Shown here: in pieces, positions 1-58,820 of the stretch
Layout of the letters: the number at the start of each line of letters is the position of its first letter
Numbering within the stretch: the stretch's first letter is position 1
IMG/VR virus record: IMGVR_UViG_3300042923_001809
Span: 1-58,820 of that record
Length of the DNA: 58,820 nucleotides
From: a virus
Direction: 5' to 3' (one strand)
Notes under the pieces: model-generated
What the model saw: the letters and a program-made list of their open reading frames with translations, nothing else
Told to the model about the DNA's origin: nothing
The model's database searches: none
Translations under genes and position numbers: made by a program

Positions 1-1761
1 ATGAATAGGAGTGGAAAAAAATGTGTACTTTACCCTCGTGTAAGTACCGAAATGCAGGTTGATGGGTTCAGCTTGGACGGGCAGAAAAACAGTTTAAAGC
101 GTTTTGCAGACAGAGAAGAAATGAAGATTGTAGATATTTACGAAGATGCTGGTAAATCCGGCAAATCCATAGAAGGCAGACCCGCTTTTAAACAAATGCT
201 GTATGATATTGAAAATGGTTTGGAAATTGAATATATCTTATTCTATAAGCTCTCCCGCTTTGGCAGAAATGCAGCCGATATTTTAAATTCTTTGGAACAC
301 GTTCAATCCTTTGGCGTAAACCTAATTTGCATTGAGGAAGGAATTGATTCTTCGCAGACAAGCGGAAAGCTTTTGATTTCAGTGCTGTCTGCTGTTGCTG
401 AAATAGAGCGTGAAAATATCATAGAGCAGACTATGAACGGGAGAAAAGAAAAAGCCCGTCAAGGTGGCTGGAACGGCGGGTTTGCTCCCTATGGTTACTA
501 CCTCAAAGATAAACAGCTATATATCCAAGAAAATGAAGCAGAAGCGATACGAATTATATTTGATAAATATGTAAATGGCAATATGGGATTTTATAAAATT
601 GCTAACTACCTTAATTTGCAGGGTATCCCAAAAATCAAACGTGCCAATGGTACTCTTTCTGGGTGGAGTACGCATTTTGTCAGAATGATAATTGACAATC
701 CCGTGTACTCTGGGAAAATCGCTTTTGGCAGACGGACAAGAGAAAAGGTCAAGGGCACTAAAAATGAATACCGCCAAGTACACCAAGATGAATACATTAT
801 TGCAGACGGTCAGCACGAGGCTATTATAAGCGAGGAACTATGGAAAAAGGCACATGAAAAGCGGGAAATAACAGGCGTAAAATCCCCATCTAAAATTGGT
901 CGAGACAGGGCGCACTTATTAAGTGGTATTTTAAAATGCCCGAAATGTGGTGGCCCGATGTACACCAACAAACATGCTTGGACAAACAAAGACGGTACAT
1001 ATAAAGAGATTTACTATTATGTATGCAGTAAGGCTCGCACTGCACGGGGAAAAAGCTGTGACTATAAAGCTATGCTCAAAAAAACCGACATTGAGCCGCT
1101 TGTCGTTGAGGAAATCAGAGAGTTGATTAATAATCAGGATTTTGCAGCAGAAATTAAATCAAGGATAGGCAAGGAAATTGATACTTTCACTTTAAACAGA
1201 GAACTCAAAAACTATGAAAATAAACTTAGAGAAGTGGAACTCAATAAAACCCGTCTTGAAAATGAAATTGACAGTCTGCCGGAAGATACTCGTTTTAGAG
1301 AACGCAAGCTCCATGATATGACCCTCCGGCTTGATGGGCTGTATGACACCATCGTAGAGCTGGAAGAAAAAATTGAGGATGTAAAGCTGCGCCGCAAAGC
1401 CGTGGAGCAAGATGCTATCACACTGGAAAATATCTACACCCTGCTGGCAAACTTTGATAAGGTATATGATAAAATCAGCGATGAAGAGAAAAAATCTCTA
1501 ATTTCTTCGCTAATCAAAGAAATAGAGATTTTCCCTTGTAACGAGGCTGAATTGCCTTTGAAGTCTATTTTATTCAATTTTCCTGTTTATAAAGACGGTG
1601 GAGATGTTTGTGGGTTTTTGTGGGACAAAAGTACGCACGTCTCAACGTGGCTCGAGAGGACAGAATTGATGTCATTAGAACCGTCCGTCCATGGAAACAT
1701 ATCCACCTGTTTTTCGATGTTTTTTGTGAAATGTCCGTTCGTGGAAACATATCGATTATAA
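1..1761 (+). CDS. Large serine recombinase (site-specific integrase)
   Basis: This is a large serine recombinase that would cut and rejoin DNA at attachment sites. The resolvase catalytic domain covers about residues 7-150, with the nucleophile Ser15 in YPRVSTEMQ. A recombinase domain follows (about 165-270), then a zinc ribbon starting CPKC near residue 314, and a coiled coil (about 395-470). The reading frame opens at the first base of the window, and this ATG fits the family's usual N-terminus. The last 40 or so residues, after WDKSTHV, do not look like the usual ending (typically ...HVETVVLLS) and contain a direct repeat. It faces the opposite way from the prophage recombinases and probably belongs to another integrated element. 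Confidence 0.9.
   Translation: MNRSGKKCVLYPRVSTEMQVDGFSLDGQKNSLKRFADREEMKIVDIYEDAGKSGKSIEGRPAFKQMLYDIENGLEIEYILFYKLSRFGRNAADILNSLEHVQSFGVNLICIEEGIDSSQTSGKLLISVLSAVAEIERENIIEQTMNGRKEKARQGGWNGGFAPYGYYLKDKQLYIQENEAEAIRIIFDKYVNGNMGFYKIANYLNLQGIPKIKRANGTLSGWSTHFVRMIIDNPVYSGKIAFGRRTREKVKGTKNEYRQVHQDEYIIADGQHEAIISEELWKKAHEKREITGVKSPSKIGRDRAHLLSGILKCPKCGGPMYTNKHAWTNKDGTYKEIYYYVCSKARTARGKSCDYKAMLKKTDIEPLVVEEIRELINNQDFAAEIKSRIGKEIDTFTLNRELKNYENKLREVELNKTRLENEIDSLPEDTRFRERKLHDMTLRLDGLYDTIVELEEKIEDVKLRRKAVEQDAITLENIYTLLANFDKVYDKISDEEKKSLISSLIKEIEIFPCNEAELPLKSILFNFPVYKDGGDVCGFLWDKSTHVSTWLERTELMSLEPSVHGNISTCFSMFFVKCPFVETYRL
1683..1753. repeat. Imperfect 21-bp direct repeat in the recombinase 3' end
   Basis: Two 21-bp copies (1683-1703 and 1733-1753) differ at two positions and share TGGAAACATATC. 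They start 50 bp apart, inside the unusual C-terminal extension of the recombinase. In the second copy the codons read FVETY, close to the HVETV that normally ends this family. The repeat may therefore come from duplication of the gene's own end or from recombination at an attachment site. The cause is inferred; the repeat is seen directly. Confidence 0.7.
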
Positions 1762-1780
1762 TACAATTCCCATCTACAAA

Positions 1781-2875
1781 TTATGCTTGTCTTGCCTTTT
1801 TTATAAGACGCTTAATATCTATGAAATTCAGTACATTATCCATAGCATCCTGATCGAGTGAAAAACCGTATTTTTCACAAACCAAATTTGCCTTTTTTAC
1901 TAATTCCCGTATACTATTTACCAGTTTGTAATTATCTAATTTATCATTTATCTCAAGATAACAATCATCAAAAATCCCATTCAGTATATCATAATTTTTT
2001 CTTTTTGCATAATATTCTATTTTGATAATTTTCCCATTAGTCGTTAACGAAATTTGTCCAATATATTTACGCATTCCATTATCTGTTTTAGTCTTTTTAT
2101 ATATCTGTAATTCAAATATAGGTATTTCCGGTATGACTAATGGTTTCATGACTTCTGTTTTCGTCTTTTCATTAGTTATTAACCCTGCTTTAATCTTTAC
2201 TGTTTGAAGGAACTTTTTTATAAGTTCATCTCTATGTCCTTTAGAATAAGTCCACATATCCCCGTATTCACTATTAAAATCTTGATATATTTTATATATT
2301 TCATCTTTACCCACTAATACTTTATATTTTTCATACAAGTCCTTACTATCAAAAGCCCTTTCTAGAGCATTGTCTCTTTCTTTTTCAAGTTTTTCACAGA
2401 CATTATATAAATTTCTTGCAAATCCAGTAAAACTTGGCATAATGACACTACATTTTAGAGGTTTATCATTTTTACGCTTTTTATCTGACTTCAACTCTTT
2501 ATCTTCCTGCTCCCGCAGTCTTACATTAACGCAATCTATTTCAACAAATGGGCATCCTTCAATACTAGAATGATTTATAGAAATGCCATAGTGTTCAATC
2601 GCCTCTTCAGCTTCTTTTAATTGATAACTCAATATTGCATACATTTTATCATCGCCATGTAATTCTTTTCCCCTCTGATACTGAGGCAATTTTTCATCTG
2701 GGATAGTGAATGCTTCTATACTTCCTCTACAATTTATTAGTGTTTCATCAAATTCCAGACAGAATGAGTATTTTGCGTTTTTATCCAATTTCTTTATTTC
2801 TTCATTAACAGCTAATTGTATCTTTTCGTTCAATTTTTCCTCAAATAAATCTGTTCCCGGTATTGTTATTTTCAT
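1781..2875 (-). CDS. Hypothetical protein, 364 residues
   Basis: I do not recognise this protein. It is soluble and charged, with no signal peptide or membrane segment. A lysine/glutamate-rich stretch (about 115-195) may be helical. The C-terminal third looks like alternating strands and helices ending in a basic tail. The ATG at 2875 follows a good GGAGG site. The gene is divided from the TIR operon upstream by a terminator at 3006-3037, so it is probably a separate unit, although it has the same direction and similar AT-rich composition. Its stop lies 20 bp from the end of the converging recombinase. A defence or accessory role is only suggested by position. Confidence 0.75.
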   Translation of the reverse strand: MKITIPGTDLFEEKLNEKIQLAVNEEIKKLDKNAKYSFCLEFDETLINCRGSIEAFTIPDEKLPQYQRGKELHGDDKMYAILSYQLKEAEEAIEHYGISINHSSIEGCPFVEIDCVNVRLREQEDKELKSDKKRKNDKPLKCSVIMPSFTGFARNLYNVCEKLEKERDNALERAFDSKDLYEKYKVLVGKDEIYKIYQDFNSEYGDMWTYSKGHRDELIKKFLQTVKIKAGLITNEKTKTEVMKPLVIPEIPIFELQIYKKTKTDNGMRKYIGQISLTTNGKIIKIEYYAKRKNYDILNGIFDDCYLEINDKLDNYKLVNSIRELVKKANLVCEKYGFSLDQDAMDNVLNFIDIKRLIKKARQA

Positions 2876-3005
2876 ATAATCCCTCCGTATAAATATTTAC
2901 CTTTATATTGTGATCTTCATGGCATTTCACATTATTATCCATTTCTAAAATCACCATACATATTGAATAAATATTTATAGTTGGTATTAGCCCATTATCC
3001 AAAAA

Positions 3006-3037
3006 GTAAAGCCAACTGACATCCCAATTGGCTTTAC
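3006..3037 (-). terminator. Terminator of the TIR operon
   Basis: A perfect 10-bp inverted repeat, GTAAAGCCAA and TTGGCTTTAC with a 12-nt loop, is followed on the minus strand by TTTTT. It lies 18 bp past the TIR gene's stop codon and closes the three-gene operon. Confidence 0.85.
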
Positions 3038-3055
3038 TTCATATTATAAATATTT

Positions 3056-4189
3056 TCAGCTATTAATTAAATGAGATATGTAATCATACCCTTTAAGTGT
3101 AGTAACAAATATTTCACCTTTAGATCCTTTTTCCTCAATATATCCTTCCTTTAATAATTCTCTTAATGAATCCTCCCATTTAGCAACTTCACGACGTTCT
3201 TGAGATGTGATTAATTCAATCCTGCCAACGCATATAGATGTACCGTCAAAAGTAATCGTTTTTATGATAGTACCTTGTGGATCAGAACACGCAGTCTTCA
3301 AGAGAATTTGAGCATTCTCGCTTAATGTATTTTGTGTGTTTTGTTTATAAACGGCATTTATAAAGTCATTTCTATTATCTTCCCACCGAACATCATTTAT
3401 TTTCACTAATCCAAATTCTTCTATTATGTTATCTTTTAATTGTCCAAGTTTACTTTTAACATCAGTTAATTCGTTATCTAATTTCAATCCAATCTTGCGT
3501 GGATTGATTGCTCCTTTTATTTCCTTGAACTCAAAACCAGGTAATAGTATTGTTGTATATCTATTCTGTAATATCCAAGCGGCACCCATTTCATTCATAC
3601 ATGCAACGCTGTCATAATAATTATCTGATAAAATAAAAATAACATGCAAATCATGATTTTGAAACTGCAGTTTTAAGTAATCATAAATATCTTCACCAAG
3701 AGGGATATCATATCCCGTTTCAGAAGAACAAAATATTTGTTGTTCATTTAATCCAATATTTTCAAACAATCTTACTAATTTAGAAACATAACCTTTATCT
3801 AAGGATGCATGACTAATAAATATCTTTGGACTCTTTTGTTTCACTATGTGTACCTCCTCTATTTTTTGGGATGATGATATTTGCGGAGAATAATATTTGT
3901 CAATATTCTTACTAATCGCAGTCAATCCACCTGCGAGCTCATTAAAGTACCTCTCATCACTCCAACCATTAAACCTCTGATTAAGAATAACCAATATACC
4001 CCATATAAATTTGTCTTTTGTCCTATCATATATTTCTTGTAATAAAAGCTGTAGTTCCTGCTTCCAATTAGCAAATTCAGGAGTATCATATATGACATTA
4101 AGTGATGGTAAGCCTCCTCCGCCCGTAATGTGAAAATGTGATCTTATCATATCAGTTTGTTGAATTAAATCCATTAAGTCATTTTTCAT
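3056..4189 (-). CDS. TIR-domain protein with C-terminal winged-helix-like region
   Basis: The 377-residue protein has a central TIR domain (about residues 121-265) opening with KIFISHAS (FISH at 124-127) and carrying a Ser-x5-Glu motif, SVACMNEMGAAW, whose Glu200 fits the catalytic glutamate of NAD-consuming bacterial TIR enzymes. Residues 1-110 form an unrecognised N-terminal domain, probably a sensor or oligomerisation part. The last 80 residues look like a small winged helix. The ATG at 4189 was chosen over one 33 bp upstream because GAGGTGG lies just before it. Known TIR defence proteins deplete NAD+ or make signal nucleotides when phage infects. That this one does so is inferred from the motif and the operon context. 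Confidence 0.85.
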   Translation of the reverse strand: MKNDLMDLIQQTDMIRSHFHITGGGGLPSLNVIYDTPEFANWKQELQLLLQEIYDRTKDKFIWGILVILNQRFNGWSDERYFNELAGGLTAISKNIDKYYSPQISSSQKIEEVHIVKQKSPKIFISHASLDKGYVSKLVRLFENIGLNEQQIFCSSETGYDIPLGEDIYDYLKLQFQNHDLHVIFILSDNYYDSVACMNEMGAAWILQNRYTTILLPGFEFKEIKGAINPRKIGLKLDNELTDVKSKLGQLKDNIIEEFGLVKINDVRWEDNRNDFINAVYKQNTQNTLSENAQILLKTACSDPQGTIIKTITFDGTSICVGRIELITSQERREVAKWEDSLRELLKEGYIEEKGSKGEIFVTTLKGYDYISHLINS

Positions 4190-4233
4190 TTTATCCACCT
4201 CGTAATATACTAAAAATAGCAATTAAAAATATA

Positions 4234-5190
4234 TCAGAAATTATCATTTGTAAATTCTACAATATCAGCAATGAAAGCCTTTTTATCAAATAACATCTCA
4301 ACGTAATCACAATATTGTTTCAATTTTAATTTTAGATCATCTGGTTGCTTTGCTGCAAAGAGTCTGATATCTGATAAATATGATTCTACCTCATTAATGT
4401 GTTCCCACTTTTCAATATGTTTCTGAACCACTTCCTGATGTTTTATTCGTAATTCTTGTAACTTCCTTTGTTCGGCTTCTTCTTTTTCTCTTTGCCGTTG
4501 TATCTCCCACTTTCTATTTCTTTCTGCATATGCTTCATCTTCTAAACGCTTAGCTTCTCTATTTTTATTGCTGATTTCAATTAGTACAACTCGCAAGTCA
4601 ATAAAAATATCCTTAATCTGGTCTTTCAATGCATTAATATCTTCTTTATAAGTCAATTCAAAGAGTTTATCTTTGCCTTTATTAATTGAATAAATCCTAA
4701 ATTCCAACTTACCTGAATCCACCATATCATAAAACGGCTTCATTGTTTTCACATCTGTTGGCTTCAAATCCTTATACCTGCACTTTGTTTCTAACAATGA
4801 ACACTCAAGAGTACAATATGGAAATTGAATAATAGTATTGTCATTATTCCTATTTTCCACCGATATCGAACCACCAACCGCTTGTAAAGCTTCTATAAAA
4901 TAATCCATGAAAGTATAGGCTCTCGTCCTCTGCTTATCTGAAACTTCAATATTGAGAACCGGTCTACTTCCTTGATATTTTGTGTATTTTAATCTATGCT
5001 GCAACTCATATGACATATAATCTTTATACTTTTCTTTTTCATGTAAACGGCGTTTATCAATTTCTTTATTATGTTCATCGATTAAAGAATTGTAATAATT
5101 ACCTATCAGGTGAACATTCAAATGTTTACACCACTTTTCATATTCATCGTCATTTTCAATAATTACTTTTTCAATTCCGTTCTTCTTCAA
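4234..5190 (-). CDS. Coiled-coil protein of unknown function in the TIR operon
   Basis: The family is not recognised. The N-terminal two thirds contain a mixed alpha/beta region, including a stretch FPYCTLECSLLETKCRY with three cysteines. Residues about 195-265 form a long charged coiled coil rich in Arg, Glu and Gln, followed by a helical end. There is no membrane segment. The reading frame begins with a TTG inside the last 20 bp of the upstream gene, and no ATG lies nearby, so translational coupling is likely. The TIR gene starts 44 bp downstream. The coiled coil suggests a scaffold or assembly subunit for the other two products, which is inference. Confidence 0.75.
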   Translation of the reverse strand: MKKNGIEKVIIENDDEYEKWCKHLNVHLIGNYYNSLIDEHNKEIDKRRLHEKEKYKDYMSYELQHRLKYTKYQGSRPVLNIEVSDKQRTRAYTFMDYFIEALQAVGGSISVENRNNDNTIIQFPYCTLECSLLETKCRYKDLKPTDVKTMKPFYDMVDSGKLEFRIYSINKGKDKLFELTYKEDINALKDQIKDIFIDLRVVLIEISNKNREAKRLEDEAYAERNRKWEIQRQREKEEAEQRKLQELRIKHQEVVQKHIEKWEHINEVESYLSDIRLFAAKQPDDLKLKLKQYCDYVEMLFDKKAFIADIVEFTNDNF

Positions 5191-6841
5191 GGTCAGTTAC
5201 CCCACTTTCAAAATAACATCCTCCACGATAAAGTGTATCAATCAGTATTTCCAATGCATCCGAGTTCTTAACAAAATTAGGTATAAAATATCTTGTCCTA
5301 CTATCTTGAAGAACCATTGATAAGCCCGCTATAAATGTTGATAACGACGGATAATCCATGGTATTTATATATTCATGCCTTTTGTCATTTTCATATATAT
5401 AACTATTCCTTCCCCATGATCCAATATCATTAATATGAAGTCCCACAATAAAATTTCTCATGGTTGCAAGTGTGTTTACCATATCTCCAATATTAGACTT
5501 TAGTGAATTTTTACCACTACGATCTGTCAAGTCCACGGCCAGCTTTAACTGCAGCTTCATTTCTTTACATGTATTTCGCAGCCGAACAATATCTTCTACA
5601 GTAGAATATAAATAACTTTTTCCTTTATTGGATTTTGTATATCCATTTATGATGGCAATTTTCATCTTACTGTGTCTACGCATGCTTTTTTCGAATAGCT
5701 GATACTTATTAAAGAAAGCTTCCTCATTATAACCTGGTGTACTGTATGGAGATATAAATTCCAATAATTCCGGTGCTCCAAATACTTTAAAGCTTGCATG
5801 TAAATTAGATATCATAATATCCATAGCCTCTTTATCTTTCCACATAGCATCATCATTCATCTTGTCATATGTTATGCAGAGGATATAATTTGCTCCAGGA
5901 TTTTCTTTTATTATGCCGTTAGCTGTTTCAATAAATTTTATATTAGTTGTAATTTCGTTCGGATAGTCCAACCCTGAAACAAATACAGGCTTCAAAATCC
6001 TTTTTTGGCTCGCTAGATTTACTCTCTCAGTAGTGATACATAAAGTAACATATTCTGGCCAATAATCCGGATCTTTAACATCCTCAAATAGCCAATAGTA
6101 CATAATCAGCATTTCAAGTTCGCCTTTATGATCAGAAACAAACTCCCTGTGCTTATTTCTTTCGTATATGTCGTCTATATTAAAAGGATTATTTTGATAC
6201 CGATAATCATATTTGTTAATACTGTAATGCGTTTCTGTTGAACCGTCATATTCCCTTTGGATATATCTATCATAAAAACTGTATGATACGCTCTGGGCAT
6301 ATTCTAATAAATTTACATGAAAATTCCGATAAACATCCAGCACCCAGTCTATTATGAGATTATCCATTTCCTTCATACCAGATAAACTAGGCTTTTCCGT
6401 TCTTGTGCTACAATATTCCTTCGCCATCACAGATATATTGTTAAGTAACTCATCTGATGGAGTAATATTTAACTTATCTTTACATACGTATTCAGCCACT
6501 TTTCTATAATCTTCTGGCAGATAGAATAATTCACAATCTTCCATTTCTCTAAAAGCTTTCTCTACATAGCTATCTAAACGCTTTTTGCTTTCCCAATAAT
6601 ATGAGACTATAAATTCGTACGTAGTCGGATAATGCTCCATTAATCCTGCTTTAAACTTATCAACTGTCTGCTGCATTTTCATCTGCTCGTAACTATAATG
6701 TTCTAGATTTAGGTATTGATTAAAGTAATCCATTATATACTGAATTACTGCACCCATATTTTCCGAATGTTTCTTAAAATCGAACTCATCCAGCTTATCT
6801 TTCTTTTTTCTCGAAGCTATATAATCTTCTATTGATAACAC
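5171..6841 (-). CDS. Unrecognised 556-residue protein, first gene of the TIR operon
   Basis: No family is recognised. The first 250 residues are mostly helical and rich in aromatic and acidic residues. The C-terminal half has repeated strand-helix units, for example KPVFVSGLDYPNE, KMKIAIINGY, LKLAVDLTDRSGK and IVGLHINDIGSWG, which resemble strands of a TIM-barrel such as the sugar isomerase/AP-endonuclease-like group. No full catalytic signature can be assigned. The start chosen is GTG at 6841, seven bases after AGGAGG; an upstream TTG has no ribosome site. As first gene of an operon with a TIR effector it could be a sensor or a second enzyme. Confidence 0.75.
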   Translation of the reverse strand: MLSIEDYIASRKKKDKLDEFDFKKHSENMGAVIQYIMDYFNQYLNLEHYSYEQMKMQQTVDKFKAGLMEHYPTTYEFIVSYYWESKKRLDSYVEKAFREMEDCELFYLPEDYRKVAEYVCKDKLNITPSDELLNNISVMAKEYCSTRTEKPSLSGMKEMDNLIIDWVLDVYRNFHVNLLEYAQSVSYSFYDRYIQREYDGSTETHYSINKYDYRYQNNPFNIDDIYERNKHREFVSDHKGELEMLIMYYWLFEDVKDPDYWPEYVTLCITTERVNLASQKRILKPVFVSGLDYPNEITTNIKFIETANGIIKENPGANYILCITYDKMNDDAMWKDKEAMDIMISNLHASFKVFGAPELLEFISPYSTPGYNEEAFFNKYQLFEKSMRRHSKMKIAIINGYTKSNKGKSYLYSTVEDIVRLRNTCKEMKLQLKLAVDLTDRSGKNSLKSNIGDMVNTLATMRNFIVGLHINDIGSWGRNSYIYENDKRHEYINTMDYPSLSTFIAGLSMVLQDSRTRYFIPNFVKNSDALEILIDTLYRGGCYFESGVTDLEEERN

Positions 6842-6916
6842 AGGTATCCCTCCTACAAAAAACAGATTATCCAACAGGCTTCAATAAGTATTCAAGTAAC
6901 TTGTCTTATTTAGATT

Positions 6917-6946
6917 ATTATAAAACATTAGCAAGTTAAATCACAA
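6917..6946 (-). promoter_or_regulatory. Candidate promoter of the TIR operon
   Basis: On the minus strand TTGTGA (6941-6946) and a perfect TATAAT (6917-6922) are 18 bp apart, ending about 75 bp before the GTG start of the first operon gene. The -35 abuts the recombinase terminator, so the operon appears to be transcribed independently. Confidence 0.5.
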
Positions 6947-6952
6947 GAAAAA

Positions 6953-6993
6953 AATTCCAATCAAGATATAACTTCATATTCTTGACTGGAATT
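6953..6993 (-). terminator. Terminator after the recombinase operon
   Basis: The 14-bp arms 6953-6966 and 6980-6993 pair with one mismatch around a 13-nt loop, and a run of T follows on the minus strand. It ends the three-recombinase operon and may mark the left edge of prophage genes. Confidence 0.85.
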
Positions 6994-6997
6994 ATTG

Positions 6998-8572
6998 TTA
7001 CTGCTCTTGTATTTCTACATCAATCTCTACACATGATTTTAATTCAATCGTTACCTTATCTTCATACACAGTTATTTTCTCTATCAACTTTCTAACCAAC
7101 TGTTCATCATATTCTTCCATCTTGTATTCCTGTTCGCTCAGGAATTCTTCCATTATTGCAATACTCTGCCTTTTACCATGCCGTTCAGCATTGTCCGCCA
7201 GACTATTCTGCTTAAGCTCACGTAACCGGTAAATTTCATCTGCAACTGTATTATAGTCAGATTTTGATATTGCAAGCTGGAGGATTTCCTGTTGTAGTTC
7301 TTCCAGCCTTTTGTCAATTTCAGCAGTATTATTATCATATTCCTCATTCAGAGCCGTGGCAATGTTCTTCTGCAGGATTGACAAGAACTCGTCTCTGCTA
7401 CCAATGACTTTATTGATTGCCTTTATCACAGCCTTATGTAGTGTTTCTTCATTTATAGTCGGCGAAGAACAGTCTGAGCCTTTCTCCTCAAGCCTACTGA
7501 CGCACCGCCAAACAATTGATTTACAACCCCTGTTGTTCCAATGCACTCTCCGGTATATTTCTCCGCACCCACAGTAAACTATTCCTGACAAAGCGTATTT
7601 CCCACTATATATTCGTTTTTTACCAGCTTTGCCTGAATGCAGGTTTGCCCTCCGAGCTATCTCCTCTTGTACCTGCATGAAGATTTCACGCGGTATGATG
7701 GGGTCATGGTTGTTTTCTACATAGTATTGTGGAACTATACCATTGTTGGCCACACGTCTTTTGGAGAGGAAATCCACCGTATATGTCTTTTGAAGCAAGG
7801 CGTCTCCTATATATTTTTCATTCTGTAATATTTTTCTTAACGTTTCCTGTCGCCACTTACTTTTGTTTGCTGCAGTAAGTATCTCATCTGCTTCCAATCC
7901 CCTAGCAATCTGCAGCAGGCTTGCTCCTTCAAGGTATTCCAAATAAATACGCTTTACAACTTCTGCTTCCACCGGTTCAATTATAAGTCGCTTATTTTCA
8001 TCCTTGGTATACCCTAAGAAACGATTGTGATTAATCTGTATTTCACCCTGCTGATATCGGTATTGTATACCTAACTTCACATTTTGACTAAGCGACTGAC
8101 TCTCCTGTTGAGCAAGGGATGCCATGATGGTAAGCATAACCTCCCCCTTAGAGTCCATGCTATTAATATTCTCCTTTTCAAAAAACACGGGGATGTTCTT
8201 ATCTTTCAGCTGTCGTATGTATTTAAGACAATCCAAGGTATTTCTTGCAAAACGGCTAATTGACTTAGTTATTATCATGTCAATTTTACCTGACATACAG
8301 TCTTCAATCATACGGTTGAATTCATCACGTTTCTTGGTATTGGTTCCTGAAATACCGTCATCCGCATAGATACCCGCAAGTTCCCATTCTTGGTTTCCTT
8401 GAATATAGTTTGTATAATGTTCTATCTGAACTTCATAACTGGTAGCCTGCTCTTCACTATCTGTAGAAACGCGGCAGTAGGCTGCTACCCTAAGTTTAGG
8501 CTTTTCTTCCATTTGAATATTGTTGCCAACACGAATTCGTGCCGGTATAACTCTAACACTTTTACTCTGCAT
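6998..8572 (-). CDS. Large serine recombinase (prophage integration module, third gene)
   Basis: A complete large serine recombinase of 524 residues. The resolvase domain has the nucleophile Ser36 in [10 protein letters not shown] and the FARN motif. A recombinase domain and a zinc ribbon (CGCGEIYRR, with a later pair of cysteines) follow, then a coiled coil. The ATG at 8572 lies after GAGGTGG and overlaps the end of the upstream gene by 11 bp, so the two are translationally coupled. With the 8991-10553 recombinase it probably forms the integrase/excisionase machinery of the prophage; paired recombinases of this type are common in clostridial prophages and conjugative elements. Confidence 0.9.
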
Positions 8573-8990
8573 CCTCTGCCACCTCACATACTATCAAACT
8601 AAAAGCATACTCCGCTTGCATATAAGGATTTTCATACAATTGTTTAGGAACAGGCATTTTGAAACATATTTTAGTTGCTACTCCCCTCATATCATCAGAT
8701 TCCCTTATTCTGCCCAGCATCTTTGCACGCCTCATCCTTTCATCTTCAGTCTTATGAAAAGTATCCTCATCTATCAGCGGAGGATAGAAGCCGTCACCAT
8801 AGTATCGTCTATTTCTCAACATTTTACCTATGGAAGGGTGCGGTTTACATATTCCCGTTTCTTTAGCAACCTCAGCCAAAGAAAGTCCTGAGAGATAAAA
8901 ATTGAACATTTTCTTAATCTGCTCTGCTTCTTTCTCAATGATCATTGCTTTTCCATTCTTAATCTCATAACCAAATGGAGTATGACTCAC
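8562..8990 (-). CDS. Short recombinase-domain protein lacking the catalytic domain
   Basis: The 142-residue product matches only the recombinase (DNA-binding) domain of large serine recombinases: [11 protein letters not shown], the [17 protein letters not shown] stretch, and a following helical region. There is no resolvase domain and no Ser nucleophile. Its GTG start follows directly on the stop codon of the upstream recombinase, and its end overlaps the next one by 11 bp. The tight packing suggests a real accessory subunit, not debris. A role as a directionality or DNA-binding partner is inferred. Confidence 0.75.
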
Positions 8991-10553
8991 TTACCGCACC
9001 AACCTTTCTTTTAATGTAATATTACATTTCATTTTAAATCCAATCTCTTCCTGAGAGTGAACGATAATTTTATCAACAAAGCGTTCAAAGATCTCTTCAT
9101 CAAAGTGATTAATATAGGCAGCTTTTGAAGTCCATTTGAGAAGCTGTTCCACTTCCGTAAGAACTGTCATTTCTCCGTTTATGGAATGTGATAAAGCTTT
9201 TTTCTGCTCCATAAGCGTGGCAGCTTCTTTTTTTAGCTCATTACTCTGTGAAACAAACAATGTCTGCTCAAGATATCCTTTGGCCATGAGTGTTGTCAGA
9301 ATGCGGTTACGTTCCAAATTTTCCTCCAGCTTTACTTCCAATTCCTGTATTTGCACTACATTCTCCAAATAGTCTGTTTCTTTTAGGCTCTGCAAAAGTG
9401 GTTTCAAAATGTTTTTATGGCCGTAAATTAGCTTGTTTATCATAATGACGAATGCCCTGTGAATGTCTTCTTCCCGTATAAACTTCATGGAACATTGACA
9501 AATATCCTCAATATGCTTTGAACAGCACCATGCTGCATATTCACTTTTACTGCTGCTATAATGGATCCTGCGTTTAAAAGAGCTGCCACATTCAGAACAT
9601 ATTATCTTTCCTGACAAAGAATAGCGCTTCTGATATTTATTACTTCCCTTCTCTATGTTTTTCTCTTCTCTGCGCTGATTTAACATTTTTTTTACCGTCT
9701 GGAATATCTCATGGCTTATGATTGCTTCATGGTTATTCTTGACTAGGTACTGCTCCTTTTCCCCATGGTTTCTGTGCCGTTTGAAATTCTCATCAGTATA
9801 TTTTTTTTGATATAGTGCATCCCCAACATACTTCTCATTGGTTAGAATACCGTTAATCGTACTAGCATTCCATTGTTTTCCTTTTCTTGGTGGTATGCTT
9901 TCTGCATTCAGATCTTTGGCTATTTTTGCTGTTCCTTTTCCTTCAAGCATTTCAGAAAACATACGTTTTACAATCGTTGCCTGCTCCTCATTTACCACCA
10001 TGCAGCCATTTTTATTTTCATAACCATACGGTGGACAGGACATTTTATATGTCCCATTCTGGAACCGCTTCTGGATCGACCATTTATTGTTACTAGATAT
10101 CGAAACGGATTCATTCTCCGCCAGGCTGCTTAGGATAGTCAGCATTAATTCTCCATCCATTGATTTGGTATTGATGTTTTCCTTTTCAAAATAAATGAAT
10201 ATACCAAGATTAGTCAACTTGCGTACCAGTTCGAGACAATCCATTGTATTTCTTGCAAAACGGCTTATGGACTTTGTTATAATTAAATCAATCTTCCTGC
10301 TTTCACAATCAGATATCAGCCTAGTCAGTTCCGCACGCTTTTCTTTCTTCGTACCCGTTATTCCCTCATCATAATAAATCCCTACATACTCCCAGTCTGA
10401 ATTTGCTTTTATGTAAGTTTCGTAATGATCTCTCTGCGCTTTTAGGCTGATCAATTGTTCATCTGAATCCGTGGAAACACGGCAATAAGCTGCAACCCTA
10501 AGCTTTGGTTTTAGCATGATGGGGTCAGTTGATATTTTCCTTACTATTCTCAC
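8991..10553 (-). CDS. Large serine recombinase (prophage integration module, first recombinase)
   Basis: The 520-residue protein has an N-terminal resolvase domain with Ser27 in [10 protein letters not shown], a recombinase domain with PPYGYENKNG, a zinc ribbon (CSECGSSFKRR and a later Cys pair) and a C-terminal coiled coil. The start is GTG at 10553, eight or so bases after AGGGAGG. It is the first of three overlapping or abutting recombinase genes and lies after the small SHOCT gene. The N-terminal domains of this protein and the 6998-8572 product are clearly related, but the C-terminal parts differ, which would suit a heteromeric recombinase or two different functions. Confidence 0.9.
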   Translation of the reverse strand: MRIVRKISTDPIMLKPKLRVAAYCRVSTDSDEQLISLKAQRDHYETYIKANSDWEYVGIYYDEGITGTKKEKRAELTRLISDCESRKIDLIITKSISRFARNTMDCLELVRKLTNLGIFIYFEKENINTKSMDGELMLTILSSLAENESVSISSNNKWSIQKRFQNGTYKMSCPPYGYENKNGCMVVNEEQATIVKRMFSEMLEGKGTAKIAKDLNAESIPPRKGKQWNASTINGILTNEKYVGDALYQKKYTDENFKRHRNHGEKEQYLVKNNHEAIISHEIFQTVKKMLNQRREEKNIEKGSNKYQKRYSLSGKIICSECGSSFKRRIHYSSSKSEYAAWCCSKHIEDICQCSMKFIREEDIHRAFVIMINKLIYGHKNILKPLLQSLKETDYLENVVQIQELEVKLEENLERNRILTTLMAKGYLEQTLFVSQSNELKKEAATLMEQKKALSHSINGEMTVLTEVEQLLKWTSKAAYINHFDEEIFERFVDKIIVHSQEEIGFKMKCNITLKERLVR

Positions 10554-10614
10554 CGTTTCACCTCCCTTTCGGTATGTGACATATTACCTCTAAATGCCGT
10601 GTTTATCAAGGAAT

Positions 10615-10836
10615 TCAAGACATTAATGAGGTATATAAAGGTGAGAAAGACTGCCGGTTCAGGTGGTCAATTTTGTGGAATTCTTCCTGGGTAATTAAAC
10701 CCTCATCCAGCATTTTATGAAGAATTTTTACGGATTGTATATAATCATATTCCCTCTGGAGTTCCTCAGTTATTAGTGGCTTTCGTTCTAAAATTGGCTT
10801 TGTTGTTGGCTTTTCAATAATTTTTATTATTTGCAT
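10615..10836 (-). CDS. Small SHOCT-like protein before the recombinase operon
   Basis: A 73-residue protein whose C-terminal half (about 28-60; IQSVKILHKMLDEGLITQEEF) matches the SHOCT short C-terminal domain pattern. The ATG at 10836 follows GGAGG; the longer frame begins without a site. It sits 61 bp before the first recombinase. Such a SHOCT gene before tandem serine recombinases is a recurrent arrangement in Firmicutes elements, as far as I recall. Its exact role is unknown; a recombination or lysogeny cofactor is possible. Confidence 0.7.
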   Translation of the reverse strand: MQIIKIIEKPTTKPILERKPLITEELQREYDYIQSVKILHKMLDEGLITQEEFHKIDHLNRQSFSPLYTSLMS

Positions 10837-11075
10837 ATTAGAACCTCCATTCCTTTTCTTCACTGGATAGCCATGGGAGGAAATGGATGTGAGGTTTTTG
10901 CTAAAATAGTAACTAAATAATTAATTGAAGGTCGAATTAAAAATAATATGGTAAAATTATGTAACGTGGTTTATAATATTTTACAAATGAGTTCTTATTA
11001 AAAAACAAAGAATCAAATGAATGTAAAGGCTAGTATGATTTTTTGGCTACATATTATAGAAAGGCGGAGAGACAA

Positions 11076-13832
11076 ATGACAAATATTGCGAAGGATCCAG
11101 TGGTAGTTGTTACAATTTCTAAAATAGATAGGCAGATTTTGAATATTGATAAAGTTATCTGCCGTCACATAGACAACCTCGGTGTTTCGACACGAGGTGT
11201 TATTTCGCAGGACATTCTATCTCAACTGCGTAACTTTGTAGAGCATATAATGTTGAAATTCTATGCCAACGGCCGAGACATCGAAAACAGTTATGAAAAC
11301 ATCTGTAAAGCAATTGTTTTCGTTAAATCACGGGGTGATTTAAAAGTGCTATTACGGTTTCACGATTATTTACAAATTGTGGCTTCGCATTATACGCTTG
11401 ATGAGGAAAATTCTGAACGGTTAATGCTAAAATATTATGAATACCTTTTGAAAATTAAAAACCTATTATACGAGAGGTATTCTATAAAAGTCCTTGGTAA
11501 CCTCGATAAGTTCCCTCTGAGTACTGATTCCAACTTACAGGAGTACTATGAAAAGATTGCCAATAAAATAAAACGGTATAATAAACAGGGTGTTGGAAAA
11601 GCTGAGAAATATTATATTCAAAAGATTAAGCCATTCTTTGTCAATCAACGAATTTATTATGAAGTGACTTTCACACCCGCAAATGATTATGCGAGCAAAT
11701 TTAATCGAGTTATCGCATTCACAAGTTTGGAAATAACAGACAATTATGCTGTTAAATTTGCCTTAACTCGTGATAGCATTGAAATCCTTGGCAAGACTAT
11801 GCCTATTATTGTAATTGTGGATTGGGAAGTGGCAATTCGAGATTGCGAGTTTAAGAATTTCACAAGTATTATAAGAGGTAAAGCCGTTACAACGGGATAC
11901 ACCGAACAACAAGGTATCTCGCAGTTTCTAACTTCAACAGGATTTAATTTAACAGAACTCATTGATTTCTCTGATAGTGAATTTCAAAAGGTTAAGCAAA
12001 AAGTGACAGAACGAGCTAAGGTAATTGTGTTTTTTAATGACCTAGAGCGTTGTCGTGCTTTAATGAGAGTTAATGGTGCTGGTAGTAATCTCCTACGGTA
12101 TTTGCTTTACCATATGAATAATAAAGTTATTAAGAACCAGCAGCAAAATTATGCGAACGATAATTTATCTGGGCTTTATGTAAAAAATGGTTGTATCCCA
12201 TTCGATAGTATGCCCTTTAATTCCTCGCCAATAGAACATAACCCGAGACTTGGCGATTTGTTCGCTTGTATTGATGCCACTGATCGACAACACGAAATTC
12301 TTGCCCGATTGGTTAGGAACAACACCGAAATAAAAGGACAACTTTTTACGCCTATAAAAGATATTGTTGGGTTTGGAGATATAGACCCACTTATAAGGAC
12401 CTATAACAAAGCTCTATGGTATGGACATCGAGAAAACAGTAAATTAGTGATTGAAAACAACCATATCTTCATTAACGGCTATAAAAATGATACCTGTTAC
12501 ATTATTACTGAATTTAATAAATTAGTAAAAAACGGAGTCCAGAACTATTCAAACTCGGTTAAAGCGTGGTTGAGTGAACCTAACAATGGTGTTGATTGTG
12601 AAGAGAAAAAAGTGGCCTTAACCCATATGTTCGAAAACTCTAGAGTTGCTTTAGTATATGGCTCAGCTGGCACAGGAAAGTCTACGCTCATAAATCACAT
12701 TTCACATTTCTTTGCGGATAAGAAAAAATTATTTTTAGCACAAACCAACCCCGCTGTAGAAAATATGAAACGACGAGTGACAGCTTCAAACTGCACTTTT
12801 TCAACGATTACAAAGTTTCTAAAAAGAAAAAATGTCATTACTGAATATGACCTAGTTATCATAGACGAGTGCAGTACTGTGAACAATCGTGATATGAGAG
12901 ATATTCTTATCAAAGCTACATATACATTGTTGGTTTTAGTAGGCGATTCATATCAAATAGCCTCCATCCGGTTTGGCAACTGGTTTAGCGTTGCTCGTGC
13001 ATTTGTTCCCCAAACGTCAGTGTTTGATTTAACTAAGCCTTATCGGAGTAGCAAAGCAGGTTTACTTACATTATGGGACAGAGTACGAAAGATGGATGAT
13101 ACCATTCTTGAACTTATTACAAGACAAGGATATTCCTCCAGATTGGATGATTCCATTTTTTCATCTGCTTCTGCAGATGAAATTATTCTTTGTCTTAACT
13201 ATGATGGGCTATATGGAATTAACAACATTAATCGTTTCTTGCAAGAGAGCAATCCAAATTTAGCCGTCCACTGGGGAATTCAACAGTATAAGGTTAATGA
13301 TCCAATTTTATTTAATGAATCCGACCGTTTCGCACCAGTTATTTACAATAATATGAAAGGACGCATTGTAAGGATAACAATTCTTGATAGTGAAAAACCT
13401 ACTGAGCGCATACAGTTTGATATAGAACTTGATAAGGTAATCAATGGAATAGATGCCCTAGGTCAAGATTTCGAACTACTAGATAGTACTCAGAGAGGAA
13501 ACTCAGTTGTTCGTTTTTGTGTCAACAAACTAAAAAATGCCGATGAAGATGATGATGGTGCTTCAAAGGCAACTGTTCCGTTTCAAGTTGCCTATGCTGT
13601 TTCTATTCATAAAGCGCAAGGTCTAGAATACAACTCTGTCAAAATCGTAATAACAGACGAAATCGACGAGTTAATCACACACAATATCTTTTATACGGCT
13701 ATTACGCGAGCGCGGGAAAAACTAAACATTTATTGGACCCCTGAGGTTGAACAGAAAGTTCTGAGCAGTATTAAGCCACAAAACAATGGAAAAGACGTGG
13801 CTTTACTAAGGAGTTACATCCAAAAGCAATGA
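11076..13832 (+). CDS. RecD-like superfamily 1 helicase with a large unknown N-terminal region
   Basis: The C-terminal half of this 918-residue protein is an SF1 helicase of RecD/UvrD_C2 type: Walker A GSAGTGKST near residue 529, Walker B VIIDECS near 594, GDSYQIASI motif III, and C-terminal VSIHKAQGLEY and TAITRARE motifs. The first 500 residues have no recognised domain. The ATG at 11076 follows GGCGGAG; an upstream in-frame TTG has no site. The gene reads against the prophage and is followed by a small gene in the same direction, so it looks like cargo between the lysis and integration modules. DNA-targeting phage defence is a reasonable but unproven guess. Confidence 0.85.
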   Translation: MTNIAKDPVVVVTISKIDRQILNIDKVICRHIDNLGVSTRGVISQDILSQLRNFVEHIMLKFYANGRDIENSYENICKAIVFVKSRGDLKVLLRFHDYLQIVASHYTLDEENSERLMLKYYEYLLKIKNLLYERYSIKVLGNLDKFPLSTDSNLQEYYEKIANKIKRYNKQGVGKAEKYYIQKIKPFFVNQRIYYEVTFTPANDYASKFNRVIAFTSLEITDNYAVKFALTRDSIEILGKTMPIIVIVDWEVAIRDCEFKNFTSIIRGKAVTTGYTEQQGISQFLTSTGFNLTELIDFSDSEFQKVKQKVTERAKVIVFFNDLERCRALMRVNGAGSNLLRYLLYHMNNKVIKNQQQNYANDNLSGLYVKNGCIPFDSMPFNSSPIEHNPRLGDLFACIDATDRQHEILARLVRNNTEIKGQLFTPIKDIVGFGDIDPLIRTYNKALWYGHRENSKLVIENNHIFINGYKNDTCYIITEFNKLVKNGVQNYSNSVKAWLSEPNNGVDCEEKKVALTHMFENSRVALVYGSAGTGKSTLINHISHFFADKKKLFLAQTNPAVENMKRRVTASNCTFSTITKFLKRKNVITEYDLVIIDECSTVNNRDMRDILIKATYTLLVLVGDSYQIASIRFGNWFSVARAFVPQTSVFDLTKPYRSSKAGLLTLWDRVRKMDDTILELITRQGYSSRLDDSIFSSASADEIILCLNYDGLYGINNINRFLQESNPNLAVHWGIQQYKVNDPILFNESDRFAPVIYNNMKGRIVRITILDSEKPTERIQFDIELDKVINGIDALGQDFELLDSTQRGNSVVRFCVNKLKNADEDDDGASKATVPFQVAYAVSIHKAQGLEYNSVKIVITDEIDELITHNIFYTAITRAREKLNIYWTPEVEQKVLSSIKPQNNGKDVALLRSYIQKQ

Positions 13833-13936
13833 GACAGGCAAGTAAAATTATCTGTTTCCCCTAATTATTTAAAATAAATAACCGTAAGAGATATTTGAGA
13901 ATATTCAGAGAAGATAAAAGATATGGAGGTTCTAGG

Positions 13937-14314
13937 ATGAAATATTTTTGTGGTTCTATCAATCCAAAAGGTGAGTGGGATATTTTTAATTTTAATATTG
14001 GAGAAAAAGACAGTTTTTATGCTCACTCTAAAATGGTCCCAGGTGATATTATCGTTCTTGTTGTTGGCAAGCAAGAACCCAACGTATTAAGCGGTGCTTA
14101 TTCGATTCTTAAATGTGTTAGTGACATATATAAGGAAGAAGAAAATGGTAAAATCAGAAATAGAATTAATGCAGTCTGCCTATATCATAGCGGTTCGATT
14201 CCTTTTATTACACGAGAAAAATTAGAGTATTACATTCATTTTCCAATACGAGTTCCAATTCAAGTAAAAAGAAATATAGAAAAATTCTCTATATTATTGG
14301 ATGAATATTTGTAA
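13937..14314 (+). CDS. Small hypothetical protein following the helicase
   Basis: The 125-residue protein is unrecognised at family level. Its pattern (an N-terminal strand MKYFCGSI, then SKMVPGDIIVLVVGK and SGAYSILKCVSD) loosely resembles a PUA/EVE-like fold, in which a pocket binds modified bases. The ATG at 13937 follows TATGGAGG; the longer frame from TTG is unlikely. It lies 104 bp after the helicase on the same strand and is probably its partner. The fold assignment is tentative. Confidence 0.65.
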   Translation: MKYFCGSINPKGEWDIFNFNIGEKDSFYAHSKMVPGDIIVLVVGKQEPNVLSGAYSILKCVSDIYKEEENGKIRNRINAVCLYHSGSIPFITREKLEYYIHFPIRVPIQVKRNIEKFSILLDEYL

Positions 14315-14383
14315 TAATATTTGAATTTTCATAATGTTTATTAATTTTAAATATCCAACCTCTTTATTTATGAGGCAAAAATA

Positions 14384-14429
14384 AAAGGCCCACAGTTATA
14401 TGATATACTTAACAATACTCTGGGCCTTT
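14384..14429 (-). terminator. Terminator of the late (lysis) operon
   Basis: A perfect 9-bp stem, AAAGGCCCA and TGGGCCTTT, with a 28-nt loop is followed on the minus strand by TTTTATTTTT. It lies 13 bp past the amidase stop and ends late transcription. It may also stop the plus-strand helicase pair. Confidence 0.75.
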
Positions 14430-14441
14430 CACGTAGTGACT

Positions 14442-15158
14442 TTACTCTTGTTTGATATAACCGTCAAACCCTGCTGACTTCAATTTCTTTACCATCGTTT
14501 CTGCTCTGTTCTTAGAAGAAAATATGCCGACCTGAACACGGTATTTCATATCACTCTCTCCCTCCGCATTCTTCTTCTCCTCTTCGGCTTTCAGTCCTGC
14601 CTTGACTGCCGCCCTAAAGGAATTCATACTCTCTCCAAACTTCGGAAACCAGTGCATCACATCCGCATGGTTACTGGCGATACCAAGTTTATACCCTTCA
14701 CTGTGGCAGATAATATTCTCTTCAGTCAAACCATAAGCCTTGCAAAGATACACGCAAAGCTCCACAGCCTCCTTAAACACCTTACGGAAATATGCTTCAT
14801 TTGTTAAGTTATCCTCGCAGATTTCAAAACTGATATGTGTATCATTCCCGGATCCTTTCTTCCCGCTGCCGCAATGCCAAGAACGGTAGTTCCAAGGCAA
14901 TGTCTGATAGGTGGCAATGGTACCATCAGACAGCTTCCCGATAAAGGCATGGACGCAGACCTGCTTACCACCCGGTTTATACTGATTCCAGTGGTTGCCG
15001 GATAGGTTTACGCCCAGCTTTCCGTCATCTGGACCCACATATCGGTAGAGGAACGGGTTATTCGTCCCGGTTGAGTGAACCATAATACCCCTTGGCTTAA
15101 TCGTTCTGCTTGCTTTGAAGCAGGCATTATTCGTAAGTATTAGCTTATGCAAATTCAT
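14442..15158 (-). CDS. Endolysin: N-acetylmuramoyl-L-alanine amidase with SPOR domain
   Basis: This is the phage lysin, cleaving the amide bond between MurNAc and the stem peptide. The amidase_2 (T7 lysozyme-like) domain covers about residues 15-180, with His28 in IMVHSTGTN as a likely zinc ligand and further His residues in HISFEICE and NHADVMHWF. After an acidic linker (EEEKKNAEGESDM) the last 40 residues form a SPOR-like repeat (MKYRVQVGIFSSKNRAE) that would bind denuded peptidoglycan. The ATG follows GAGGTGATC. It is the last gene of the late operon, just after the baseplate and holin genes. Confidence 0.92.
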   Translation of the reverse strand: MNLHKLILTNNACFKASRTIKPRGIMVHSTGTNNPFLYRYVGPDDGKLGVNLSGNHWNQYKPGGKQVCVHAFIGKLSDGTIATYQTLPWNYRSWHCGSGKKGSGNDTHISFEICEDNLTNEAYFRKVFKEAVELCVYLCKAYGLTEENIICHSEGYKLGIASNHADVMHWFPKFGESMNSFRAAVKAGLKAEEEKKNAEGESDMKYRVQVGIFSSKNRAETMVKKLKSAGFDGYIKQE

Positions 15159-15169
15159 TCCGGATCACC

Positions 15170-16573
15170 TCACTGTTCAAAAGGAGTAGTTGTCGCAAGT
15201 GCGACAGGATACAAATGGTAGGTAAATTTCAGATCACAGTAAGCAGTCGACGATGTGCCATTGCTACCCATACGGATGTACATTCCGTAACCTGTTGGGA
15301 TTCTACTCTGCCGCATTTCAATATGAACATGCTGAGATTCAGTAGTGCTATCTGCCCCGACAGGAGTACTCCGTGAAATTCTGGTGAAAGTTACTTCGTC
15401 GTTAGATATATATAAGTCCAATTCTTTCTCACTCGTATCTGATTGACGGCAAAGAGTCAACAGATGACAGTCATAAGTAGTCTCCGGATAAAGCGTTCCG
15501 CCCTGTCCGCCAATTACCACGCTGCCAATAGGGAGAACCGTGTGCAGAGGTCCACGAACGCTATTGGTGCCGCCCGAGCCAGAAACATTGCCCGACATGA
15601 CATATCTTAAGTAGCTTGCTCTGGTAAATGCATTGATGGTTGCTGTAGCAGTAGCCGTTAATATCAATGCGGTTATTATATTTTCTGCTCTTTCCAATAC
15701 GAACAAACTCTCGCCGGAAGCAACGAAAACATCACCGATGGAAAATATTTGACTCGTCCAGTATGATGTACAGGTTGGATTCGGATTAGTACCAACCCCA
15801 TAGGCAATATTTGATGCATCCTGGCTACCTCTGGTAGCTTCAGCAAGTTTCTTGATACTTCCGCGAAGAGTGCCTTGAATCCGTATCTGCACATTGTTTG
15901 CAGCCGGACTTCCCAAGGATGTAACAAACGTATAAGTCACTGTACCAACTACTACGTTATTACCATTTGCAATGTTCGTGAATGTGATGGATGCTCTTCT
16001 GCTTGCCATATCTGGTGCGGTCGCTGTTTCTATCGGATGCCAATGGTTAAGTAAAATTCCTGTCCGCATAAACAGCATGCTATGCGTATCATTGACCATA
16101 TCATACGTATTGTTAAGTAGATCATAGTTATCATTTAACAGGTTATAGGTAAGAGTAAGCATACTATATACATCATTCACATCAAGCGCGGCTAAGGCTG
16201 AAAGCACCTGGTTCAGCCACTCCTGTGCAGGAGGTTCCGGTGGTGTGACAATACCATCTGCAAGAGCCTCCTCAACAATGGTAAATATCCGAGCACTTTT
16301 CCCGACCACTTCCCCATAAGTAACCCTGATCTCCAACCGACCGACTCCAACGACCGATGTGTCTGTCGCGCTTGGTGACCATGTCAGAACTCCGGTATTG
16401 TAGTTCGTGACTACAGGATAGGCAATGCCATCGGGTCTTTTATATATTGCATTCAGGGCAGCTGATGGGTATTTATCTTCCAGTAAGCTGGATACATCAA
16501 ACTCGATGTTTCGATAATTATTCTCCCCTCGCCGCCCGATGAATACCGTTACTGCTTTTGTTAAGTCAATCAT
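15170..16573 (-). CDS. Phage baseplate upper protein (BppU-like N-terminus)
   Basis: The N-terminal 110 residues (DLTKAVTVFIGRRGENNYRNIEFDV, then a strand-rich domain with RPDGIAYPV) match the BppU-type baseplate or tail fibre attachment domain. The middle carries a repetitive helical linker (NLLNDNYDLLNNTYDMVN), and the rest is strand-rich and probably host-binding. ATG 16573 was preferred to 16579, since GGAGGG lies six bases before it; it overlaps the holin stop. Lying between holin and amidase is unusual for a structural gene but occurs in clostridial phages. The last part may be specific to this phage. Confidence 0.7.
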   Translation of the reverse strand: MIDLTKAVTVFIGRRGENNYRNIEFDVSSLLEDKYPSAALNAIYKRPDGIAYPVVTNYNTGVLTWSPSATDTSVVGVGRLEIRVTYGEVVGKSARIFTIVEEALADGIVTPPEPPAQEWLNQVLSALAALDVNDVYSMLTLTYNLLNDNYDLLNNTYDMVNDTHSMLFMRTGILLNHWHPIETATAPDMASRRASITFTNIANGNNVVVGTVTYTFVTSLGSPAANNVQIRIQGTLRGSIKKLAEATRGSQDASNIAYGVGTNPNPTCTSYWTSQIFSIGDVFVASGESLFVLERAENIITALILTATATATINAFTRASYLRYVMSGNVSGSGGTNSVRGPLHTVLPIGSVVIGGQGGTLYPETTYDCHLLTLCRQSDTSEKELDLYISNDEVTFTRISRSTPVGADSTTESQHVHIEMRQSRIPTGYGMYIRMGSNGTSSTAYCDLKFTYHLYPVALATTTPFEQ

Positions 16574-16575
16574 AC

Positions 16576-17016
16576 TCATCCCTCCGGTGAAGATGGTCCA
16601 TTGTCATCACGTCCATGCAATTGCTTTAGTATATCCTTAAGCTTTTCTGGGATAGGCAGTCCGATATGTGCAGCATTTTCCAGAATTGAAATACCCTCAT
16701 TACTTAAGTAGAAGAAAATCACCGCCGTACGAAGCACACTGCCATTCGGGTTACCCGCTGAACCCAAAATATACGTGTCGAGTATGTGTCCTACTCCTAC
16801 CAGTGCAAATATAAGAATCTTTTTAAAGATGCCTTTGGCTCCGATTTTACTACAAAGATTCTTATCAATAATGGCACAAAGCACACCTGTTATATAATCG
16901 ATCACAACAAAAGCAATAAGCGCAAATAGGAATCCATCTAAGCCGCCAAGAAACCATCCCATGAACGCACCGGTTGCCACAAGAGCTGTCTGTATCCAGT
17001 TCCATATCACTTTCAT
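16576..17016 (-). CDS. Phage holin (phage_holin_4 family)
   Basis: A 146-residue membrane protein with about three hydrophobic segments: residues about 10-45 (WIQTALVATGAFMGWFLGG and following), 30-50, and 70-95 (KILIFALVGVGHILD). The motif DYITGVLCAII with a following KxLxSKxGxKG pattern is typical of the toxin secretion/phage lysis holin family. It makes the membrane pore that releases the endolysin. The ATG at 17016 follows GGAGGTTTGG; an earlier in-frame start has no site. It is followed by the baseplate gene and then the amidase. Confidence 0.9.
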   Translation of the reverse strand: MKVIWNWIQTALVATGAFMGWFLGGLDGFLFALIAFVVIDYITGVLCAIIDKNLCSKIGAKGIFKKILIFALVGVGHILDTYILGSAGNPNGSVLRTAVIFFYLSNEGISILENAAHIGLPIPEKLKDILKQLHGRDDNGPSSPEG

Positions 17017-17091
17017 AATCCAAACCTCCAATCTTTTTTGCTAACAGAAAAGCGCCCTGCAATATAAGAGCGCTTGGAATTAAGTATGGCG

Positions 17092-19560
17092 TTACATCGT
17101 AAGAAGCAAGTTTTGTATTTGCTGTACCACATCCGCTTTTGGTCTGCCAGTACCAATAGGTAGCCATGTCACTGGCGGTATGTCAAAGGTTGAAGAAGTA
17201 TCAAAACTGTTTATCATCGTGATAACCGGTTCAAGTGCAGCACGCACCTCCATGACATGATATGGCCAGTCTCTTATGGTAGTCTTTGTTGCGGCGATTT
17301 CATCGTCCCATGATACGGTTGCCATACCATAATATTGGCGGATGGTATTTACCGCTGTACGAAGTGCCAGAATATGCATTGCCTTAACATGGGTTACATT
17401 AGCCGTAATCGTCTCAAAAGGAGAAGTCAGAACGTTAAATGTTCTGATAACCTCCGTACTTGGAGATAACAAATCACTGTCCAAACATCGGAAGGTCACG
17501 GTATGACTCCCTGCAGCCAGGGTTGAAGCCTGATACACTGTTTTAGTACTGTCACCGAGATAACCACTTGTGGAGAACATCTCCGAATCATCCACACTGT
17601 TATGCCATACGCCTGTGTCAATCTTTACTTCTACAATCTGCGTCCGACCATCCGGTTCCATGCCTGTTGTTATCATGAAACGTGGTGTTGTGTTATAAAT
17701 AGATCTACCTGATACCGGACTGCTTATAATTGGTGCAGTAGGCGGGCTGTTCTTTGTGACAGTGTTACTGACCACATAGGAAGATACTGCATCAAGCGTA
17801 TCAGTAACACTTAAGCGATATCTCGTTGATGTACCAGGAGTCTGGGAAGCTTCCGCCGTATAGTTTCCGTAAGTCTCACTTGATACAATGATTGCAAGCG
17901 TTTCGTAGGAAGACCATGTCGGGTTACCCATGCTGGATGTGCTGCGCTGAAGTAGGTACTGCTTGATTGGACTAGTACCCACTACAACACCACTCCAAGA
18001 TATAGTTACCGACTGCGACTCATATAAAGTTGGAGTTGCTGAGAAACTGATAGGCGGTGTCGGCAAGATATTCTTACGAACACTATTGTAGGAGAGCTTC
18101 CAAACGGAATAATAAGTACTTCCAGCAGATCCCAAGGTACGTATCTGATATCTTCGGTAATTTCCTCTCGTAGATGGTGGTGATACGCTTAAACTTCCAT
18201 CTGGTAAGGAAGATGATAAGGAAGTCAGCACTGTCCATGCATCCCAAGTGCTGTTATCAATGGAATCACTGTACTGTATCTCATAACCCGTAATCACATT
18301 TCCTGCTCCGGCAACTGCACCATTCCAGGAAAGAGTTAGATTTCCTTCTGCAATCGTAGCGTTTAGTGCAAATGTTGATGGCTCGGCACAAGCAGTAATG
18401 TTGCAGTAAATGCTGTTACTAATTTTTTCCGCAGAATAAGCATTCAGTGCATCAATCGTCCAGATACCAAACTGTGTATAAGTTCCCGAAATATTTGAAA
18501 CTGTCGGATGATAACTACCACCACTGGTATTCAAAATAAGCGTTGTAAGTTCTGACCAGCTACTCCAAGTACTGTTATCAGTTGAGGTTCGGCTTGAAAT
18601 CCAGTATCCCTTAATTGCACTTGTTCCTGCCACTGCCCCAGACCATGTCAGCGTGATTGTTTCATTACTGTGTATTTCTGGTAAAGCAACCGCTGTACTT
18701 GGAGCTGAAGGAAGGGTATTTTTCCGGACAGAGTTGGTGGAAACCTTCCATGCAGAATAATACGAACTGCCAGCACTACCACGCGTTCGAATGCGAAACC
18801 TACGAAAATTTCCTCTCGTAGTGGGCGGAGCAACCGACAAGCTTCCACTGGTAGTGGATGTAGTCACAGTCGTTAATGCCGTCCAACTTCCCCAAGTGGA
18901 ATTGTCTGTTGAATCACTATACTGAATTTCATAAGAGGTTATCGCATTGTTGGTGCCTGCCGTTGCACCACTCCATGATAAGGTTACATTGCTTTCTGCG
19001 AGGGTACTACTTAACGAGCAAAAAGTTGGTGCACCAGCTGTAGTCGTTCGGCTTGCCCATGCCACGGTTAGAATCACTTCGGTCAGATCATTTCTTCCGG
19101 TAAAAGACATATAATTTGTGGTACTGGAACCGCCATCCATAAAAATACAGTTACTCGCACCACTTCCAATGGAATTAATCAGCGCAGTTGCTATGTTAAA
19201 AGTTTTCTCACCAAGCCCTGCCAAAACCGTATAATTGTAACCAGAAGTCACTTTGCTAGGACGTGATGTAACAACATCTGTAGAGGAACTAACTGGCGGG
19301 ATATCAGTTTGATTTCCAGCATATAACGTCATCGTTCGGTCACTTCCCCAAGAACCTCCCGCTACACGTGTAAGAGTAAGAGTGGCACTGGTTGGATAAT
19401 AGTCTGCATATTGATCTCGAATGGTGGTGAGATTAAAAATCATAACACCTACACATTCTCCATATGGTTCGTAAACACCTTGCCTGATATTATCCGTAGT
19501 CGACGGAATGTATTTTCCATTACGCCAAGTACAGGCATTGATTGCTTGATAAGTTGCCAT
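17092..19560 (-). CDS. Large tail/baseplate protein with fibronectin III-like repeats
   Basis: The 822-residue structural protein opens with a strand-rich domain (about 1-170) followed by four fibronectin III-like units of about 100 residues each (about 175-610) marked by a WSG(A/V)xxGT turn. Units 1 and 3 are nearly alike (EIQYSDSTDNSTW, RGNFRRFRIRT), and units 2 and 4 resemble each other less, which indicates a duplicated two-unit block. The C-terminal region has a strand domain and a helical end. The ATG follows GAGGTG. It is likely part of the tail tip or side fibre that binds surface sugars. Confidence 0.7.
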   Translation of the reverse strand: MATYQAINACTWRNGKYIPSTTDNIRQGVYEPYGECVGVMIFNLTTIRDQYADYYPTSATLTLTRVAGGSWGSDRTMTLYAGNQTDIPPVSSSTDVVTSRPSKVTSGYNYTVLAGLGEKTFNIATALINSIGSGASNCIFMDGGSSTTNYMSFTGRNDLTEVILTVAWASRTTTAGAPTFCSLSSTLAESNVTLSWSGATAGTNNAITSYEIQYSDSTDNSTWGSWTALTTVTTSTTSGSLSVAPPTTRGNFRRFRIRTRGSAGSSYYSAWKVSTNSVRKNTLPSAPSTAVALPEIHSNETITLTWSGAVAGTSAIKGYWISSRTSTDNSTWSSWSELTTLILNTSGGSYHPTVSNISGTYTQFGIWTIDALNAYSAEKISNSIYCNITACAEPSTFALNATIAEGNLTLSWNGAVAGAGNVITGYEIQYSDSIDNSTWDAWTVLTSLSSSLPDGSLSVSPPSTRGNYRRYQIRTLGSAGSTYYSVWKLSYNSVRKNILPTPPISFSATPTLYESQSVTISWSGVVVGTSPIKQYLLQRSTSSMGNPTWSSYETLAIIVSSETYGNYTAEASQTPGTSTRYRLSVTDTLDAVSSYVVSNTVTKNSPPTAPIISSPVSGRSIYNTTPRFMITTGMEPDGRTQIVEVKIDTGVWHNSVDDSEMFSTSGYLGDSTKTVYQASTLAAGSHTVTFRCLDSDLLSPSTEVIRTFNVLTSPFETITANVTHVKAMHILALRTAVNTIRQYYGMATVSWDDEIAATKTTIRDWPYHVMEVRAALEPVITMINSFDTSSTFDIPPVTWLPIGTGRPKADVVQQIQNLLLTM

Positions 19561-19571
19561 ATCAATTCACC

Positions 19572-20075
19572 TCACTCATATACTGCTGTTACCAGCGAAT
19601 TCACGATTCCACAAAGGGAAGAATTTAGCCTTATGTCGGTGATATTTCCTGTAGTTATTGATGTAGCCGCTTGTGGTACTAGAATTTCTGCAAGACATAA
19701 TTCATATACCTCTGCATTACGTGTCAGTGTTGGAGCAGTAGGCGTTGCTGCCGCTGTTCCTGTCAGTACCACAGCTGTGATACTTCGGTTAAGAAGACTC
19801 CACCGGATTACAATCCGGTCAATTCTTGGATAGGAACCGTTAGCAGTTGTCAGTGTCTTGTTCAGTGCTTCCGTATTCTCATATCGGTAGCCGTTAATCC
19901 ATGCACTTCCTGCCGCAATACTGACGGTCATTCCTGTTGTTGGTGTTACTTGCAAATTTGTATTATTTAAATAAAAGATACCATTAGAAACCAGACTTCC
20001 GAAATATGCTGCAAAGTCGGTAGCATTGTAAATTCTGTCGCCACTGGAAGAATTAAAAAAACCACTCTTTTCCAC
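19572..20075 (-). CDS. Phage tail/baseplate-associated protein
   Basis: A 167-residue protein with the pattern seen in small tail proteins downstream of the Gp37-like gene: GDRIYNATDFAAYFGSLVSNGI, then SIAAGSAWINGYRYEN and YPRIDRIVIRW, ending in a strand region with IRLNSSLCGIV. This is a shared receptor-binding or fibre-attachment region in Gram-positive siphophages. The start is GTG at 20075, eight bases after AGGAGGG. It sits between the Gp37-like protein and the repeat-rich tail protein. The precise role is inferred from position. Confidence 0.7.
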   Translation of the reverse strand: MEKSGFFNSSSGDRIYNATDFAAYFGSLVSNGIFYLNNTNLQVTPTTGMTVSIAAGSAWINGYRYENTEALNKTLTTANGSYPRIDRIVIRWSLLNRSITAVVLTGTAAATPTAPTLTRNAEVYELCLAEILVPQAATSITTGNITDIRLNSSLCGIVNSLVTAVYE

Positions 20076-20124
20076 CTCTGATACCCTCCTTTCTCATCAT
20101 TTTGCAGTACTTGTTTCGAATGTA

Positions 20125-22380
20125 TCAACTTACAAACCATGTAGCATTAAACGTCAGCCACTCTGTTCCTGCAATGCTTGTTGCATAGGCATTTGTTCCA
20201 TATCTGCTACAGGAGCACACACCTGCGTTAGTTATCTGTAACAGCCAGGTATTAATTCCTGATCCCTGACATCTTACCGTAACATACCCTGACATGGGTC
20301 TATACGCGCTAGGCAAGGTGTAGAAGCTTAAGTTTGTTGCAGAATTTATAGCAGCTCCTGCAGCAGGTAGCAAAGCTCCATGAAAATGAACCGTTTTCCC
20401 TACTTTTCTTAATCTTGGGCGTTGAGCAGTAGAATAAATCGTAAAACTGTTTTCCAAATCTGTGTCCGATAATTCAATATACCCTGTATCCCCACCATAA
20501 ATAATGCCCGTAGTAGAGTCACCATTAACACATACTGCCCCTCCCTCAAGGTTGAGATACATAGGGGAAGCTGAACCATTATTTCGGGCTTGTATTTCGT
20601 TTGCATCGAAAACCATGTTCGCACTGGTGGAAGTGCCAATCTGTAATGGATTATCCGTTGATGTAAGGCTGACATCACGGTTTGGTAGCTGTAACTTATA
20701 AAATGCACCATCCTCACTGTAGGTAGCCGTTTTTACCACCCCATTATCAACAGCTGATACTGTGAATGTCTGACCACCATATGAGAAGGTAGATGATACC
20801 GCTGGAAGATTTGCCACAAGAATTAGTGCCCCGTTTGCGGGATCAGAAATCAGATTTCCTGATTCACTGAATGCATACAAACCATTCAAATAAGCAGTTC
20901 CGTAATCCGATAGCCAGATATAGATATCCCATATTGTCTTGGTGGAACTTGCTGATTTTACAATCTTTATATCTGTTGAAAGAAAAGGACTTTTATCCCT
21001 TGTATAGGACTGCACAAAGGACTGTATGGACATTGTTGCAAAGGAGGACGTCGAATAAACATAACCTTCTATCGTACCTGACTTTGGAGTTGTCCCCGTC
21101 CCAAAGTAATCAAACTTAAAAGCAATACGGTTATAAGAACCATTAACCACCACTCTTGTTGCATGAAAGTATTTTGCTTGAGTAGGGTCATTCCCTCCGG
21201 CAGTTGAGGTATTCACAGCCAACTTTGCAGAGCTTATCATGACACCGCTTAAAAACCTCTGTAAATCAGCCCAGCTATTTTCATCCACCAGCAAATCCGA
21301 AATACCCGCCGGAGCACCAAGAGCCGTCCTTACCTGACTAAAATCAGATTTAATCTTCTGTGTTATCGTAAGTTCTGCTTTTCCAAAGGTAACACTGATG
21401 CTCTGTCCGTCCCTGTCACAGCTTTCGTCTATCTCCACAATGCGAGTGGTCATGGATATACCCCACTTTTTCGAGATAACTTGTACTGTCTGACCAAGAT
21501 CATAATCCGTTTTATAAATTAAATTCCCATGGTTATTTACGGTAACATCAAAAGACTGCGCTGTGGCAAGTTCCGCAAGCCTTGTCTGCCCCCGATAGGT
21601 TAAAGTGTCCGTATAATCGGAAGGAAAATCTGCAGAGCGAAGATCCTTTGCATCTATAAAGGCTTCTCTTCGATTTTCTCCAGTACCATTTGTGATATAT
21701 GCAAAGATACGGTCTGCATCGCTCTCCCCTTCTCCTCCTATTTTGGCGGTATTTACATACCCTACTGTATTTTTTGTAAAGGTCTGATCAAGTAGGTTCT
21801 CATATTCCTTTGAAAATACAGCCTGAGAAGACTCTCCGATATAAAGTGTTACCGTAAGGTGCCCCGATGATGGTTCAAATACAGTTTTGATACCTACGGA
21901 TGATGCATCACAAAGTTCTAGTATTTCATCCAGAAGGTTGTTATAGGAAACCTGTTTTTTCACTGGTTTACTTAAAGATGATGATGAAAAGCTTAGGTTA
22001 GTAATCTTACGATTAGTGTCTGTAGGTGATATGACATTATGGTTTATTAGCTGTCCGATACAGGCTGAAAGATCACCGCTTAGGGTTTCCGTATTCCAAA
22101 TGATACGCCTACTTAGTAGTGCAGTGGCAAACCTCCCACTAACCGTGATGCTCTCACTATCAGTCTGCGACAGCTGCAGATATTCGATTAACCCTACTTC
22201 CTCATCGTCATTTTTCCAGATATAATTTCCTTCCTGAAGAAGGGTTGCGTTCTCGGAAGATGCATTTGCTTTTAGTTCAAAGGAACCGCACTGAGAGTAT
22301 CGTCTGGTCCATCTTAGATACTCAAAGGATTCCACAACTCCGATTAAGGCACGGTTCTGATTAAATACATATAGTTCCAT
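20125..22380 (-). CDS. Siphovirus ReqiPepy6 Gp37-like tail protein
   Basis: The N-terminal half of this 751-residue protein matches the Gp37-like tail-tip family: VFNQNRALIGVVESFEYLRW, RYSQCGSFELK and a region about residues 60-370 with DYDLGQTVQV and TRIVEIDES. This is the tail-associated hub that anchors the baseplate, a Gram-positive counterpart of gp27-like proteins. The C-terminal half is a different, strand-rich segment (about 375-751), probably a shaft or adhesin. It begins four bases past the upstream tail gene's stop and belongs to one late operon. Confidence 0.85.
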   Translation of the reverse strand: MELYVFNQNRALIGVVESFEYLRWTRRYSQCGSFELKANASSENATLLQEGNYIWKNDDEEVGLIEYLQLSQTDSESITVSGRFATALLSRRIIWNTETLSGDLSACIGQLINHNVISPTDTNRKITNLSFSSSSLSKPVKKQVSYNNLLDEILELCDASSVGIKTVFEPSSGHLTVTLYIGESSQAVFSKEYENLLDQTFTKNTVGYVNTAKIGGEGESDADRIFAYITNGTGENRREAFIDAKDLRSADFPSDYTDTLTYRGQTRLAELATAQSFDVTVNNHGNLIYKTDYDLGQTVQVISKKWGISMTTRIVEIDESCDRDGQSISVTFGKAELTITQKIKSDFSQVRTALGAPAGISDLLVDENSWADLQRFLSGVMISSAKLAVNTSTAGGNDPTQAKYFHATRVVVNGSYNRIAFKFDYFGTGTTPKSGTIEGYVYSTSSFATMSIQSFVQSYTRDKSPFLSTDIKIVKSASSTKTIWDIYIWLSDYGTAYLNGLYAFSESGNLISDPANGALILVANLPAVSSTFSYGGQTFTVSAVDNGVVKTATYSEDGAFYKLQLPNRDVSLTSTDNPLQIGTSTSANMVFDANEIQARNNGSASPMYLNLEGGAVCVNGDSTTGIIYGGDTGYIELSDTDLENSFTIYSTAQRPRLRKVGKTVHFHGALLPAAGAAINSATNLSFYTLPSAYRPMSGYVTVRCQGSGINTWLLQITNAGVCSCSRYGTNAYATSIAGTEWLTFNATWFVS

Positions 22381-22383
22381 AAG

Positions 22384-23235
22384 CTACACCCCCAGAAACT
22401 GTGGACGATAATAAATACTGACATCAAGTAGTTCAAGATTAGCTGATGCATCATAACGAAGGTTGTTTATTCCAGGTGCGAGCTGAAAAAAATCCGAATC
22501 GGTATCCAACAGATAAAAGGCATTGCTCTGTGTAGTACCGATGATGCTTATCACCCGTTTTCCTGCAAAGTGTGTATATATGTGAAATTCATCCCCTGAA
22601 CTCATCGTGGTGAGAATTTTTACATACTCTCCGGTATCTAAATACAGAAGCTCCGGATTTGTAACAGAGCCAAGTGCCTTGAATACAATCTCACAACCAC
22701 AAGGTACATCACCGATGTTATCCAATGCAATAATCTGACTTGGCTGTCTTGCTCCAAATTCCATACCACTCACTGGTATCTCTAAATCAAACTCAAGCAT
22801 TGCATCCCAAGAGGCAAGCTCCTGTCTCACCTCTTCGAGCAATTCAAAGAAAGGTGAAGGACAAAGTAAACTTAAGAAAAACTTTGGTATTCTCTCTCTT
22901 ACAGATACAATCAGTGTTACTTCCTCCACAATGCAAGAAATCTGCCTATCACGATAGCATAAGATCCCCGACTTCTTTGGACTGAAAAAGCGAAGGAATT
23001 CTTTTCGTAGCTCATAGGCTTTACTTGCATCTTCTGCTACAATCGTTCCCTCTAATGTGATGTTTCGCATATCCAGGGTGGAAGATACGAAAAAAGCACC
23101 ATCTTGCTCCGGTGCTTTGAAGGTATTGATAATGTTTCGGATACTTCCCGTTCCATCCATCTTTTCTAAAAAATAGGGTTTTGCTTGCTTTATCGTAAGA
23201 CTTTCTCCATTGGAATTAATATAGGTTATTTCCAC
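22384..23235 (-). CDS. Distal tail protein (Dit/phage tail family)
   Basis: The 283-residue protein has the N-terminal ring-forming domain of distal tail proteins (about 1-130; ITLEGTIVAEDASKAYELRKEFLRFFSPKKSG) and a C-terminal galectin-like part (about 150-283; DLEIPVSGMEFG and EYVKILTTMSSGDEF). It would form the hexameric hub joining tail tube to baseplate. The order tape measure, Dit, Gp37-like hub is the standard siphovirus layout. Confidence 0.85.
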   Translation of the reverse strand: MEITYINSNGESLTIKQAKPYFLEKMDGTGSIRNIINTFKAPEQDGAFFVSSTLDMRNITLEGTIVAEDASKAYELRKEFLRFFSPKKSGILCYRDRQISCIVEEVTLIVSVRERIPKFFLSLLCPSPFFELLEEVRQELASWDAMLEFDLEIPVSGMEFGARQPSQIIALDNIGDVPCGCEIVFKALGSVTNPELLYLDTGEYVKILTTMSSGDEFHIYTHFAGKRVISIIGTTQSNAFYLLDTDSDFFQLAPGINNLRYDASANLELLDVSIYYRPQFLGV

Positions 23236-23249
23236 AAGAGCCCTCCTTC

Positions 23250-25676
23250 CTAATATGACATGGCTAACTTCTGTGATAGGTTCTTGAACTCTCTTGCCAG
23301 TTCCTTTTCAGAGAGAGCCTTAGGTGTCACAACAGAAAGATTTTGTGTGATGTTTGTACCGGTAGGTGCAATTCCCCCTTGTCTGGCTTGACTGCTGTAA
23401 TTTAAATCAAGGTTAGTTGGAATCGCATTTTGCATATCTCTCGCAACATCTGCCATAGCAGCTTCAAATCCCACACCAATTCCTTCACCCATGTTATGAC
23501 CTAGTCCTGCAAACAGAGTGGATGGTGAATGGATACCAAAAAAGTCTTTAATACTTGATACCACACCTCCAAAAAAGCCGGAGATTTTTTCTCGTAACCA
23601 TCCTCCTGCATCCGAAATACCATTCCATAAACCATGAATCAAATCGGTTCCTACCTGCTTTATATCTTCAAGCGAATCCGTAAAACCTTTTACAATCCCC
23701 TCGATAATCTGTGGTACTGCTTTGACTATTTCTACAATAATGGTAGGTAAATTTTCAATGAGTGCAACAAAGAGTTGAACTCCAGCTAAGATTATCTTAT
23801 CGATATTACTTACAACGGCACTCACCAGAGAGCCAACGATTTGTGGAATTGCTGGCACAATCGTTGCAATGATCGTAGGTAGTGCTTGAATGAGGGCTAC
23901 TAATAACTTGATACCTGCGTCAATAATAATTGGAATAGACTTAATCACTGCAGTGATAATACTATTCACAATTTTAGGAATGGCCGGAACAATCGCCGTT
24001 ATAATGGTAGGTAGTGCGGTCACCAAGGAAGTCAGTAATTGAATACCTGCATCAATAATCAGAGGAATGGACTCCACAAGAAAATTTACAAGCGCTGTAA
24101 TAATAGCAGGCAAAGCAGAAACAAGCTGAGGAATTGCATCAAGTAGTCCTTGTGCCAAACCAAGAATCAGCTGTAAGGCTGCCTCCAGGAGCATAGGCAG
24201 GTTATCTACCAAACCTTGTACGATGGTTGTAATTGCACCTACTGCCACTGGTATAAGCTGTGGCAAAGTCTCACCGATGCCACTCACAAGAGCCGTCACA
24301 AGTTGCACCGCTGCATCAATGAGAAGAGGTAGGCTTTCAATCAAAGCACCAACGATTGTCATCACTGCGTCAACAACGGCTGGGATAAGTTCTGGAAGTA
24401 GACTTAAAATAGTTTGCAATACCTGTGTGAACAGTTCCGTTACAGTTTCAAGTAGCATTGGCAAGAGTTCACCTACCGCTTGTAAAATTGCTCCTGTAGC
24501 CTGTGGTAGGGCTTTCACGATATTCTCAAGCACAGGCACGATATTTTTTACCACGACCTGAAAGGCATCCACAAGATTTTCTGTCAGGTTTGTCATATCA
24601 GCATCTGCGTTTCCAAGTCCCGCTGTAAAGCTACCGACTGCGGCTTGCAGAAGACCAATAGAGCCTGTGACAGTTTGTGTTGCCTCACGGGCGAAGTTTC
24701 CTGCATATTGCTCCGTGTTCTCAAAGAACATCTGCATGGCAACTTCTGCTTTTTCCGCTTGCGTTGCAGTATTCCAGGTAAAATCCAATCCTTTAGCAAG
24801 TGCATAGGCTTCGATATTAGTAGCGTTCATGGCAACACCGAGATTATCCATCATGTCGAAATTTCCCTTTGCAGCACCTGTAACAGCCTCCATTGCCATA
24901 GACATATCAATACCCATGACGGATGCCATATCCGCAGCACGTTGCATTGCTTTTTTAGTGAGTTCCAGTGATTTTTGTTGTTCAATGCCACTACCTTGAA
25001 ACAATGCCCCCATTTTGTTGGCTGTGGCGAGATATTGGCTTTGAGACACACCGAGGTTTTTATAAGCCTCCTCTCCAGACTTCTGAATGGAGCTAGCATA
25101 CTTTCCAAATACAGCTTCACTGCCACCGAGGTTTTGCTCTAGTTCGCCAAATTGTTGAACGACATCTTTACCCAGTTTAATTGCCACAGCACCTATGGCA
25201 ACAGTAACAGCACCCATTGCCACACCGATGCCTTTAAGGACTCCACCCATCTTTTCAAACTTACCACCGGACTTCTCAGCTTCATCACCTGTTGCTTTCA
25301 GTTCATCACCAAGCTCATCGATATTCTCAGTAGTCTCTGCAAGTTCACGCTCCATTCCGTTAAGTTCAGCCTGAGCCTTATTTAGCTGTATCTGCCAATT
25401 CTGTGTACGGCGGTCGTTTTCGCCAAAAGAGGAAGATGCATTGTCAAGTGCAGCCTTGAGGGTAGAGATTTTCTCCTTTTGTGCATCGATTTCTTTATTT
25501 AGAACTGCATTACGGGCGGTGAGTGCAGTAATGGATTTATCGTTTTTATCAAACTGACTAGTCACGAGTGTCATCTCACTACCTAGTACCTTAAAGGATT
25601 GGTTAATATCAGAGAGTGCCTTTTTAAACTCACGTTCCCCTTCAACACCAATTTTTAATCCAAAATTATCTGGCAT
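23250..25676 (-). CDS. Phage tail tape measure protein
   Basis: An 808-residue tape measure protein that sets tail length. Residues about 30-130 form a coiled coil, followed by the tape-measure core (GSEAVFGKYASSIQKSG, MGIDMSMAMEAVTGAAKGNFDMM). A long hydrophobic stretch (about 370-690) is made of related helical units such as LPTIITAIVPAIPKIVNSII and LPTIIATIVPAIPQIVGSLV. The C-terminal part has DFFGIHSPSTLFAGLG, common in Firmicutes tape measures. The ATG follows GGAGGTGAGG. The tail length suggested by the protein is that of a mid-sized siphovirus. Confidence 0.93.
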   Translation of the reverse strand: MPDNFGLKIGVEGEREFKKALSDINQSFKVLGSEMTLVTSQFDKNDKSITALTARNAVLNKEIDAQKEKISTLKAALDNASSSFGENDRRTQNWQIQLNKAQAELNGMERELAETTENIDELGDELKATGDEAEKSGGKFEKMGGVLKGIGVAMGAVTVAIGAVAIKLGKDVVQQFGELEQNLGGSEAVFGKYASSIQKSGEEAYKNLGVSQSQYLATANKMGALFQGSGIEQQKSLELTKKAMQRAADMASVMGIDMSMAMEAVTGAAKGNFDMMDNLGVAMNATNIEAYALAKGLDFTWNTATQAEKAEVAMQMFFENTEQYAGNFAREATQTVTGSIGLLQAAVGSFTAGLGNADADMTNLTENLVDAFQVVVKNIVPVLENIVKALPQATGAILQAVGELLPMLLETVTELFTQVLQTILSLLPELIPAVVDAVMTIVGALIESLPLLIDAAVQLVTALVSGIGETLPQLIPVAVGAITTIVQGLVDNLPMLLEAALQLILGLAQGLLDAIPQLVSALPAIITALVNFLVESIPLIIDAGIQLLTSLVTALPTIITAIVPAIPKIVNSIITAVIKSIPIIIDAGIKLLVALIQALPTIIATIVPAIPQIVGSLVSAVVSNIDKIILAGVQLFVALIENLPTIIVEIVKAVPQIIEGIVKGFTDSLEDIKQVGTDLIHGLWNGISDAGGWLREKISGFFGGVVSSIKDFFGIHSPSTLFAGLGHNMGEGIGVGFEAAMADVARDMQNAIPTNLDLNYSSQARQGGIAPTGTNITQNLSVVTPKALSEKELAREFKNLSQKLAMSY

Positions 25677-25702
25677 GCCGCCTCACCTCCAAAAAAGGCA
25701 TG

Positions 25703-25730
25703 AAAAAGGAGCAACCTTTTTGATTGCTCC
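25703..25730 (-). terminator. Terminator of the toroid-protein cargo gene
   Basis: GGAGCAA and TTGCTCC form a 7-bp stem with a 14-nt loop, followed by TTTTT on the minus strand. It lies 66 bp past the stop of the 25797-26765 gene and just before the tape measure gene's ribosome site, in the middle of the tail operon. Confidence 0.75.
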
Positions 25731-25796
25731 AGATTAAACCTTATCTATTTTTTATACTACTTATTATGGTTACAATTGGAATTTGTAAGCGTTCCA

Positions 25797-26765
25797 TTAT
25801 GCTCTTAATTGTGTCTGTTCAAATATCCTTAAGCACAAATACGTAAGATAAGGTGAGGGTGTTTTCTTTTGTCCGAAATCTAAACCTTTATACTTTTGAT
25901 ATACCGCTTCTGGTGTAAAAAAACCATTTTCATCCTGTTTGTTTTGAATAAGTGAAAGCATTTCTTTGAAACGGGTGTCGTTTCTAACGCTTTCATATCT
26001 ACTCAATACATCTGTCACACTTACAATGTCATACCATATGGCTGGTGCTTTCAATTTGCGGAAATCAGTTCCCATGTAAAACATATATGGATGCTTGTCT
26101 AAACTGCTTTCCCATAGGGAAAGTAATGTACTGGCAATATTCTTGGCAATGTCGCTGCATTGATATTCAGGAATATGGGACAGTAATCTTGCCATTATTA
26201 GCGTTGCATATGGGCAACAGTCTTCTTTTTTTCCTGGGCCTCTAAATTTCCCAAGATCAGAGGATACTGTACAAGGAAATCCATTCACTTTATAAAATGA
26301 TACAAGATAATCAACACCAGCTTTAATATGTTTATCATAGTCAATACCAGCTTTTACAAGAGCTAGGAGCAATAATGGTGCATCGCATAAACACCAACTA
26401 AATGTATCTTCTCCACTGCCTCCAAAGTGCTTTGGAATATTAATAAGCGACTGGTACACACCATTTTCATCTTGATGTTTCATAATTTCATCCACTGCAA
26501 TTTGGATCTCCGGAACAGTAGTGTCCAATCCAATATCCAATAGAAAATGAAGCTTGTGTATAGGCAAATCAGGATTTTTGTGATTAGTTACTAGAGTGCT
26601 ATGAAAATCAGTAATATCGCGTAAGTACGATTGTATCAGTTCACAATCTAATGTTCGAATTTTTTGCTCAATTAAATTGTCTTTATTTTCATGTAAAAGA
26701 TGAAGTTGGATGGCATACTTTAGCCAGTCATCACTCATGTCTAATAACTTCCTATATAGTAGCAT
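25797..26765 (-). CDS. Terpene-cyclase-like (alpha/alpha toroid) protein; apparent cargo gene
   Basis: The 322-residue protein has helix-pair repeats with QDENGVYQSL and QDENGFFTPEAVY, the Q-D-x-N/D-G pattern seen in squalene/oxidosqualene cyclase and prenyltransferase toroid folds. A central CLCDAPLLLLALVKAG and GKKEDCCPYATLIMARL supply further helices with cysteines. The catalytic DxDD-type acid motif of true cyclases is not evident, so an enzymatic role is uncertain. The ATG follows GGGAGA. It lies between the tail chaperone and tape measure genes, has its own terminator, and has no known phage structural role; it is probably a lysogenic cargo gene. Confidence 0.7.
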   Translation of the reverse strand: MLLYRKLLDMSDDWLKYAIQLHLLHENKDNLIEQKIRTLDCELIQSYLRDITDFHSTLVTNHKNPDLPIHKLHFLLDIGLDTTVPEIQIAVDEIMKHQDENGVYQSLINIPKHFGGSGEDTFSWCLCDAPLLLLALVKAGIDYDKHIKAGVDYLVSFYKVNGFPCTVSSDLGKFRGPGKKEDCCPYATLIMARLLSHIPEYQCSDIAKNIASTLLSLWESSLDKHPYMFYMGTDFRKLKAPAIWYDIVSVTDVLSRYESVRNDTRFKEMLSLIQNKQDENGFFTPEAVYQKYKGLDFGQKKTPSPYLTYLCLRIFEQTQLRA

Positions 26766-26885
26766 ACTATTCTCCCTGTTATAAAAATTCGGATTTATTC
26801 ATACACCACAGTTCAAAACTGCTTAATAAATTCTGATTTGTAATCCTATCTCCTAAAAATCAGCATATCACATTTTGTATTATTT

Positions 26886-27466
26886 TTAAATGCCCAGCGG
26901 GATAATGTCATCAATCGTAATAATTTTCTTTGGCTTTTCCAACCTAAGGAACTGTTTATGGCATGCCCATAGGTCAAAAAACAAACCAATGGGTATAAGC
27001 CAGAATTCATCTGTGCTCATACCCATCTGCACTGTTCCATAATAATAAAGCCGGGTAAAGACTTCATTGTCCGTTACCCGACTTCCACGTTTTTTGTTGC
27101 AATGCCTTCTTCCTCACTTTCCACATTTCGCTTGGTACCTCGAAACATGGCTTCGGTAATCGCATTTTTATATGCTGCTAAATCAAGTGGAGAAGTCAGT
27201 AGTTCCACCTCTTCCTCAGTTAGCAAATCTTCTGGTGTATTCTTGTTTTTAAGGTTGTGGATTAGAATTGACTGATTAGCCAAAAGTGTCAAAAGCCACA
27301 CAATCTCATCCAATGCCATTTCAAAATTCTCAGATTTCATTAGTTTTTCTCCGAGGTTCTCAAGACCTCCATATCGATTTGCTATAGCTTTTGTAGCACG
27401 CGTAGTTAATATCAGTTCAAACTCTTTATCACCAATCTTAATCGTGGCACTTCTATCATGATCCAT
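26886..27466 (-). CDS. Tail assembly chaperone, -1 frameshift product (gpGT type)
   Basis: Reading begins at 27466 in the frame of the shorter product and shifts by -1 at the AAAAAAC heptamer (27089-27095), continuing RGSRVTDNEVFTRLYYYGTV... to a stop at 26886-26888. The second frame has no start of its own and encodes a compact acidic-to-basic tail with FWLIPIGLFFDLWACHKQFL. This is the same arrangement as lambda G and GT, where the fusion and the short form together guide tail assembly. The tape measure gene lies just downstream after the cargo gene. The shift efficiency cannot be judged from sequence. Confidence 0.8.
27074..27466 (-). CDS. Tail assembly chaperone, unshifted product (gpG type)
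   Basis: The 130-residue protein (MDHDRSATIKIGDKEFELILTT...) matches tail assembly chaperones of Firmicutes siphophages in size and N-terminal pattern. The last codons read ATKNVEVG before a TAA at 27074. The ATG follows GGGAGG, 15 bp after the major tail protein gene. It is the product made when ribosomes do not shift; the ratio with the longer form sets chaperone balance. Confidence 0.85.
   Translation of the reverse strand: MDHDRSATIKIGDKEFELILTTRATKAIANRYGGLENLGEKLMKSENFEMALDEIVWLLTLLANQSILIHNLKNKNTPEDLLTEEEVELLTSPLDLAAYKNAITEAMFRGTKRNVESEEEGIATKNVEVG
27089..27095 (-). other. Programmed -1 ribosomal frameshift site
   Basis: On the minus strand the heptamer reads A AAA AAC in the reading frame of the chaperone gene, the classic X-XXY-YYZ slippery sequence, near the end of the first frame. 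The second frame remains open for about 200 bp beyond the stop of the first. Its position between major tail protein and tape measure is exactly where such shifts occur in siphophages. Confidence 0.85.
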
Positions 27467-27481
27467 TATTTTTTCCTCCCA

Positions 27482-28072
27482 TTATGGTGCTGGTGTATAG
27501 ACTGGTTCATAAACCTGTGTATACCAACCGGTGATAACAAGAGCTGGAACACCTGCATCCCCTTCGGTAACTTCTGCTTTCCATGGGTGTTTCCCATTAC
27601 CATCTAATTTATTTCTTCGCATCACCGTTCCCTCAATGGTAGGTGTAGAAAAGGTGATGGATTCACCCTTCGTCTGTAAATTGGTCGCAGGGAGACCAAA
27701 TTTCACGCGATAAAGCCAAAAATAACGGTACTTCCCATTGGCTTTCTTAGCGCGAAAACCGACTGCGACTGGTGCTCCCGTACTTTCACTGGCAGAGATC
27801 AATACTCCGTTATCATCTGCTGTTGCTCCGGTTAAATCCGAAGCTACTGACGTGCCAATATCGTCAATACCAAGAGAAAGTGTCCCATTGTTAAAATCCT
27901 TTACTACTTCAGCAGCACCATCATCTGCATATAGAATTGCTTCTACTAGTTCCACCGATAACTCAGCACTTATTGCTTTGGCTAATACTTTGGGAGTGCC
28001 ATAAGTTTCTTCTCCTAAGGTATCTTCTGTAATTGATGCATAGTATAATTTATCAAGACCAATTGTTGCCAT
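27482..28072 (-). CDS. Phage major tail tube protein (phi13 family)
   Basis: The 196-residue protein matches the phi13-type major tail family: MATIGLDKLYYASITED, an acidic ILYADDGAAEVVKDFNNGT and KFGLPATNLQTKGESITFSTP near the C-terminal half. It polymerises into the tail tube. The ATG follows AGGAGGAATAG. It sits between the tail terminator and the tail chaperones, the standard position. Confidence 0.92.
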   Translation of the reverse strand: MATIGLDKLYYASITEDTLGEETYGTPKVLAKAISAELSVELVEAILYADDGAAEVVKDFNNGTLSLGIDDIGTSVASDLTGATADDNGVLISASESTGAPVAVGFRAKKANGKYRYFWLYRVKFGLPATNLQTKGESITFSTPTIEGTVMRRNKLDGNGKHPWKAEVTEGDAGVPALVITGWYTQVYEPVYTPAP

Positions 28073-28075
28073 TTA

Positions 28076-28417
28076 CTATTCCTCCAATCCGTAATATTTT
28101 TCTACATCTATCGCAACATGGTGATACCCCGTATCATTTTCGTACCCAAGGTAACGACGATCTGTCAACGTAAAGTCTAATTCAATCAGATCTCCCACAA
28201 TTTGCGCAATGATTTGCTGATAGTTTCCTTTGGAAAACAAGGATATCCTTGCTTCCTGTACATCAAAATTGGGTTGGTTATCTGCAAAGTATCCAAAGGT
28301 ATTTGCAATTGGTGTAATTACAACGTAGACGTCCGGCGCTGTATCACTAAATACCCCCGTTTCCACGGGAATTGGTAGGTTATTAAAATAACTGATAAGC
28401 TCTGTCAGAATACTCAT
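28076..28417 (-). CDS. Tail completion/terminator protein
   Basis: A 113-residue protein (ISYFNNLPIPVETGVFSDTAPDVYVVITPI...) of the size and position of siphovirus tail terminators, which cap the tail tube and join it to the head. It has no strong motif. It overlaps the gp10-like gene by 4 bp at its start and leads straight into the major tail protein gene. The assignment rests mainly on position. Confidence 0.75.
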   Translation of the reverse strand: MSILTELISYFNNLPIPVETGVFSDTAPDVYVVITPIANTFGYFADNQPNFDVQEARISLFSKGNYQQIIAQIVGDLIELDFTLTDRRYLGYENDTGYHHVAIDVEKYYGLEE

Positions 28418-28845
28418 ATCTTCCCTATCTCCTCATCGAGTTTTGATACGATAGCTGCAACACAGGCACGCCGAGAAGCGGATTTTGCAGGTGCCAGGAA
28501 TGGCTTTGCAGGCTGACCATGTTTCCCATACTCGATAATACTTGCTATTTTAGCATTGGAAACTCCATTGGAACGTGGCTCCGCAAAGCCTACCTTCACG
28601 TTATGATTGCTGTTCTTATCAATCATTGCTTTCGATAGTCCAAGCGATCTCTGGAGCTCTCCCGTGGCTTTTGAAGGATATTTTGTGTCACTACCAGTGA
28701 CAGATCGAAGATTATCCTTAACCTTGTTTAGCACCACTTCTCCTCCCGCCTCTAGCGCTTTTGGAAGTATCTCATCCGTTTGATTTCCTAGTCTAGATAC
28801 CTTTTGCAAAAAATCTTCTGGTAACTTTGCTTGCAACTTAGCCAT
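28414..28845 (-). CDS. HK97 gp10-like head-tail joining protein
   Basis: The 143-residue protein shows the HK97-gp10 pattern: a first helical half with GGEVVLNKVKDNLRSVTG, then VGFAEPRSNG, ASIIEYGKHGQPAKPFLAPA and a final helix. It is needed to build the head-to-tail connection. ATG 28845 was chosen because GAGGTGATAAGA precedes it; the longer frame begins with GTG. It overlaps the neighbours slightly, as in a compact structural operon. Confidence 0.85.
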   Translation of the reverse strand: MAKLQAKLPEDFLQKVSRLGNQTDEILPKALEAGGEVVLNKVKDNLRSVTGSDTKYPSKATGELQRSLGLSKAMIDKNSNHNVKVGFAEPRSNGVSNAKIASIIEYGKHGQPAKPFLAPAKSASRRACVAAIVSKLDEEIGKI

Positions 28846-28850
28846 TCTTA

Positions 28851-29186
28851 TCACCTCACGGAAGGTTCCAACTTCTCTGCAAGAACCTCGATATACATTT
28901 TTCTGCCACGAACATCTTCCGCACTTAGGATACGAAATCTCTCTCCCATGCAGACAATGGTCATTTTCGTGGTTACTATTAATCTGGGAATCCTACGAAA
29001 TCGAAAAAGAGCACTCGCATTTTGAAATACCGCTTGGTTTGCCCATCGCTCGCTACCATGACGCTCCTCTCGGTATGCCCGAACGGATGCCAATACCGTA
29101 TCCGTCTGTGTTGCAAACCCCTCACTGTCTTTTTGGGTAACTGTGTGAACAATATCAATTGGTGTACTCATCTTTCCGAAGCTCAT
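28851..29186 (-). CDS. Phage head closure protein (head-tail adaptor)
   Basis: The 111-residue protein resembles SPP1 gp16-type adaptors: PIDIVHTVTQKDSEGFATQTDTVLASVRAYREERHGS, then RFRRIPRLIVTTKMTIVCMGERFRI. Such proteins close the portal after packaging and connect to the tail. ATG 29186 was preferred because GGAG lies eight bases upstream; it overlaps the preceding stop. Order and neighbours fit the head-tail cluster. Confidence 0.8.
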   Translation of the reverse strand: MSFGKMSTPIDIVHTVTQKDSEGFATQTDTVLASVRAYREERHGSERWANQAVFQNASALFRFRRIPRLIVTTKMTIVCMGERFRILSAEDVRGRKMYIEVLAEKLEPSVR

Positions 29187-29187
29187 A

Positions 29188-29508
29188 TCAAACACTCCAT
29201 TCCCGATCCAGTCTCAAAAGCATATTAACTGTGTTCCATACCTGCTGACTCGCCTGCACGTTATCGGCAAAAAAGCCTGCTGTCGAGCCATCTCTGCTTT
29301 CATAGAAATGGCCAGACAGCATAATAACCGCCTGCTCGGTGGTGGGTGGCATCATATGAGTTTCGTACCAACTAGCAACAATGTGCTGGTAGCTTTCCGC
29401 ATAGTTAACAGCAGCCGTAATGTAGCTTATGAGAAGTTCATCATCCTGATCATGTGTCAGGATCAGATTTGCTTTGACCCTTGGTAAAAGGTTATCTGCT
29501 ATTGCCAT
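29188..29508 (-). CDS. Head-tail connector protein (gp6-like)
   Basis: A 106-residue helical protein with LLPRVKANLILTHDQDDELLISYITAAVNYAESY, the DNA-packaging or gp6-like connector pattern. It would bind under the portal ring. The ATG follows GGAGG. It is the first of four short head-tail genes after the capsid and a small head gene. Confidence 0.85.
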   Translation of the reverse strand: MAIADNLLPRVKANLILTHDQDDELLISYITAAVNYAESYQHIVASWYETHMMPPTTEQAVIMLSGHFYESRDGSTAGFFADNVQASQQVWNTVNMLLRLDREWSV

Positions 29509-29534
29509 ATCGTCTGCCTCCTATTTGTTCACAT

Positions 29535-29747
29535 TTAGTCGGCTTCCATAAGCCCGGCAGCTTTTAACTTTGCAAGCAGTGCATTAAAATCAGAGACCAA
29601 TCCCGCTACATCTGTAGCTACGCTGTTTGCCTGATTTTCAGCAACCGGGAGCCCGGTTACCGTTGCTCCCGGAAGTATTTCAAGTGTTCCTCCGATTACC
29701 CACTTCTCAGCACCTTGTTGCATATAATTCTTTGAGTTATAGCTCAT
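29535..29747 (-). CDS. Small head (fibre-like) protein
   Basis: The 70-residue protein (EKWVIGGTLEILPGATVTGLPVAENQANSVATDVAGLV...) looks like the short head-fibre or head decoration proteins of Firmicutes phages, with a strand part and a helical C-terminus (FNALLAKLKAAGLM). It lies 13 bp after the capsid gene. The role as decoration protein is a family-level inference. Confidence 0.65.
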   Translation of the reverse strand: MSYNSKNYMQQGAEKWVIGGTLEILPGATVTGLPVAENQANSVATDVAGLVSDFNALLAKLKAAGLMEAD

Positions 29748-29760
29748 AAATCAGACCTCC

Positions 29761-30957
29761 TTAAGCATGCTGCTGGAGAACCTTGATGGCTTCCGGCAGA
29801 ATTAGCTTGCCGTCTACGCGCTGTGTGGCAAGGAAACCAACCTGACCTGTGGTTGCGTAAAGCTCGTTAAGCCGTTTGAACGCCCGGCCCTGTCTGTCGG
29901 CAACCCAATAATAGCTGAAATCACCAAAAACGATACTCTTGGCGGATGCAGCTAGAACAGGCATATACGCGGAAGTGCGTATCGGTCTATTTAGGATGGT
30001 ATCGGGAGTTCCCGCCTGAAGGGAAGGCTGCCACAGATACTGTCCATTACCGTCCTTCAGTTTACGGATAGCTTTTATTGTGGCATCATTTAGTACAAAA
30101 ACTGCCCTATTCCGGTAAGGAGCTTTCAGGGAATAGAAAAGATCAAGTACTTCATCAATCGTGACAGCTGCAGCAGCCGCTGCTGTAACTCCAACCTGCG
30201 CACCACCCGTGGCTGCTAGAATTCCGGTTGGCTTACCGGTACCATCACCCGTGAAAAATGCCTCTTCTTCCTTATTACCAATCCGGCGAGCAAATTCCCT
30301 GGTTATATAAGCTTCCAAGTTAAAAACTGAGTCATTTAACAGTTCTTCGGATACCTTTATCAAGGTAGCCAACTTATAGGCTCCAATGGAAACCTGCCCA
30401 AAGCTGTCGTCACTCTCCGGAATGATGCCCTCTTCGTCAACCCAGCTTGCTGTACCCTTGGTAGCCACCACCGGTATCTTACGGTCTCCGGAAGATGTAA
30501 TGATAACATTGGCCAGTGAACGGAAAATATTCTCATCCTCCAATGCTTCTACAAGAGTCCTCTCAAACTCATCCGGTACAAGGTATCCGCCTTCGGAGTC
30601 AGTACCAATCTGCAGGGCATCCAGTACCTCGTATTTAGGTTTCTGTGAACGCATTGCATTCCAGAATGCTTTCTTATAATCGTTGGAGGCTCTTCCAATC
30701 TTTTCTTCTGTACCCTTTGTCGGGTCATTTGTGATAGGCTTTCCGGTAACTTTATTCAGTTCCGCATCAATGGCTGCCTGACGTTCCAATCGCTCGATCT
30801 CATGGCCCAGTGCCACAACATCCCCTTCCATTTTGTCATAAGTGGCAGTATCTTCAGCAGACAAAAGTCCATCGTTCCCTCTTTTTGTATCGAGAAATGC
30901 CTTCGTTGCGTCCCATGCTTTTGCACGCTTTTCACGAAGTTTTAAAATTTCGCTCAT
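29761..30957 (-). CDS. Major capsid protein (HK97 family)
   Basis: The 398-residue protein has the HK97 layout: an N-terminal coiled-coil delta domain (about 1-105, charged, EILKLREKRAKAWDATKAF) that the protease removes, then the shell fold with LVPDEFERTLVEALEDENIFRSLA, ATLIKVSEELLNDS and NRPIRTSAYMP. The ATG follows AGGAGGATAAC. The ClpP-like protease directly upstream would process it. Confidence 0.95.
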   Translation of the reverse strand: MSEILKLREKRAKAWDATKAFLDTKRGNDGLLSAEDTATYDKMEGDVVALGHEIERLERQAAIDAELNKVTGKPITNDPTKGTEEKIGRASNDYKKAFWNAMRSQKPKYEVLDALQIGTDSEGGYLVPDEFERTLVEALEDENIFRSLANVIITSSGDRKIPVVATKGTASWVDEEGIIPESDDSFGQVSIGAYKLATLIKVSEELLNDSVFNLEAYITREFARRIGNKEEEAFFTGDGTGKPTGILAATGGAQVGVTAAAAAAVTIDEVLDLFYSLKAPYRNRAVFVLNDATIKAIRKLKDGNGQYLWQPSLQAGTPDTILNRPIRTSAYMPVLAASAKSIVFGDFSYYWVADRQGRAFKRLNELYATTGQVGFLATQRVDGKLILPEAIKVLQQHA

Positions 30958-30977
30958 AGTTGTTATCCTCCTTGAAT

Positions 30978-31685
30978 TTAGTGAGAAATTAAAGAGAGCC
31001 GCTGATAAAGCGACTCAATCGGGGTTCCAGTCTTCGGTTTTACTTTCTGTTGTTTAGGGATTTTCCCAAGTAGGGAGTTGGTAACGGCTGTACGAGAAAA
31101 AATAAGCACCTGACCGGTATCAAGAGAGCTTCGTTCCCCCTCAGCACTAAACAGGATTTTATCAGCAAAACCAAGCTCAATGGCTTTGTTGGCATTCATC
31201 CACGTTTCAGCATCCATAAGGTGTGATAGCTTTGTGCGTGCAAGCCCGGACTTTAACTCGTAAGCATTGATAATGCTTTCCTTAACCTCATCCAGGAGGG
31301 CTTTGGCACGAAGCATTTCCTCGCTGTCACCGATGGCTATTGTACTTGGATTGTGAATCATCAGCATAGATACCGGTGACATATACACATCTCCTCCCGC
31401 CATTGCGATAACACTTGCTGCAGAAGCTGCAAGCCCGTCAATCTTGACTGTGACACGCCCTTTATAATCCATGAGCATGTTGTAAATCTGAGCAGCTGCA
31501 AACACATCTCCGCCGGGGGAATTGATCCAAACCGTAACATTTCCGCTACCCGCCTCCAGCTCATCTTTAAATATCTTTGGTGTAATTTCGTCACCCCACC
31601 AGGTTTCATCAGAAATGACCCCATTGAGATAAAGAGTACGTTCTTCACTGTCCTCAACACGCACCCAATTCCAGAACTTTTTCAT
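30978..31685 (-). CDS. Head maturation protease (ClpP-related)
   Basis: The 235-residue protease has a ClpP fold with Ser88 in DGLAASAAS and His111 in MLMIHNPST; the aspartate cannot be fixed by eye but lies in the following helix region. It removes the capsid's N-terminal scaffold domain. Its last residues are extended and basic. It overlaps the end of the portal gene by 4 bp and precedes the capsid gene by 20 bp. Confidence 0.93.
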   Translation of the reverse strand: MKKFWNWVRVEDSEERTLYLNGVISDETWWGDEITPKIFKDELEAGSGNVTVWINSPGGDVFAAAQIYNMLMDYKGRVTVKIDGLAASAASVIAMAGGDVYMSPVSMLMIHNPSTIAIGDSEEMLRAKALLDEVKESIINAYELKSGLARTKLSHLMDAETWMNANKAIELGFADKILFSAEGERSSLDTGQVLIFSRTAVTNSLLGKIPKQQKVKPKTGTPIESLYQRLSLISH

Positions 31686-32932
31686 CTGGTTTCCTCCTTT
31701 CCTGCCTTATTGGCAAATAGGCCAGCATCGGCCAGTTTCGTCATGTTTCCGTTGATCAGATACAAGTCACCGCCCTCCTCCGGCGAGATACGGTTCATGT
31801 TCTCAAGCTCTCTTATGTCGTTGGCAGATAGCCAGCCGTTCTGCCGTCCTGTTGCATAGCCTGTCATACGGCTCTGATAATCACCACGTAGTAGACCATC
31901 CAGATTGAACTTGATGAACAGAGACGATTTCTCAGATGGCATCAGCAAGGACTGCTGCAATGCCTGTTCCCATCGAACCACCCACGGATCCAGGGTGTAT
32001 TTTACGAACTCCAGAGACTGCTGCTCGATATTGCTAAAGCTGGACTTTTCTAAATCGCCAACCATATGTGGAGGAACTCTGAATATACGGGCAATTTCAT
32101 TAATCTGAAACTTCCGTGTTTCAAGAAACTGTGCCTGTTCAGGAGGGATTGACATCTGTTGGAACTTCAAACCCTCCTCAAGAACAGCCACCTTGTGGGC
32201 GTTTACACCGGAAAACTGGGCTTGCCAGCTCTCTCTTAAGCGGTCTGGATCCTTTACCACGCCAGGATGTTCAAGGACACCGCCTGGATTTGCACCATTA
32301 GCAAAAAAGGAAGCTCCGTACTCCTCAGTAGCCAGAGACATACCAATAGCATTCTTAGCCATAGCAATGGGACTGTAACCGATAAGCCCATCAAAACCCA
32401 AGCCAGGGATATGCAGAATTTCATCACTTCTGAGGGTAATATAACCTCCCTTTGGATTTATTCCGCTTTCATCTGCATCACGGTAATAGGTATAAACCAT
32501 TGCACCACTCACACTACGACTCACTTCCATCTTGCTCGGTAATAAAGGATAAAGTGCTACTGCCTGCCCACGCCCATTACGAAGTATTTGAGCATAGGCA
32601 TTGCCCCAAATTAAAAGATGACCCATCAGTGTCTCTCGGAACACGAATGAGGTCATCTCCGGATTTGGTTCATCATGAAGAAGGTAATACAAAGGATGGG
32701 AAGGAATCTTTTCCTTTCCACCATCGGAACGGTATCGGTACAAATGGAGTGGAAGTCCCGCAATAGCTTCTGAAAGTATCCTCACACAGGCATACACTGC
32801 AGTAGTCTGCATTGCAGTCCGTTCGTTAACACTCTTACCACTGCTGGTACTGCCAAACAAAAATGATGATCCAAATCCTAAGCGGTTCTTAGGCTTATCA
32901 CGAGATTTGAATAGTCCTGAAAGTAAATTCAT
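31682..32932 (-). CDS. Phage portal protein (HK97 family)
   Basis: The 416-residue portal protein (VNERTAMQTTAVYACVRILSEAIAGLPLHLYR, and EIARIFRVPPHMVGDLEKSSFSNIEQQSLEFVKYTL) forms the dodecameric channel for DNA entry and exit. It overlaps the terminase gene by 4 bp and the protease gene by 4 bp. Length and motifs are typical. Confidence 0.95.
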   Translation of the reverse strand: MNLLSGLFKSRDKPKNRLGFGSSFLFGSTSSGKSVNERTAMQTTAVYACVRILSEAIAGLPLHLYRYRSDGGKEKIPSHPLYYLLHDEPNPEMTSFVFRETLMGHLLIWGNAYAQILRNGRGQAVALYPLLPSKMEVSRSVSGAMVYTYYRDADESGINPKGGYITLRSDEILHIPGLGFDGLIGYSPIAMAKNAIGMSLATEEYGASFFANGANPGGVLEHPGVVKDPDRLRESWQAQFSGVNAHKVAVLEEGLKFQQMSIPPEQAQFLETRKFQINEIARIFRVPPHMVGDLEKSSFSNIEQQSLEFVKYTLDPWVVRWEQALQQSLLMPSEKSSLFIKFNLDGLLRGDYQSRMTGYATGRQNGWLSANDIRELENMNRISPEEGGDLYLINGNMTKLADAGLFANKAGKEETR

Positions 32933-34539
32933 AATATTAATAACCCCCTATTGTCATATACAGATTCTCCACTACCTGAACCACATCGAAGAGCACGGTC
33001 AAGCGCCATGATGGTTGCAACCGCTCCATCTATCTTCTCCGTGCTCTTTTCCTTATCCGGTTTGATATTGCCAGCCGGATCAGTTCGAATAAAAATGTTA
33101 TCCATCATCCATCGGAGTACAGGGTGACCGCCATGAGCAATTTTCTCTTCCAATGTCAGCTTCATTAGTTCCTTTGTGGGTGGGCTCATATCCTTAAATC
33201 CCTGTCCAAATGGAACCACTGTAAAGCCTAAGCCTTCCAGGTTCTGAACCATCTGCACTGCACCCCATCGGTCAAAGGCTATTTCACGAATGTTAAATTT
33301 CACTCCCAATTTCTCTATGAAGTGTTCAATAAAACCGTAATGTACTACATTTCCCTCCGTGGTCATGAGGTGTCCCTGCTTTTCCCACAAATCATACTGA
33401 ACGTGATCACGGCGAACCCGTAAATTAATGTTATCCTCCGGTATCCAGAAGAAGGGTAGGATTTCATATTTCTCACTTTCTGTTATTGGAGGGAATACCA
33501 GTACAAATGCTGTGATGTCAGTGGTAGAGGATAGATCCAGTCCGCCGTAGCAAACTCTGCCTTCAAGGTTTTTTCCTTCAACGGAAAAGGCACAGGCGTC
33601 CCATCTTGCCATGGGCATCCAGCGCACTGCCTGCTTCACCCACTGATTGAGCCGAAGCTGACGGAAGCTATTCTCCTCTGCAGGGTTCTGTTTTGCTGAC
33701 TCACAGGCTGCCTTAACTTTATCAATCGCGACTGTAATTCCAAGAGATGGGTTGGCTTTCTTCCACACCTTAGGATCAGTCCAGTCCTCATCCTCTTTAG
33801 CTCCGTAAATTACAGGGTAAAAGGTCATATCTTTTTTGCGGCCTTCCAAAATATCCAGTGCCTTTTGGTGGGTTTCGTAGCAAATGCTTTGTGTGTCAGT
33901 TCCTGCTGTAGTGATTAGAAAATACAGTGGTTGCATTCTTGCGTCCCCTGACCCTTTTGTCATAACATCAAATAGCTTCCGATTTGGCTGCGTATGGAGC
34001 TCATCGAATACTACCCCGTGTATGTTAAAGCCATGTTTTGAATATGCTTCTGCAGAAAGCACCTGATAGAAGCTGTTGGTAGGAAGATATACCAAGCGCT
34101 TAGTGGAGGCTAAAAGCTTTACTCTTCTAGAAAGAGCCGGACACATCCGCACCATATCAGCTGCCACCTCAAATACGATGGATGCCTGTTGGCGGTCTGC
34201 AGCACAACCATACACCTCTGCTCGCTCCTCCCCATCTCCGCAAGTAAGAAGAAGGGCGATTGCAGCAGCAAGTTCACTTTTTCCCATCTTTTTAGGAATT
34301 TCCACATAAGTTGTATTGAACTGCCGATAACCGTTAGGTTTGAGTATTCCAAACAAATCCCTTACAATCTGCTCCTGCCAATCAATAAGTTCAAAAGACT
34401 TCCCTGCCCAGGACCCCTTCGTATGAGATAGTGCTTCAATAAATGAAACCGCATAGTCAGCAGCCTTCTTATCATAATAAGAGTCTTTGCACATAAAGGC
34501 AGTTGGTTTGTACTTTTTCAATTTCCGCAAAAGCATCAT
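32929..34539 (-). CDS. Terminase large subunit
   Basis: About 536 residues. The ATPase half has YVEIPKKMGKSELAAAIALLL (Walker A-like) and GVVFDELHTQPN (Walker B), and the nuclease half has GGLDLSSTTDITAFVLVFP and AFDRWGAVQMVQNLEG. It drives DNA packaging and cuts the genome. Starts at 34539 or 34536 (ATGATG after AGAGGAG) were preferred over an upstream TTG, which lies inside a terminator-like hairpin. It is separated from terS by a methyltransferase and the amidoligase cluster. Confidence 0.93.
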   Translation of the reverse strand: MMLLRKLKKYKPTAFMCKDSYYDKKAADYAVSFIEALSHTKGSWAGKSFELIDWQEQIVRDLFGILKPNGYRQFNTTYVEIPKKMGKSELAAAIALLLTCGDGEERAEVYGCAADRQQASIVFEVAADMVRMCPALSRRVKLLASTKRLVYLPTNSFYQVLSAEAYSKHGFNIHGVVFDELHTQPNRKLFDVMTKGSGDARMQPLYFLITTAGTDTQSICYETHQKALDILEGRKKDMTFYPVIYGAKEDEDWTDPKVWKKANPSLGITVAIDKVKAACESAKQNPAEENSFRQLRLNQWVKQAVRWMPMARWDACAFSVEGKNLEGRVCYGGLDLSSTTDITAFVLVFPPITESEKYEILPFFWIPEDNINLRVRRDHVQYDLWEKQGHLMTTEGNVVHYGFIEHFIEKLGVKFNIREIAFDRWGAVQMVQNLEGLGFTVVPFGQGFKDMSPPTKELMKLTLEEKIAHGGHPVLRWMMDNIFIRTDPAGNIKPDKEKSTEKIDGAVATIMALDRALRCGSGSGESVYDNRGLLIL

Positions 34540-34555
34540 CTCCTCTAATAAAACA

Positions 34556-34597
34556 GGCAAAAGCAAAGAGCCTGTTATAAAGCCCTTTGCTTTTGCC
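34556..34597 (-). terminator. Terminator-like hairpin just before the large terminase gene
   Basis: A perfect 13-bp inverted repeat, GGCAAAAGCAAAG and its complement, with a 16-nt loop is followed on the minus strand by TGTTTTATT. It stands between the DUF5049 gene and the terminase start. It could end the amidoligase transcript or work as an antitermination point. Confidence 0.65.
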
Positions 34598-34640
34598 CGT
34601 TTTCAGTTGTTAATATTTTAAGTTTCGACTGCCTTTCCTG

Positions 34641-34802
34641 TTAAGATAAATCGGTGTATTCTGCTTTATGTTCAATGAGATACACTATGAGTTCATAATA
34701 TCCAAGCTCATTTGCAATATATTGCACTCTCGGGATATCAAACATGTTTGTGATACCGCTGCTTCGTATGGCCAGAATCTGTTTCTTTACCTTATCATTC
34801 AT
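34641..34802 (-). CDS. DUF5049-like small protein
   Basis: The 53-residue protein (MNDKVKKQILAIRSSGITNMFDIPRVQYIANELGYYELIVYLIEHK) matches the DUF5049 pattern seen beside terminase genes of Firmicutes phages. ATG 34802 was chosen over an in-frame upstream start because it overlaps the upstream gene's end, an arrangement typical of coupling. Function unknown. Confidence 0.75.
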   Translation of the reverse strand: MNDKVKKQILAIRSSGITNMFDIPRVQYIANELGYYELIVYLIEHKAEYTDLS

Positions 34803-35259
34803 TTTCAGCATCCTCTGATTCAACGGAAGCCTTTGTAGCCTTACGCAGGATATCCAAGTTAAAACCAGCATCCTTATAGCCTTCCATTATTGTTGTATAG
34901 TAATAGCTGCTTGGCTGCCCAAACGGTCGTCCTTCATTCATAATATAAGCAAAAGCCTTAATGGATTTTCCTTTCAGTTTCACTTGAATCGTTTCCTTAC
35001 GGTAAAGAAATGGCCACCCCTCATAACGGTCAAGAGAAGTTTCATCGGCAGGTGTCACCTCCCATACTAATACCGGTACTCTTCCACCTTTGAATGGTTC
35101 TACGGTAGCCACTGATGCAGCATGAGCACCCCGAAACAGAAGCCTATAATCCTTCATTTCACTTGCCCCGACGATTCTTGCCGTGGGGCATCGATATGAC
35201 ATTTGCTTTAAATTTAAATTTGATCCGTAGGCAAGGTACAATCTTATATTCTTATCCAT
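34795..35259 (-). CDS. Gamma-glutamylcyclotransferase-like (AIG2/GGCT) protein
   Basis: The 154-residue protein opens with LYLAYGSNLNLKQM, the YGSN turn of GGCT-fold enzymes, and carries DRYEGWPFLYRKE, the region holding the catalytic glutamate. Such enzymes release 5-oxoproline from gamma-glutamyl amides. It lies just after the amidoligase gene, matching a pairing described for phage and bacterial amidoligases, where one makes and the other trims amide links. The substrate is not known. Confidence 0.85.
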   Translation of the reverse strand: MDKNIRLYLAYGSNLNLKQMSYRCPTARIVGASEMKDYRLLFRGAHAASVATVEPFKGGRVPVLVWEVTPADETSLDRYEGWPFLYRKETIQVKLKGKSIKAFAYIMNEGRPFGQPSSYYYTTIMEGYKDAGFNLDILRKATKASVESEDAENE

Positions 35260-35290
35260 TCTCGTTTTCCTCCATCATTCTTTCGCTTTT

Positions 35291-36190
35291 TCAGGCTGCC
35301 CGAAATCGCCATGCCGCCGACCCATCCAAATGCGCAATCAGATGTTCACGGCAGTTAGCAAATTCGTCACCGATGAAGCCGATGCGGTTTAAATAAGTCC
35401 GCATTGCAAACTTCTCATTCTCAGTCTGCGGTTTTCTTGCTGATGCACATTTCTGAGTCAACGCCTGATTGTTTAGTGCAAGGGCAAGAACAATGTAACT
35501 CCTAATCTTACCTGCATGAAGCTCCGAATTAAATCCCCTGAGTTCCACGGTGTGGTTTCCGGTAAAGAAGCTGTGGAGGTTTAGGAAGTGATATCGACTT
35601 TGATGGTAGTGTTGGCTACGTGTTTCACTGTATCCTTCATACCAGATCTCCTCAATCGCACGCATTTTCTTTGGTTTCTTTCGGTTCATCTTTTCTACCA
35701 AGAGGCTATCCATCTTTTTGCAATAACCCATTCTCGCAGGTGCTATTTGCAGGGCCTTGTAGAAAAGGTCATTCTTGCTTGCAATGATATTCACAAAGTT
35801 GCGGATGCTCCTTGGTGTATGGTTTGACCCATCAAGGTGAATGTGGATGCCGCATGACGAATTTGCAACTCCCCCTGCGTGTCGGAGCTGCCGAACCAGT
35901 TCCTGCAAGGTTTCAATATCCTCCTTGTAGGTTAGTACCGGACTGACCAGCTCTACACTGTACTCCTTGGTTGCAACGACCTTTGTTCCTCCCTGCTTTT
36001 TCTCGCAGGCTATACTTCCATCGTACATCAGCTTCCAAACCCTGCCGTCGGGAGCAGTTACCATCTTGGTGTCATAATAGTCGCCTGCCTCAGTAATTGT
36101 TCCGTGCAGATATTCAGCAGCTACCTTCGCAGCTTCTTTTCTTGTTATCCCAGTAAATTCGATTTCAATTCCAAATCTGCTTGTAAACAT
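35291..36190 (-). CDS. Amidoligase family enzyme
   Basis: The 299-residue protein is of the glutamine-synthetase-like amidoligase family: RFGIEIEFTGITRKEAAKV (ATP/metal-binding acidic strand), WKLMYDGSIACEK, ELVSPVLTYKEDIETLQELVRQLR, and a His-rich CGIHIHLDG centre. It probably joins an amine to a carboxylate on a peptide or protein. ATG 36190 follows AAGGAGG; the longer frame is unlikely. Its last 40 residues (NEKFAMRTYLNRIGFIGDE) resemble those of the 36559-37326 product. Confidence 0.85.
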   Translation of the reverse strand: MFTSRFGIEIEFTGITRKEAAKVAAEYLHGTITEAGDYYDTKMVTAPDGRVWKLMYDGSIACEKKQGGTKVVATKEYSVELVSPVLTYKEDIETLQELVRQLRHAGGVANSSCGIHIHLDGSNHTPRSIRNFVNIIASKNDLFYKALQIAPARMGYCKKMDSLLVEKMNRKKPKKMRAIEEIWYEGYSETRSQHYHQSRYHFLNLHSFFTGNHTVELRGFNSELHAGKIRSYIVLALALNNQALTQKCASARKPQTENEKFAMRTYLNRIGFIGDEFANCREHLIAHLDGSAAWRFRAA

Positions 36191-36245
36191 TGTTGTCTTC
36201 CTCCTTAAAGTGATGTGCTTTTTGCGCGTTATTGCTTTTCGCATG

Positions 36246-36281
36246 TACATATATCACTCTAAATAGGGATAATATCAAGCG
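36246..36281 (-). promoter_or_regulatory. Conserved box upstream of the amidoligase gene (copy 1)
   Basis: On the plus strand TACATATATCACTCT is followed after 10 bp by AATATCAAGCG. The same two parts with the same spacing occur at 37355-37390. On the minus strand it contains TTGATA and GATATA 17 bp apart, so it may be a phage promoter read by a phage-coded sigma-like or activator protein. Confidence 0.6.
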
Positions 36282-36341
36282 ATATTAAGAGAATAAAAGA
36301 CACAAATAGTCAGCTGTAACTGTCCTTTAAAATGTGTACTT

Positions 36342-36566
36342 TTAAGGTTTTTTGATGCTATCCTCTCCGTACACCACACCAAGAGTCGAGCCACAATCCC
36401 AATTGCAGAAAATAGTTCCAATATCATCAATAACTGAAACCGCTCCTTGATCGCCCGGCTTGAGCTTCGAATAAGGATCATCCATGTGTACCAGTTCAAC
36501 TCGAGTTCCAATAGGGTATTCCCTACGGAGCTTTTCTACCATTTCTTTTGATAGGAACTTATTCAT
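36342..36566 (-). CDS. DUF4314 protein
   Basis: The 74-residue protein matches DUF4314 (YPIGTRVELVHMDDPYSKLKPGDQGAVSVIDDIGTIFCNWDCGSTLGVVYGED), a small SH3-like beta barrel often found beside phage amidoligase genes. ATG 36566 follows GAGGTG and overlaps the upstream gene's stop. Function unknown; a part of the amidoligase cluster by position. Confidence 0.85.
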   Translation of the reverse strand: MNKFLSKEMVEKLRREYPIGTRVELVHMDDPYSKLKPGDQGAVSVIDDIGTIFCNWDCGSTLGVVYGEDSIKKP

Positions 36567-37326
36567 CTGCACTCACCTCTGTCTTTGCCTTCCCATTCTT
36601 GAAAGCGCTGTTTCCCGAGAGGTTCCGTAGTAAAATTTTACGTGTAACTTTGTATTCATTACCCACGAATCCTAACCTTATAAGGAATACACGAAAAGCG
36701 AACTTCTCATTATCTACAGGTTTCTCCTTCGCTGTCACCCTCGACTGCTCTTTAGCTGCTTTACATAACGCACTGATAAAATGTAAATAAGCAGCCACCT
36801 CATCTCCAGTTGATTCAGCGGAGAACCAAGGGAAATTAATTGTTGTTTCTGTTTTCTCAATAGAGAGTTTATCCGTAACGATGGCTCTCTTGATGAGCTC
36901 TGCCTTGCTGGCAATCATCCGCTCCAAGTTCTTAAGGGAGCTCTCATTAAAGCCATCTAATGGAATTTCAATTGTAATCCTGTCTAGACCTTCGTTTGGA
37001 GAAGGACCGTCATAACAATAATCACAGTCATAATTTCTCTGAGGTACCAACTCAGGTATATAAATCTCTACCGGCTCCTCCATAAGTTCTTCGATTACAA
37101 ATGCCCTTCCACTTTCGGGATCGACAAATCCCCTCTCTGCCAGAGCATCTAACAGCTCCTGCGTAAGTTCCCCAGAAAGCTCTCCATACTTGCCAATGGT
37201 AAGATCCCCTACCGCATAGTCGAAGGAGGGAGCACCCTTGTATTCCAGTTCATTATTCATAATCTCACCGACCGCTATGGCTAGTTCCTTTCGGCTCGTG
37301 CTTCTTAAGTTGTAATGAGCAATCAT
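36559..37326 (-). CDS. Amidoligase-cluster protein sharing the amidoligase C-terminus
   Basis: The 255-residue protein has no recognised enzyme domain. It has an acidic middle (VIEELMEEPVEIYIPELVP), a CDYCYDG motif and an ending KFAFRVFLIRLGFVGNEYKVTRKILLRNLSGNSAFK that parallels the amidoligase's NEKFAMRTYLNRIGFIGDEFANCREHLIAHLDGSAAWR. The shared end suggests a common binding or targeting helix pair. It is preceded by the same regulatory box as the amidoligase gene. A substrate or partner role is inferred. Confidence 0.7.
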   Translation of the reverse strand: MIAHYNLRSTSRKELAIAVGEIMNNELEYKGAPSFDYAVGDLTIGKYGELSGELTQELLDALAERGFVDPESGRAFVIEELMEEPVEIYIPELVPQRNYDCDYCYDGPSPNEGLDRITIEIPLDGFNESSLKNLERMIASKAELIKRAIVTDKLSIEKTETTINFPWFSAESTGDEVAAYLHFISALCKAAKEQSRVTAKEKPVDNEKFAFRVFLIRLGFVGNEYKVTRKILLRNLSGNSAFKNGKAKTEVSADE

Positions 37327-37354
37327 AAAATTACCTACCTTTCATTTTGGTAGT

Positions 37355-37390
37355 TACATATATCACTCTGAAACTGTTAAATATCAAGTG
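37355..37390 (-). promoter_or_regulatory. Conserved box upstream of the 36559-37326 gene (copy 2)
   Basis: This copy has TACATATATCACTCT, a 10-bp gap and AATATCAAGTG. It differs from copy 1 by one base in the two conserved parts while the gap sequences differ, so the parts, not the gap, are under selection. Confidence 0.6.
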
Positions 37391-37431
37391 TTTTATGATA
37401 GTGATTATAAGAAATCAAAGCCAAGGGTACG

Positions 37432-38676
37432 TTAACTATTCAAGTCTGAAACCTGTATATCATCAAAATGTACTTTATTACCGCCACGGATGAGATATAC
37501 ATTCTCCGCACTTCCTACTAGTTCAATATATCGTCTTGTAACCACGTCGCAGAATTTTTCATCCAGCTCTGTCATGTAGCAACTCCTACCTGTTTGTTCG
37601 CAGGCAATTAGTGTAGATCCGCTTCCTCCAAATGGATCAAGAACAATGCATCCGGTCATGCTGGAGTTTAGTATTGGATAAGCCAAAAGCGGTACCGGCT
37701 TCATGGTAGGATGGTCTGCGTTTTTCCTCGGTTTGTCAAATTCCCATATGGTCGATTGCTTGCGATCGGAGTACCATGAGTGCTTGCCTGACTTCTTCCA
37801 TCCAAAGAGAACCGGCTCATGTTGCCATTGATACGGTGAGCGTCCCAAAACTAGCGATTGCTTTTTCCAGATGCATGTGCCTGAGAGATAGAACCCAGCA
37901 TCCGCAAACGCTCTTCTGAAATTAAGTCCCTCGGTATCTGCATGAAATACATAAATAGACGCGTCCTTTGCCATCACCTTTTCAGCGAGGCAGAACGCGT
38001 CCAATAGGAACTTATAAAATTTTTCATCAGCCATATTATCATTTTTAATTTTACCCGCTGTTCCTTCGTAATTGACATTATACGGTGGATCCGTTACCAC
38101 AAGGTTAGCCAGGTTTCCATCCATGAGCAGGTCGTAGGTTTCCTGCCTTGTGCTGTCACCACAGACAAGTCGGTGTCTGCCCAAAAGCCATAAATCACCG
38201 GGCTTTGTTACCGCAGGTTTTTGTAGTTCACTATCAACATCAAAGTCATCATCCTTGACATCATCAACAGTACCCATCAGCTTATTTAATTCTGCATCGT
38301 CAAAGCCCAGGAGTGACACATCAAAGTCGGCAGCTTGTAAATCAGCAATCTCCACCGATAACATTTGCTCATCCCATCCCGCATTCATTGCGAGGCGGTT
38401 ATCGGCAAGTATGTATGCTCTTTTCTGCGCTTCCGTTAGATACTCTGCAAAGACACAAGGTACTTCCGTTACTCCTTCTTCCTTTGCAGCAAGAATTCGT
38501 CCATGGCCCGCTATAATGTTCAGGTCTTTATCTACGATGACAGGATTGACAAATCCAAATTCACGCAGGGAAGATCGAAGTTGGAGTATCTGCTCCTTAC
38601 TATGTGTACGTGCATTCCTGGCATAAGGCACAAGCCGATCTATATTAACTTTTTCAAAGCGTTCCGTTGTGTTCAT
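37432..38676 (-). CDS. ParB-like/DNA methyltransferase fusion
   Basis: The 414-residue fusion begins with a ParB/Srx-like domain (about 8-110; IDRLVPYARNARTH, IAGHGR at 56-60) and continues with a beta-class N6-adenine or N4-cytosine methyltransferase: DPPY at 196-199 in TDPPYNVNYEG, then SAM-binding VLDPFGGSGST near residue 360. Such genes lie by terminases in many Firmicutes phages and may mask packaged DNA from restriction. It overlaps the terS end by 4 bp. Confidence 0.93.
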   Translation of the reverse strand: MNTTERFEKVNIDRLVPYARNARTHSKEQILQLRSSLREFGFVNPVIVDKDLNIIAGHGRILAAKEEGVTEVPCVFAEYLTEAQKRAYILADNRLAMNAGWDEQMLSVEIADLQAADFDVSLLGFDDAELNKLMGTVDDVKDDDFDVDSELQKPAVTKPGDLWLLGRHRLVCGDSTRQETYDLLMDGNLANLVVTDPPYNVNYEGTAGKIKNDNMADEKFYKFLLDAFCLAEKVMAKDASIYVFHADTEGLNFRRAFADAGFYLSGTCIWKKQSLVLGRSPYQWQHEPVLFGWKKSGKHSWYSDRKQSTIWEFDKPRKNADHPTMKPVPLLAYPILNSSMTGCIVLDPFGGSGSTLIACEQTGRSCYMTELDEKFCDVVTRRYIELVGSAENVYLIRGGNKVHFDDIQVSDLNS

Positions 38677-39260
38677 ACGTTATACCGTCCTTTCCTACCT
38701 GACAGCAGAGCCTCCATGATATCATCCTGCGGATTGCTGGTAAAAGCAGTTGTACAATTTTGCTTTACTATGTCAAAAATCTCATACCATATGAGATTTG
38801 CCTGTTTCTGAAACGACTGACTCATCTGTACAAAAGGACTTGCAATAGCGCCACCCGTGGTTGGATGCTTCCCTAAAAGCCCGTAAGTACTTATGGCTTC
38901 CTCGCATTGAATATAACGGGTGAATGCCTGGGCATATGCTTCAATCAGCCTGGGATTGACGAATTTCTCACACCCGCGATCCTTTAACCATCTCCATGTT
39001 TCTTTAAACAGAGCATCGGCGCCCAGTGGTCTTCCATCCTTCTGCCTTGTACTTAGGTATTCACTTGGTTCTGGCATATCCTCACCATTTAAATCCGCTG
39101 CATCCTCCAAATCATCTGCCTCCAGTATTGACTCGGGATGTAAGTCAGGAACCTCTAATACCCTAGCCGCCTTCCCTAAAGGGATTTTATCTGCAAGAGG
39201 TTTCGGTTTATCACCAGCACGAACCCTGCGGCCGCCTCTGTTAGTTCCATCTTTAGCCAT
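38673..39260 (-). CDS. Terminase small subunit (P27 family)
   Basis: A 195-residue protein whose C-terminal half (LFKETWRWLKDRGCEKFVNPRLIEAYAQAFTRYIQCEEAI, then PFVQMSQSFQKQANLIWYEIFDIVKQN) matches the P27 terminase small subunit. The N-terminal half is a basic and acidic linker. It recognises the packaging site. ATG 39260 was chosen because GGGAGGTGAAGGGT precedes it. Confidence 0.9.
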   Translation of the reverse strand: MAKDGTNRGGRRVRAGDKPKPLADKIPLGKAARVLEVPDLHPESILEADDLEDAADLNGEDMPEPSEYLSTRQKDGRPLGADALFKETWRWLKDRGCEKFVNPRLIEAYAQAFTRYIQCEEAISTYGLLGKHPTTGGAIASPFVQMSQSFQKQANLIWYEIFDIVKQNCTTAFTSNPQDDIMEALLSGRKGRYNV

Positions 39261-39289
39261 ACCCTTCACCTCCCTGGGTCAATCCCTCG

Positions 39290-39370
39290 TTTGAACTGTG
39301 ATTTTTGTGCGTGTGACCCCACGCCCGTTCCTCAATTGATAAGTCACAGAGATCTCTACCCCCCCCTTCC
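39290..39370. other. Candidate packaging (cos) region
   Basis: The stretch before terS holds GGGGTCACACGCAC on the minus strand, the 10-bp palindrome AGAGATCTCT (39348-39357) and a run of eight C (39359-39366). HNH-terS junctions usually hold cos in phages of this type. This call is by position and pattern only. Confidence 0.35.
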
Positions 39371-39387
39371 CAAATAAAAATATTAGT

Positions 39388-39468
39388 TATCTTCTTGTTA
39401 TCTACTTGACAACAAATACGAAACCTGTTATTATACATTTATCAAGTTGATATCTTCTTGATATCAAC
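39388..39468 (+). promoter_or_regulatory. Strong promoter with two matching operator-like sites
   Basis: TTGACA (39406-39411), 17 bp and TATTAT (39429-39434) make a near-ideal sigma-70 promoter. Site 2 (39446-39468) is a perfect palindrome with 9-bp arms GTTGATATC and GATATCAAC around TTCTT at the likely transcript start. Site 1 (39388-39402) matches its core at 14 of 15 positions and lies just upstream of -35. The sites are 63 bp apart, about six helical turns, so a repressor could bind both and loop the promoter. Confidence 0.75.
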
Positions 39469-39492
39469 CAAAAAATCAGGAGGTAACATATT

Positions 39493-40116
39493 ATGAATAC
39501 TTGGCTCATACGCCCCGTTCCCCACGGAACAAACAGAATAACAGAATTCCGTACTCTAGATTTAATTGCCATTGGCTGGCCAGGCATAGGCGATCTAACT
39601 GGACAGTCTCGCGAGAACTTAAAAACCCTTCTTGCAGGTCCTCCATACAACCAAAGTGGCCTTGCACTCGGCAATGCTTACGCAACCATCGACATCTTTG
39701 TTAACCAGATGAACGTTGGAGATATCGTCCTTGTAGCAAATGGAGAAGATATATACTTTGCAGAAATTACAAGTGATTACCAGTTTGATATCTCTGTCGA
39801 ACAATATGGGTACTCCCACCAACGTCAGGTTCGATGGCTTTCAGACACTTCGCGTAAAACACTGTCAAAAGAACTACGATCATCACTTAAAGTTCACAGG
39901 ACAGCTGCAAATCTATCACACCACATAGCTGAGATTAAAGCCCTTGCTTCAGGGAGTCCTGTTTCAGTGAGAGACACACAGTCAACAGCCACAATTGATG
40001 TCAGCTATCCGCTTCGATCAAACTTTAATGTAGATTTCAAAATCCCAACCGATATATCAAAAACCGAAGCTGATCGTCTTAGTACGTATTTTAGATCCTT
40101 ATATTTCACCGAATAA
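39493..40116 (+). CDS. Standalone PUA/EVE-like protein; lysogenic cargo gene
   Basis: The 207-residue protein resembles the N-terminal PUA-like domain of some restriction endonucleases: NTWLIRPV, LDLIAIGWPGIGDLTGQSRE, VNQMNVGDIVLVANGEDIYFAEI, and HQRQVRWL. Such domains hold modified bases. Here there is no nuclease domain behind it, so it may be a free sensor or a modification reader. It reads against the late operon, between HNH and terS, under its own strong promoter and terminator. The ATG follows AGGAGG. It is probably expressed in the lysogen. Confidence 0.75.
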   Translation: MNTWLIRPVPHGTNRITEFRTLDLIAIGWPGIGDLTGQSRENLKTLLAGPPYNQSGLALGNAYATIDIFVNQMNVGDIVLVANGEDIYFAEITSDYQFDISVEQYGYSHQRQVRWLSDTSRKTLSKELRSSLKVHRTAANLSHHIAEIKALASGSPVSVRDTQSTATIDVSYPLRSNFNVDFKIPTDISKTEADRLSTYFRSLYFTE

Positions 40117-40494
40117 TCAAAGGCTGGGAGTAACTCCCGGCCTTTTCCACCGTCCTCCTTCTTTTGCTGTAATCTCAGAGTGGCAGGGAGTACACAACGA
40201 CATAAGATTAGCAAAGTCATTGCAACCTCCCTGCGAGAGGGGTTTAATATGGTGAACCTCCATTGCAGGTGTGATGCGTCCATTCCTTTCACATCGTTCG
40301 CATAATGGGTGTGCTGCGATGTAGCGGTCACGAATACGCTTCCACGTCCTGTTGTAACGCTTCTTAACAGCCGGATCGCGGTCGTACTTTTCATAACGCT
40401 TTGCTTCTTCTTTTTCATGTTGCTCACAGAAACGGCCATCCGTAAGGTTCGGACAGCCTGGGTAGGAACACGGTCTTTTAGGTCTGTAAGGCAT
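40117..40494 (-). CDS. HNH endonuclease
   Basis: The 125-residue protein has two zinc-binding sets: CSYPGCPN with FCEQH near the N-terminus, and CERCERNGRITPAMEVHHIKPL with CTPCH further on, the HNH core. HNH proteins of this type act with terminase to cut at cos. The stop codon abuts that of the converging 39493-40116 gene. The ATG lies after AAAGGTGG. It opens the late operon. Confidence 0.92.
   Translation of the reverse strand: MPYRPKRPCSYPGCPNLTDGRFCEQHEKEEAKRYEKYDRDPAVKKRYNRTWKRIRDRYIAAHPLCERCERNGRITPAMEVHHIKPLSQGGCNDFANLMSLCTPCHSEITAKEGGRWKRPGVTPSL
40119..40146 (+). terminator. Terminator of the cargo gene
   Basis: AAAGGCTGGGAG and CTCCCGGCCTTT pair with one G-T step around a 3-nt loop, and TTTT follows on the plus strand. 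It lies directly past the stop codon and overlaps the end of the converging HNH gene. Confidence 0.8.
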
Positions 40495-40520
40495 AGGGGA
40501 TCCACCTTTCTTTGGGTAAA

Positions 40521-40540
40521 GAAAAAGCCCTCACAGGGCT
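40521..40540 (-). terminator. Terminator between early and late regions
   Basis: AGCCCT and AGGGCT form a 6-bp stem with a 3-nt loop, and TTTTTCTTT follows on the minus strand. It closes the early transcript just upstream of the HNH gene. Confidence 0.7.
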
Positions 40541-40623
40541 AACCCAGGAAGGCCTTGTCACAATATCTGACACTATTAGTTTATCACTTACTTATCGGAC
40601 AAAACGGACAATTTTAAATTTTG

Positions 40624-40893
40624 TTAGCTGATATCATGATTTCTCTTCTCTCGTCGTGATAAATCATTCCTATCGGCTACTCTTGCTACTGTTGCATCTG
40701 AAACACCGTTTCGCTTCCCAATTTCACCATAGGTAAAAAGGGGTTTACCCGAGCCAGGAAAACGCTCTTTTGTTAGATCATCAACAACATTTCGTTCCTT
40801 CATTGATGCTACATCAGTTTTGACAGTTTTCATTTCGGATTTTAGGTTTTCTACATCTGATCTTAGTTTTTTTACTTGATTGTTAACGGACAT
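40624..40893 (-). CDS. Small coiled-coil protein with a helix-turn-helix-like end
   Basis: The 89-residue protein has a charged coiled coil (about 1-40; VKKLRSDVENLKSEMKTVKTDV) and a second half YGEIGKRNGVSDATVARVADRND that looks like a helix-turn-helix. The ATG follows GGAGGT. It could be a small phage regulator acting at the early/late border. A palindrome, GTAATA and TATTAC around three bases (40922-40936), lies just upstream and may be its operator. Confidence 0.6.
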   Translation of the reverse strand: MSVNNQVKKLRSDVENLKSEMKTVKTDVASMKERNVVDDLTKERFPGSGKPLFTYGEIGKRNGVSDATVARVADRNDLSRREKRNHDIS

Positions 40894-41042
40894 TTAATAC
40901 CTCCATCAATTAAAATAAAGTGTAATAAAATATTACTTTGTTACATGATTTATAGTGCCCTTCTGAAGGCTTTTATATTCATTTATTTTCAATTGCCTAA
41001 AATCAAACATGAAATAAATTATTACAATAAAAATCAAAATGT

Positions 41043-41438
41043 CTAATTACCTTCTAAAAATCTATCATGAGCTTTTCTAACACTTTCCCCAGTTATGCAA
41101 TGACTGATACTCGCAGCAACCTGCTCCCAACTAAGACCATTAATATATCTAAGACTTAATATCATACGCATTTGGCTATCATCCACACTTTCTATATACC
41201 GATTAAGTCGATTAAGTTCGTAAAAGCATTTCTTTAAATTTAAATCAAGCAACCCCTTTAAATCTGCAATTTCTGCCGCATACTTTCCAACTTTATCAAC
41301 CCAATCGGTGCCTTTGGGCATACCAGTTATCTTACTTGTATAGGATATAGCTAAATCCTCAAGTTCATGAAGTCTTCGTTGCTGCTCCTCAATTTCACGA
41401 TTTAGGTAATATAACTGAGACAATTCCTTTTTAGTCAT
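41043..41438 (-). CDS. DUF1492-like sigma-region protein (late regulator candidate)
   Basis: A 131-residue protein with a helical first half and a C-terminal SQMRMILSLRYINGLSWEQVAASISHCITGESVRKAHDRFL segment of the sigma region 4 or ArpU type. In Firmicutes phages such proteins turn on late transcription. It follows the helicase gene without a gap and precedes the early/late terminator, which fits a late activator. Confidence 0.75.
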   Translation of the reverse strand: MTKKELSQLYYLNREIEEQQRRLHELEDLAISYTSKITGMPKGTDWVDKVGKYAAEIADLKGLLDLNLKKCFYELNRLNRYIESVDDSQMRMILSLRYINGLSWEQVAASISHCITGESVRKAHDRFLEGN

Positions 41439-42796
41439 TTACTTACACCCCCTCAGGTTTACTTTTACTGCATCAATCAGTGCTGTCTGGGTTTTGTCCT
41501 TATGCCTTAATGCGTTCATTACCTGCTCGTCTATCGTGCTTTTTGTAATAATGTGATGTATTACTACCGTAAATCTCTGACCCTGTCTCCACAGTCTTGC
41601 ATTGGTCTGCTGATATAGCTCCAACGACCATGTCAGTCCGAACCACACAAGGGTGGAACCTCCGGTCTGAAGATTAAGACCATGTCCGGCAGAAGCCGGG
41701 TGGATAACTGCAACAGGTATCTCTCCTTCATTCCACCGCTTAATGCTATCTGCCGAAATAATCTGTTGTGCTGGAAATCGCTCTAAAATCCGTTCAAGAT
41801 CATGCTTATACCAATATGCAATAAGAACTGGTTTTCCGTTTGATGCTTCTATTATGTCCTCCAGTGCATCCAGTTTTCTGTCATGGATACGGACTACACT
41901 TCCATTCCCGTCATAGACTGCACCATTGGCCATCTGGAGAAGTTTGTTGCTTAAAGCAGCAGCATTAGCAACATCAATCTCTTTATCATTTAAGGAAACC
42001 ACCATTTCTTTCTTTAAGGTTTTGTAATGTCCCATTTCTTTCTCAGATAGCTTTACCGAAATTTCATTCATAACAAACTCCGGCAGTTTTAAGTAATCGG
42101 TATTCTTCATGCTGATGCTGATATCGGAAATCAAGTGGTAGATTGCTTCTTCAGCTCCCTGTTTTGGTTTATAACTGAAGATGACCTGTTGGTTTCTTTT
42201 ATCCGGCTCGAAAAAGTTATCTCTGAAGCGGGTAATATACCTTCCAAGTCTCTGACCCATATCCAGAATACCAATTTCTGCCCAAAGGTCGATAAGACCG
42301 TTAGAAGCAGGTGTTCCAGTCAAGCCTATCATCCTTTTTATTCCCGGACGCACTTTCCGAAGTGCCCGAAAGCGTTTTGAACTATATGCCTTGAAGGATG
42401 ACAATTCATCGATAACCACCATGTCATAATCAAACGGAATACCGCTTTTCGTTACAAGCCAATCTACATTTTCCCTGTTGATTATGTAGACCTGTGCTCT
42501 CTTAAGCAATTCAACCTTCCGCTGGCGTTCACTCCCAATTGCGATGGCATAGGTTAAGCCTTTTAAGTCATCCCATTTTTCAACTTCTGCAGGCCATGTC
42601 ATGGTTGCTACACGTAGTGGCGCGATAACCAGCACTTTGCGGATCAGGAAAGAATCCAGTGTCAGATCAAAAATTGCAGTCAGGGTAATCATAGTTTTAC
42701 TCAACCCAAGCCCATATCAAGGAATATCGCAGCAATTGGATTCTCAAGAAGATAATCAATTGCATATTGCTGATAAGTGTGTGGTATGAACTTCAT
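41439..42796 (-). pseudogene. SNF2-family helicase, frameshifted in motif I
   Basis: The gene starts at ATG 42796 (MKFIPHTYQQYAIDYLLENPIAAIFLDMGLG) and hits TGA inside motif I. A second frame, open from TTG 42704, encodes the remaining SNF2 helicase parts: VVIDELSSFK, GLTGTPASNG, HPASAGHGLNLQTG and QTNARLWRQGQ. A canonical MGLGKTM would read ATGGGCTTGGGTAAAACT; here five extra bases (TGAGT) lie between GGT and AAA. The product would lack the ATP-binding lysine region unless the ribosome shifts. It may be a true mutation or a sequencing error. Confidence 0.75.
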
Positions 42797-43083
42797 TTGG
42801 CATCACCTCCTAAAATCTCTATAAGTATTGATTTTATCTGCTCCTCATCATCAATAACAAACACTTTAATTCCAAGACGTCGTAACATTTCATGTCTTTG
42901 TAACTGCAATAGCCTGGGTTTCATCCCATGCTTTTTTACTTCAGCAAACGCAGCCCTGCCACCTGGAAGTAGTATCAATCTGTCCGGTACTCCGTCAAAA
43001 CCAGGAGAAGTAAACTTTAATGCAATACCACCGGCATTCTTGACTTCCTTGACCAGTTTTTGTTCAATATATTTTTCTTTCAT
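42793..43083 (-). CDS. VRR-NUC nuclease
   Basis: The 96-residue protein matches the VRR-NUC domain (PD-(D/E)xK type): EKYIEQKLVKEVKNAGG, FTSPGFDGVPDRLILLPGGRAAFAEVKKHG with the DxE-x-K core. Such small nucleases in phages join in recombination or repair of branched DNA. ATG 43083 follows GGAGGCGGTT. Its end overlaps the helicase start by 4 bp. Confidence 0.9.
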   Translation of the reverse strand: MKEKYIEQKLVKEVKNAGGIALKFTSPGFDGVPDRLILLPGGRAAFAEVKKHGMKPRLLQLQRHEMLRRLGIKVFVIDDEEQIKSILIEILGGDAK

Positions 43084-43120
43084 AACCGCCTCCACGTGTT
43101 CCCCAAATCCAAAAATTCTC

Positions 43121-43340
43121 TATACGCGCGTATATACGTGTATGCGTGCACCCAATAGCTCTTTATCATTACTATTATTTTTAATAATAATTATTGGAAC
43201 AATGGAACACAGAGTATTACGCACCATATTACAAAAGGGGCTGCCGCCCGTTCCCATGTGATGTACCTAAACGAGGTTCGTGGTTCATAGGAACAGGTGG
43301 CGGATGTTCCCATTACGATTGTTGTTCCACATGTTCCAAA
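43121..43340. other. Candidate phage replication origin: alternating tract, AT-rich block, TGTTCC iterons
   Basis: This gap lies between the nuclease and primase-helicase genes. A 31-nt strictly alternating pyrimidine-purine tract (43121-43151) opens with the palindrome TATACGCGCGTATA. An AT-rich block follows (43158-43195). Then six copies of TGTTCC or GGAACA occur in 142 bp (near 43196, 43204, 43290, 43305, 43323, 43332) on both strands. Iterons plus an easily melted block next to a primase-helicase gene is the usual layout of a phage origin. Confidence 0.55.
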
Positions 43341-43345
43341 CCCAT

Positions 43346-45691
43346 TCATGGTTTGAGAACATAGAGCCATTGAGGACCATAGAGTGGGATTCGCTCCTTC
43401 CTAACAAGACCGCTCCAGCCACCAATCCCCGCCATAATCGCAGAAATCTCGTTGCCGTCCAGTCTCCTAAGATTGGCGCGGTCTTTACCGAAGCATTCAC
43501 ACCAAATCTCCATGTTGGATACAGACTCACGTTTGCGAACCCCGATATGGTGGCTTTCCCCGAATTCCGTACCGCTGACAAATGCACGGCGTTCATATAA
43601 GTCCATACTGTCCCATTCCTCGGGTAGGAGGATTTCGAGGAAGTCACGAACCAAACCTTCGCGTTCATCAGACTCTATCGCTTCCCGCTGTTCTTCCTTA
43701 GCAAGCTTTTCAAGTCCTGAATCAAGGTATAGCTTTTCACCTGCTTTAACATAAGTACGTGCTTCTGCCCATATCTGCAGAATCTCATCCTTTGAAAGTT
43801 GCCATGACTGTTTCTTAATACTTCCGGGTGTTTTAACCGGCCAAAACCGTCGGTTACCAGTAGTATCACGGAGATACCCTTTCTCGGCATTGGTAGTTCC
43901 AAAGAACACGCACTGCCTGAGGTGTGGTGTAGCACGTCGCCCAAAACTGGCACGGTAGATGTCGTTCTGCCTGGAAAGGAAGCTGCGCAGTGTCTCCAGC
44001 TCTGCTTTCTTAAGCCCTGCGAGCTCACCAATCTCCAATATCCAATAACCCTGTAATTTCTCAGCAGCTGTTTTATCCTTGGTGTCCGATAACGAAAGGC
44101 TGTCAGAAAACCATTCTCCACCCAGCTTTGTAATAAGAGTGCTTTTACCGACTCCCTGTGGACCGTTAAGCACCAGCATGGAATCGAACTTAATGCCGGG
44201 AGTTAGGATACGTGCAATTGCTGCACAAAGGGTTTTCCTTGTGACTGAGCGAACATAGGAATTATCCGTTGCACCAAGATAATCCACCAAAAGGGTATCC
44301 ACTCGGGGGTTCTTATCCCATTCCGGTAATGCTTCGATAAACTCCCTGATCGGATGATAGGAACGGTCATCAGTTACCTTAGTCACCGCGATCTCGTAAT
44401 TTCTCGCAGAAAAGGAACCATAATGACCATCGACGTAACTGATCAGCTGCGCATCATCTGCATCACGCCAGAACCTTGAGGGATGTGGCCACGGAACCTC
44501 TCCTTTTATCTCCATACCATCAGATAATTGGTTAAACACAATGCTCTCAAGTACAGGATCATTCTCCAGAATCATTGTAAGGTTACGAAGTGTATTCTTT
44601 ACCGTTCCTGTCTTATCAAGGTCAAGATGCTTCTGCCAATCCCCATCGGAAAATTCCGATGCTGCCTGTACTTTGCGCTCTTCAGCAAATTGTTCCCTAA
44701 CTCTCTCGTCCTTTACGGCAAGCTCATTCATTGCTTTAAAGGATGGAAGCTTGCCGGGTGGTGTATTATCAGAGACCTTATCATCAAGTTCCCTGAACCG
44801 GTGAATTCTAACAAGGTCAAAGGCATTCAGCAAACGACCGCAGGCAGGGTCAGTGGCATGGTGGCTATAGGCAAACTTGCCATCATATTTTACTAAGCCT
44901 GCGGACGAATCGGCAGGGATATAATCATAGCGGCCATTCATAACGCTTGGTTCATATACATCTGATAGAAAAGTTTCAATTGCTTCTTCTATGGAATATG
45001 ATCTGCAGAACACTCCAATAATTCCTTCCTTCGTAAGTGGATCAGATTGCTTTATTATCTGCCTCCGCACGACCTCTGACTGTCTGGAGGATACTGGCCA
45101 CACGGAAGCATCACGCCAATCGGCATATCTGGCAAGATATTCATCCGGATCAAGCAGCCCGCCATCCTTTTCCCTGAACACAAACTCTCCATCAGCCGGT
45201 GTGGATGGCCAATACATCAGCCGGGATGCTTCGTAAGTGGTATCATCGAAAAGATCAATACCGATCTCCTTTGCCACCATGCGACCCAGCGCAGGGTATT
45301 CATCCTCGACTACCTCACGCGAAAGTGGGATGATGAGCCTTAAGCGTGGAGCCTCCGGTGTATGTTTGTGTGTAGAATAAGCTAGACAACGCCAGTCGTG
45401 AAGTAAATCTATCTGGTCCCATATGTTCGGCTTTGCATAATCCATATCCAAAGTGAGCATGGAACGGCATAGGACATAGCCGTTCCTGCGCTTACCTTCA
45501 CGCAAGGCTCCGCCAACAAATCCTCCTACATCTTTAATAGAATCCTGTCGGGCACGGCTCATCTTACGAAATTCAGACACAGTCTCTGTGGTACGCTTCG
45601 TTATTTGTACGGTATTCCTAAAATCCTCCCATGAAATATCCCTGTTCTTCCATTTCTTATCCATGCGGCTGTTGCCTACTGCAATTTTCAT
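43346..45691 (-). CDS. VapE-type primase-helicase
   Basis: The 781-residue protein has an N-terminal primase-like part (about 20-200; TLDMDYAKPNIWDQIDLL, THKHTPEAPRLRLIIPLSR, YEASRLMYWPS) and a C-terminal VapE helicase with NGPQGVGKSTLITKLGGEW near residue 510 and TNAEKGYLRDTTGNRRFW further on. It would start and drive phage replication. The ATG follows GAGGAGGTGC, and the start overlaps the upstream gene by 35 bp. The candidate origin lies just past its stop. Confidence 0.92.
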   Translation of the reverse strand: MKIAVGNSRMDKKWKNRDISWEDFRNTVQITKRTTETVSEFRKMSRARQDSIKDVGGFVGGALREGKRRNGYVLCRSMLTLDMDYAKPNIWDQIDLLHDWRCLAYSTHKHTPEAPRLRLIIPLSREVVEDEYPALGRMVAKEIGIDLFDDTTYEASRLMYWPSTPADGEFVFREKDGGLLDPDEYLARYADWRDASVWPVSSRQSEVVRRQIIKQSDPLTKEGIIGVFCRSYSIEEAIETFLSDVYEPSVMNGRYDYIPADSSAGLVKYDGKFAYSHHATDPACGRLLNAFDLVRIHRFRELDDKVSDNTPPGKLPSFKAMNELAVKDERVREQFAEERKVQAASEFSDGDWQKHLDLDKTGTVKNTLRNLTMILENDPVLESIVFNQLSDGMEIKGEVPWPHPSRFWRDADDAQLISYVDGHYGSFSARNYEIAVTKVTDDRSYHPIREFIEALPEWDKNPRVDTLLVDYLGATDNSYVRSVTRKTLCAAIARILTPGIKFDSMLVLNGPQGVGKSTLITKLGGEWFSDSLSLSDTKDKTAAEKLQGYWILEIGELAGLKKAELETLRSFLSRQNDIYRASFGRRATPHLRQCVFFGTTNAEKGYLRDTTGNRRFWPVKTPGSIKKQSWQLSKDEILQIWAEARTYVKAGEKLYLDSGLEKLAKEEQREAIESDEREGLVRDFLEILLPEEWDSMDLYERRAFVSGTEFGESHHIGVRKRESVSNMEIWCECFGKDRANLRRLDGNEISAIMAGIGGWSGLVRKERIPLYGPQWLYVLKP

Positions 45692-46106
45692 AAGTTTGCA
45701 CCTCCTCGCAGTTTTCCTTAAAATACCGTACTTGGATTCCGCGCCTTTTTGCTTTTTCTATTTCACCCTTCATCCCAGCGGATATATAATCACCGAATGC
45801 CCAGAGTTCATCACACTTACAAAGCCACACCATACCGAAGAACAATCCAAGTTCTCGCTGAGTGGGGTCGCTATCATCCAGTACCAGAGGATAAAGCAGG
45901 TGAGATGCAAAAGGGATGGCACCTTTATCTGCTGCGAATTTTAAGTACCGCCGGGCATTATGCGTATTCTGGCTAATATCTCCGGAATAGGGAGAACAGA
46001 TAAACACGCAGGGTTTCCACTCCTTTAACTTTTCTTCCCGTCTTACGTTTGCCAGAGCCTCCGCCGCCGTTGGGTCTGGATAGCCTTCACTGTTACGCAG
46101 ATTCAT
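45657..46106 (-). CDS. DUF4406-like nucleoside-type protein
   Basis: The 149-residue protein has CVFICSPYSGDISQNTHNARRYLKFAADKGAIPFASHLLYPLVLDDSDP, the Rossmann-like pattern of DUF4406/DUF7768, related to nucleoside 2-deoxyribosyltransferases. The later WAFGDYISAGMKGEIEKAKRRG fits the same fold. It may alter nucleotides or sense them. The ATG follows AGGAGG, and its end overlaps the primase gene. Confidence 0.8.
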   Translation of the reverse strand: MNLRNSEGYPDPTAAEALANVRREEKLKEWKPCVFICSPYSGDISQNTHNARRYLKFAADKGAIPFASHLLYPLVLDDSDPTQRELGLFFGMVWLCKCDELWAFGDYISAGMKGEIEKAKRRGIQVRYFKENCEEVQTYENCSRQQPHG

Positions 46107-46195
46107 ATCAATCGATACCTCCTGAAATTTATTTGATGAATATCCTCACTGCATAGCCATGAAAACGGCTGTTTGTGAGGATATTCGTTAATTTG

Positions 46196-48169
46196 TTAAT
46201 CCTTTTTATAAAACTGACATTCATAACCATCAGCACGGAGTAATAGCCCTTTTACCCATGACGGTGTTTCACCCATATAGCTACAGACCATCTCCGTTGA
46301 GATATCCTCAGATGCTTCAATAACTACTTCATCATGTACATGTATTACGATAGAAAACCCGATACTATTTAGGCGTCGCATGGCATAACAGAGAATATCA
46401 CGACTAATTGCCTGGACAATATTCTCTACAAACTTCGGGCCATAGCTTTCTATCCTTTCCCACTTCTTCGTGGCACCTACTCCTTCATATGTCACTGTCT
46501 CGCTACCAAAATGGTTGAAACCCATTTTAGGTTTCACATATGCAAGACGTCTGTCGGAGGGAAGCGTGATGAAAAGAAAACCACTGCGATATTCAAACCG
46601 TATCCCGTGAGTCTGTGTATTGGTTCGTTCCCGGACTGCAGTTGTTACAGCATGATCCACATCCCACCACAACCGAACAATATTCGGATTGGCTGCTCGC
46701 CATGCCGTCACCAAAGGCTGCAGCTCCTCTTCGGTGAGTCCCATCTCCAGGGCGCCCATAGCCTTTAACGCCCCGACAGATCCGCCATATCCTAGGGCTA
46801 GTTCTGCAACCTTACCTTTCTGACGCAAAGGACTGCCCTTAGTAATATCCTCAATTGGGACACGAAACATCTGGCTTGCCGACGCTTCATAAATCTTGCC
46901 ATGTGTGGCAAACACCTCATTTCGCCAGGACTCTCCTGCAATCCAGGCAATAACCCTCGCTTCAATGGCCGAGAAATCTGCCACGATGAATTTCTTTCCT
47001 ATTTCCGGTACAAATGCGGTCCTGATCAATTCTGAAAGAACAACCGGAACAGAATCATATAGCATTTCCAAGGCATCAAAATTCCCTACTTTCAAAAGAC
47101 TGCGTGCCTGTGACAAATCAGGTAAATGGTTCTGCGGAAGATTTTGAACCTGCACAAGCCGACCTGCAAATCTACCGGTCCGGTTGGCTCCGTAGAATTG
47201 AAGAAGTCCTCTGACCCTTCCGTCTTTACATAAGGCATTATCCATTGCCGTGTATTTCTTCACGCTGCTCTTAGCCAGTGATTGCCTCATCATCAATACT
47301 TCTGCAAGCTCCTCCGGCGCTGTCTTCAGTAATTCCTTAACCGCCTCTTTACCAAGCGTATCCGTCTCCAGTCCATTTTCTCCAAGCCATGCCTTCATCT
47401 GAACGACCGAATTTGGATTTTCAAGATCAGTGATTTCTCTCATGGTTCTGGTGAGTTCCTCCTTTGACTGCTCATCACATCGGATTGCTTCCCTTACAAG
47501 GTCTATATCCAACTGAATACCCCTGTCATTAATTTCTTGGTCAAGGCGATAATATTTCCATTCATCCTCCGGTACCGGAAACTTAAAGAGCTTACTTGCA
47601 ATCGCCATCTCAGTTTCCACATCCCTTGCATTATAAGCAATAAAACGCTCCCACTTATCCGGAGCATGGCTTGGTAGGTTTCTCGTACGTCCTCCGTTTG
47701 CTTTGGTTGATTTGCAGGGCGAACAGAAAAACCGAATGAGATCTTTACCTTCAGAAAGCTTTTTCTTTTCGGATCCCGTTACAATTGCAGCCTGTTCCAG
47801 TGATAGTGGCAATCCCAGATAGGCAGACCATACCATGGTACACCGCCAGGCTACCGGATTTAAAAACCTGCTCTTTTTATTCCATGAAGCAAATGTTATG
47901 CCCTGTTGCTTAAGCCACCTTGACAGGCAAACCCGTTCAAACTGTGCATTATGTGCCCACTTAATAATATTTTCATTTATTAATGCTTCCCTGATTTCCT
48001 TCGGAAGGACTTCACCGGAGGCGAGGTCAATGACACGAACCTCACCTCCGTCTATGCTGTAACCAAATAGGAGAATTTCAAAGTCTGGTGATTCCGAATA
48101 ACGATACACACCGCATTTACTTAGGTCTGCACTCGAGTAGGTTTCCAAATCCAGATATAGTGCCCTCAT
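46196..48169 (-). CDS. DNA polymerase, family A (phage type)
   Basis: The 657-residue polymerase has an N-terminal 3'-5' exonuclease-like part (YLDLETYSSADLSKCGVYRYSES, WAHNAQFERVCL, AYNARDVETEMAI) and a C-terminal polymerase domain with ADFSAIEARVIAWIAGE (motif A) and IVIHVHDEVVIEA (motif C, HDE). It copies the phage genome. It overlaps the upstream gene's stop by 4 bp. Confidence 0.95.
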   Translation of the reverse strand: MRALYLDLETYSSADLSKCGVYRYSESPDFEILLFGYSIDGGEVRVIDLASGEVLPKEIREALINENIIKWAHNAQFERVCLSRWLKQQGITFASWNKKSRFLNPVAWRCTMVWSAYLGLPLSLEQAAIVTGSEKKKLSEGKDLIRFFCSPCKSTKANGGRTRNLPSHAPDKWERFIAYNARDVETEMAIASKLFKFPVPEDEWKYYRLDQEINDRGIQLDIDLVREAIRCDEQSKEELTRTMREITDLENPNSVVQMKAWLGENGLETDTLGKEAVKELLKTAPEELAEVLMMRQSLAKSSVKKYTAMDNALCKDGRVRGLLQFYGANRTGRFAGRLVQVQNLPQNHLPDLSQARSLLKVGNFDALEMLYDSVPVVLSELIRTAFVPEIGKKFIVADFSAIEARVIAWIAGESWRNEVFATHGKIYEASASQMFRVPIEDITKGSPLRQKGKVAELALGYGGSVGALKAMGALEMGLTEEELQPLVTAWRAANPNIVRLWWDVDHAVTTAVRERTNTQTHGIRFEYRSGFLFITLPSDRRLAYVKPKMGFNHFGSETVTYEGVGATKKWERIESYGPKFVENIVQAISRDILCYAMRRLNSIGFSIVIHVHDEVVIEASEDISTEMVCSYMGETPSWVKGLLLRADGYECQFYKKD

Positions 48170-48744
48170 GATAGAAAATCATCATCCACATCAGTAGCAA
48201 AGTCATCCTCTGCGTTAGAACGACCACCTAACGGTTCTCCGTCCTTTATCTTCTGAATGTTACCTAAACCGCAGGCAATGCCTTTATTCCCGTTTGAGTT
48301 GAATGCATAAAAGTTAATTGATACCCTTGCATAAACACCAGAATAGACTTCCGAACGATCCAATATTGGTTGTACCTGTAGATCTACAATCTGTGGAGCT
48401 GTGTTGGAATTTGCATTCACAAAATAGCTGTCTGCATAAGCTTCATCATCGGGGCGGTCAATATCCCCATCACGGAGAGGAAGTTTTAAAGCAGTCCTGT
48501 TTGGAACCTTACCACCGAACTTGCCTTTTCCTTCTTCGATGGCTGCATTTACTGCTGCATTAATAGCAGCAATCGTCTTTGTATCGCTTTTGGGGATGAT
48601 CAGGCTGACACTGTATTTTTCTGCACTTCCGTTAATGCTCTTTGGTTCCCACACATTTGCAAAACTGAGACGAACTACCCCTGTTACAACCTTTGTAGAG
48701 TTTTTGCTTTCATTATGTTTTACACTGTTTGCTGTATTTGACAT
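48166..48744 (-). CDS. DUF2815 protein (probable ssDNA-binding partner)
   Basis: The 192-residue protein matches DUF2815: TGVVRLSFANVWEPKSINGSAEKYSVSLIIPKSD, PLRDGDIDRPDDEAYADSYFVNANS, VQPILDRSEVYSGVYARVSINFYAFNSNGNKGIACGL. This family sits beside phage nucleases and polymerases, with an OB-like fold expected to bind single-stranded DNA. The acidic tail (DDFATDVDDDFLS) is typical of such proteins. The ATG follows AAGGAGG. Confidence 0.9.
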   Translation of the reverse strand: MSNTANSVKHNESKNSTKVVTGVVRLSFANVWEPKSINGSAEKYSVSLIIPKSDTKTIAAINAAVNAAIEEGKGKFGGKVPNRTALKLPLRDGDIDRPDDEAYADSYFVNANSNTAPQIVDLQVQPILDRSEVYSGVYARVSINFYAFNSNGNKGIACGLGNIQKIKDGEPLGGRSNAEDDFATDVDDDFLS

Positions 48745-48745
48745 T

Positions 48746-49870
48746 TTATGTTTCCTCCTTAAAATCCTGATTTGCCGATAGGTTCATTGCCGGTCGCTTA
48801 TCGCTGACAGGCACAAGGGTCGGACGCCCTTGTGGTTTGATGATGTAGTCTCCAAGGACTTCATTGAACTTTTTCTTTCCAAGCAGCTTCTCTGCCTCGG
48901 TGATGGTGATAAGAATCTGCCGGTAAATATCACGATACCCTGCTGCCTTCAGTGACGCTGCTACCGCTTCCTCATCGGTATATCTGCGGTTTGAACGTCC
49001 CTCCACCAGTTTGTAACCTGGCCATTCCTTGCCTTCAATTGCTGTTGCCAGGGCATAATCCTTTATTGTATTAGCCCATGAAACCAAATCATCCAGTTTT
49101 TCTAGTATTTCGGCAATCTCCTCATCTGAAAGCAGGGGTGGTAATTCGAACTCAAAAGCTGCAAGCTTTAGCTTTGCTTCTGCTCTTGCTCGGCATTTAA
49201 CCTCCGCCCGACAGAACTGGCAGTGCTCACCCGGAACAAATTCGCCGCCACCTTCAAAGGCAATCTTGGCAGTGGGTATCAGTACTTTTGCCGCCCACAG
49301 ATAAAGTGATTCCTTTGGCACCGTGAATGTGCTTACATTCTCCCGTCTTGGCTGGAATATGGTCATGGACACATTATCGATGTCATAGATGTCATCGAAA
49401 TACTCCAGTGCACCAAGAGCATACAGTTTCATCTGTGGATTTTCCTCAGCTTCAACCAGAATTCCCTGCCCATATTTAAAATCGATGATGTGCATAGTAC
49501 CATCCGCTATAATTAGGCAGTCCCCGGTACCAAAGCCATCGGGTACATAATTTGAAAAGTTCAATTTCTGCTCAATAAGCACAAGGGGATCCGGGCATTG
49601 TAGTTTAACCTTGGCAAGCTGCTCAAGAATAAAGCTTACATAATCATCCGTAAGTGCATCCATCTCATCACAGTCATACTCTGATACTGGTTTCTTGGAG
49701 CGCATCTTCAGGGCTTTCCTCAATTTGTGTTCTGCGAGAGCATGCGCAGCGGAGCCTTCTTCTGCTGCTTTGCTGGCAGTATCCTTAAACTCCTGTTCCA
49801 ATCTGGCTGATGGAGTGCATACCATCCAGCGATGGGCGGAGGATGCTGATAAAATTGCATGACTGCTCAT
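48746..49870 (-). CDS. DUF2800 protein, Cas4-like nuclease
   Basis: The 374-residue protein has a Cas4/RecB-like core: LSASSAHRWMVCTPSARLE at the start, EGSAAHALAEHKLR, and GTGDCLIIADGTMHIIDFKYGQG. A cysteine set (HCQFCRAEVKCRARAE) probably binds an iron-sulphur cluster. It likely resects or processes DNA with the DUF2815 partner. It overlaps the 49867-50190 gene by 4 bp. Confidence 0.92.
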   Translation of the reverse strand: MSSHAILSASSAHRWMVCTPSARLEQEFKDTASKAAEEGSAAHALAEHKLRKALKMRSKKPVSEYDCDEMDALTDDYVSFILEQLAKVKLQCPDPLVLIEQKLNFSNYVPDGFGTGDCLIIADGTMHIIDFKYGQGILVEAEENPQMKLYALGALEYFDDIYDIDNVSMTIFQPRRENVSTFTVPKESLYLWAAKVLIPTAKIAFEGGGEFVPGEHCQFCRAEVKCRARAEAKLKLAAFEFELPPLLSDEEIAEILEKLDDLVSWANTIKDYALATAIEGKEWPGYKLVEGRSNRRYTDEEAVAASLKAAGYRDIYRQILITITEAEKLLGKKKFNEVLGDYIIKPQGRPTLVPVSDKRPAMNLSANQDFKEET

Positions 49871-50190
49871 TTCAATTCCTCCGCATCCGCTAAAAGTGCG
49901 GCATAGTTTGCCTGATTGATTTTACTAAGCTTATCTGCCCCATACTTTTCAAGCAGTGCTCTGATCTCTGCTGTGAAACCATCATGTGACTTCTCTGCCA
50001 GTACTGCTCTGACCTGCTCAAGTGTAATTTTTTTCTCAGCAGGCTTTGTCTCAGTTACCTGAGCAGGTGTTTCTCTTTGTGCCTCACCCGCTGATGCCTT
50101 GGTATCCAAAGTATCTGCCAATGTCTGCAGGCTTCCAGCCAACTTTTTGAGGTCATTAACCACATCCAATAACAAATCAACTTTACTCAT
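49867..50190 (-). CDS. Small hypothetical phage protein
   Basis: The 107-residue protein has an N-terminal helix (SKVDLLLDVVNDLKKLAGSLQTLADTL), a linker rich in Thr, Glu and Pro, and a C-terminal helical part (LEQVRAVLAEKSHDGFTAEIRALLEKYGADKLSKINQ) like the ends of phage rRNA-biogenesis-like or recombination accessory proteins. ATG 50190 follows AAGGAGG. It is coupled to the DUF2800 gene, so a role with the nuclease is likely. Confidence 0.75.
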   Translation of the reverse strand: MSKVDLLLDVVNDLKKLAGSLQTLADTLDTKASAGEAQRETPAQVTETKPAEKKITLEQVRAVLAEKSHDGFTAEIRALLEKYGADKLSKINQANYAALLADAEELK

Positions 50191-50383
50191 GCTCTTTGCC
50201 TCCTTCCCCACCTACCTCATTGATGGATAGCGTTTCCACGCTGTCACCTGGAACGATGACGGTTAACCGCTGCCTTTTCCCCAGAAGAAATCGTAGGAGC
50301 TTTTCTCTGACTGTCACATGACGGCAACTGATAATCCCACCACCCGGCGTTTCTTTTGAAACACTGATCTGCACTGTGTGTCT
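50183..50383 (-). CDS. Small hypothetical phage protein
   Basis: A 66-residue protein with strands and a basic middle (TVREKLLRFLLGKRQRLTVIVPGDSV). No family is recognised. ATG 50383 follows GGAAGGAA; the longer frame lacks a site. It overlaps the next gene by 8 bp and is the first gene of the replication cluster after the sigma-like gene. Confidence 0.65.
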   Translation of the reverse strand, partial: RHTVQISVSKETPGGGIISCRHVTVREKLLRFLLGKRQRLTVIVPGDSVETLSINEVGGEGGKEHE

Positions 50384-50468
50384 CATATGTTGTTCCTTCC
50401 TTTCCAAAGGCTTCATTTCATATGTGCCTTCATTAAACAGCCACGGCAGGTAAAGGATGTGAGGATAT

Positions 50469-50912
50469 TTACAAAAGTTTATTTAAAGCTTTATAAGCTG
50501 TATGTAATCGATGAGATATAGCCGAGTGGTCCACTCCCTCCCGTTTTGCATAGTCATTTACAGATACTCCGTTAAAATAAATAGCAGTAATAAGTTCCCT
50601 CTGCTTCGGCTTCAGCCTGCCCACCGTATTCCGGATATGCTGCCTTGTATATTTACTCTCTAAGTCAGCGGCTATTTCAGCACTCTCAGAACAAATGCTA
50701 TTTTTAAATTCAAAAGCATCACGTGATAAGTGAGGATTGGTATCTGCTTGTCCATCAATATAGTCATAACCATCCAGTGAATTATGACGGCGAGTTTCTT
50801 TCCGGTTGACGTTATATTCTTTCCTGTCAAGTTCGAGGATGATTTCTCCCCACTCCTCTGAAACCTCAATTTCATGAGTTTGTCCAGTTACTGATGTGTA
50901 CCTGATTTTCAT
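50469..50912 (-). CDS. Sigma-70-like (region 4) protein
   Basis: The 147-residue protein has a first half (MKIRYTSVTGQTHEIEVSEEWGEIILELDRKEYNVNRKETRRHNSLDGYDYIDG) typical of small sigma-like proteins of mobile elements and a C-terminal helix-turn-helix region (LKPKQRELITAIYFNGVSVNDYAKREGVDHSAISHRLHTAYKALNKLL) like sigma region 4. It probably directs polymerase to phage promoters. Its ATG (50912) is in the 3' arm neighbourhood of a hairpin that hides AGGAGA, so translation is likely switched. Confidence 0.85.
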   Translation of the reverse strand: MKIRYTSVTGQTHEIEVSEEWGEIILELDRKEYNVNRKETRRHNSLDGYDYIDGQADTNPHLSRDAFEFKNSICSESAEIAADLESKYTRQHIRNTVGRLKPKQRELITAIYFNGVSVNDYAKREGVDHSAISHRLHTAYKALNKLL

Positions 50913-50915
50913 ACT

Positions 50916-50962
50916 GGTATCTCCTTTCTTTGCTGCCGGACAAGCCGGAAACAGGAGATACC
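50916..50962 (-). promoter_or_regulatory. Hairpin hiding the ribosome site of the sigma-like gene
   Basis: On the minus strand GGTATCTCCT (50953-50962) and AGGAGATACC (50916-50925) pair perfectly over 10 bp. The 3' arm contains the AGGAGA ribosome site four bases before the start codon. Within the 27-nt loop, CCGG and CCGG can pair too. Folding would block translation, so an upstream event or ligand must open it. Confidence 0.75.
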
Positions 50963-50975
50963 TGAAAAAAGGCAC

Positions 50976-51023
50976 AAAAAAATAAGACCTTGGCAACACT
51001 GTTTCCAGCGTTACCCCGGTCTT
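50976..51023 (-). terminator. Intrinsic terminator in the leader of the sigma-like gene
   Basis: On the minus strand AAGACC pairs with GGTCTT, with further pairs inside (GGTAAC with GTTGCC, CTG with CAG) around a GAAA tetraloop, and ATTTTTTT follows. It is a strong terminator placed about 60 bp before the gene's start codon, downstream of the structured element. Confidence 0.85.
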
Positions 51024-51110
51024 GGGTGGTGGCTTCTATATCGCTAATTCTACGGGAGAATCGTGAGCGGCGTCCTTGCGTAGAAGGTTGTACCAGGCGA
51101 TATATGCCCC
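50976..51110 (-). ncRNA. Candidate structured RNA/riboswitch-like leader
   Basis: Three helices are seen on the minus strand: an 8-bp stem TATATCGC/GCGATATA (51097-51104 with 51037-51044), an inner 7-bp stem TTCTACG/CGTAGAA (51079-51085 with 51048-51054) with a further short GGA/TCC pair inside, and a short outer GGC/GCC pair. A terminator follows within 20 bases. The layout, a multi-stem aptamer-like part, terminator and hidden ribosome site, resembles a riboswitch or attenuator. The class is not recognised, and a free-standing small RNA ending at the terminator is equally possible. Confidence 0.6.
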
Positions 51111-51139
51111 TATTGACTCAGTCGGTAATTCTTGCTCTA

Positions 51140-51322
51140 TTAATTATTTTTGGAATTTGCTTTCGCTTTCACTGCCCTCTGGGTATTAAAATTAATATGA
51201 TAAATCTTACCACATTCATGGCACCGGCATGATACCTTAATATCAGCCGGCTTATCTGCAAATGTCTTTCCTGTCCCACACCAGGGGCAGGTTATTACGA
51301 TAGGAAACTTGATATCATGCAT
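51140..51322 (-). CDS. Small zinc-ribbon protein
   Basis: The 60-residue protein has CPWC (Cys12, Cys15) and CHEC (Cys34, Cys37), a Com-like or zinc-ribbon fold, and a basic tail. The ATG follows AAGGAGAG. Lying at the head of the early operon, it may be a small regulator or a translation factor as Com is for Mu. This is inferred. Confidence 0.7.
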   Translation of the reverse strand: MHDIKFPIVITCPWCGTGKTFADKPADIKVSCRCHECGKIYHINFNTQRAVKAKANSKNN

Positions 51323-51467
51323 TTACAATCTCTCCTTTTAGTAGTCCCTATGTAAGCAAGTTTGTTAACACCATGAGAATAAAATAGCAGGACAATTTCA
51401 TCCTGCGTAATCTGCATTTTATATCTGTACAGTTTTTATCTTTTAGCTTTTGTCATTGGTTGGTGAT

Positions 51468-51878
51468 TCAATGGCATCCCTCCTCCTGCATTTTCTTCAT
51501 GCCACAAATCTGATCAATAAAATCTTGCCACTGAGTATTAGAGATATTCAGATCCCGTGCTTTTCGTAATGCCACACGAGCTATCTCTGTCTTTCCGATA
51601 TAATCTACTAAATCTGGATAAATATTATTTCTACTCTTACCTGCAAGATCGTAGAAATAATAGGAATCATCCCCTTCGATACACAATACCTCGGTCATTT
51701 TTTCGAGATATTTCTCCGGTGCATAGCGGTTTCCTTTTTCAATATCGCTCAGATATGCCGGTGTCATATCCAGTTCCAAAGCTAGTCCACGTATTGACTT
51801 GCCGAGCGCCTCTCTGCGTGCTTTTACATATTCTCCAAATGAACAATGACATTCATTTGGTACTAATATATTCATCAT
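51468..51878 (-). CDS. XRE-family helix-turn-helix regulator (probable phage repressor)
   Basis: The 136-residue protein has an XRE helix-turn-helix (about 12-70; SFGEYVKARREALGKSIRGLALELDMTPAYLSDIEKGNRYAPEKYLEKMTEVL) and a helical C-terminal part. It is the last gene on the prophage's right side and reads toward the early genes. Its promoter is near-perfect and carries a palindromic operator, so it is likely self-regulated. No divergent partner gene is present. Confidence 0.88.
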   Translation of the reverse strand: MMNILVPNECHCSFGEYVKARREALGKSIRGLALELDMTPAYLSDIEKGNRYAPEKYLEKMTEVLCIEGDDSYYFYDLAGKSRNNIYPDLVDYIGKTEIARVALRKARDLNISNTQWQDFIDQICGMKKMQEEGCH

Positions 51879-51894
51879 GTAATTAATCCGCCTT

Positions 51895-51952
51895 TTACAT
51901 AATATGTAAGCTTTTATGCTTACATTGTACTACTTGTTTATATGTTTGTCAA
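51895..51952 (-). promoter_or_regulatory. Promoter and operator of the XRE regulator
   Basis: On the minus strand TTGACA (51947-51952), 17 bp and TACAAT (51924-51929) form a strong promoter. The palindrome TTACATAATATGTAA (51895-51909) lies in the 5' leader, and a half copy, TTACATTG, overlaps the -10. These are probable binding sites of the regulator itself. Confidence 0.75.
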
Positions 51953-52070
51953 TATTTAACATTTTTATGTTGTCAATAATCTACCGAAAATACATTTACA
52001 TTGTTTCACAAAAATCTATAATAAATTAGCTTTGTCCCATAATGGGAATATTTTACGTTTATTTTAGAAA

Positions 52071-52097
52071 TAAAGCCAATCGTCATGATTGGCTTTA
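52071..52097 (-). terminator. Terminator of the IetS-like gene
   Basis: TAAAGCCAATC and GATTGGCTTTA form an 11-bp perfect stem with a 5-nt loop, followed by TTTCT on the minus strand, 5 bp past the subtilase stop. The stem sequence is close to that of the TIR-operon terminator. Confidence 0.85.
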
Positions 52098-52101
52098 TCC
52101 T

Positions 52102-54324
52102 TTATCTTACAGTAACTCTTACCGGTTGAACTGGTGTAAAACGTCCTGCTGTTTCTTTTATTATTTCTGAATACAAATTTCCTGCTTCCGTTAAATCCTC
52201 AACTGTTATTACCAATGAATATGGTATTTCGTCATCATCCGCAACTCCCCATCGAGTAAACAACTCAAGCCATATTTCCCAACTTCCAGCGTCAAAACTT
52301 GAGAAGGTATTTGAAAAATGGAAGCATGAATCCCACTTATTACGATTATCTGCAACCGGTGGATTATCTACTACATTATTACCATTTGAATTTAATCTAT
52401 GTATAGATGTTGTAATGTAAGCTGCAGAATATTCACTTCCTTTTGTTCTATCTACTGGTGGTTGAGCTAAACACGTAACAGTAACCTTAACTTTTGATTC
52501 ACCCCGTTTTACCTTTGCCTCGGCAATTACCGTTGGAATATGAAATTTAACTCTTTTTTTTGTTAAACGGTTTAAGCTTCCTGCGTGTAAGAAAGACACT
52601 TTATTCTCAGAAGAATACATGCTATTTCTTGGTGATGATAGTCCTCTTCCATATAAATTTCCGGCAAAATCTGCCTCTTCTTGTGTTATATCTTCCTTTG
52701 TAAAAAGTGGAATTGCTCCATTATATAGTAAAGCCTGTGCCAGACCTACATCTTCATTAGGCACTGTTAGTAGTATTTCTGCAAGGTCACCTGCTACCGT
52801 TGGCGTTGTAAAACTCGTTCCTGGCAAAGCACAATAACCGGTTGATGAAAGGCACAACGCGTATGGATCACTTGGTGTCATACCATTTTTAAATTGAGTA
52901 GCTCCATAGGCAACAATATCCGGTTTATAAAAACCGCAAAATCCCGGGCCACGTCTTGAATAAGGAGCAATGTCTTTTTCCTTACTTACACTACCAGGGT
53001 GTGTTTGACCTACGACTGAGCCCACTGTAATTGCAAGCATAGCATCTGCAGGTTCAGCAATCTTGCTGTCGTCATCATCCAAAATGTCTTTCAGGTTATT
53101 TTCCGAAAAACCTAATTGATGATTTCCTGCCGATACAACGAATTTAACACCATATTTTCTAGTAAGCATATCCAGTTCACATCCTAATATACTCATTTCG
53201 TCCCCATCGATTGGCTGACTTGCATTGTATGAAAAGTTATAAATTTTTGCTACTGATGCAAAAGTATCAACAGCCTCTCTTATTCTTTTGATGACAACAT
53301 TTGATGGTGTTTTGTCGCTATCAATTATATTAGCATCAATAATTTTTGCTCTTGGTGTTAAATAAGGGTCTGGCAAATGAAATCCAAGCTCTTCGAAAGC
53401 CGCTCTACTCGCAACAGGAGTACCATGATTTCCAAAGAAAGAGGGTACGCTACATCCTGTTGCTCTCCAATGGACAGGTACGATACCAGCTAAACCTGCT
53501 GGTAAATTAACGCCATCATCCAATATAACAATTGCAGGTAAATCTTCAATTTTAATACCTGGATCTAGTTGCAGTCCTTTTCCTAATGGAATAGACGCAC
53601 TAGGAGCGTAGACTTGAAAAAAAGATGTTTCCTCGATTCTGTAGATTGCTTGATCATCTGCAATTTCATTAAAACTTGCCATAGTAACCATTGCTCTGAT
53701 AATTGCTGTTCCATCAGTTAACCGATACGGTTCACCTTGGAGAGTTCCATTTTTACTTACAATTTTCTCAGTCAATTTAGTCTGAGCCCTTTGTTGGATA
53801 TCCTCTCCTAAATTTGGTAATAACATCATTTGAACGTCTACGGAAATCCGCTCTTTGTTTTCTTCAAGGTAACGCGCTAAAGACGATGATTGTTTATCAA
53901 CAGATCTAAACGGCTCAAATCCATTAATATACTGAAAATCATGTACTGTTCCTTGATCTCTGTATCTATTAATTCGCCCCTGTAAGCTATCAAAAATGTC
54001 TCTTTTTGCGGAAACAACAGCATGATTTTTATCTCTTACTGCATTTATTTTTAAGCCTTCATCTTCCATTAATTTTTTACGGTTAGAAAAATCCTCACCA
54101 TCCTGGAGCACTACCTTAAAGGTCATTATATCTTCATCACTTAAAGAATCTCCTGCTCTTAACCTTTGAAATACATCAAATATTTCCTGCAGTCCCTGAG
54201 ATAATTTATTGCCATGTTCTGCATAATCTAATCCATACTCCTTATTTCGGCCGGTTGGCTTTTTTATTATATCCTTAATTTCTTCTGATGGTATCCATAA
54301 ATGTCGTTTTTGTTCATCATTCAT
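52102..54324 (-). CDS. ietS: S8-family serine protease (IetS-like)
   Basis: The 740-residue protein holds a subtilisin-like domain with Asp270 (VILDDGV), His300 (FFGNHGTPVAS), oxyanion Asn401 (VVSAGNHQLG) and Ser504 (PGTSFTTPTVAG). It has a long N-terminal region (about 1-255) and a strand-rich C-terminus. No signal peptide is seen, so it acts in the cytoplasm. The 8-bp overlap with the AAA ATPase gene upstream matches the IetAS defence pair (AAA ATPase plus subtilase). The ATPase may unfold or hand over substrates to the protease. Targets are not known. Confidence 0.88.
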   Translation of the reverse strand: MNDEQKRHLWIPSEEIKDIIKKPTGRNKEYGLDYAEHGNKLSQGLQEIFDVFQRLRAGDSLSDEDIMTFKVVLQDGEDFSNRKKLMEDEGLKINAVRDKNHAVVSAKRDIFDSLQGRINRYRDQGTVHDFQYINGFEPFRSVDKQSSSLARYLEENKERISVDVQMMLLPNLGEDIQQRAQTKLTEKIVSKNGTLQGEPYRLTDGTAIIRAMVTMASFNEIADDQAIYRIEETSFFQVYAPSASIPLGKGLQLDPGIKIEDLPAIVILDDGVNLPAGLAGIVPVHWRATGCSVPSFFGNHGTPVASRAAFEELGFHLPDPYLTPRAKIIDANIIDSDKTPSNVVIKRIREAVDTFASVAKIYNFSYNASQPIDGDEMSILGCELDMLTRKYGVKFVVSAGNHQLGFSENNLKDILDDDDSKIAEPADAMLAITVGSVVGQTHPGSVSKEKDIAPYSRRGPGFCGFYKPDIVAYGATQFKNGMTPSDPYALCLSSTGYCALPGTSFTTPTVAGDLAEILLTVPNEDVGLAQALLYNGAIPLFTKEDITQEEADFAGNLYGRGLSSPRNSMYSSENKVSFLHAGSLNRLTKKRVKFHIPTVIAEAKVKRGESKVKVTVTCLAQPPVDRTKGSEYSAAYITTSIHRLNSNGNNVVDNPPVADNRNKWDSCFHFSNTFSSFDAGSWEIWLELFTRWGVADDDEIPYSLVITVEDLTEAGNLYSEIIKETAGRFTPVQPVRVTVR

Positions 54325-55465
54325 TATCTAACACCCCCTTATATTTTTTTACTTGATAGTCTAGCGTATTATGTGATATTCCCATAGCCTTTGCTGCGGC
54401 TCTCAATGAAACGCCGCGCTCCAACATCTCACAAATTACTTTCATTGATTCATCTCCGCTATCTGAGAATTTTGTTAATTGTTGAATTAATATAGCCATC
54501 ACATCTTCTGTTTTCAGTTTCTGATCAATTAAATATTTTTTAGCTGCTGCTGTCATCAATTCTTCAAGCTGTGCTCCACTTATTCCTTCTGAAACTTTTG
54601 CAATCGCTTTACAATCAACCTTTGCCTCAATTCCATACTTTTCAATACCTTTTTGTATTAATGTTTTTCTTTGCTCTTCATTTGGTAATTCTAGATTAAT
54701 TGTAACATTAAATCTACGCCAAATAGCTGGATCCAATAAGTGTTCATGATTTGTAGCAGCAATCAAAAAAACATTAGCTGGCATATTATCAAAATTTTGA
54801 AGCAAAGTTGTAACTACACGCTTTAGCTCTCCTAGTTCGTTACTATCATCACGTTTTTTTGCAATGGCATCAAACTCATCCAAGAATAATATTATTCTCT
54901 GATTTCTTACTGAATCAAAAACTTTCCTTAGATTTGTACTTGTTTGCCCTAAATAGGATGAAACCAATCCATCTAAACGTACGTATGCTATTGGTAAATC
55001 TAACTCATGTCCTAATGCATATGCTGTAATAGTTTTTCCACAACCTGGCGGACCACACAATAAAACTCTATTTACTGGTGTCATACTATGCTTCAATAGA
55101 TTTGCAGCATTCTTTTGTTCTGACATAATTTGTTCCAATATTTTTTTTTGGTTTTCTGGCAAGATAACATCATTAAAAGATACATTAGGTCTAACTACTT
55201 CATACAATTCTAATAAGCTATCTTTATCTCTTGGTGTTGCTGTCTGTGATGATTGGGCAGAAAACCCTGATATACTTCCGCCAATATCAGATGATGCATT
55301 TCCACTCTTTTTTCTATTTTCATAAGCCCGCCTAAGCCGTGATGCTGTTGGAACATTTCCTTTTTTCTCTTCATCACTCACCAATTTATTTATCGCTTCT
55401 AAGAATTCTCGTTCATCACCGCTACAATGAGCTATAATTAAATTTTCTATAAGCTCTGATTTCAT
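54317..55465 (-). CDS. ietA: AAA+ ATPase with C-terminal HTH (IetA-like)
   Basis: The 382-residue protein has an N-terminal helical domain, then an AAA+ core of the FtsH/Cdc48 kind: Walker A GPPGCGKT (138-145), Walker B ILFLDEFDA (192-200), and an arginine-finger region (DPAIWRRFN). The last 40 residues (LERGVSLRAAAKAMGISHNTLDYQVKKYKGV) form a helix-turn-helix, so it may control its own promoter. It lies with the IetS-like protease in one transcript. The promoter carries two copies of a 23-bp repeat. Confidence 0.88.
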   Translation of the reverse strand: MKSELIENLIIAHCSGDEREFLEAINKLVSDEEKKGNVPTASRLRRAYENRKKSGNASSDIGGSISGFSAQSSQTATPRDKDSLLELYEVVRPNVSFNDVILPENQKKILEQIMSEQKNAANLLKHSMTPVNRVLLCGPPGCGKTITAYALGHELDLPIAYVRLDGLVSSYLGQTSTNLRKVFDSVRNQRIILFLDEFDAIAKKRDDSNELGELKRVVTTLLQNFDNMPANVFLIAATNHEHLLDPAIWRRFNVTINLELPNEEQRKTLIQKGIEKYGIEAKVDCKAIAKVSEGISGAQLEELMTAAAKKYLIDQKLKTEDVMAILIQQLTKFSDSGDESMKVICEMLERGVSLRAAAKAMGISHNTLDYQVKKYKGVLDNE

Positions 55466-55488
55466 ATTGCACTCTCCTATATATCATT

Positions 55489-55574
55489 TTTTCGTACACT
55501 TTCAGACATTTGCAATATTATAGTATCATTTCAGTAATCATATGTCAATATTTTTCGGACACATTCGGACATTA
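55489..55574 (-). promoter_or_regulatory. IetAS promoter flanked by two 23-bp operator repeats
   Basis: TTGACA (55544-55549), 17 bp and TACTAT (55521-55526) read on the minus strand. The 23-bp repeats at 55489-55511 and 55552-55574 match at 20 positions and start 63 bp apart. Each holds two TTCGGACA-like half-sites 10 bp apart on the plus strand; in the upstream copy both are exact. They lie just upstream of -35 and just downstream of the transcript start, as for a repressor binding cooperatively along one face. Confidence 0.8.
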
Positions 55575-56010
55575 TTGTTTATTGCACAAAAATAGCAATG
55601 GTCTTAATAACCACCTACTATATGTATAACTAACGGAAACCAATGTCTCCATCTGTACACTTTCTTATAAAATATCATAAAATGAGCACTCCTGTATAAT
55701 TTGATCCACCACTCAGTTTGATAATCGGTCACTTTATTATAATTTGTAAAGGATACTCGCCAAGATAGTTTTTATTAAGAGTGTACCACAGCTAACGCAA
55801 CTTACTAAGTAATGCGTAGTTAAGGCAAATAAAGATAAGTCTAGCTAAATATGTCATACACAAATTATTAGTAGCACTGGCTCAGTTCGTACCGGACAGC
55901 TGTTCTCTGAATGACAAGATTATTCAATAGCATAGAAATCAGAAAACTAATATTACTCTATCATTATATACGCTACCAGATCTGCCAATATTTCTTATCG
56001 CCATATGAAC
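55575..56010. other. Intergenic region without a recognisable gene
   Basis: No open frame, strong hairpin, tRNA or repeat of note can be seen in these 436 bases. The sequence is AT-rich with scattered stops in all frames. It may be the remains of a decayed gene or the junction between the IetAS and restriction-modification modules. Confidence 0.6.
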
Positions 56011-56706
56011 TCACTTAATAAAAATAAATATATACTCGTGTGCCAACAACAAAAAGGAACTATGTTGTTTCTCCCAAAACTTTGTTGATTTACAATTATG
56101 TTGCTCTTTTATAACTATTTCCTTAGACTTAAATTTTGCATTTAGAAAACAATTCATGACTTGGAAACCTAATGGAACAACACAACCTTTACTGCGGATG
56201 TCACCCATCATAACCGCACAAAGTCTTCCCTTTTTTAATACTCGATATGCCTCTCTCGCAACATTATTCATTTGATGTATAAATTCTTCTACTCCTAATA
56301 ACGACAGATCTCCATCTAGACTTTGGCTATAATTAATGATATCTGCATATGGTGGATGCGTGCAAATAAGATCCATACTCTCATTTGTAATAAATGACAA
56401 ATTGCGTGCATCGCCTTTTTTAACATTTTGCTGGGTTTTAGTATTGCATTGGAAATTAAGATTTTGGTTAGATAATAAAATAGATTGCTCATTGATATCG
56501 ACACCAATGGCATTACGATCAAGTAGTTTTGCTTCGACTAATGTAGTACCACTTCCTAAGAATTGATCTAGAATCCATTCATTTGGTTGACTATAACGAA
56601 GAATAATATTTCTTGGTACATATGGGGACCAATTTCCTCTGTATACCCCACAATGAGTAGCCCAATCACCTCTTTCAGGAAATGACCAAACAGTTGTTGA
56701 CTCCAA
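56011..56706 (-). CDS. DNA methyltransferase next to the AlwI-like enzyme
   Basis: The 231-residue protein has a SAM-binding motif LDQFLGSGTTLVEAKLL and a catalytic HPPY in ICTHPPYADIINYSQ, the order of alpha-type N6-adenine or N4-cytosine enzymes. The family usually begins with about ten further residues before TTVWSFPERGDWATH. Upstream, a strong AAGGAGG (56741-56747) is followed in frame by ATT and ATA but no ATG, and an in-frame TAA lies before it. The track start here, TTG 56706, has no good site, so the true start may be a rare codon near 56733. It pairs with the 56988 restriction gene. Confidence 0.8.
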   Translation of the reverse strand: MESTTVWSFPERGDWATHCGVYRGNWSPYVPRNIILRYSQPNEWILDQFLGSGTTLVEAKLLDRNAIGVDINEQSILLSNQNLNFQCNTKTQQNVKKGDARNLSFITNESMDLICTHPPYADIINYSQSLDGDLSLLGVEEFIHQMNNVAREAYRVLKKGRLCAVMMGDIRSKGCVVPLGFQVMNCFLNAKFKSKEIVIKEQHNCKSTKFWEKQHSSFLLLAHEYIFIFIK

Positions 56707-56850
56707 CTCAAATTTATTTGGTTCTAATTTTATATCAATACCTCCTTACACTATATTTTATCTGCATTATACTACTAAACACATAATAATACTAGTAAAT
56801 TTTTCCTCTTTCCCTCTTATTAAATCATAGAAATCATTTTACAGAAAAAA

Positions 56851-56888
56851 GAGACAAGCCATCATTCACCTACTTGATGACTTATCTC
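56851..56888 (-). terminator. Terminator of the restriction enzyme gene
   Basis: The 14-bp arms at 56851-56864 and 56875-56888 pair with two G-T steps around a 10-nt loop, and TTTTTT follows on the minus strand. It separates the restriction gene from the methyltransferase, which therefore needs its own promoter. Confidence 0.8.
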
Positions 56889-56987
56889 ATTTTTGATTTC
56901 TTTTCTTCCTTTTCATTATTAGAAGTAATTTTGACACTAATAAACAAATTTATATTTTCCGATAATCTTACAATCAATCCAAATCTT

Positions 56988-58820
56988 TTAAGCTTGTATC
57001 ATTTTATTCTTTATCAATTCTGAAATCATAAAATCAATATCTCGTTTCCACTCTGGTGCTTCTCTTCCGTACTTTAAATCAAAACACGCAGTGAATAAAC
57101 TTAATAATTTGTCAGGATGCACAGTATTATTCTCAAATAAACTTTTAAAAAATGATGCAAATTGACTTAATGTAAATGGTACAATTCTCAATGCCATTTT
57201 TTTGTCATCTTGAGTATACCAAACCCCAATTCGAAAAGTTTCTGCTGTATTTGAATCTATTTTATTAGCAATAAACATTCCATAAACAGGCTTATTATTA
57301 TTTAAAACAAGATCTGCTACATGTCGACGAACTGGTTCACCCTCCATGGCCTCCTGCCTTGAATTTGTTGACATAGTAACTTCAACTACAATAATATACT
57401 CATCAAATTCAAAAATCATGTCTGGTCCGCCGCCTGGTGCTGTTCCTACAGGCAAATAATCTTGATCTATACTAAATCCCCTGGCTTCATATGGCTTATT
57501 AGATATATGATTTATTGCTAAAAAAGCTCGCCATAAAATCCATTCTAAGTATGCTGCAGCCTCAGACTTAGGAACTTTAATTGTATAATCTTCATTCAAC
57601 TCTTTTTCCTGTCCATTATTAACAACTAACAAATTCATATACTCATAAATTTCTTTCCACTCATTATATTGATTTTTAGCGTATTCCTCCTCTTTGAACT
57701 TATCAATGTCCCTCTTTAAGCTGTTTCGTACCATATTTATATTAGCTGCTGAATCAAGAGGTACATCTGGAATAGTATATTGGATATTATATGTAGTCAA
57801 CTCCGAAACCAGATCTTGTAAAACTTGATTTGCTGTATCAATATTGTCCGTTGGTAACGGCGCACCATTACATAATTGCTTGTATCGCTCAATTAACGGC
57901 TCTGAACTTGTAACTTTCTTACTAAGTTCAAAAGCTAAAGTTCGATACTCTGGTACAATACAGATACCTCTTCCTGCTCTCTTGACAATTCCTGAAGATA
58001 CAATATATCGTAGATTCATATCAGCATAATCACTAAAGTTTACTTTTAGTTTTAAGTAATGTTCCCATGCTAAATCGATCAAATCTCGATCATACTTTTT
58101 CTTATTATTTGCTGCCATCCTATTTTTTCTTATATCCAAAACCTTCTCAACAACTTTATCAACATCATAATTAGGATTAGTTGTTTGAACACATATTGCA
58201 AATTCAATAAAATTAATCCTTGTATCTCCTGTAATTTCCTCCAACTTAAACATCACAGTAAGTACCCATAGAAGCGGTGAATAACTAAGTTCCTCGGTTA
58301 GCTTTTCCATTGGTACAACTAACCCTCTCAAAAAGCACTCTTGTTGTGCAGAAATAGTATCGGCATTATAAAATGTTTTGCCAATAGGTGTTATGTCATC
58401 CACTGGACCCAATTCAGTTTGAGAAAAACCATCTTTTAATGTTACTTCTGGATATGCAAATCCATATTTATTAAACATAAGTCTATATTTACGAGTTATA
58501 CTAGCATCTTGATCTTTATTTAAGTCACCACCTATTTCACCTGTATGGAATAGTAGTTTTTTAAAAGCCACCTGATCTTTTGGTTCACGTAATTTCCCTA
58601 CTAAATTTGACTCGACATATACTTTAAATCCACTGGGTATACGCCATGGATTTCTCATTCCTGTATTCCCAATTAGCCAAATATCTATTGGTTCTTTTAC
58701 AACCCTGGTCTCTTCAACTGTTTTTTCCTTAGTTTTTTCGCCATCCTTATATTTAATTTTCTTTGATTCTGTTACCTGATAAACATCCTGTCCAATTTTA
58801 ATTATTTTTGCCTTCGCCAT
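56988..58820 (-). CDS. AlwI-family type IIS restriction endonuclease
   Basis: The 610-residue protein matches the AlwI family: IDIWLIGNTGMRNPWRIPSG at residues 45-64, then SNLVGKLREPKDQ. The catalytic PD-ExK core is GPDMIFEFDEYIIVVEVTMS near residue 465-485. AlwI itself reads GGATC and cuts outside it; related enzymes read similar five-base sites, so this one's site should be tested. The ATG at 58820 is the last base of the window, and the frame could extend beyond it, but the family usually begins near here. A second methyltransferase is normally needed for such an asymmetric site. Confidence 0.9.
   Translation of the reverse strand: MAKAKIIKIGQDVYQVTESKKIKYKDGEKTKEKTVEETRVVKEPIDIWLIGNTGMRNPWRIPSGFKVYVESNLVGKLREPKDQVAFKKLLFHTGEIGGDLNKDQDASITRKYRLMFNKYGFAYPEVTLKDGFSQTELGPVDDITPIGKTFYNADTISAQQECFLRGLVVPMEKLTEELSYSPLLWVLTVMFKLEEITGDTRINFIEFAICVQTTNPNYDVDKVVEKVLDIRKNRMAANNKKKYDRDLIDLAWEHYLKLKVNFSDYADMNLRYIVSSGIVKRAGRGICIVPEYRTLAFELSKKVTSSEPLIERYKQLCNGAPLPTDNIDTANQVLQDLVSELTTYNIQYTIPDVPLDSAANINMVRNSLKRDIDKFKEEEYAKNQYNEWKEIYEYMNLLVVNNGQEKELNEDYTIKVPKSEAAAYLEWILWRAFLAINHISNKPYEARGFSIDQDYLPVGTAPGGGPDMIFEFDEYIIVVEVTMSTNSRQEAMEGEPVRRHVADLVLNNNKPVYGMFIANKIDSNTAETFRIGVWYTQDDKKMALRIVPFTLSQFASFFKSLFENNTVHPDKLLSLFTACFDLKYGREAPEWKRDIDFMISELIKNKMIQA

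What the first reader, a model, noticed from the sequence alone, without database searches (positions are those of the whole stretch)
2996..6950. Self-contained three-gene TIR operon: candidate undescribed defence system
One promoter (6917-6946), one terminator (3006-3037), and three coupled or closely spaced genes: a 556-residue protein with TIM-barrel-like strand patterns, a coiled-coil protein overlapping it by 20 bp, and a TIR protein with a FISH motif and a Glu fitting NADase TIRs. TIR enzymes are known phage-defence effectors, but I know no system with these two partners. The two unknown proteins could sense infection and activate TIR.
Basis: partly seen in the sequence, partly recalled or inferred. 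Interest (0 to 1): 0.85.

Follow-up and report, generated by a model that had tools for sequence, protein, structure and literature searches.

The report
TIR gene stacked on defence-island pair
A prophage carries a conserved pair of uncharacterised genes that keeps turning up beside bacterial anti-phage systems, and here a probable NAD-destroying suicide gene of the known SpbK type sits behind it, so the three genes look like stacked defence cargo rather than one new three-part machine.

Summary
The operon is real: A (556 aa), B (318 aa, overlapping A by 20 bp) and a TIR gene, with a conserved promoter and a strong terminator. It is low-GC cargo (0.31-0.33) in a 0.43 GC prophage.

The TIR protein is a SpbK-family NADase candidate (PADLOC spbK 2e-75; PDB SpbK 4e-28). 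It keeps the catalytic Glu and CC-interface residues, but its N-terminal domain is unmatched and it has an extra C-terminal domain. Its homologues live without A-B, several inside known defence operons (BREX, type I and type III restriction-modification).

A and B are a conserved unit of their own: at 11 of 11 further loci B lies directly behind A, none with an intact TIR gene. Neighbours there include Lamassu, Gabija and an McrB-like ATPase. A has a predicted xylose-isomerase/EndoIV-like TIM barrel with invariant E361, N399, D437, H469, R517. B is an HTH/coiled-coil family. A third companion, C, lies just past the terminator.

A-B-TIR linkage was seen only in this phage and, as relics, in [Clostridium] fimetarium, where A-B outlived TIR. 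Best reading: an uncharacterised A-B(-C) candidate defence cassette plus an independent SpbK-type abortive-infection gene. All function is inferred.

The parts
5171..6841 (-). A: 556-aa protein, helical N-terminal half plus predicted xylose-isomerase/EndoIV-like TIM barrel (about 281-545)
   Evidence: invariant E361 N399 D437 H469 R517
4234..5190 (-). B: 318-aa partner, mixed alpha/beta domain plus 93-residue helix; longer relatives carry an N-terminal HTH
   Evidence: adjacent to A at 11 of 11 other loci
3056..4189 (-). TIR: 377-aa SpbK-family TIR protein, probable NADase, catalytic Glu200
1781..2875 (-). C: 364-aa companion of unknown function, behind the terminator here, directly behind A-B in L006 and L019
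6917..6946 (-). promoter TTGTGA-18-TATAAT of A-B-TIR
   Evidence: both hexamers conserved in two C. fimetarium copies
3006..3037 (-). intrinsic terminator behind TIR
   Evidence: 17-bp stem, z -7.4

Best explanation
The operon is a stack of two defence modules in the integrase-end cargo region of a prophage. Module 1 is the A-B pair, in some phages with C: B probably binds nucleic acid or a phage factor through its HTH/coiled-coil parts, and A probably does chemistry in a xylose-isomerase-like barrel. Module 2 is an SpbK-type TIR NADase that senses a phage product through its own N-terminal domain, clusters and destroys NAD+ as a last resort. One promoter co-expresses them, as TIR genes of this family lie inside BREX and restriction-modification operons elsewhere. 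Shown by sequence or model: TIR family and residues, A-B conservation, barrel fold prediction, defence neighbours, modular exchange. Inferred: NADase activity, that A-B defends at all, what each part senses, any cooperation.
For: TIR matches SpbK from linker through TIR domain with E192/N191/G194/W197 conserved. Full-length TIR homologues (82%, 61%, about 40%) lack A-B nearby; relatives lie inside BREX (L079, L080, L113), type I R-M (L106, L109) and type III R-M (L112) operons. A-B is an invariant pair at 11 other loci without an intact TIR, beside Lamassu and Gabija and an McrB-like ATPase. A barrel-only relative precedes a DUF499/DUF3780/DUF1156 anti-phage operon. In C. fimetarium A-B is kept while TIR is destroyed. 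Low GC of the whole block.
Against: No function was tested. The A-B-TIR order is older than this phage (at least four C. fimetarium relic copies), which could mean a real functional link. The TIR N-terminal domain does not match the SpbK portal-binding domain by sequence, so an independent sensor is an assumption. Defence-island proximity is circumstantial, and several A-B loci have no recognised defence neighbour.
Confidence: 0.55

Rival explanations
1. A true three-gene system: A and B sense infection, for example by the barrel making or clearing a small molecule, and activate the TIR NADase.
For: One conserved promoter and one terminator enclose exactly these three genes. The A-B-TIR order recurs as relics in C. 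fimetarium.
Against: No intact TIR at 11 other A-B loci and no A-B at any TIR locus outside C. fimetarium. C. fimetarium kept A-B after losing TIR. SpbK is activated by a phage portal protein alone (PMC12847820).
Confidence: 0.2
2. A-B(-C) is prophage cargo with no defence role, for example lysogenic-conversion or regulatory genes, and TIR is an unrelated defence gene that landed next to it.
For: No family match gives A, B or C a defence function. C and B-type proteins also occur alone or together without A and outside recognised defence loci.
Against: Repeated placement of A-B or A's barrel next to Lamassu, Gabija, an McrB-like ATPase and a DUF499 system in unrelated hosts.
Confidence: 0.2
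3. TIR is a guard of A-B: it kills the cell only when a phage inactivates A or B, as PrrC guards a type I restriction enzyme.
For: Relatives of this TIR sit between hsdS and hsdR and within BREX operons, the placement expected of a guard (the PrrC analogy is from my own knowledge).
Against: Full-length TIR homologues also occur with no shared partner; SpbK answers to a phage trigger alone (PMC12847820).
Confidence: 0.05

Closest known systems
SpbK (B. subtilis ICEBs1; TIR NADase activated by phage portal protein YonE; PMC12847820, PMC11984713)
   Same: TIR domain and linker homologous (E 4e-28); catalytic Glu and the three CC-interface residues conserved; encoded on a mobile element; homologues occur without A-B
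   Different: N-terminal domain not matched by sequence; about 95 extra C-terminal residues shared with DUF4062 proteins; BB-loop D158 is Gly; here co-transcribed with A-B
Xylose-isomerase-like / AP-endonuclease-2 (EndoIV, D-tagatose 3-epimerase) TIM barrels
   Same: Predicted fold of A's C-terminal half (Foldseek E 1.7e-4 to 1e-3, target TM about 0.4-0.56); conserved acidic, His and Asn residues at the ends of barrel strands
   Different: About 12% identity; no sequence-profile match to Pfam or PDB; pocket is E/N/D/H/R, and the usual metal-ligand set was not shown; extra helical N-terminal half and an obligate partner B
DUF499-centred BREX-related type-2 system (DUF499/DUF3780/N6-methyltransferase; PMC12839542)
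   Same: A barrel-only relative of A lies just upstream of such an operon in L072 and keeps E, N, D, H, R
   Different: No DUF499, DUF3780 or DUF1156 gene lies near A-B in the window
Thoeris (ThsA + TIR ThsB)
   Same: Both use a TIR protein in phage defence
   Different: Only a weak ThsB match (1.7e-4) and no ThsA-type partner in the operon

Membership tests
SpbK | TIR domain of the SpbK type with catalytic Glu | tested here: met
   PADLOC spbK 2.2e-75, PDB 9phb 4.4e-28; E192 = E200
SpbK | CC-interface residues N191, G194, W197 needed for assembly and defence | tested here: met
   N199, G202, W205 here, invariant or nearly so in five homologues
SpbK | BB-loop D158 of the BE interface | tested here: not met
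   Gly at the aligned position; other interface contacts were not modelled
SpbK | N-terminal four-helix portal-binding domain | tested here: inconclusive
   No sequence match over the first 100 residues; no structure was predicted for the TIR protein
SpbK | Works as a single gene | tested here: inconclusive
   Homologues occur without A-B, but function was not tested
SpbK | Activation by a phage portal protein; NAD+ cleavage | not testable with these tools
   needs experiment
Thoeris | ThsA-type partner (SIR2 or other NAD/SLOG effector) beside the TIR gene | tested here: not met
   A, B and C have no such domain
Xylose-isomerase-like / EndoIV barrel superfamily | TIM-barrel fold of this type | tested here: met
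   AlphaFold2 model and Foldseek; moderate confidence, mean pLDDT 71, eight-sequence alignment
Xylose-isomerase-like / EndoIV barrel superfamily | Canonical metal-binding residues | tested here: inconclusive
   Invariant E361, N399, D437, H469, R517; geometry was not measured
Dedicated A-B-TIR three-gene system | Co-occurrence of all three genes across divergent hosts | tested here: not met
   Only this phage, and C. fimetarium with TIR relics

The most novel reading that the evidence does not exclude
A-B (with C in some phages) is an undescribed anti-phage system in which a xylose-isomerase-like TIM-barrel enzyme works with an HTH/coiled-coil partner, and SpbK-type TIR genes are plug-in last-resort modules that insert into such operons as they do into BREX and restriction-modification operons.
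Probability: 0.4. Interest if true: 0.7.

Novelty: new variant of a known kind. Interest (0 to 1): 0.5.

Why it matters
If A-B defends, it would bring an enzyme fold (a xylose-isomerase/EndoIV-type barrel) that I do not know from phage defence, in a compact two-gene unit that is easy to test. The recurrent placement of SpbK-type TIR genes inside BREX and restriction-modification operons suggests that abortive-infection NADases are added onto first-line systems as backups. A 2026 survey of BREX auxiliary and backup effectors (PMC12839542) has no occurrence of the word TIR.

Tried and rejected
Housekeeping identity for A or B: no Pfam, NCBIfam, PHROG or PADLOC family and no PDB sequence match; the Pfam BpsA_C hit for A (0.0043, below its cut-off) was set aside. 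B's predicted fold has no PDB match. A viral-structure search with A adds mainly AP-endonuclease-like barrels. A single-sequence TIR search of IMG/VR gave two spurious 18-residue matches (L021, L022); the alignment search worked. A-B as a self-mobile element in C. fimetarium: only two 5' ends and about four 3' ends, mostly deletion relics, so phage remnants or duplications are likelier. The DUF4062 gene upstream of A-B in Cohnella as a stand-in for TIR: no significant match to the window TIR. Literature searches for TIR genes inside BREX or type I operons found nothing on point, but the library is partial.

Full report
The window is a 58.8-kb virus record: a tailed prophage with terminase, portal and major head protein at 29.8-34.6 kb and an endolysin at 14.4 kb. 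Between serine recombinases at 6998-10553 and another at 1-1761 lies a block of four - strand genes: A (6841-5171), B (5190-4234), TIR (4189-3056) and C (2875-1781). Their GC is 0.33, 0.31, 0.31 and 0.30, against 0.40 for the recombinases and 0.43 for the phage body. The block is foreign cargo at the integrase end of the prophage.

A starts at a GTG (556 aa); the same codon is ATG in C. fimetarium behind the same AGGAGGGA. B overlaps A by 20 bp. The promoter hexamers at 6946-6917 are conserved in both C. fimetarium copies, although the number of promoter-like sites is not above chance. The terminator behind TIR is strong (z -7.4). C lies beyond it.

TIR. It matches PADLOC spbK (2.2e-75) and the solved SpbK 9phb (4.4e-28) from the linker through the TIR domain. 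SpbK E192, N191, G194 and W197 (PMC12847820) correspond to E200, N199, G202 and W205 and are kept in five homologues. Differences: SpbK D158 is Gly, S121 Ala and Y188 Ala here (my reading of the alignment). The N-terminal 100 residues do not match SpbK's portal-binding domain by sequence, and there is an extra C-terminal domain shared with DUF4062 proteins. NADase activity is likely; the trigger is unknown.

TIR does not need A-B. In 397 Lachnospiraceae genomes the TIR protein has matches in 26, many of them to the TIR domain only. The closest is 82% identical over its length (L077) and lies between a PD-T4-1/HNH-type gene and a 357-aa gene. Apart from C. fimetarium, none of the TIR loci has A or B within the DNA examined. 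Several lie inside known defence operons: pglX-TIR-pglZ (L079), directly behind brxL (L080), pglZ-TIR-brxL (L113), hsdS-TIR-hsdR (L109, and L106 where the TIR gene is split) and beside type III mod/res (L112). A 2026 survey of BREX auxiliary genes has no occurrence of TIR (PMC12839542). I found no paper describing this placement, but the library is partial.

A-B does not need TIR. Relatives of A were found in C. fimetarium (two copies), a Cohnella plasmid, five IMG/VR phage contigs (one matching GenBank phage PV036453) and three further Bacillota genomes. At all eleven loci B follows A directly. A scan with B alone returned exactly the five phage contigs that carry A. Across 398 Bacillota genomes the B family is wider: 15 genomes, of which four carry long A. 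None of the eleven loci has an intact TIR gene. C. fimetarium is the telling case: L001 keeps about nine TIR codons in front of a pirin gene and L002 keeps a TIR fragment from residue 13, each behind an intact B and an A that runs open to the contig edge; two more loci (L082, L083) keep B and TIR fragments. The order A-B-TIR is thus older than this phage, but TIR was lost while A-B stayed.

What A-B might be. AlphaFold2 gives A an alpha/beta barrel at about 281-545, mostly above 75 pLDDT, and a less certain helical N-terminal half (mean 71, eight sequences). Foldseek groups it with tagatose-epimerase, EndoIV and rhamnose/xylose isomerase structures (E from 1.7e-4). E361, N399, D437, H469 and R517 are invariant in all family members aligned, including a barrel-only relative upstream of a DUF499/DUF3780/DUF1156 anti-phage operon (L072). 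That suggests a working pocket; its geometry was not measured. Relatives of the N-terminal half alone (about 280 aa) occur in other Bacillota (L070, L071, L073-L076). B has a mixed domain and a 93-residue helix (mean pLDDT 77) without a PDB match; its longer relatives add an HTH region with a PPxGYW motif (HTH by my reading of the sequence). C follows A-B in L006 and L019, precedes A in L007, and in a genome without A lies behind a B-type protein (L147).

Neighbourhood. A-B sits directly before LmuA/LmuB (L067) and downstream of GajA/GajB (L005) and near an McrB-like ATPase (L003). With the barrel-only relative in L072 this is repeated placement among anti-phage genes in unrelated hosts. It supports, but does not prove, a defence role.

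Mechanism. Most likely the operon stacks a first-line module (A-B, maybe C) and a last-resort NADase (TIR) under one promoter. Known from sequence or model: TIR family and residues, the A-B unit, the predicted barrel, modular exchange. Inferred: that TIR senses a phage product by its N-terminal domain, that A acts on a nucleic-acid or sugar/nucleotide-like substrate, and that the layers back each other up. The three-gene sensor-activator model remains possible (about 0.2) but has no comparative support outside one clade.

Verdict. One undescribed three-gene TIR system is not supported. The more interesting remainder is the A-B cassette and the habit of SpbK-type TIR genes of sitting inside defence operons.

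Noticed in passing
L079, L080, L113, L106, L109, L112: SpbK-family TIR genes lie inside BREX operons, between hsdS and hsdR of type I, and beside mod/res of type III restriction-modification operons in Lachnospiraceae. This looks like a general habit and may be undescribed.
   Followed up: partly
L072:536-1414: A barrel-only relative of A (292 aa) precedes a DUF499/DUF3780/DUF1156 anti-phage operon and keeps the five invariant pocket residues.
   Followed up: partly
window 1638-1759; L077:5240-5361; L002:2598-2629: A 122-bp sequence at the 3' end of the serine recombinase gene recurs (78%) near the TIR gene of L077, and a 32-bp piece of it lies beside the TIR relic of L002. It could be an attachment site or an insertion-element end; unexplained.
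   Followed up: partly
L070, L071, L073-L076: About 250-290 aa proteins matching only the helical N-terminal half of A occur without B in other Bacillota, so that half is a separable module.
   Followed up: no
L014:1489-2355 and L014:3528-3842: An A N-terminal relative lies between serine recombinases, near the 3' end of an RlmD/RumA-like methyltransferase gene (VETVVLLSR), a possible phage insertion site.
   Followed up: no
L147:4965-7857: A B-type HTH protein (479 aa) and an intact C (364 aa) lie side by side in a Bacillota genome with no A match, so B-type and C also pair without A.
   Followed up: partly
L068:3373-4794 and L017:304-1239: A related protein of unknown family (27% identity) sits beside A-B in one genome and beside a broken A relative in another; it resembles a RES-type protein to the eye but has no Pfam match.
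   Followed up: partly
window TIR residues 278-368; L119:6070-7200; L120:6360-7481: The C-terminal domain of the TIR protein is shared with DUF4062-like proteins (E about 1e-9), so the two protein types exchange a domain.
   Followed up: partly
window 11043-13832 (+): A 929-aa Dda/RecD-like helicase gene on the opposite strand lies between the endolysin and the recombinases; its role was not examined.
   Followed up: no

Follow-up and report, generated by a model that had tools for sequence, protein, structure and literature searches.

How is the gene at the head of this phage's replication operon kept under control? The window, by which we mean the whole 58,820-nt stretch of viral DNA analysed, carries on its minus strand a sigma70 region-4-like gene preceded by a leader that had been described, from the letters alone, as two layers of control. 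The 146-aa gene product has one Pfam match only (PF08281, 28.0 bits against a gathering cutoff of 25.7, residues 93-143), and activity as a sigma factor with RNA polymerase is no more than predicted. Downstream lie small genes, a DUF2800 gene, an Enc34-type single-strand-binding protein gene and a 657-aa ORF that appears, by sequence and not from a domain search, to encode a DNA polymerase. Searches of phage and plasmid collections returned no DNA-level relatives. The sigma-like gene has only two distant phage relatives and, with the homologue L008 as query, none in plasmids; a full-length relative was found in 8 of 391 sampled Clostridia-class genomes (about 2%, E <= 1e-30).

The region upstream also carries genes of another kind. 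An AAA ATPase and subtilase pair at 52102-55465 (-) scores as IetA (1.8e-106) and IetS (1.3e-63) in PADLOC, an IetAS-type anti-phage defence system carried beside the phage control region. It is adjoined at 56011-58820 (-) by genes for a Type II methyltransferase (1.6e-90) and a Type II restriction enzyme (2.4e-154), so that a small island of defence genes lies at the edge of the window.

The features on which the analysis turns are the following, in the direction of transcription.

51140-51322, minus strand: 60-aa four-cysteine zinc-ribbon gene (CPWC..CRCHEC), proposed cognate activator (ORF; relatives upstream of the same RNA)
51113-51125, minus strand: conserved 5' motif CCGACUGAGUCAA (invariant within type I; its CYGAG-CAA core common to the wider family)
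51106-51110, minus strand: P1 outer helix, 5' strand GGGGC (fold; covariation across the family)
51097-51104, minus strand: P1 inner helix, 5' strand UAUAUCGC (fold; 95.8% of cells paired in close relatives)
51079-51085, minus strand: P2, 5' strand UUCUACG (fold; two pairs with double, compensatory changes in relatives)
51048-51054, minus strand: P2, 3' strand CGUAGAA (fold; close relatives)
51037-51044, minus strand: P1 inner helix, 3' strand GCGAUAUA (fold; close relatives)
51028-51033, minus strand: P1 outer helix, 3' strand GCC(A)CC with an invariant bulged A (fold; family alignment and covariation)
50984-51023, minus strand: intrinsic terminator hairpin with GAAA loop (sequence and fold; double changes in the family)
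50999-51009, minus strand: segment A, GCUGGAAACAG, at the terminator apex, complementary to B (11 contiguous pairs)
50976-50982, minus strand: T7 tract of the terminator (sequence)
50953-50962, minus strand: anti-SD arm GGUAUCUCCU (sequence and fold)
50944-50954, minus strand: segment B, CUGUUUCCGGC, beside the anti-SD arm (complementarity to A)
50916-50925, minus strand: SD arm AGGAGAUACC, ribosome site of the ATG at 50912 (sequence and fold; SD paired in 46/46 scored leaders)
50469-50912, minus strand: sigma70 region-4-like gene, gated by the leader and heading the replication operon (PF08281; phrog_11138, E=4.5e-33)

From 5' to 3', the leader thus consists of CCGACUGAGUCAA, the outer and inner P1 helices, P2, the GAAA terminator with its T7 tract and a 10-bp SD hairpin, followed by the ATG at 50912. 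Folding of positions 51125-50912 on the minus strand gave a z of -5.5 relative to dinucleotide shuffles; over a 226-nt stretch the minimum free energy was -83.4 kcal/mol, compared with -59.1 +/- 4.4 kcal/mol for the shuffles, none of 200 of which was as good. The initial annotation had placed the leader at 50913-51110. All elements that it described there were found on the minus strand and in the fold, namely the nested stems of 8 bp (the AUAUCGC-type P1 inner helix) and 7 bp (P2, inside it), the terminator (AAGACC..GGUAACGCUG-GAAA-CAGUGUUGCC..GGUCUU, then T7) and the perfect 10-bp hairpin GGTATCTCCT/AGGAGATACC covering the SD (AGGAG) of the sigma-like gene. The boundary itself had to be moved, as the element starts earlier, at about 51125, some 14 nt past the stop codon of the upstream gene. 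Four features had been overlooked: the outer P1 helix GGGGC/GCC(A)CC, an inner stem within the SD hairpin, the upstream zinc-ribbon gene and a possible pairing between the terminator tip and the anti-SD region.

A sigma70-type scan found no promoter-like site in the 60 nt between terminator and ATG, and transcripts of the sigma-like gene should therefore pass through the terminator. A second terminator-like hairpin (GCAGGA..TCCTGC with a T-rich tail, 51406-51387, minus strand) lies between an HTH gene and the zinc-ribbon gene, so that the zinc ribbon and the leader form a unit bounded by terminators on both sides. Ahead of the ATG, the frame of the sigma-like gene stays open as far as a GTG that lies within the terminator (50999-50912, minus strand). 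We considered this extension as a leader reading frame and rejected it; a stop interrupts it in L005, and it is therefore probably accidental.

Homologous genes were gathered from IMG/VR, GTDB genomes and whole-genome searches. Their 83 leaders fell into 29 groups by blastn, and most could not be aligned between groups; some singletons, whose start calls were doubtful, were left out of the tests that followed. In a strict test (terminator threshold <= -10 kcal/mol plus an occluded SD), both features occurred together in 34 of 40 non-redundant homologous leaders, compared with 7 of 108 control genes from the same contigs (Fisher p 2e-20, relatedness ignored). By an independent count, a stable hairpin concealed the SD in 93% of 46 leaders and in 16% of 196 control genes. 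Both features were present in at least one member of 17 of the 22 unalignable leader groups, although the leader sets are not phylogenetically independent. The order was the same in nearly all homologous leaders: a terminator-like hairpin and then the SD-hiding hairpin. At the level of sequence, then, it is the architecture of the leader and not its letters that the homologues keep, and the idea of two control layers before the sigma-like gene is strongly supported by this conservation. Related switches combining termination with SD hiding appear to precede genes of this kind in many phages of Clostridia.

One set of homologues stands apart in its uniformity. The leader is identical over the 120 nt compared, and the sigma gene is shared as well, in L016, L017, L018, L021 and L049, which come from Fonticella, Thermoanaerobacterium, Thermoanaerobacter, an Oscillospiraceae MAG and a viral contig; the leader of L019 (Thermotalea) is nearly identical. 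This points to one element having spread recently among distant Clostridia.

Phage genes are often separated by terminators, which preceded 23 of the 108 control genes. The two structures could thus be mere insulation, with the terminator ending the zinc-ribbon unit, the SD hairpin silencing chance read-through and the sigma-like gene being served by an unrecognised promoter, for example one inside the leader read by a phage factor. Non-sigma70 promoters lie outside our promoter scan, and T4 late promoters do start inside RBS hairpins. Insulation would nevertheless leave unexplained why terminator and SD hairpin are coupled almost universally at one gene, why the P1 helix with its bulged A covaries and carries conserved single-stranded motifs, and why segments A and B are complementary. 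The 60 nt that remain after the terminator, moreover, contain no site of the sigma70 type. We consider this explanation rather improbable.

The covariation was seen once the leader had been placed in a wider family. With the terminator pattern of the window we found two distant IMG/VR leaders, L122 (identical to L133), which precedes an HTH gene heading a DUF2800/DUF2815/polymerase module, and L124 (identical to L134), which precedes another gene that is sigma-like by sequence. Further members lie before HTH genes in L135, L138 and L139. An alignment of 24 sequences, including leader types III and VI, revealed the core CYGAG-CAA, GGnnn, a variable insert, n'n'n'ACCA and the terminator; P2 is absent from most members. 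In RNAalifold, 11 of the 14 terminator pairs showed double changes across the family. The three P1 pairs that vary showed 13 distinct combinations, of which 9 were fully paired (e.g., AUC/GAU, CAC/GUG, CAA/UUG and AGC/GCU), a number never reached in 20,000 permutations (mean 3.1).

For a branch of 13 sequences, covariation was 0.42 compared with 0.17 after shuffling, with 33 versus 12.5 double-change cells and 0 of 500 shuffles as high. Covariation among homologous leaders had been named at the outset as the check to make, and its outcome depends on the range of sequences: compensatory changes are found across the wider family, but they are too sparse for a verdict when only the six leaders closest to that of the window are taken. 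Among these six, two P2 pairs are compensated (230 of 500 shuffles were as high, with few changes overall), the terminator and SD arms hardly vary, and the outer P1 pairs are damaged in two close relatives, L012 and L047.

A covariance model, R1, was built from the 13-sequence branch without type I sequences. It recovered the type I relatives L122/L133 (E 1e-4) and L124 (0.004), the HTH-gating L135 and L139, and L136/L048, L084 and L101. R1 does not detect the window leader itself, whose P2 insertion is long (about 60 nt); the window is tied to the family through L122, with which it has UUACCGACUGAGUCAA, GGGGCAUAUA, AGCCACCAC and the terminator core in common. In L080 (1209-1419), R1 also found the P1/terminator RNA twice in tandem ahead of a single sigma-like gene. 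Its search of 197 genomes yielded one clear new member, L141, and no P1 motif in the other 19 loci checked. In L141 (reverse complement, ~1507), the RNA precedes a 205-aa gene of a different type (MSRNNDSKKRKSNYNRNRTCYLSSDGKYYCYEAW..), and no zinc ribbon lies directly upstream.

A search of Rfam 15 gave no match in the window at the gathering threshold and only chance-level ones at E<=10; 16 homologous loci gave none either. This agrees with the initial annotation, which could not match the leader to a known riboswitch class. Judged by sequence comparison, the window leader is a member of a structured RNA family absent from Rfam, in which P1 and the terminator covary family-wide. Two possible identities were discarded: named Rfam riboswitches and DUF2800/DUF2815 motifs were rejected, as Rfam returned no match, and a likeness to TnpB/IS605 guide RNA, based on the motif GAAGCCACCAC, was set aside because this motif is the P1 3' strand and is conserved across loci of the same layout.

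P1, with its conserved unpaired CYGAG, CAA and ACCA segments, does look aptamer-like, and the RNA precedes different genes, as might be expected if P1/P2 sensed a metabolite or signal and chose between termination and read-through. We regard such a riboswitch as very unlikely: it corresponds to no Rfam class, most members do without P2, and the targets serve phage regulation and replication, not metabolism. A linked gene for a potential RNA-binding protein, moreover, offers a simpler ligand.

This linked gene encodes a zinc ribbon of about 60 aa with two cysteine pairs (CPWC and C-HEC) and, as in the case of Com, is located directly upstream of the target. Its best PHROG match was phrog_6504 (E=2.4e-6), and phrog_6417, a 'translational regulator', reached only E 0.15. 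Relatives lie directly upstream of the same RNA in L133, L134, L135, L136, L138 and L139, and in these loci the type I zinc ribbon and the RNA persist as a pair although the gated gene differs (HTH or another sigma-like gene). In 29 of 71 loci, an ORF with the zinc-ribbon pattern was present within 560 nt upstream, a density of 0.74/kb compared with 0.014/kb elsewhere in the same loci. For several of these upstream zinc ribbons, a PHROG 'translational regulator' was the best or second-best match (E 4e-6 to 5e-4).

Against the Pfam Com family (PF10122), the zinc ribbon of the window scored 9.2 bits, below the cutoff of 22.9, and its relatives also stayed below it (best 16.3). In hhalign, Mu Com was matched by group A8 with 95%, by A5 with 69% and by A2, the group of the window, with 8%, while A2 matched A5 with 89%; the spacing of the cysteines contributes to all these values. 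Because zinc ribbons cross-match through their cysteines, we do not claim membership in the Com family and give more weight to the lasting association of zinc-ribbon gene and RNA across loci.

No zinc ribbon can be recognised immediately before leaders of types II and III and some of type V; in the first two types another small protein occupies this place. In type III (e.g., L028, L057 and L067) it is a conserved protein of 62-66 aa (MLIRQPIRN..KPRVFDA..LELK..) without cysteine pairs, which by eye resembles a zinc ribbon that has lost its cysteines. We tried the cysteine-less upstream proteins of types III and II as degenerate zinc ribbons and dropped the idea, since hhalign gave weak values (11% and 0.4%, respectively). 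We propose that the zinc ribbon may be the activator that opens the leader.

The 5' half of the terminator (A) has, in many leaders, a complement in the sequence surrounding the anti-SD arm (B). With A taken up by the terminator and B by the SD, A:B pairing is excluded. With a wide definition of A, the complementarity exceeded that of dinucleotide shuffles in 22 of 41 leaders (p<0.05), and with a strict contiguous test in 14 of 40. The 11 bp of the window gave p 0.002-0.007 in a targeted, post hoc comparison with shuffles and were not significant in blind scans (p ~0.15). L124 has kept both segments intact, its SD arms having changed to CCUCC/GGAGG; A:B is invariant among relatives and for this reason provides no covariation. 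Naked RNA favours the OFF state. Forcing A:B costs 15 kcal/mol, and the pairing would therefore need a protein or co-transcriptional capture. The alternative pairing is thus suggested by the statistics.

The same complementarity, together with a terminator ahead of the SD hairpin in nearly all leaders, would also fit a control by RNA alone. The terminated leader RNA could use segment A to pair with B in trans on read-through transcripts and expose the SD, or act as an immunity RNA like P4 CI or P1 C4, the zinc ribbon being a separate matter. There is a precedent in IsrK, for which a silent read-through mRNA activated in trans by the short isoform is described (PMC4825925). The divergence of the leaders into many unalignable groups with a common architecture is likewise what one would expect of specificity determinants. 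In the intact short RNA, however, A is locked in a stable terminator, and neither the conserved P1 domain nor the zinc-ribbon linkage is accounted for. We consider control by RNA alone unlikely.

Our preferred reading, which we hold tentatively and at slightly less than even confidence, is that the leader gates the phage replication operon by a double lock, which is OFF by default and is opened by the zinc-ribbon activator together with read-through. Transcripts coming from the zinc-ribbon gene would reach the P1/P2 domain and then the intrinsic terminator, the first lock; in those that leak through, the SD of the sigma-like gene would fold into the hairpin, the second lock. The Com-like zinc ribbon would bind the P1 domain and favour read-through, and A, once free of the terminator, would pair with B beside the anti-SD arm and help to free the SD. 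Transcripts merely leaking past a formed terminator would stay silent. The gated gene would then drive or accompany expression of the replication module (DUF2800, Enc34 SSB, DNA polymerase), and the gate may be linked to induction.

Because the 5' half of the terminator would itself free the ribosome site, read-through and translation would depend on each other, and only properly antiterminated transcripts would be translated. A broader and more speculative proposal, which we consider possible but improbable, is that such leak-proof RNA gates are widespread in Clostridia phages, with the Com-like zinc ribbon and its cognate RNA as a portable module; diverged pairs would then set related phages apart in the manner of immunity specificities. 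Little is known about how Clostridia phages of the gut control lysis and lysogeny, and the leader offers a point of control that is conserved and open to testing, at which termination and translation may be coupled where replication operons begin. The reading also proposes a function for many small zinc-ribbon proteins annotated without one.

Attenuators, RBS-hiding hairpins and activators of the Com type are each familiar forms of control; what is added here is their combination, its spread among Clostridia phages and an RNA family absent from Rfam 15. A literature search, with most subscription journals outside its reach, found no paper describing the RNA or the combination. In the repZ leader of ColIb-P9, the SD is exposed when the anti-SD region pairs with the loop of a hairpin lying upstream. 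That system serves plasmid copy control with an antisense RNA and a leader peptide, neither of which was identified in the window. The immunity RNAs P4 CI and P1 C4 are derived from leaders, are complementary to sites in the same transcript and act by termination or RBS blocking on a phage replication or antirepressor operon; both repress. Neither is known to combine an SD-sequestering hairpin and an intrinsic terminator in the order of the window, and Rfam revealed no homology of the window leader to them.

IsrK of the Salmonella prophage Gifsy-1 (PMC4825925) resembles the window in having a terminator with read-through upstream of an mRNA with a hidden RBS, in a phage control gene, and in an alternative pairing between terminated RNA and downstream message, which in the window is known as complementarity only. 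Long-range cis pairing is the inactive form in IsrK, however, whereas its counterpart in the window would free the SD. Sequence, target and host phylum differ as well, and the passages on which this comparison is based mention neither a P1 domain nor a zinc ribbon. Phage Orf1 activates translation of Lactococcus abiD1 by binding a structure in the translation initiation region (PMC2661086); the likeness is one of mechanism, and abiD1 is an unrelated host defence gene for which the abstract notes no terminator layer.

In Mu, the mom mRNA has a translation-inhibition structure; Com binds to a hairpin beside it and opens the structure that occludes the RBS (PMC6483171). As in com/mom, the window has a gene for a small four-cysteine zinc protein immediately upstream of a gene whose start is hidden in a hairpin. 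Unlike com and mom, which overlap, the zinc-ribbon and target genes are separated by a terminator; the zinc ribbon of the window is not a Pfam Com member, its activating role is inferred, and the targets are sigma-like or HTH regulators before replication genes. If confirmed, Com-type translational activation, known from Mu, would extend to a large group of Gram-positive phages.
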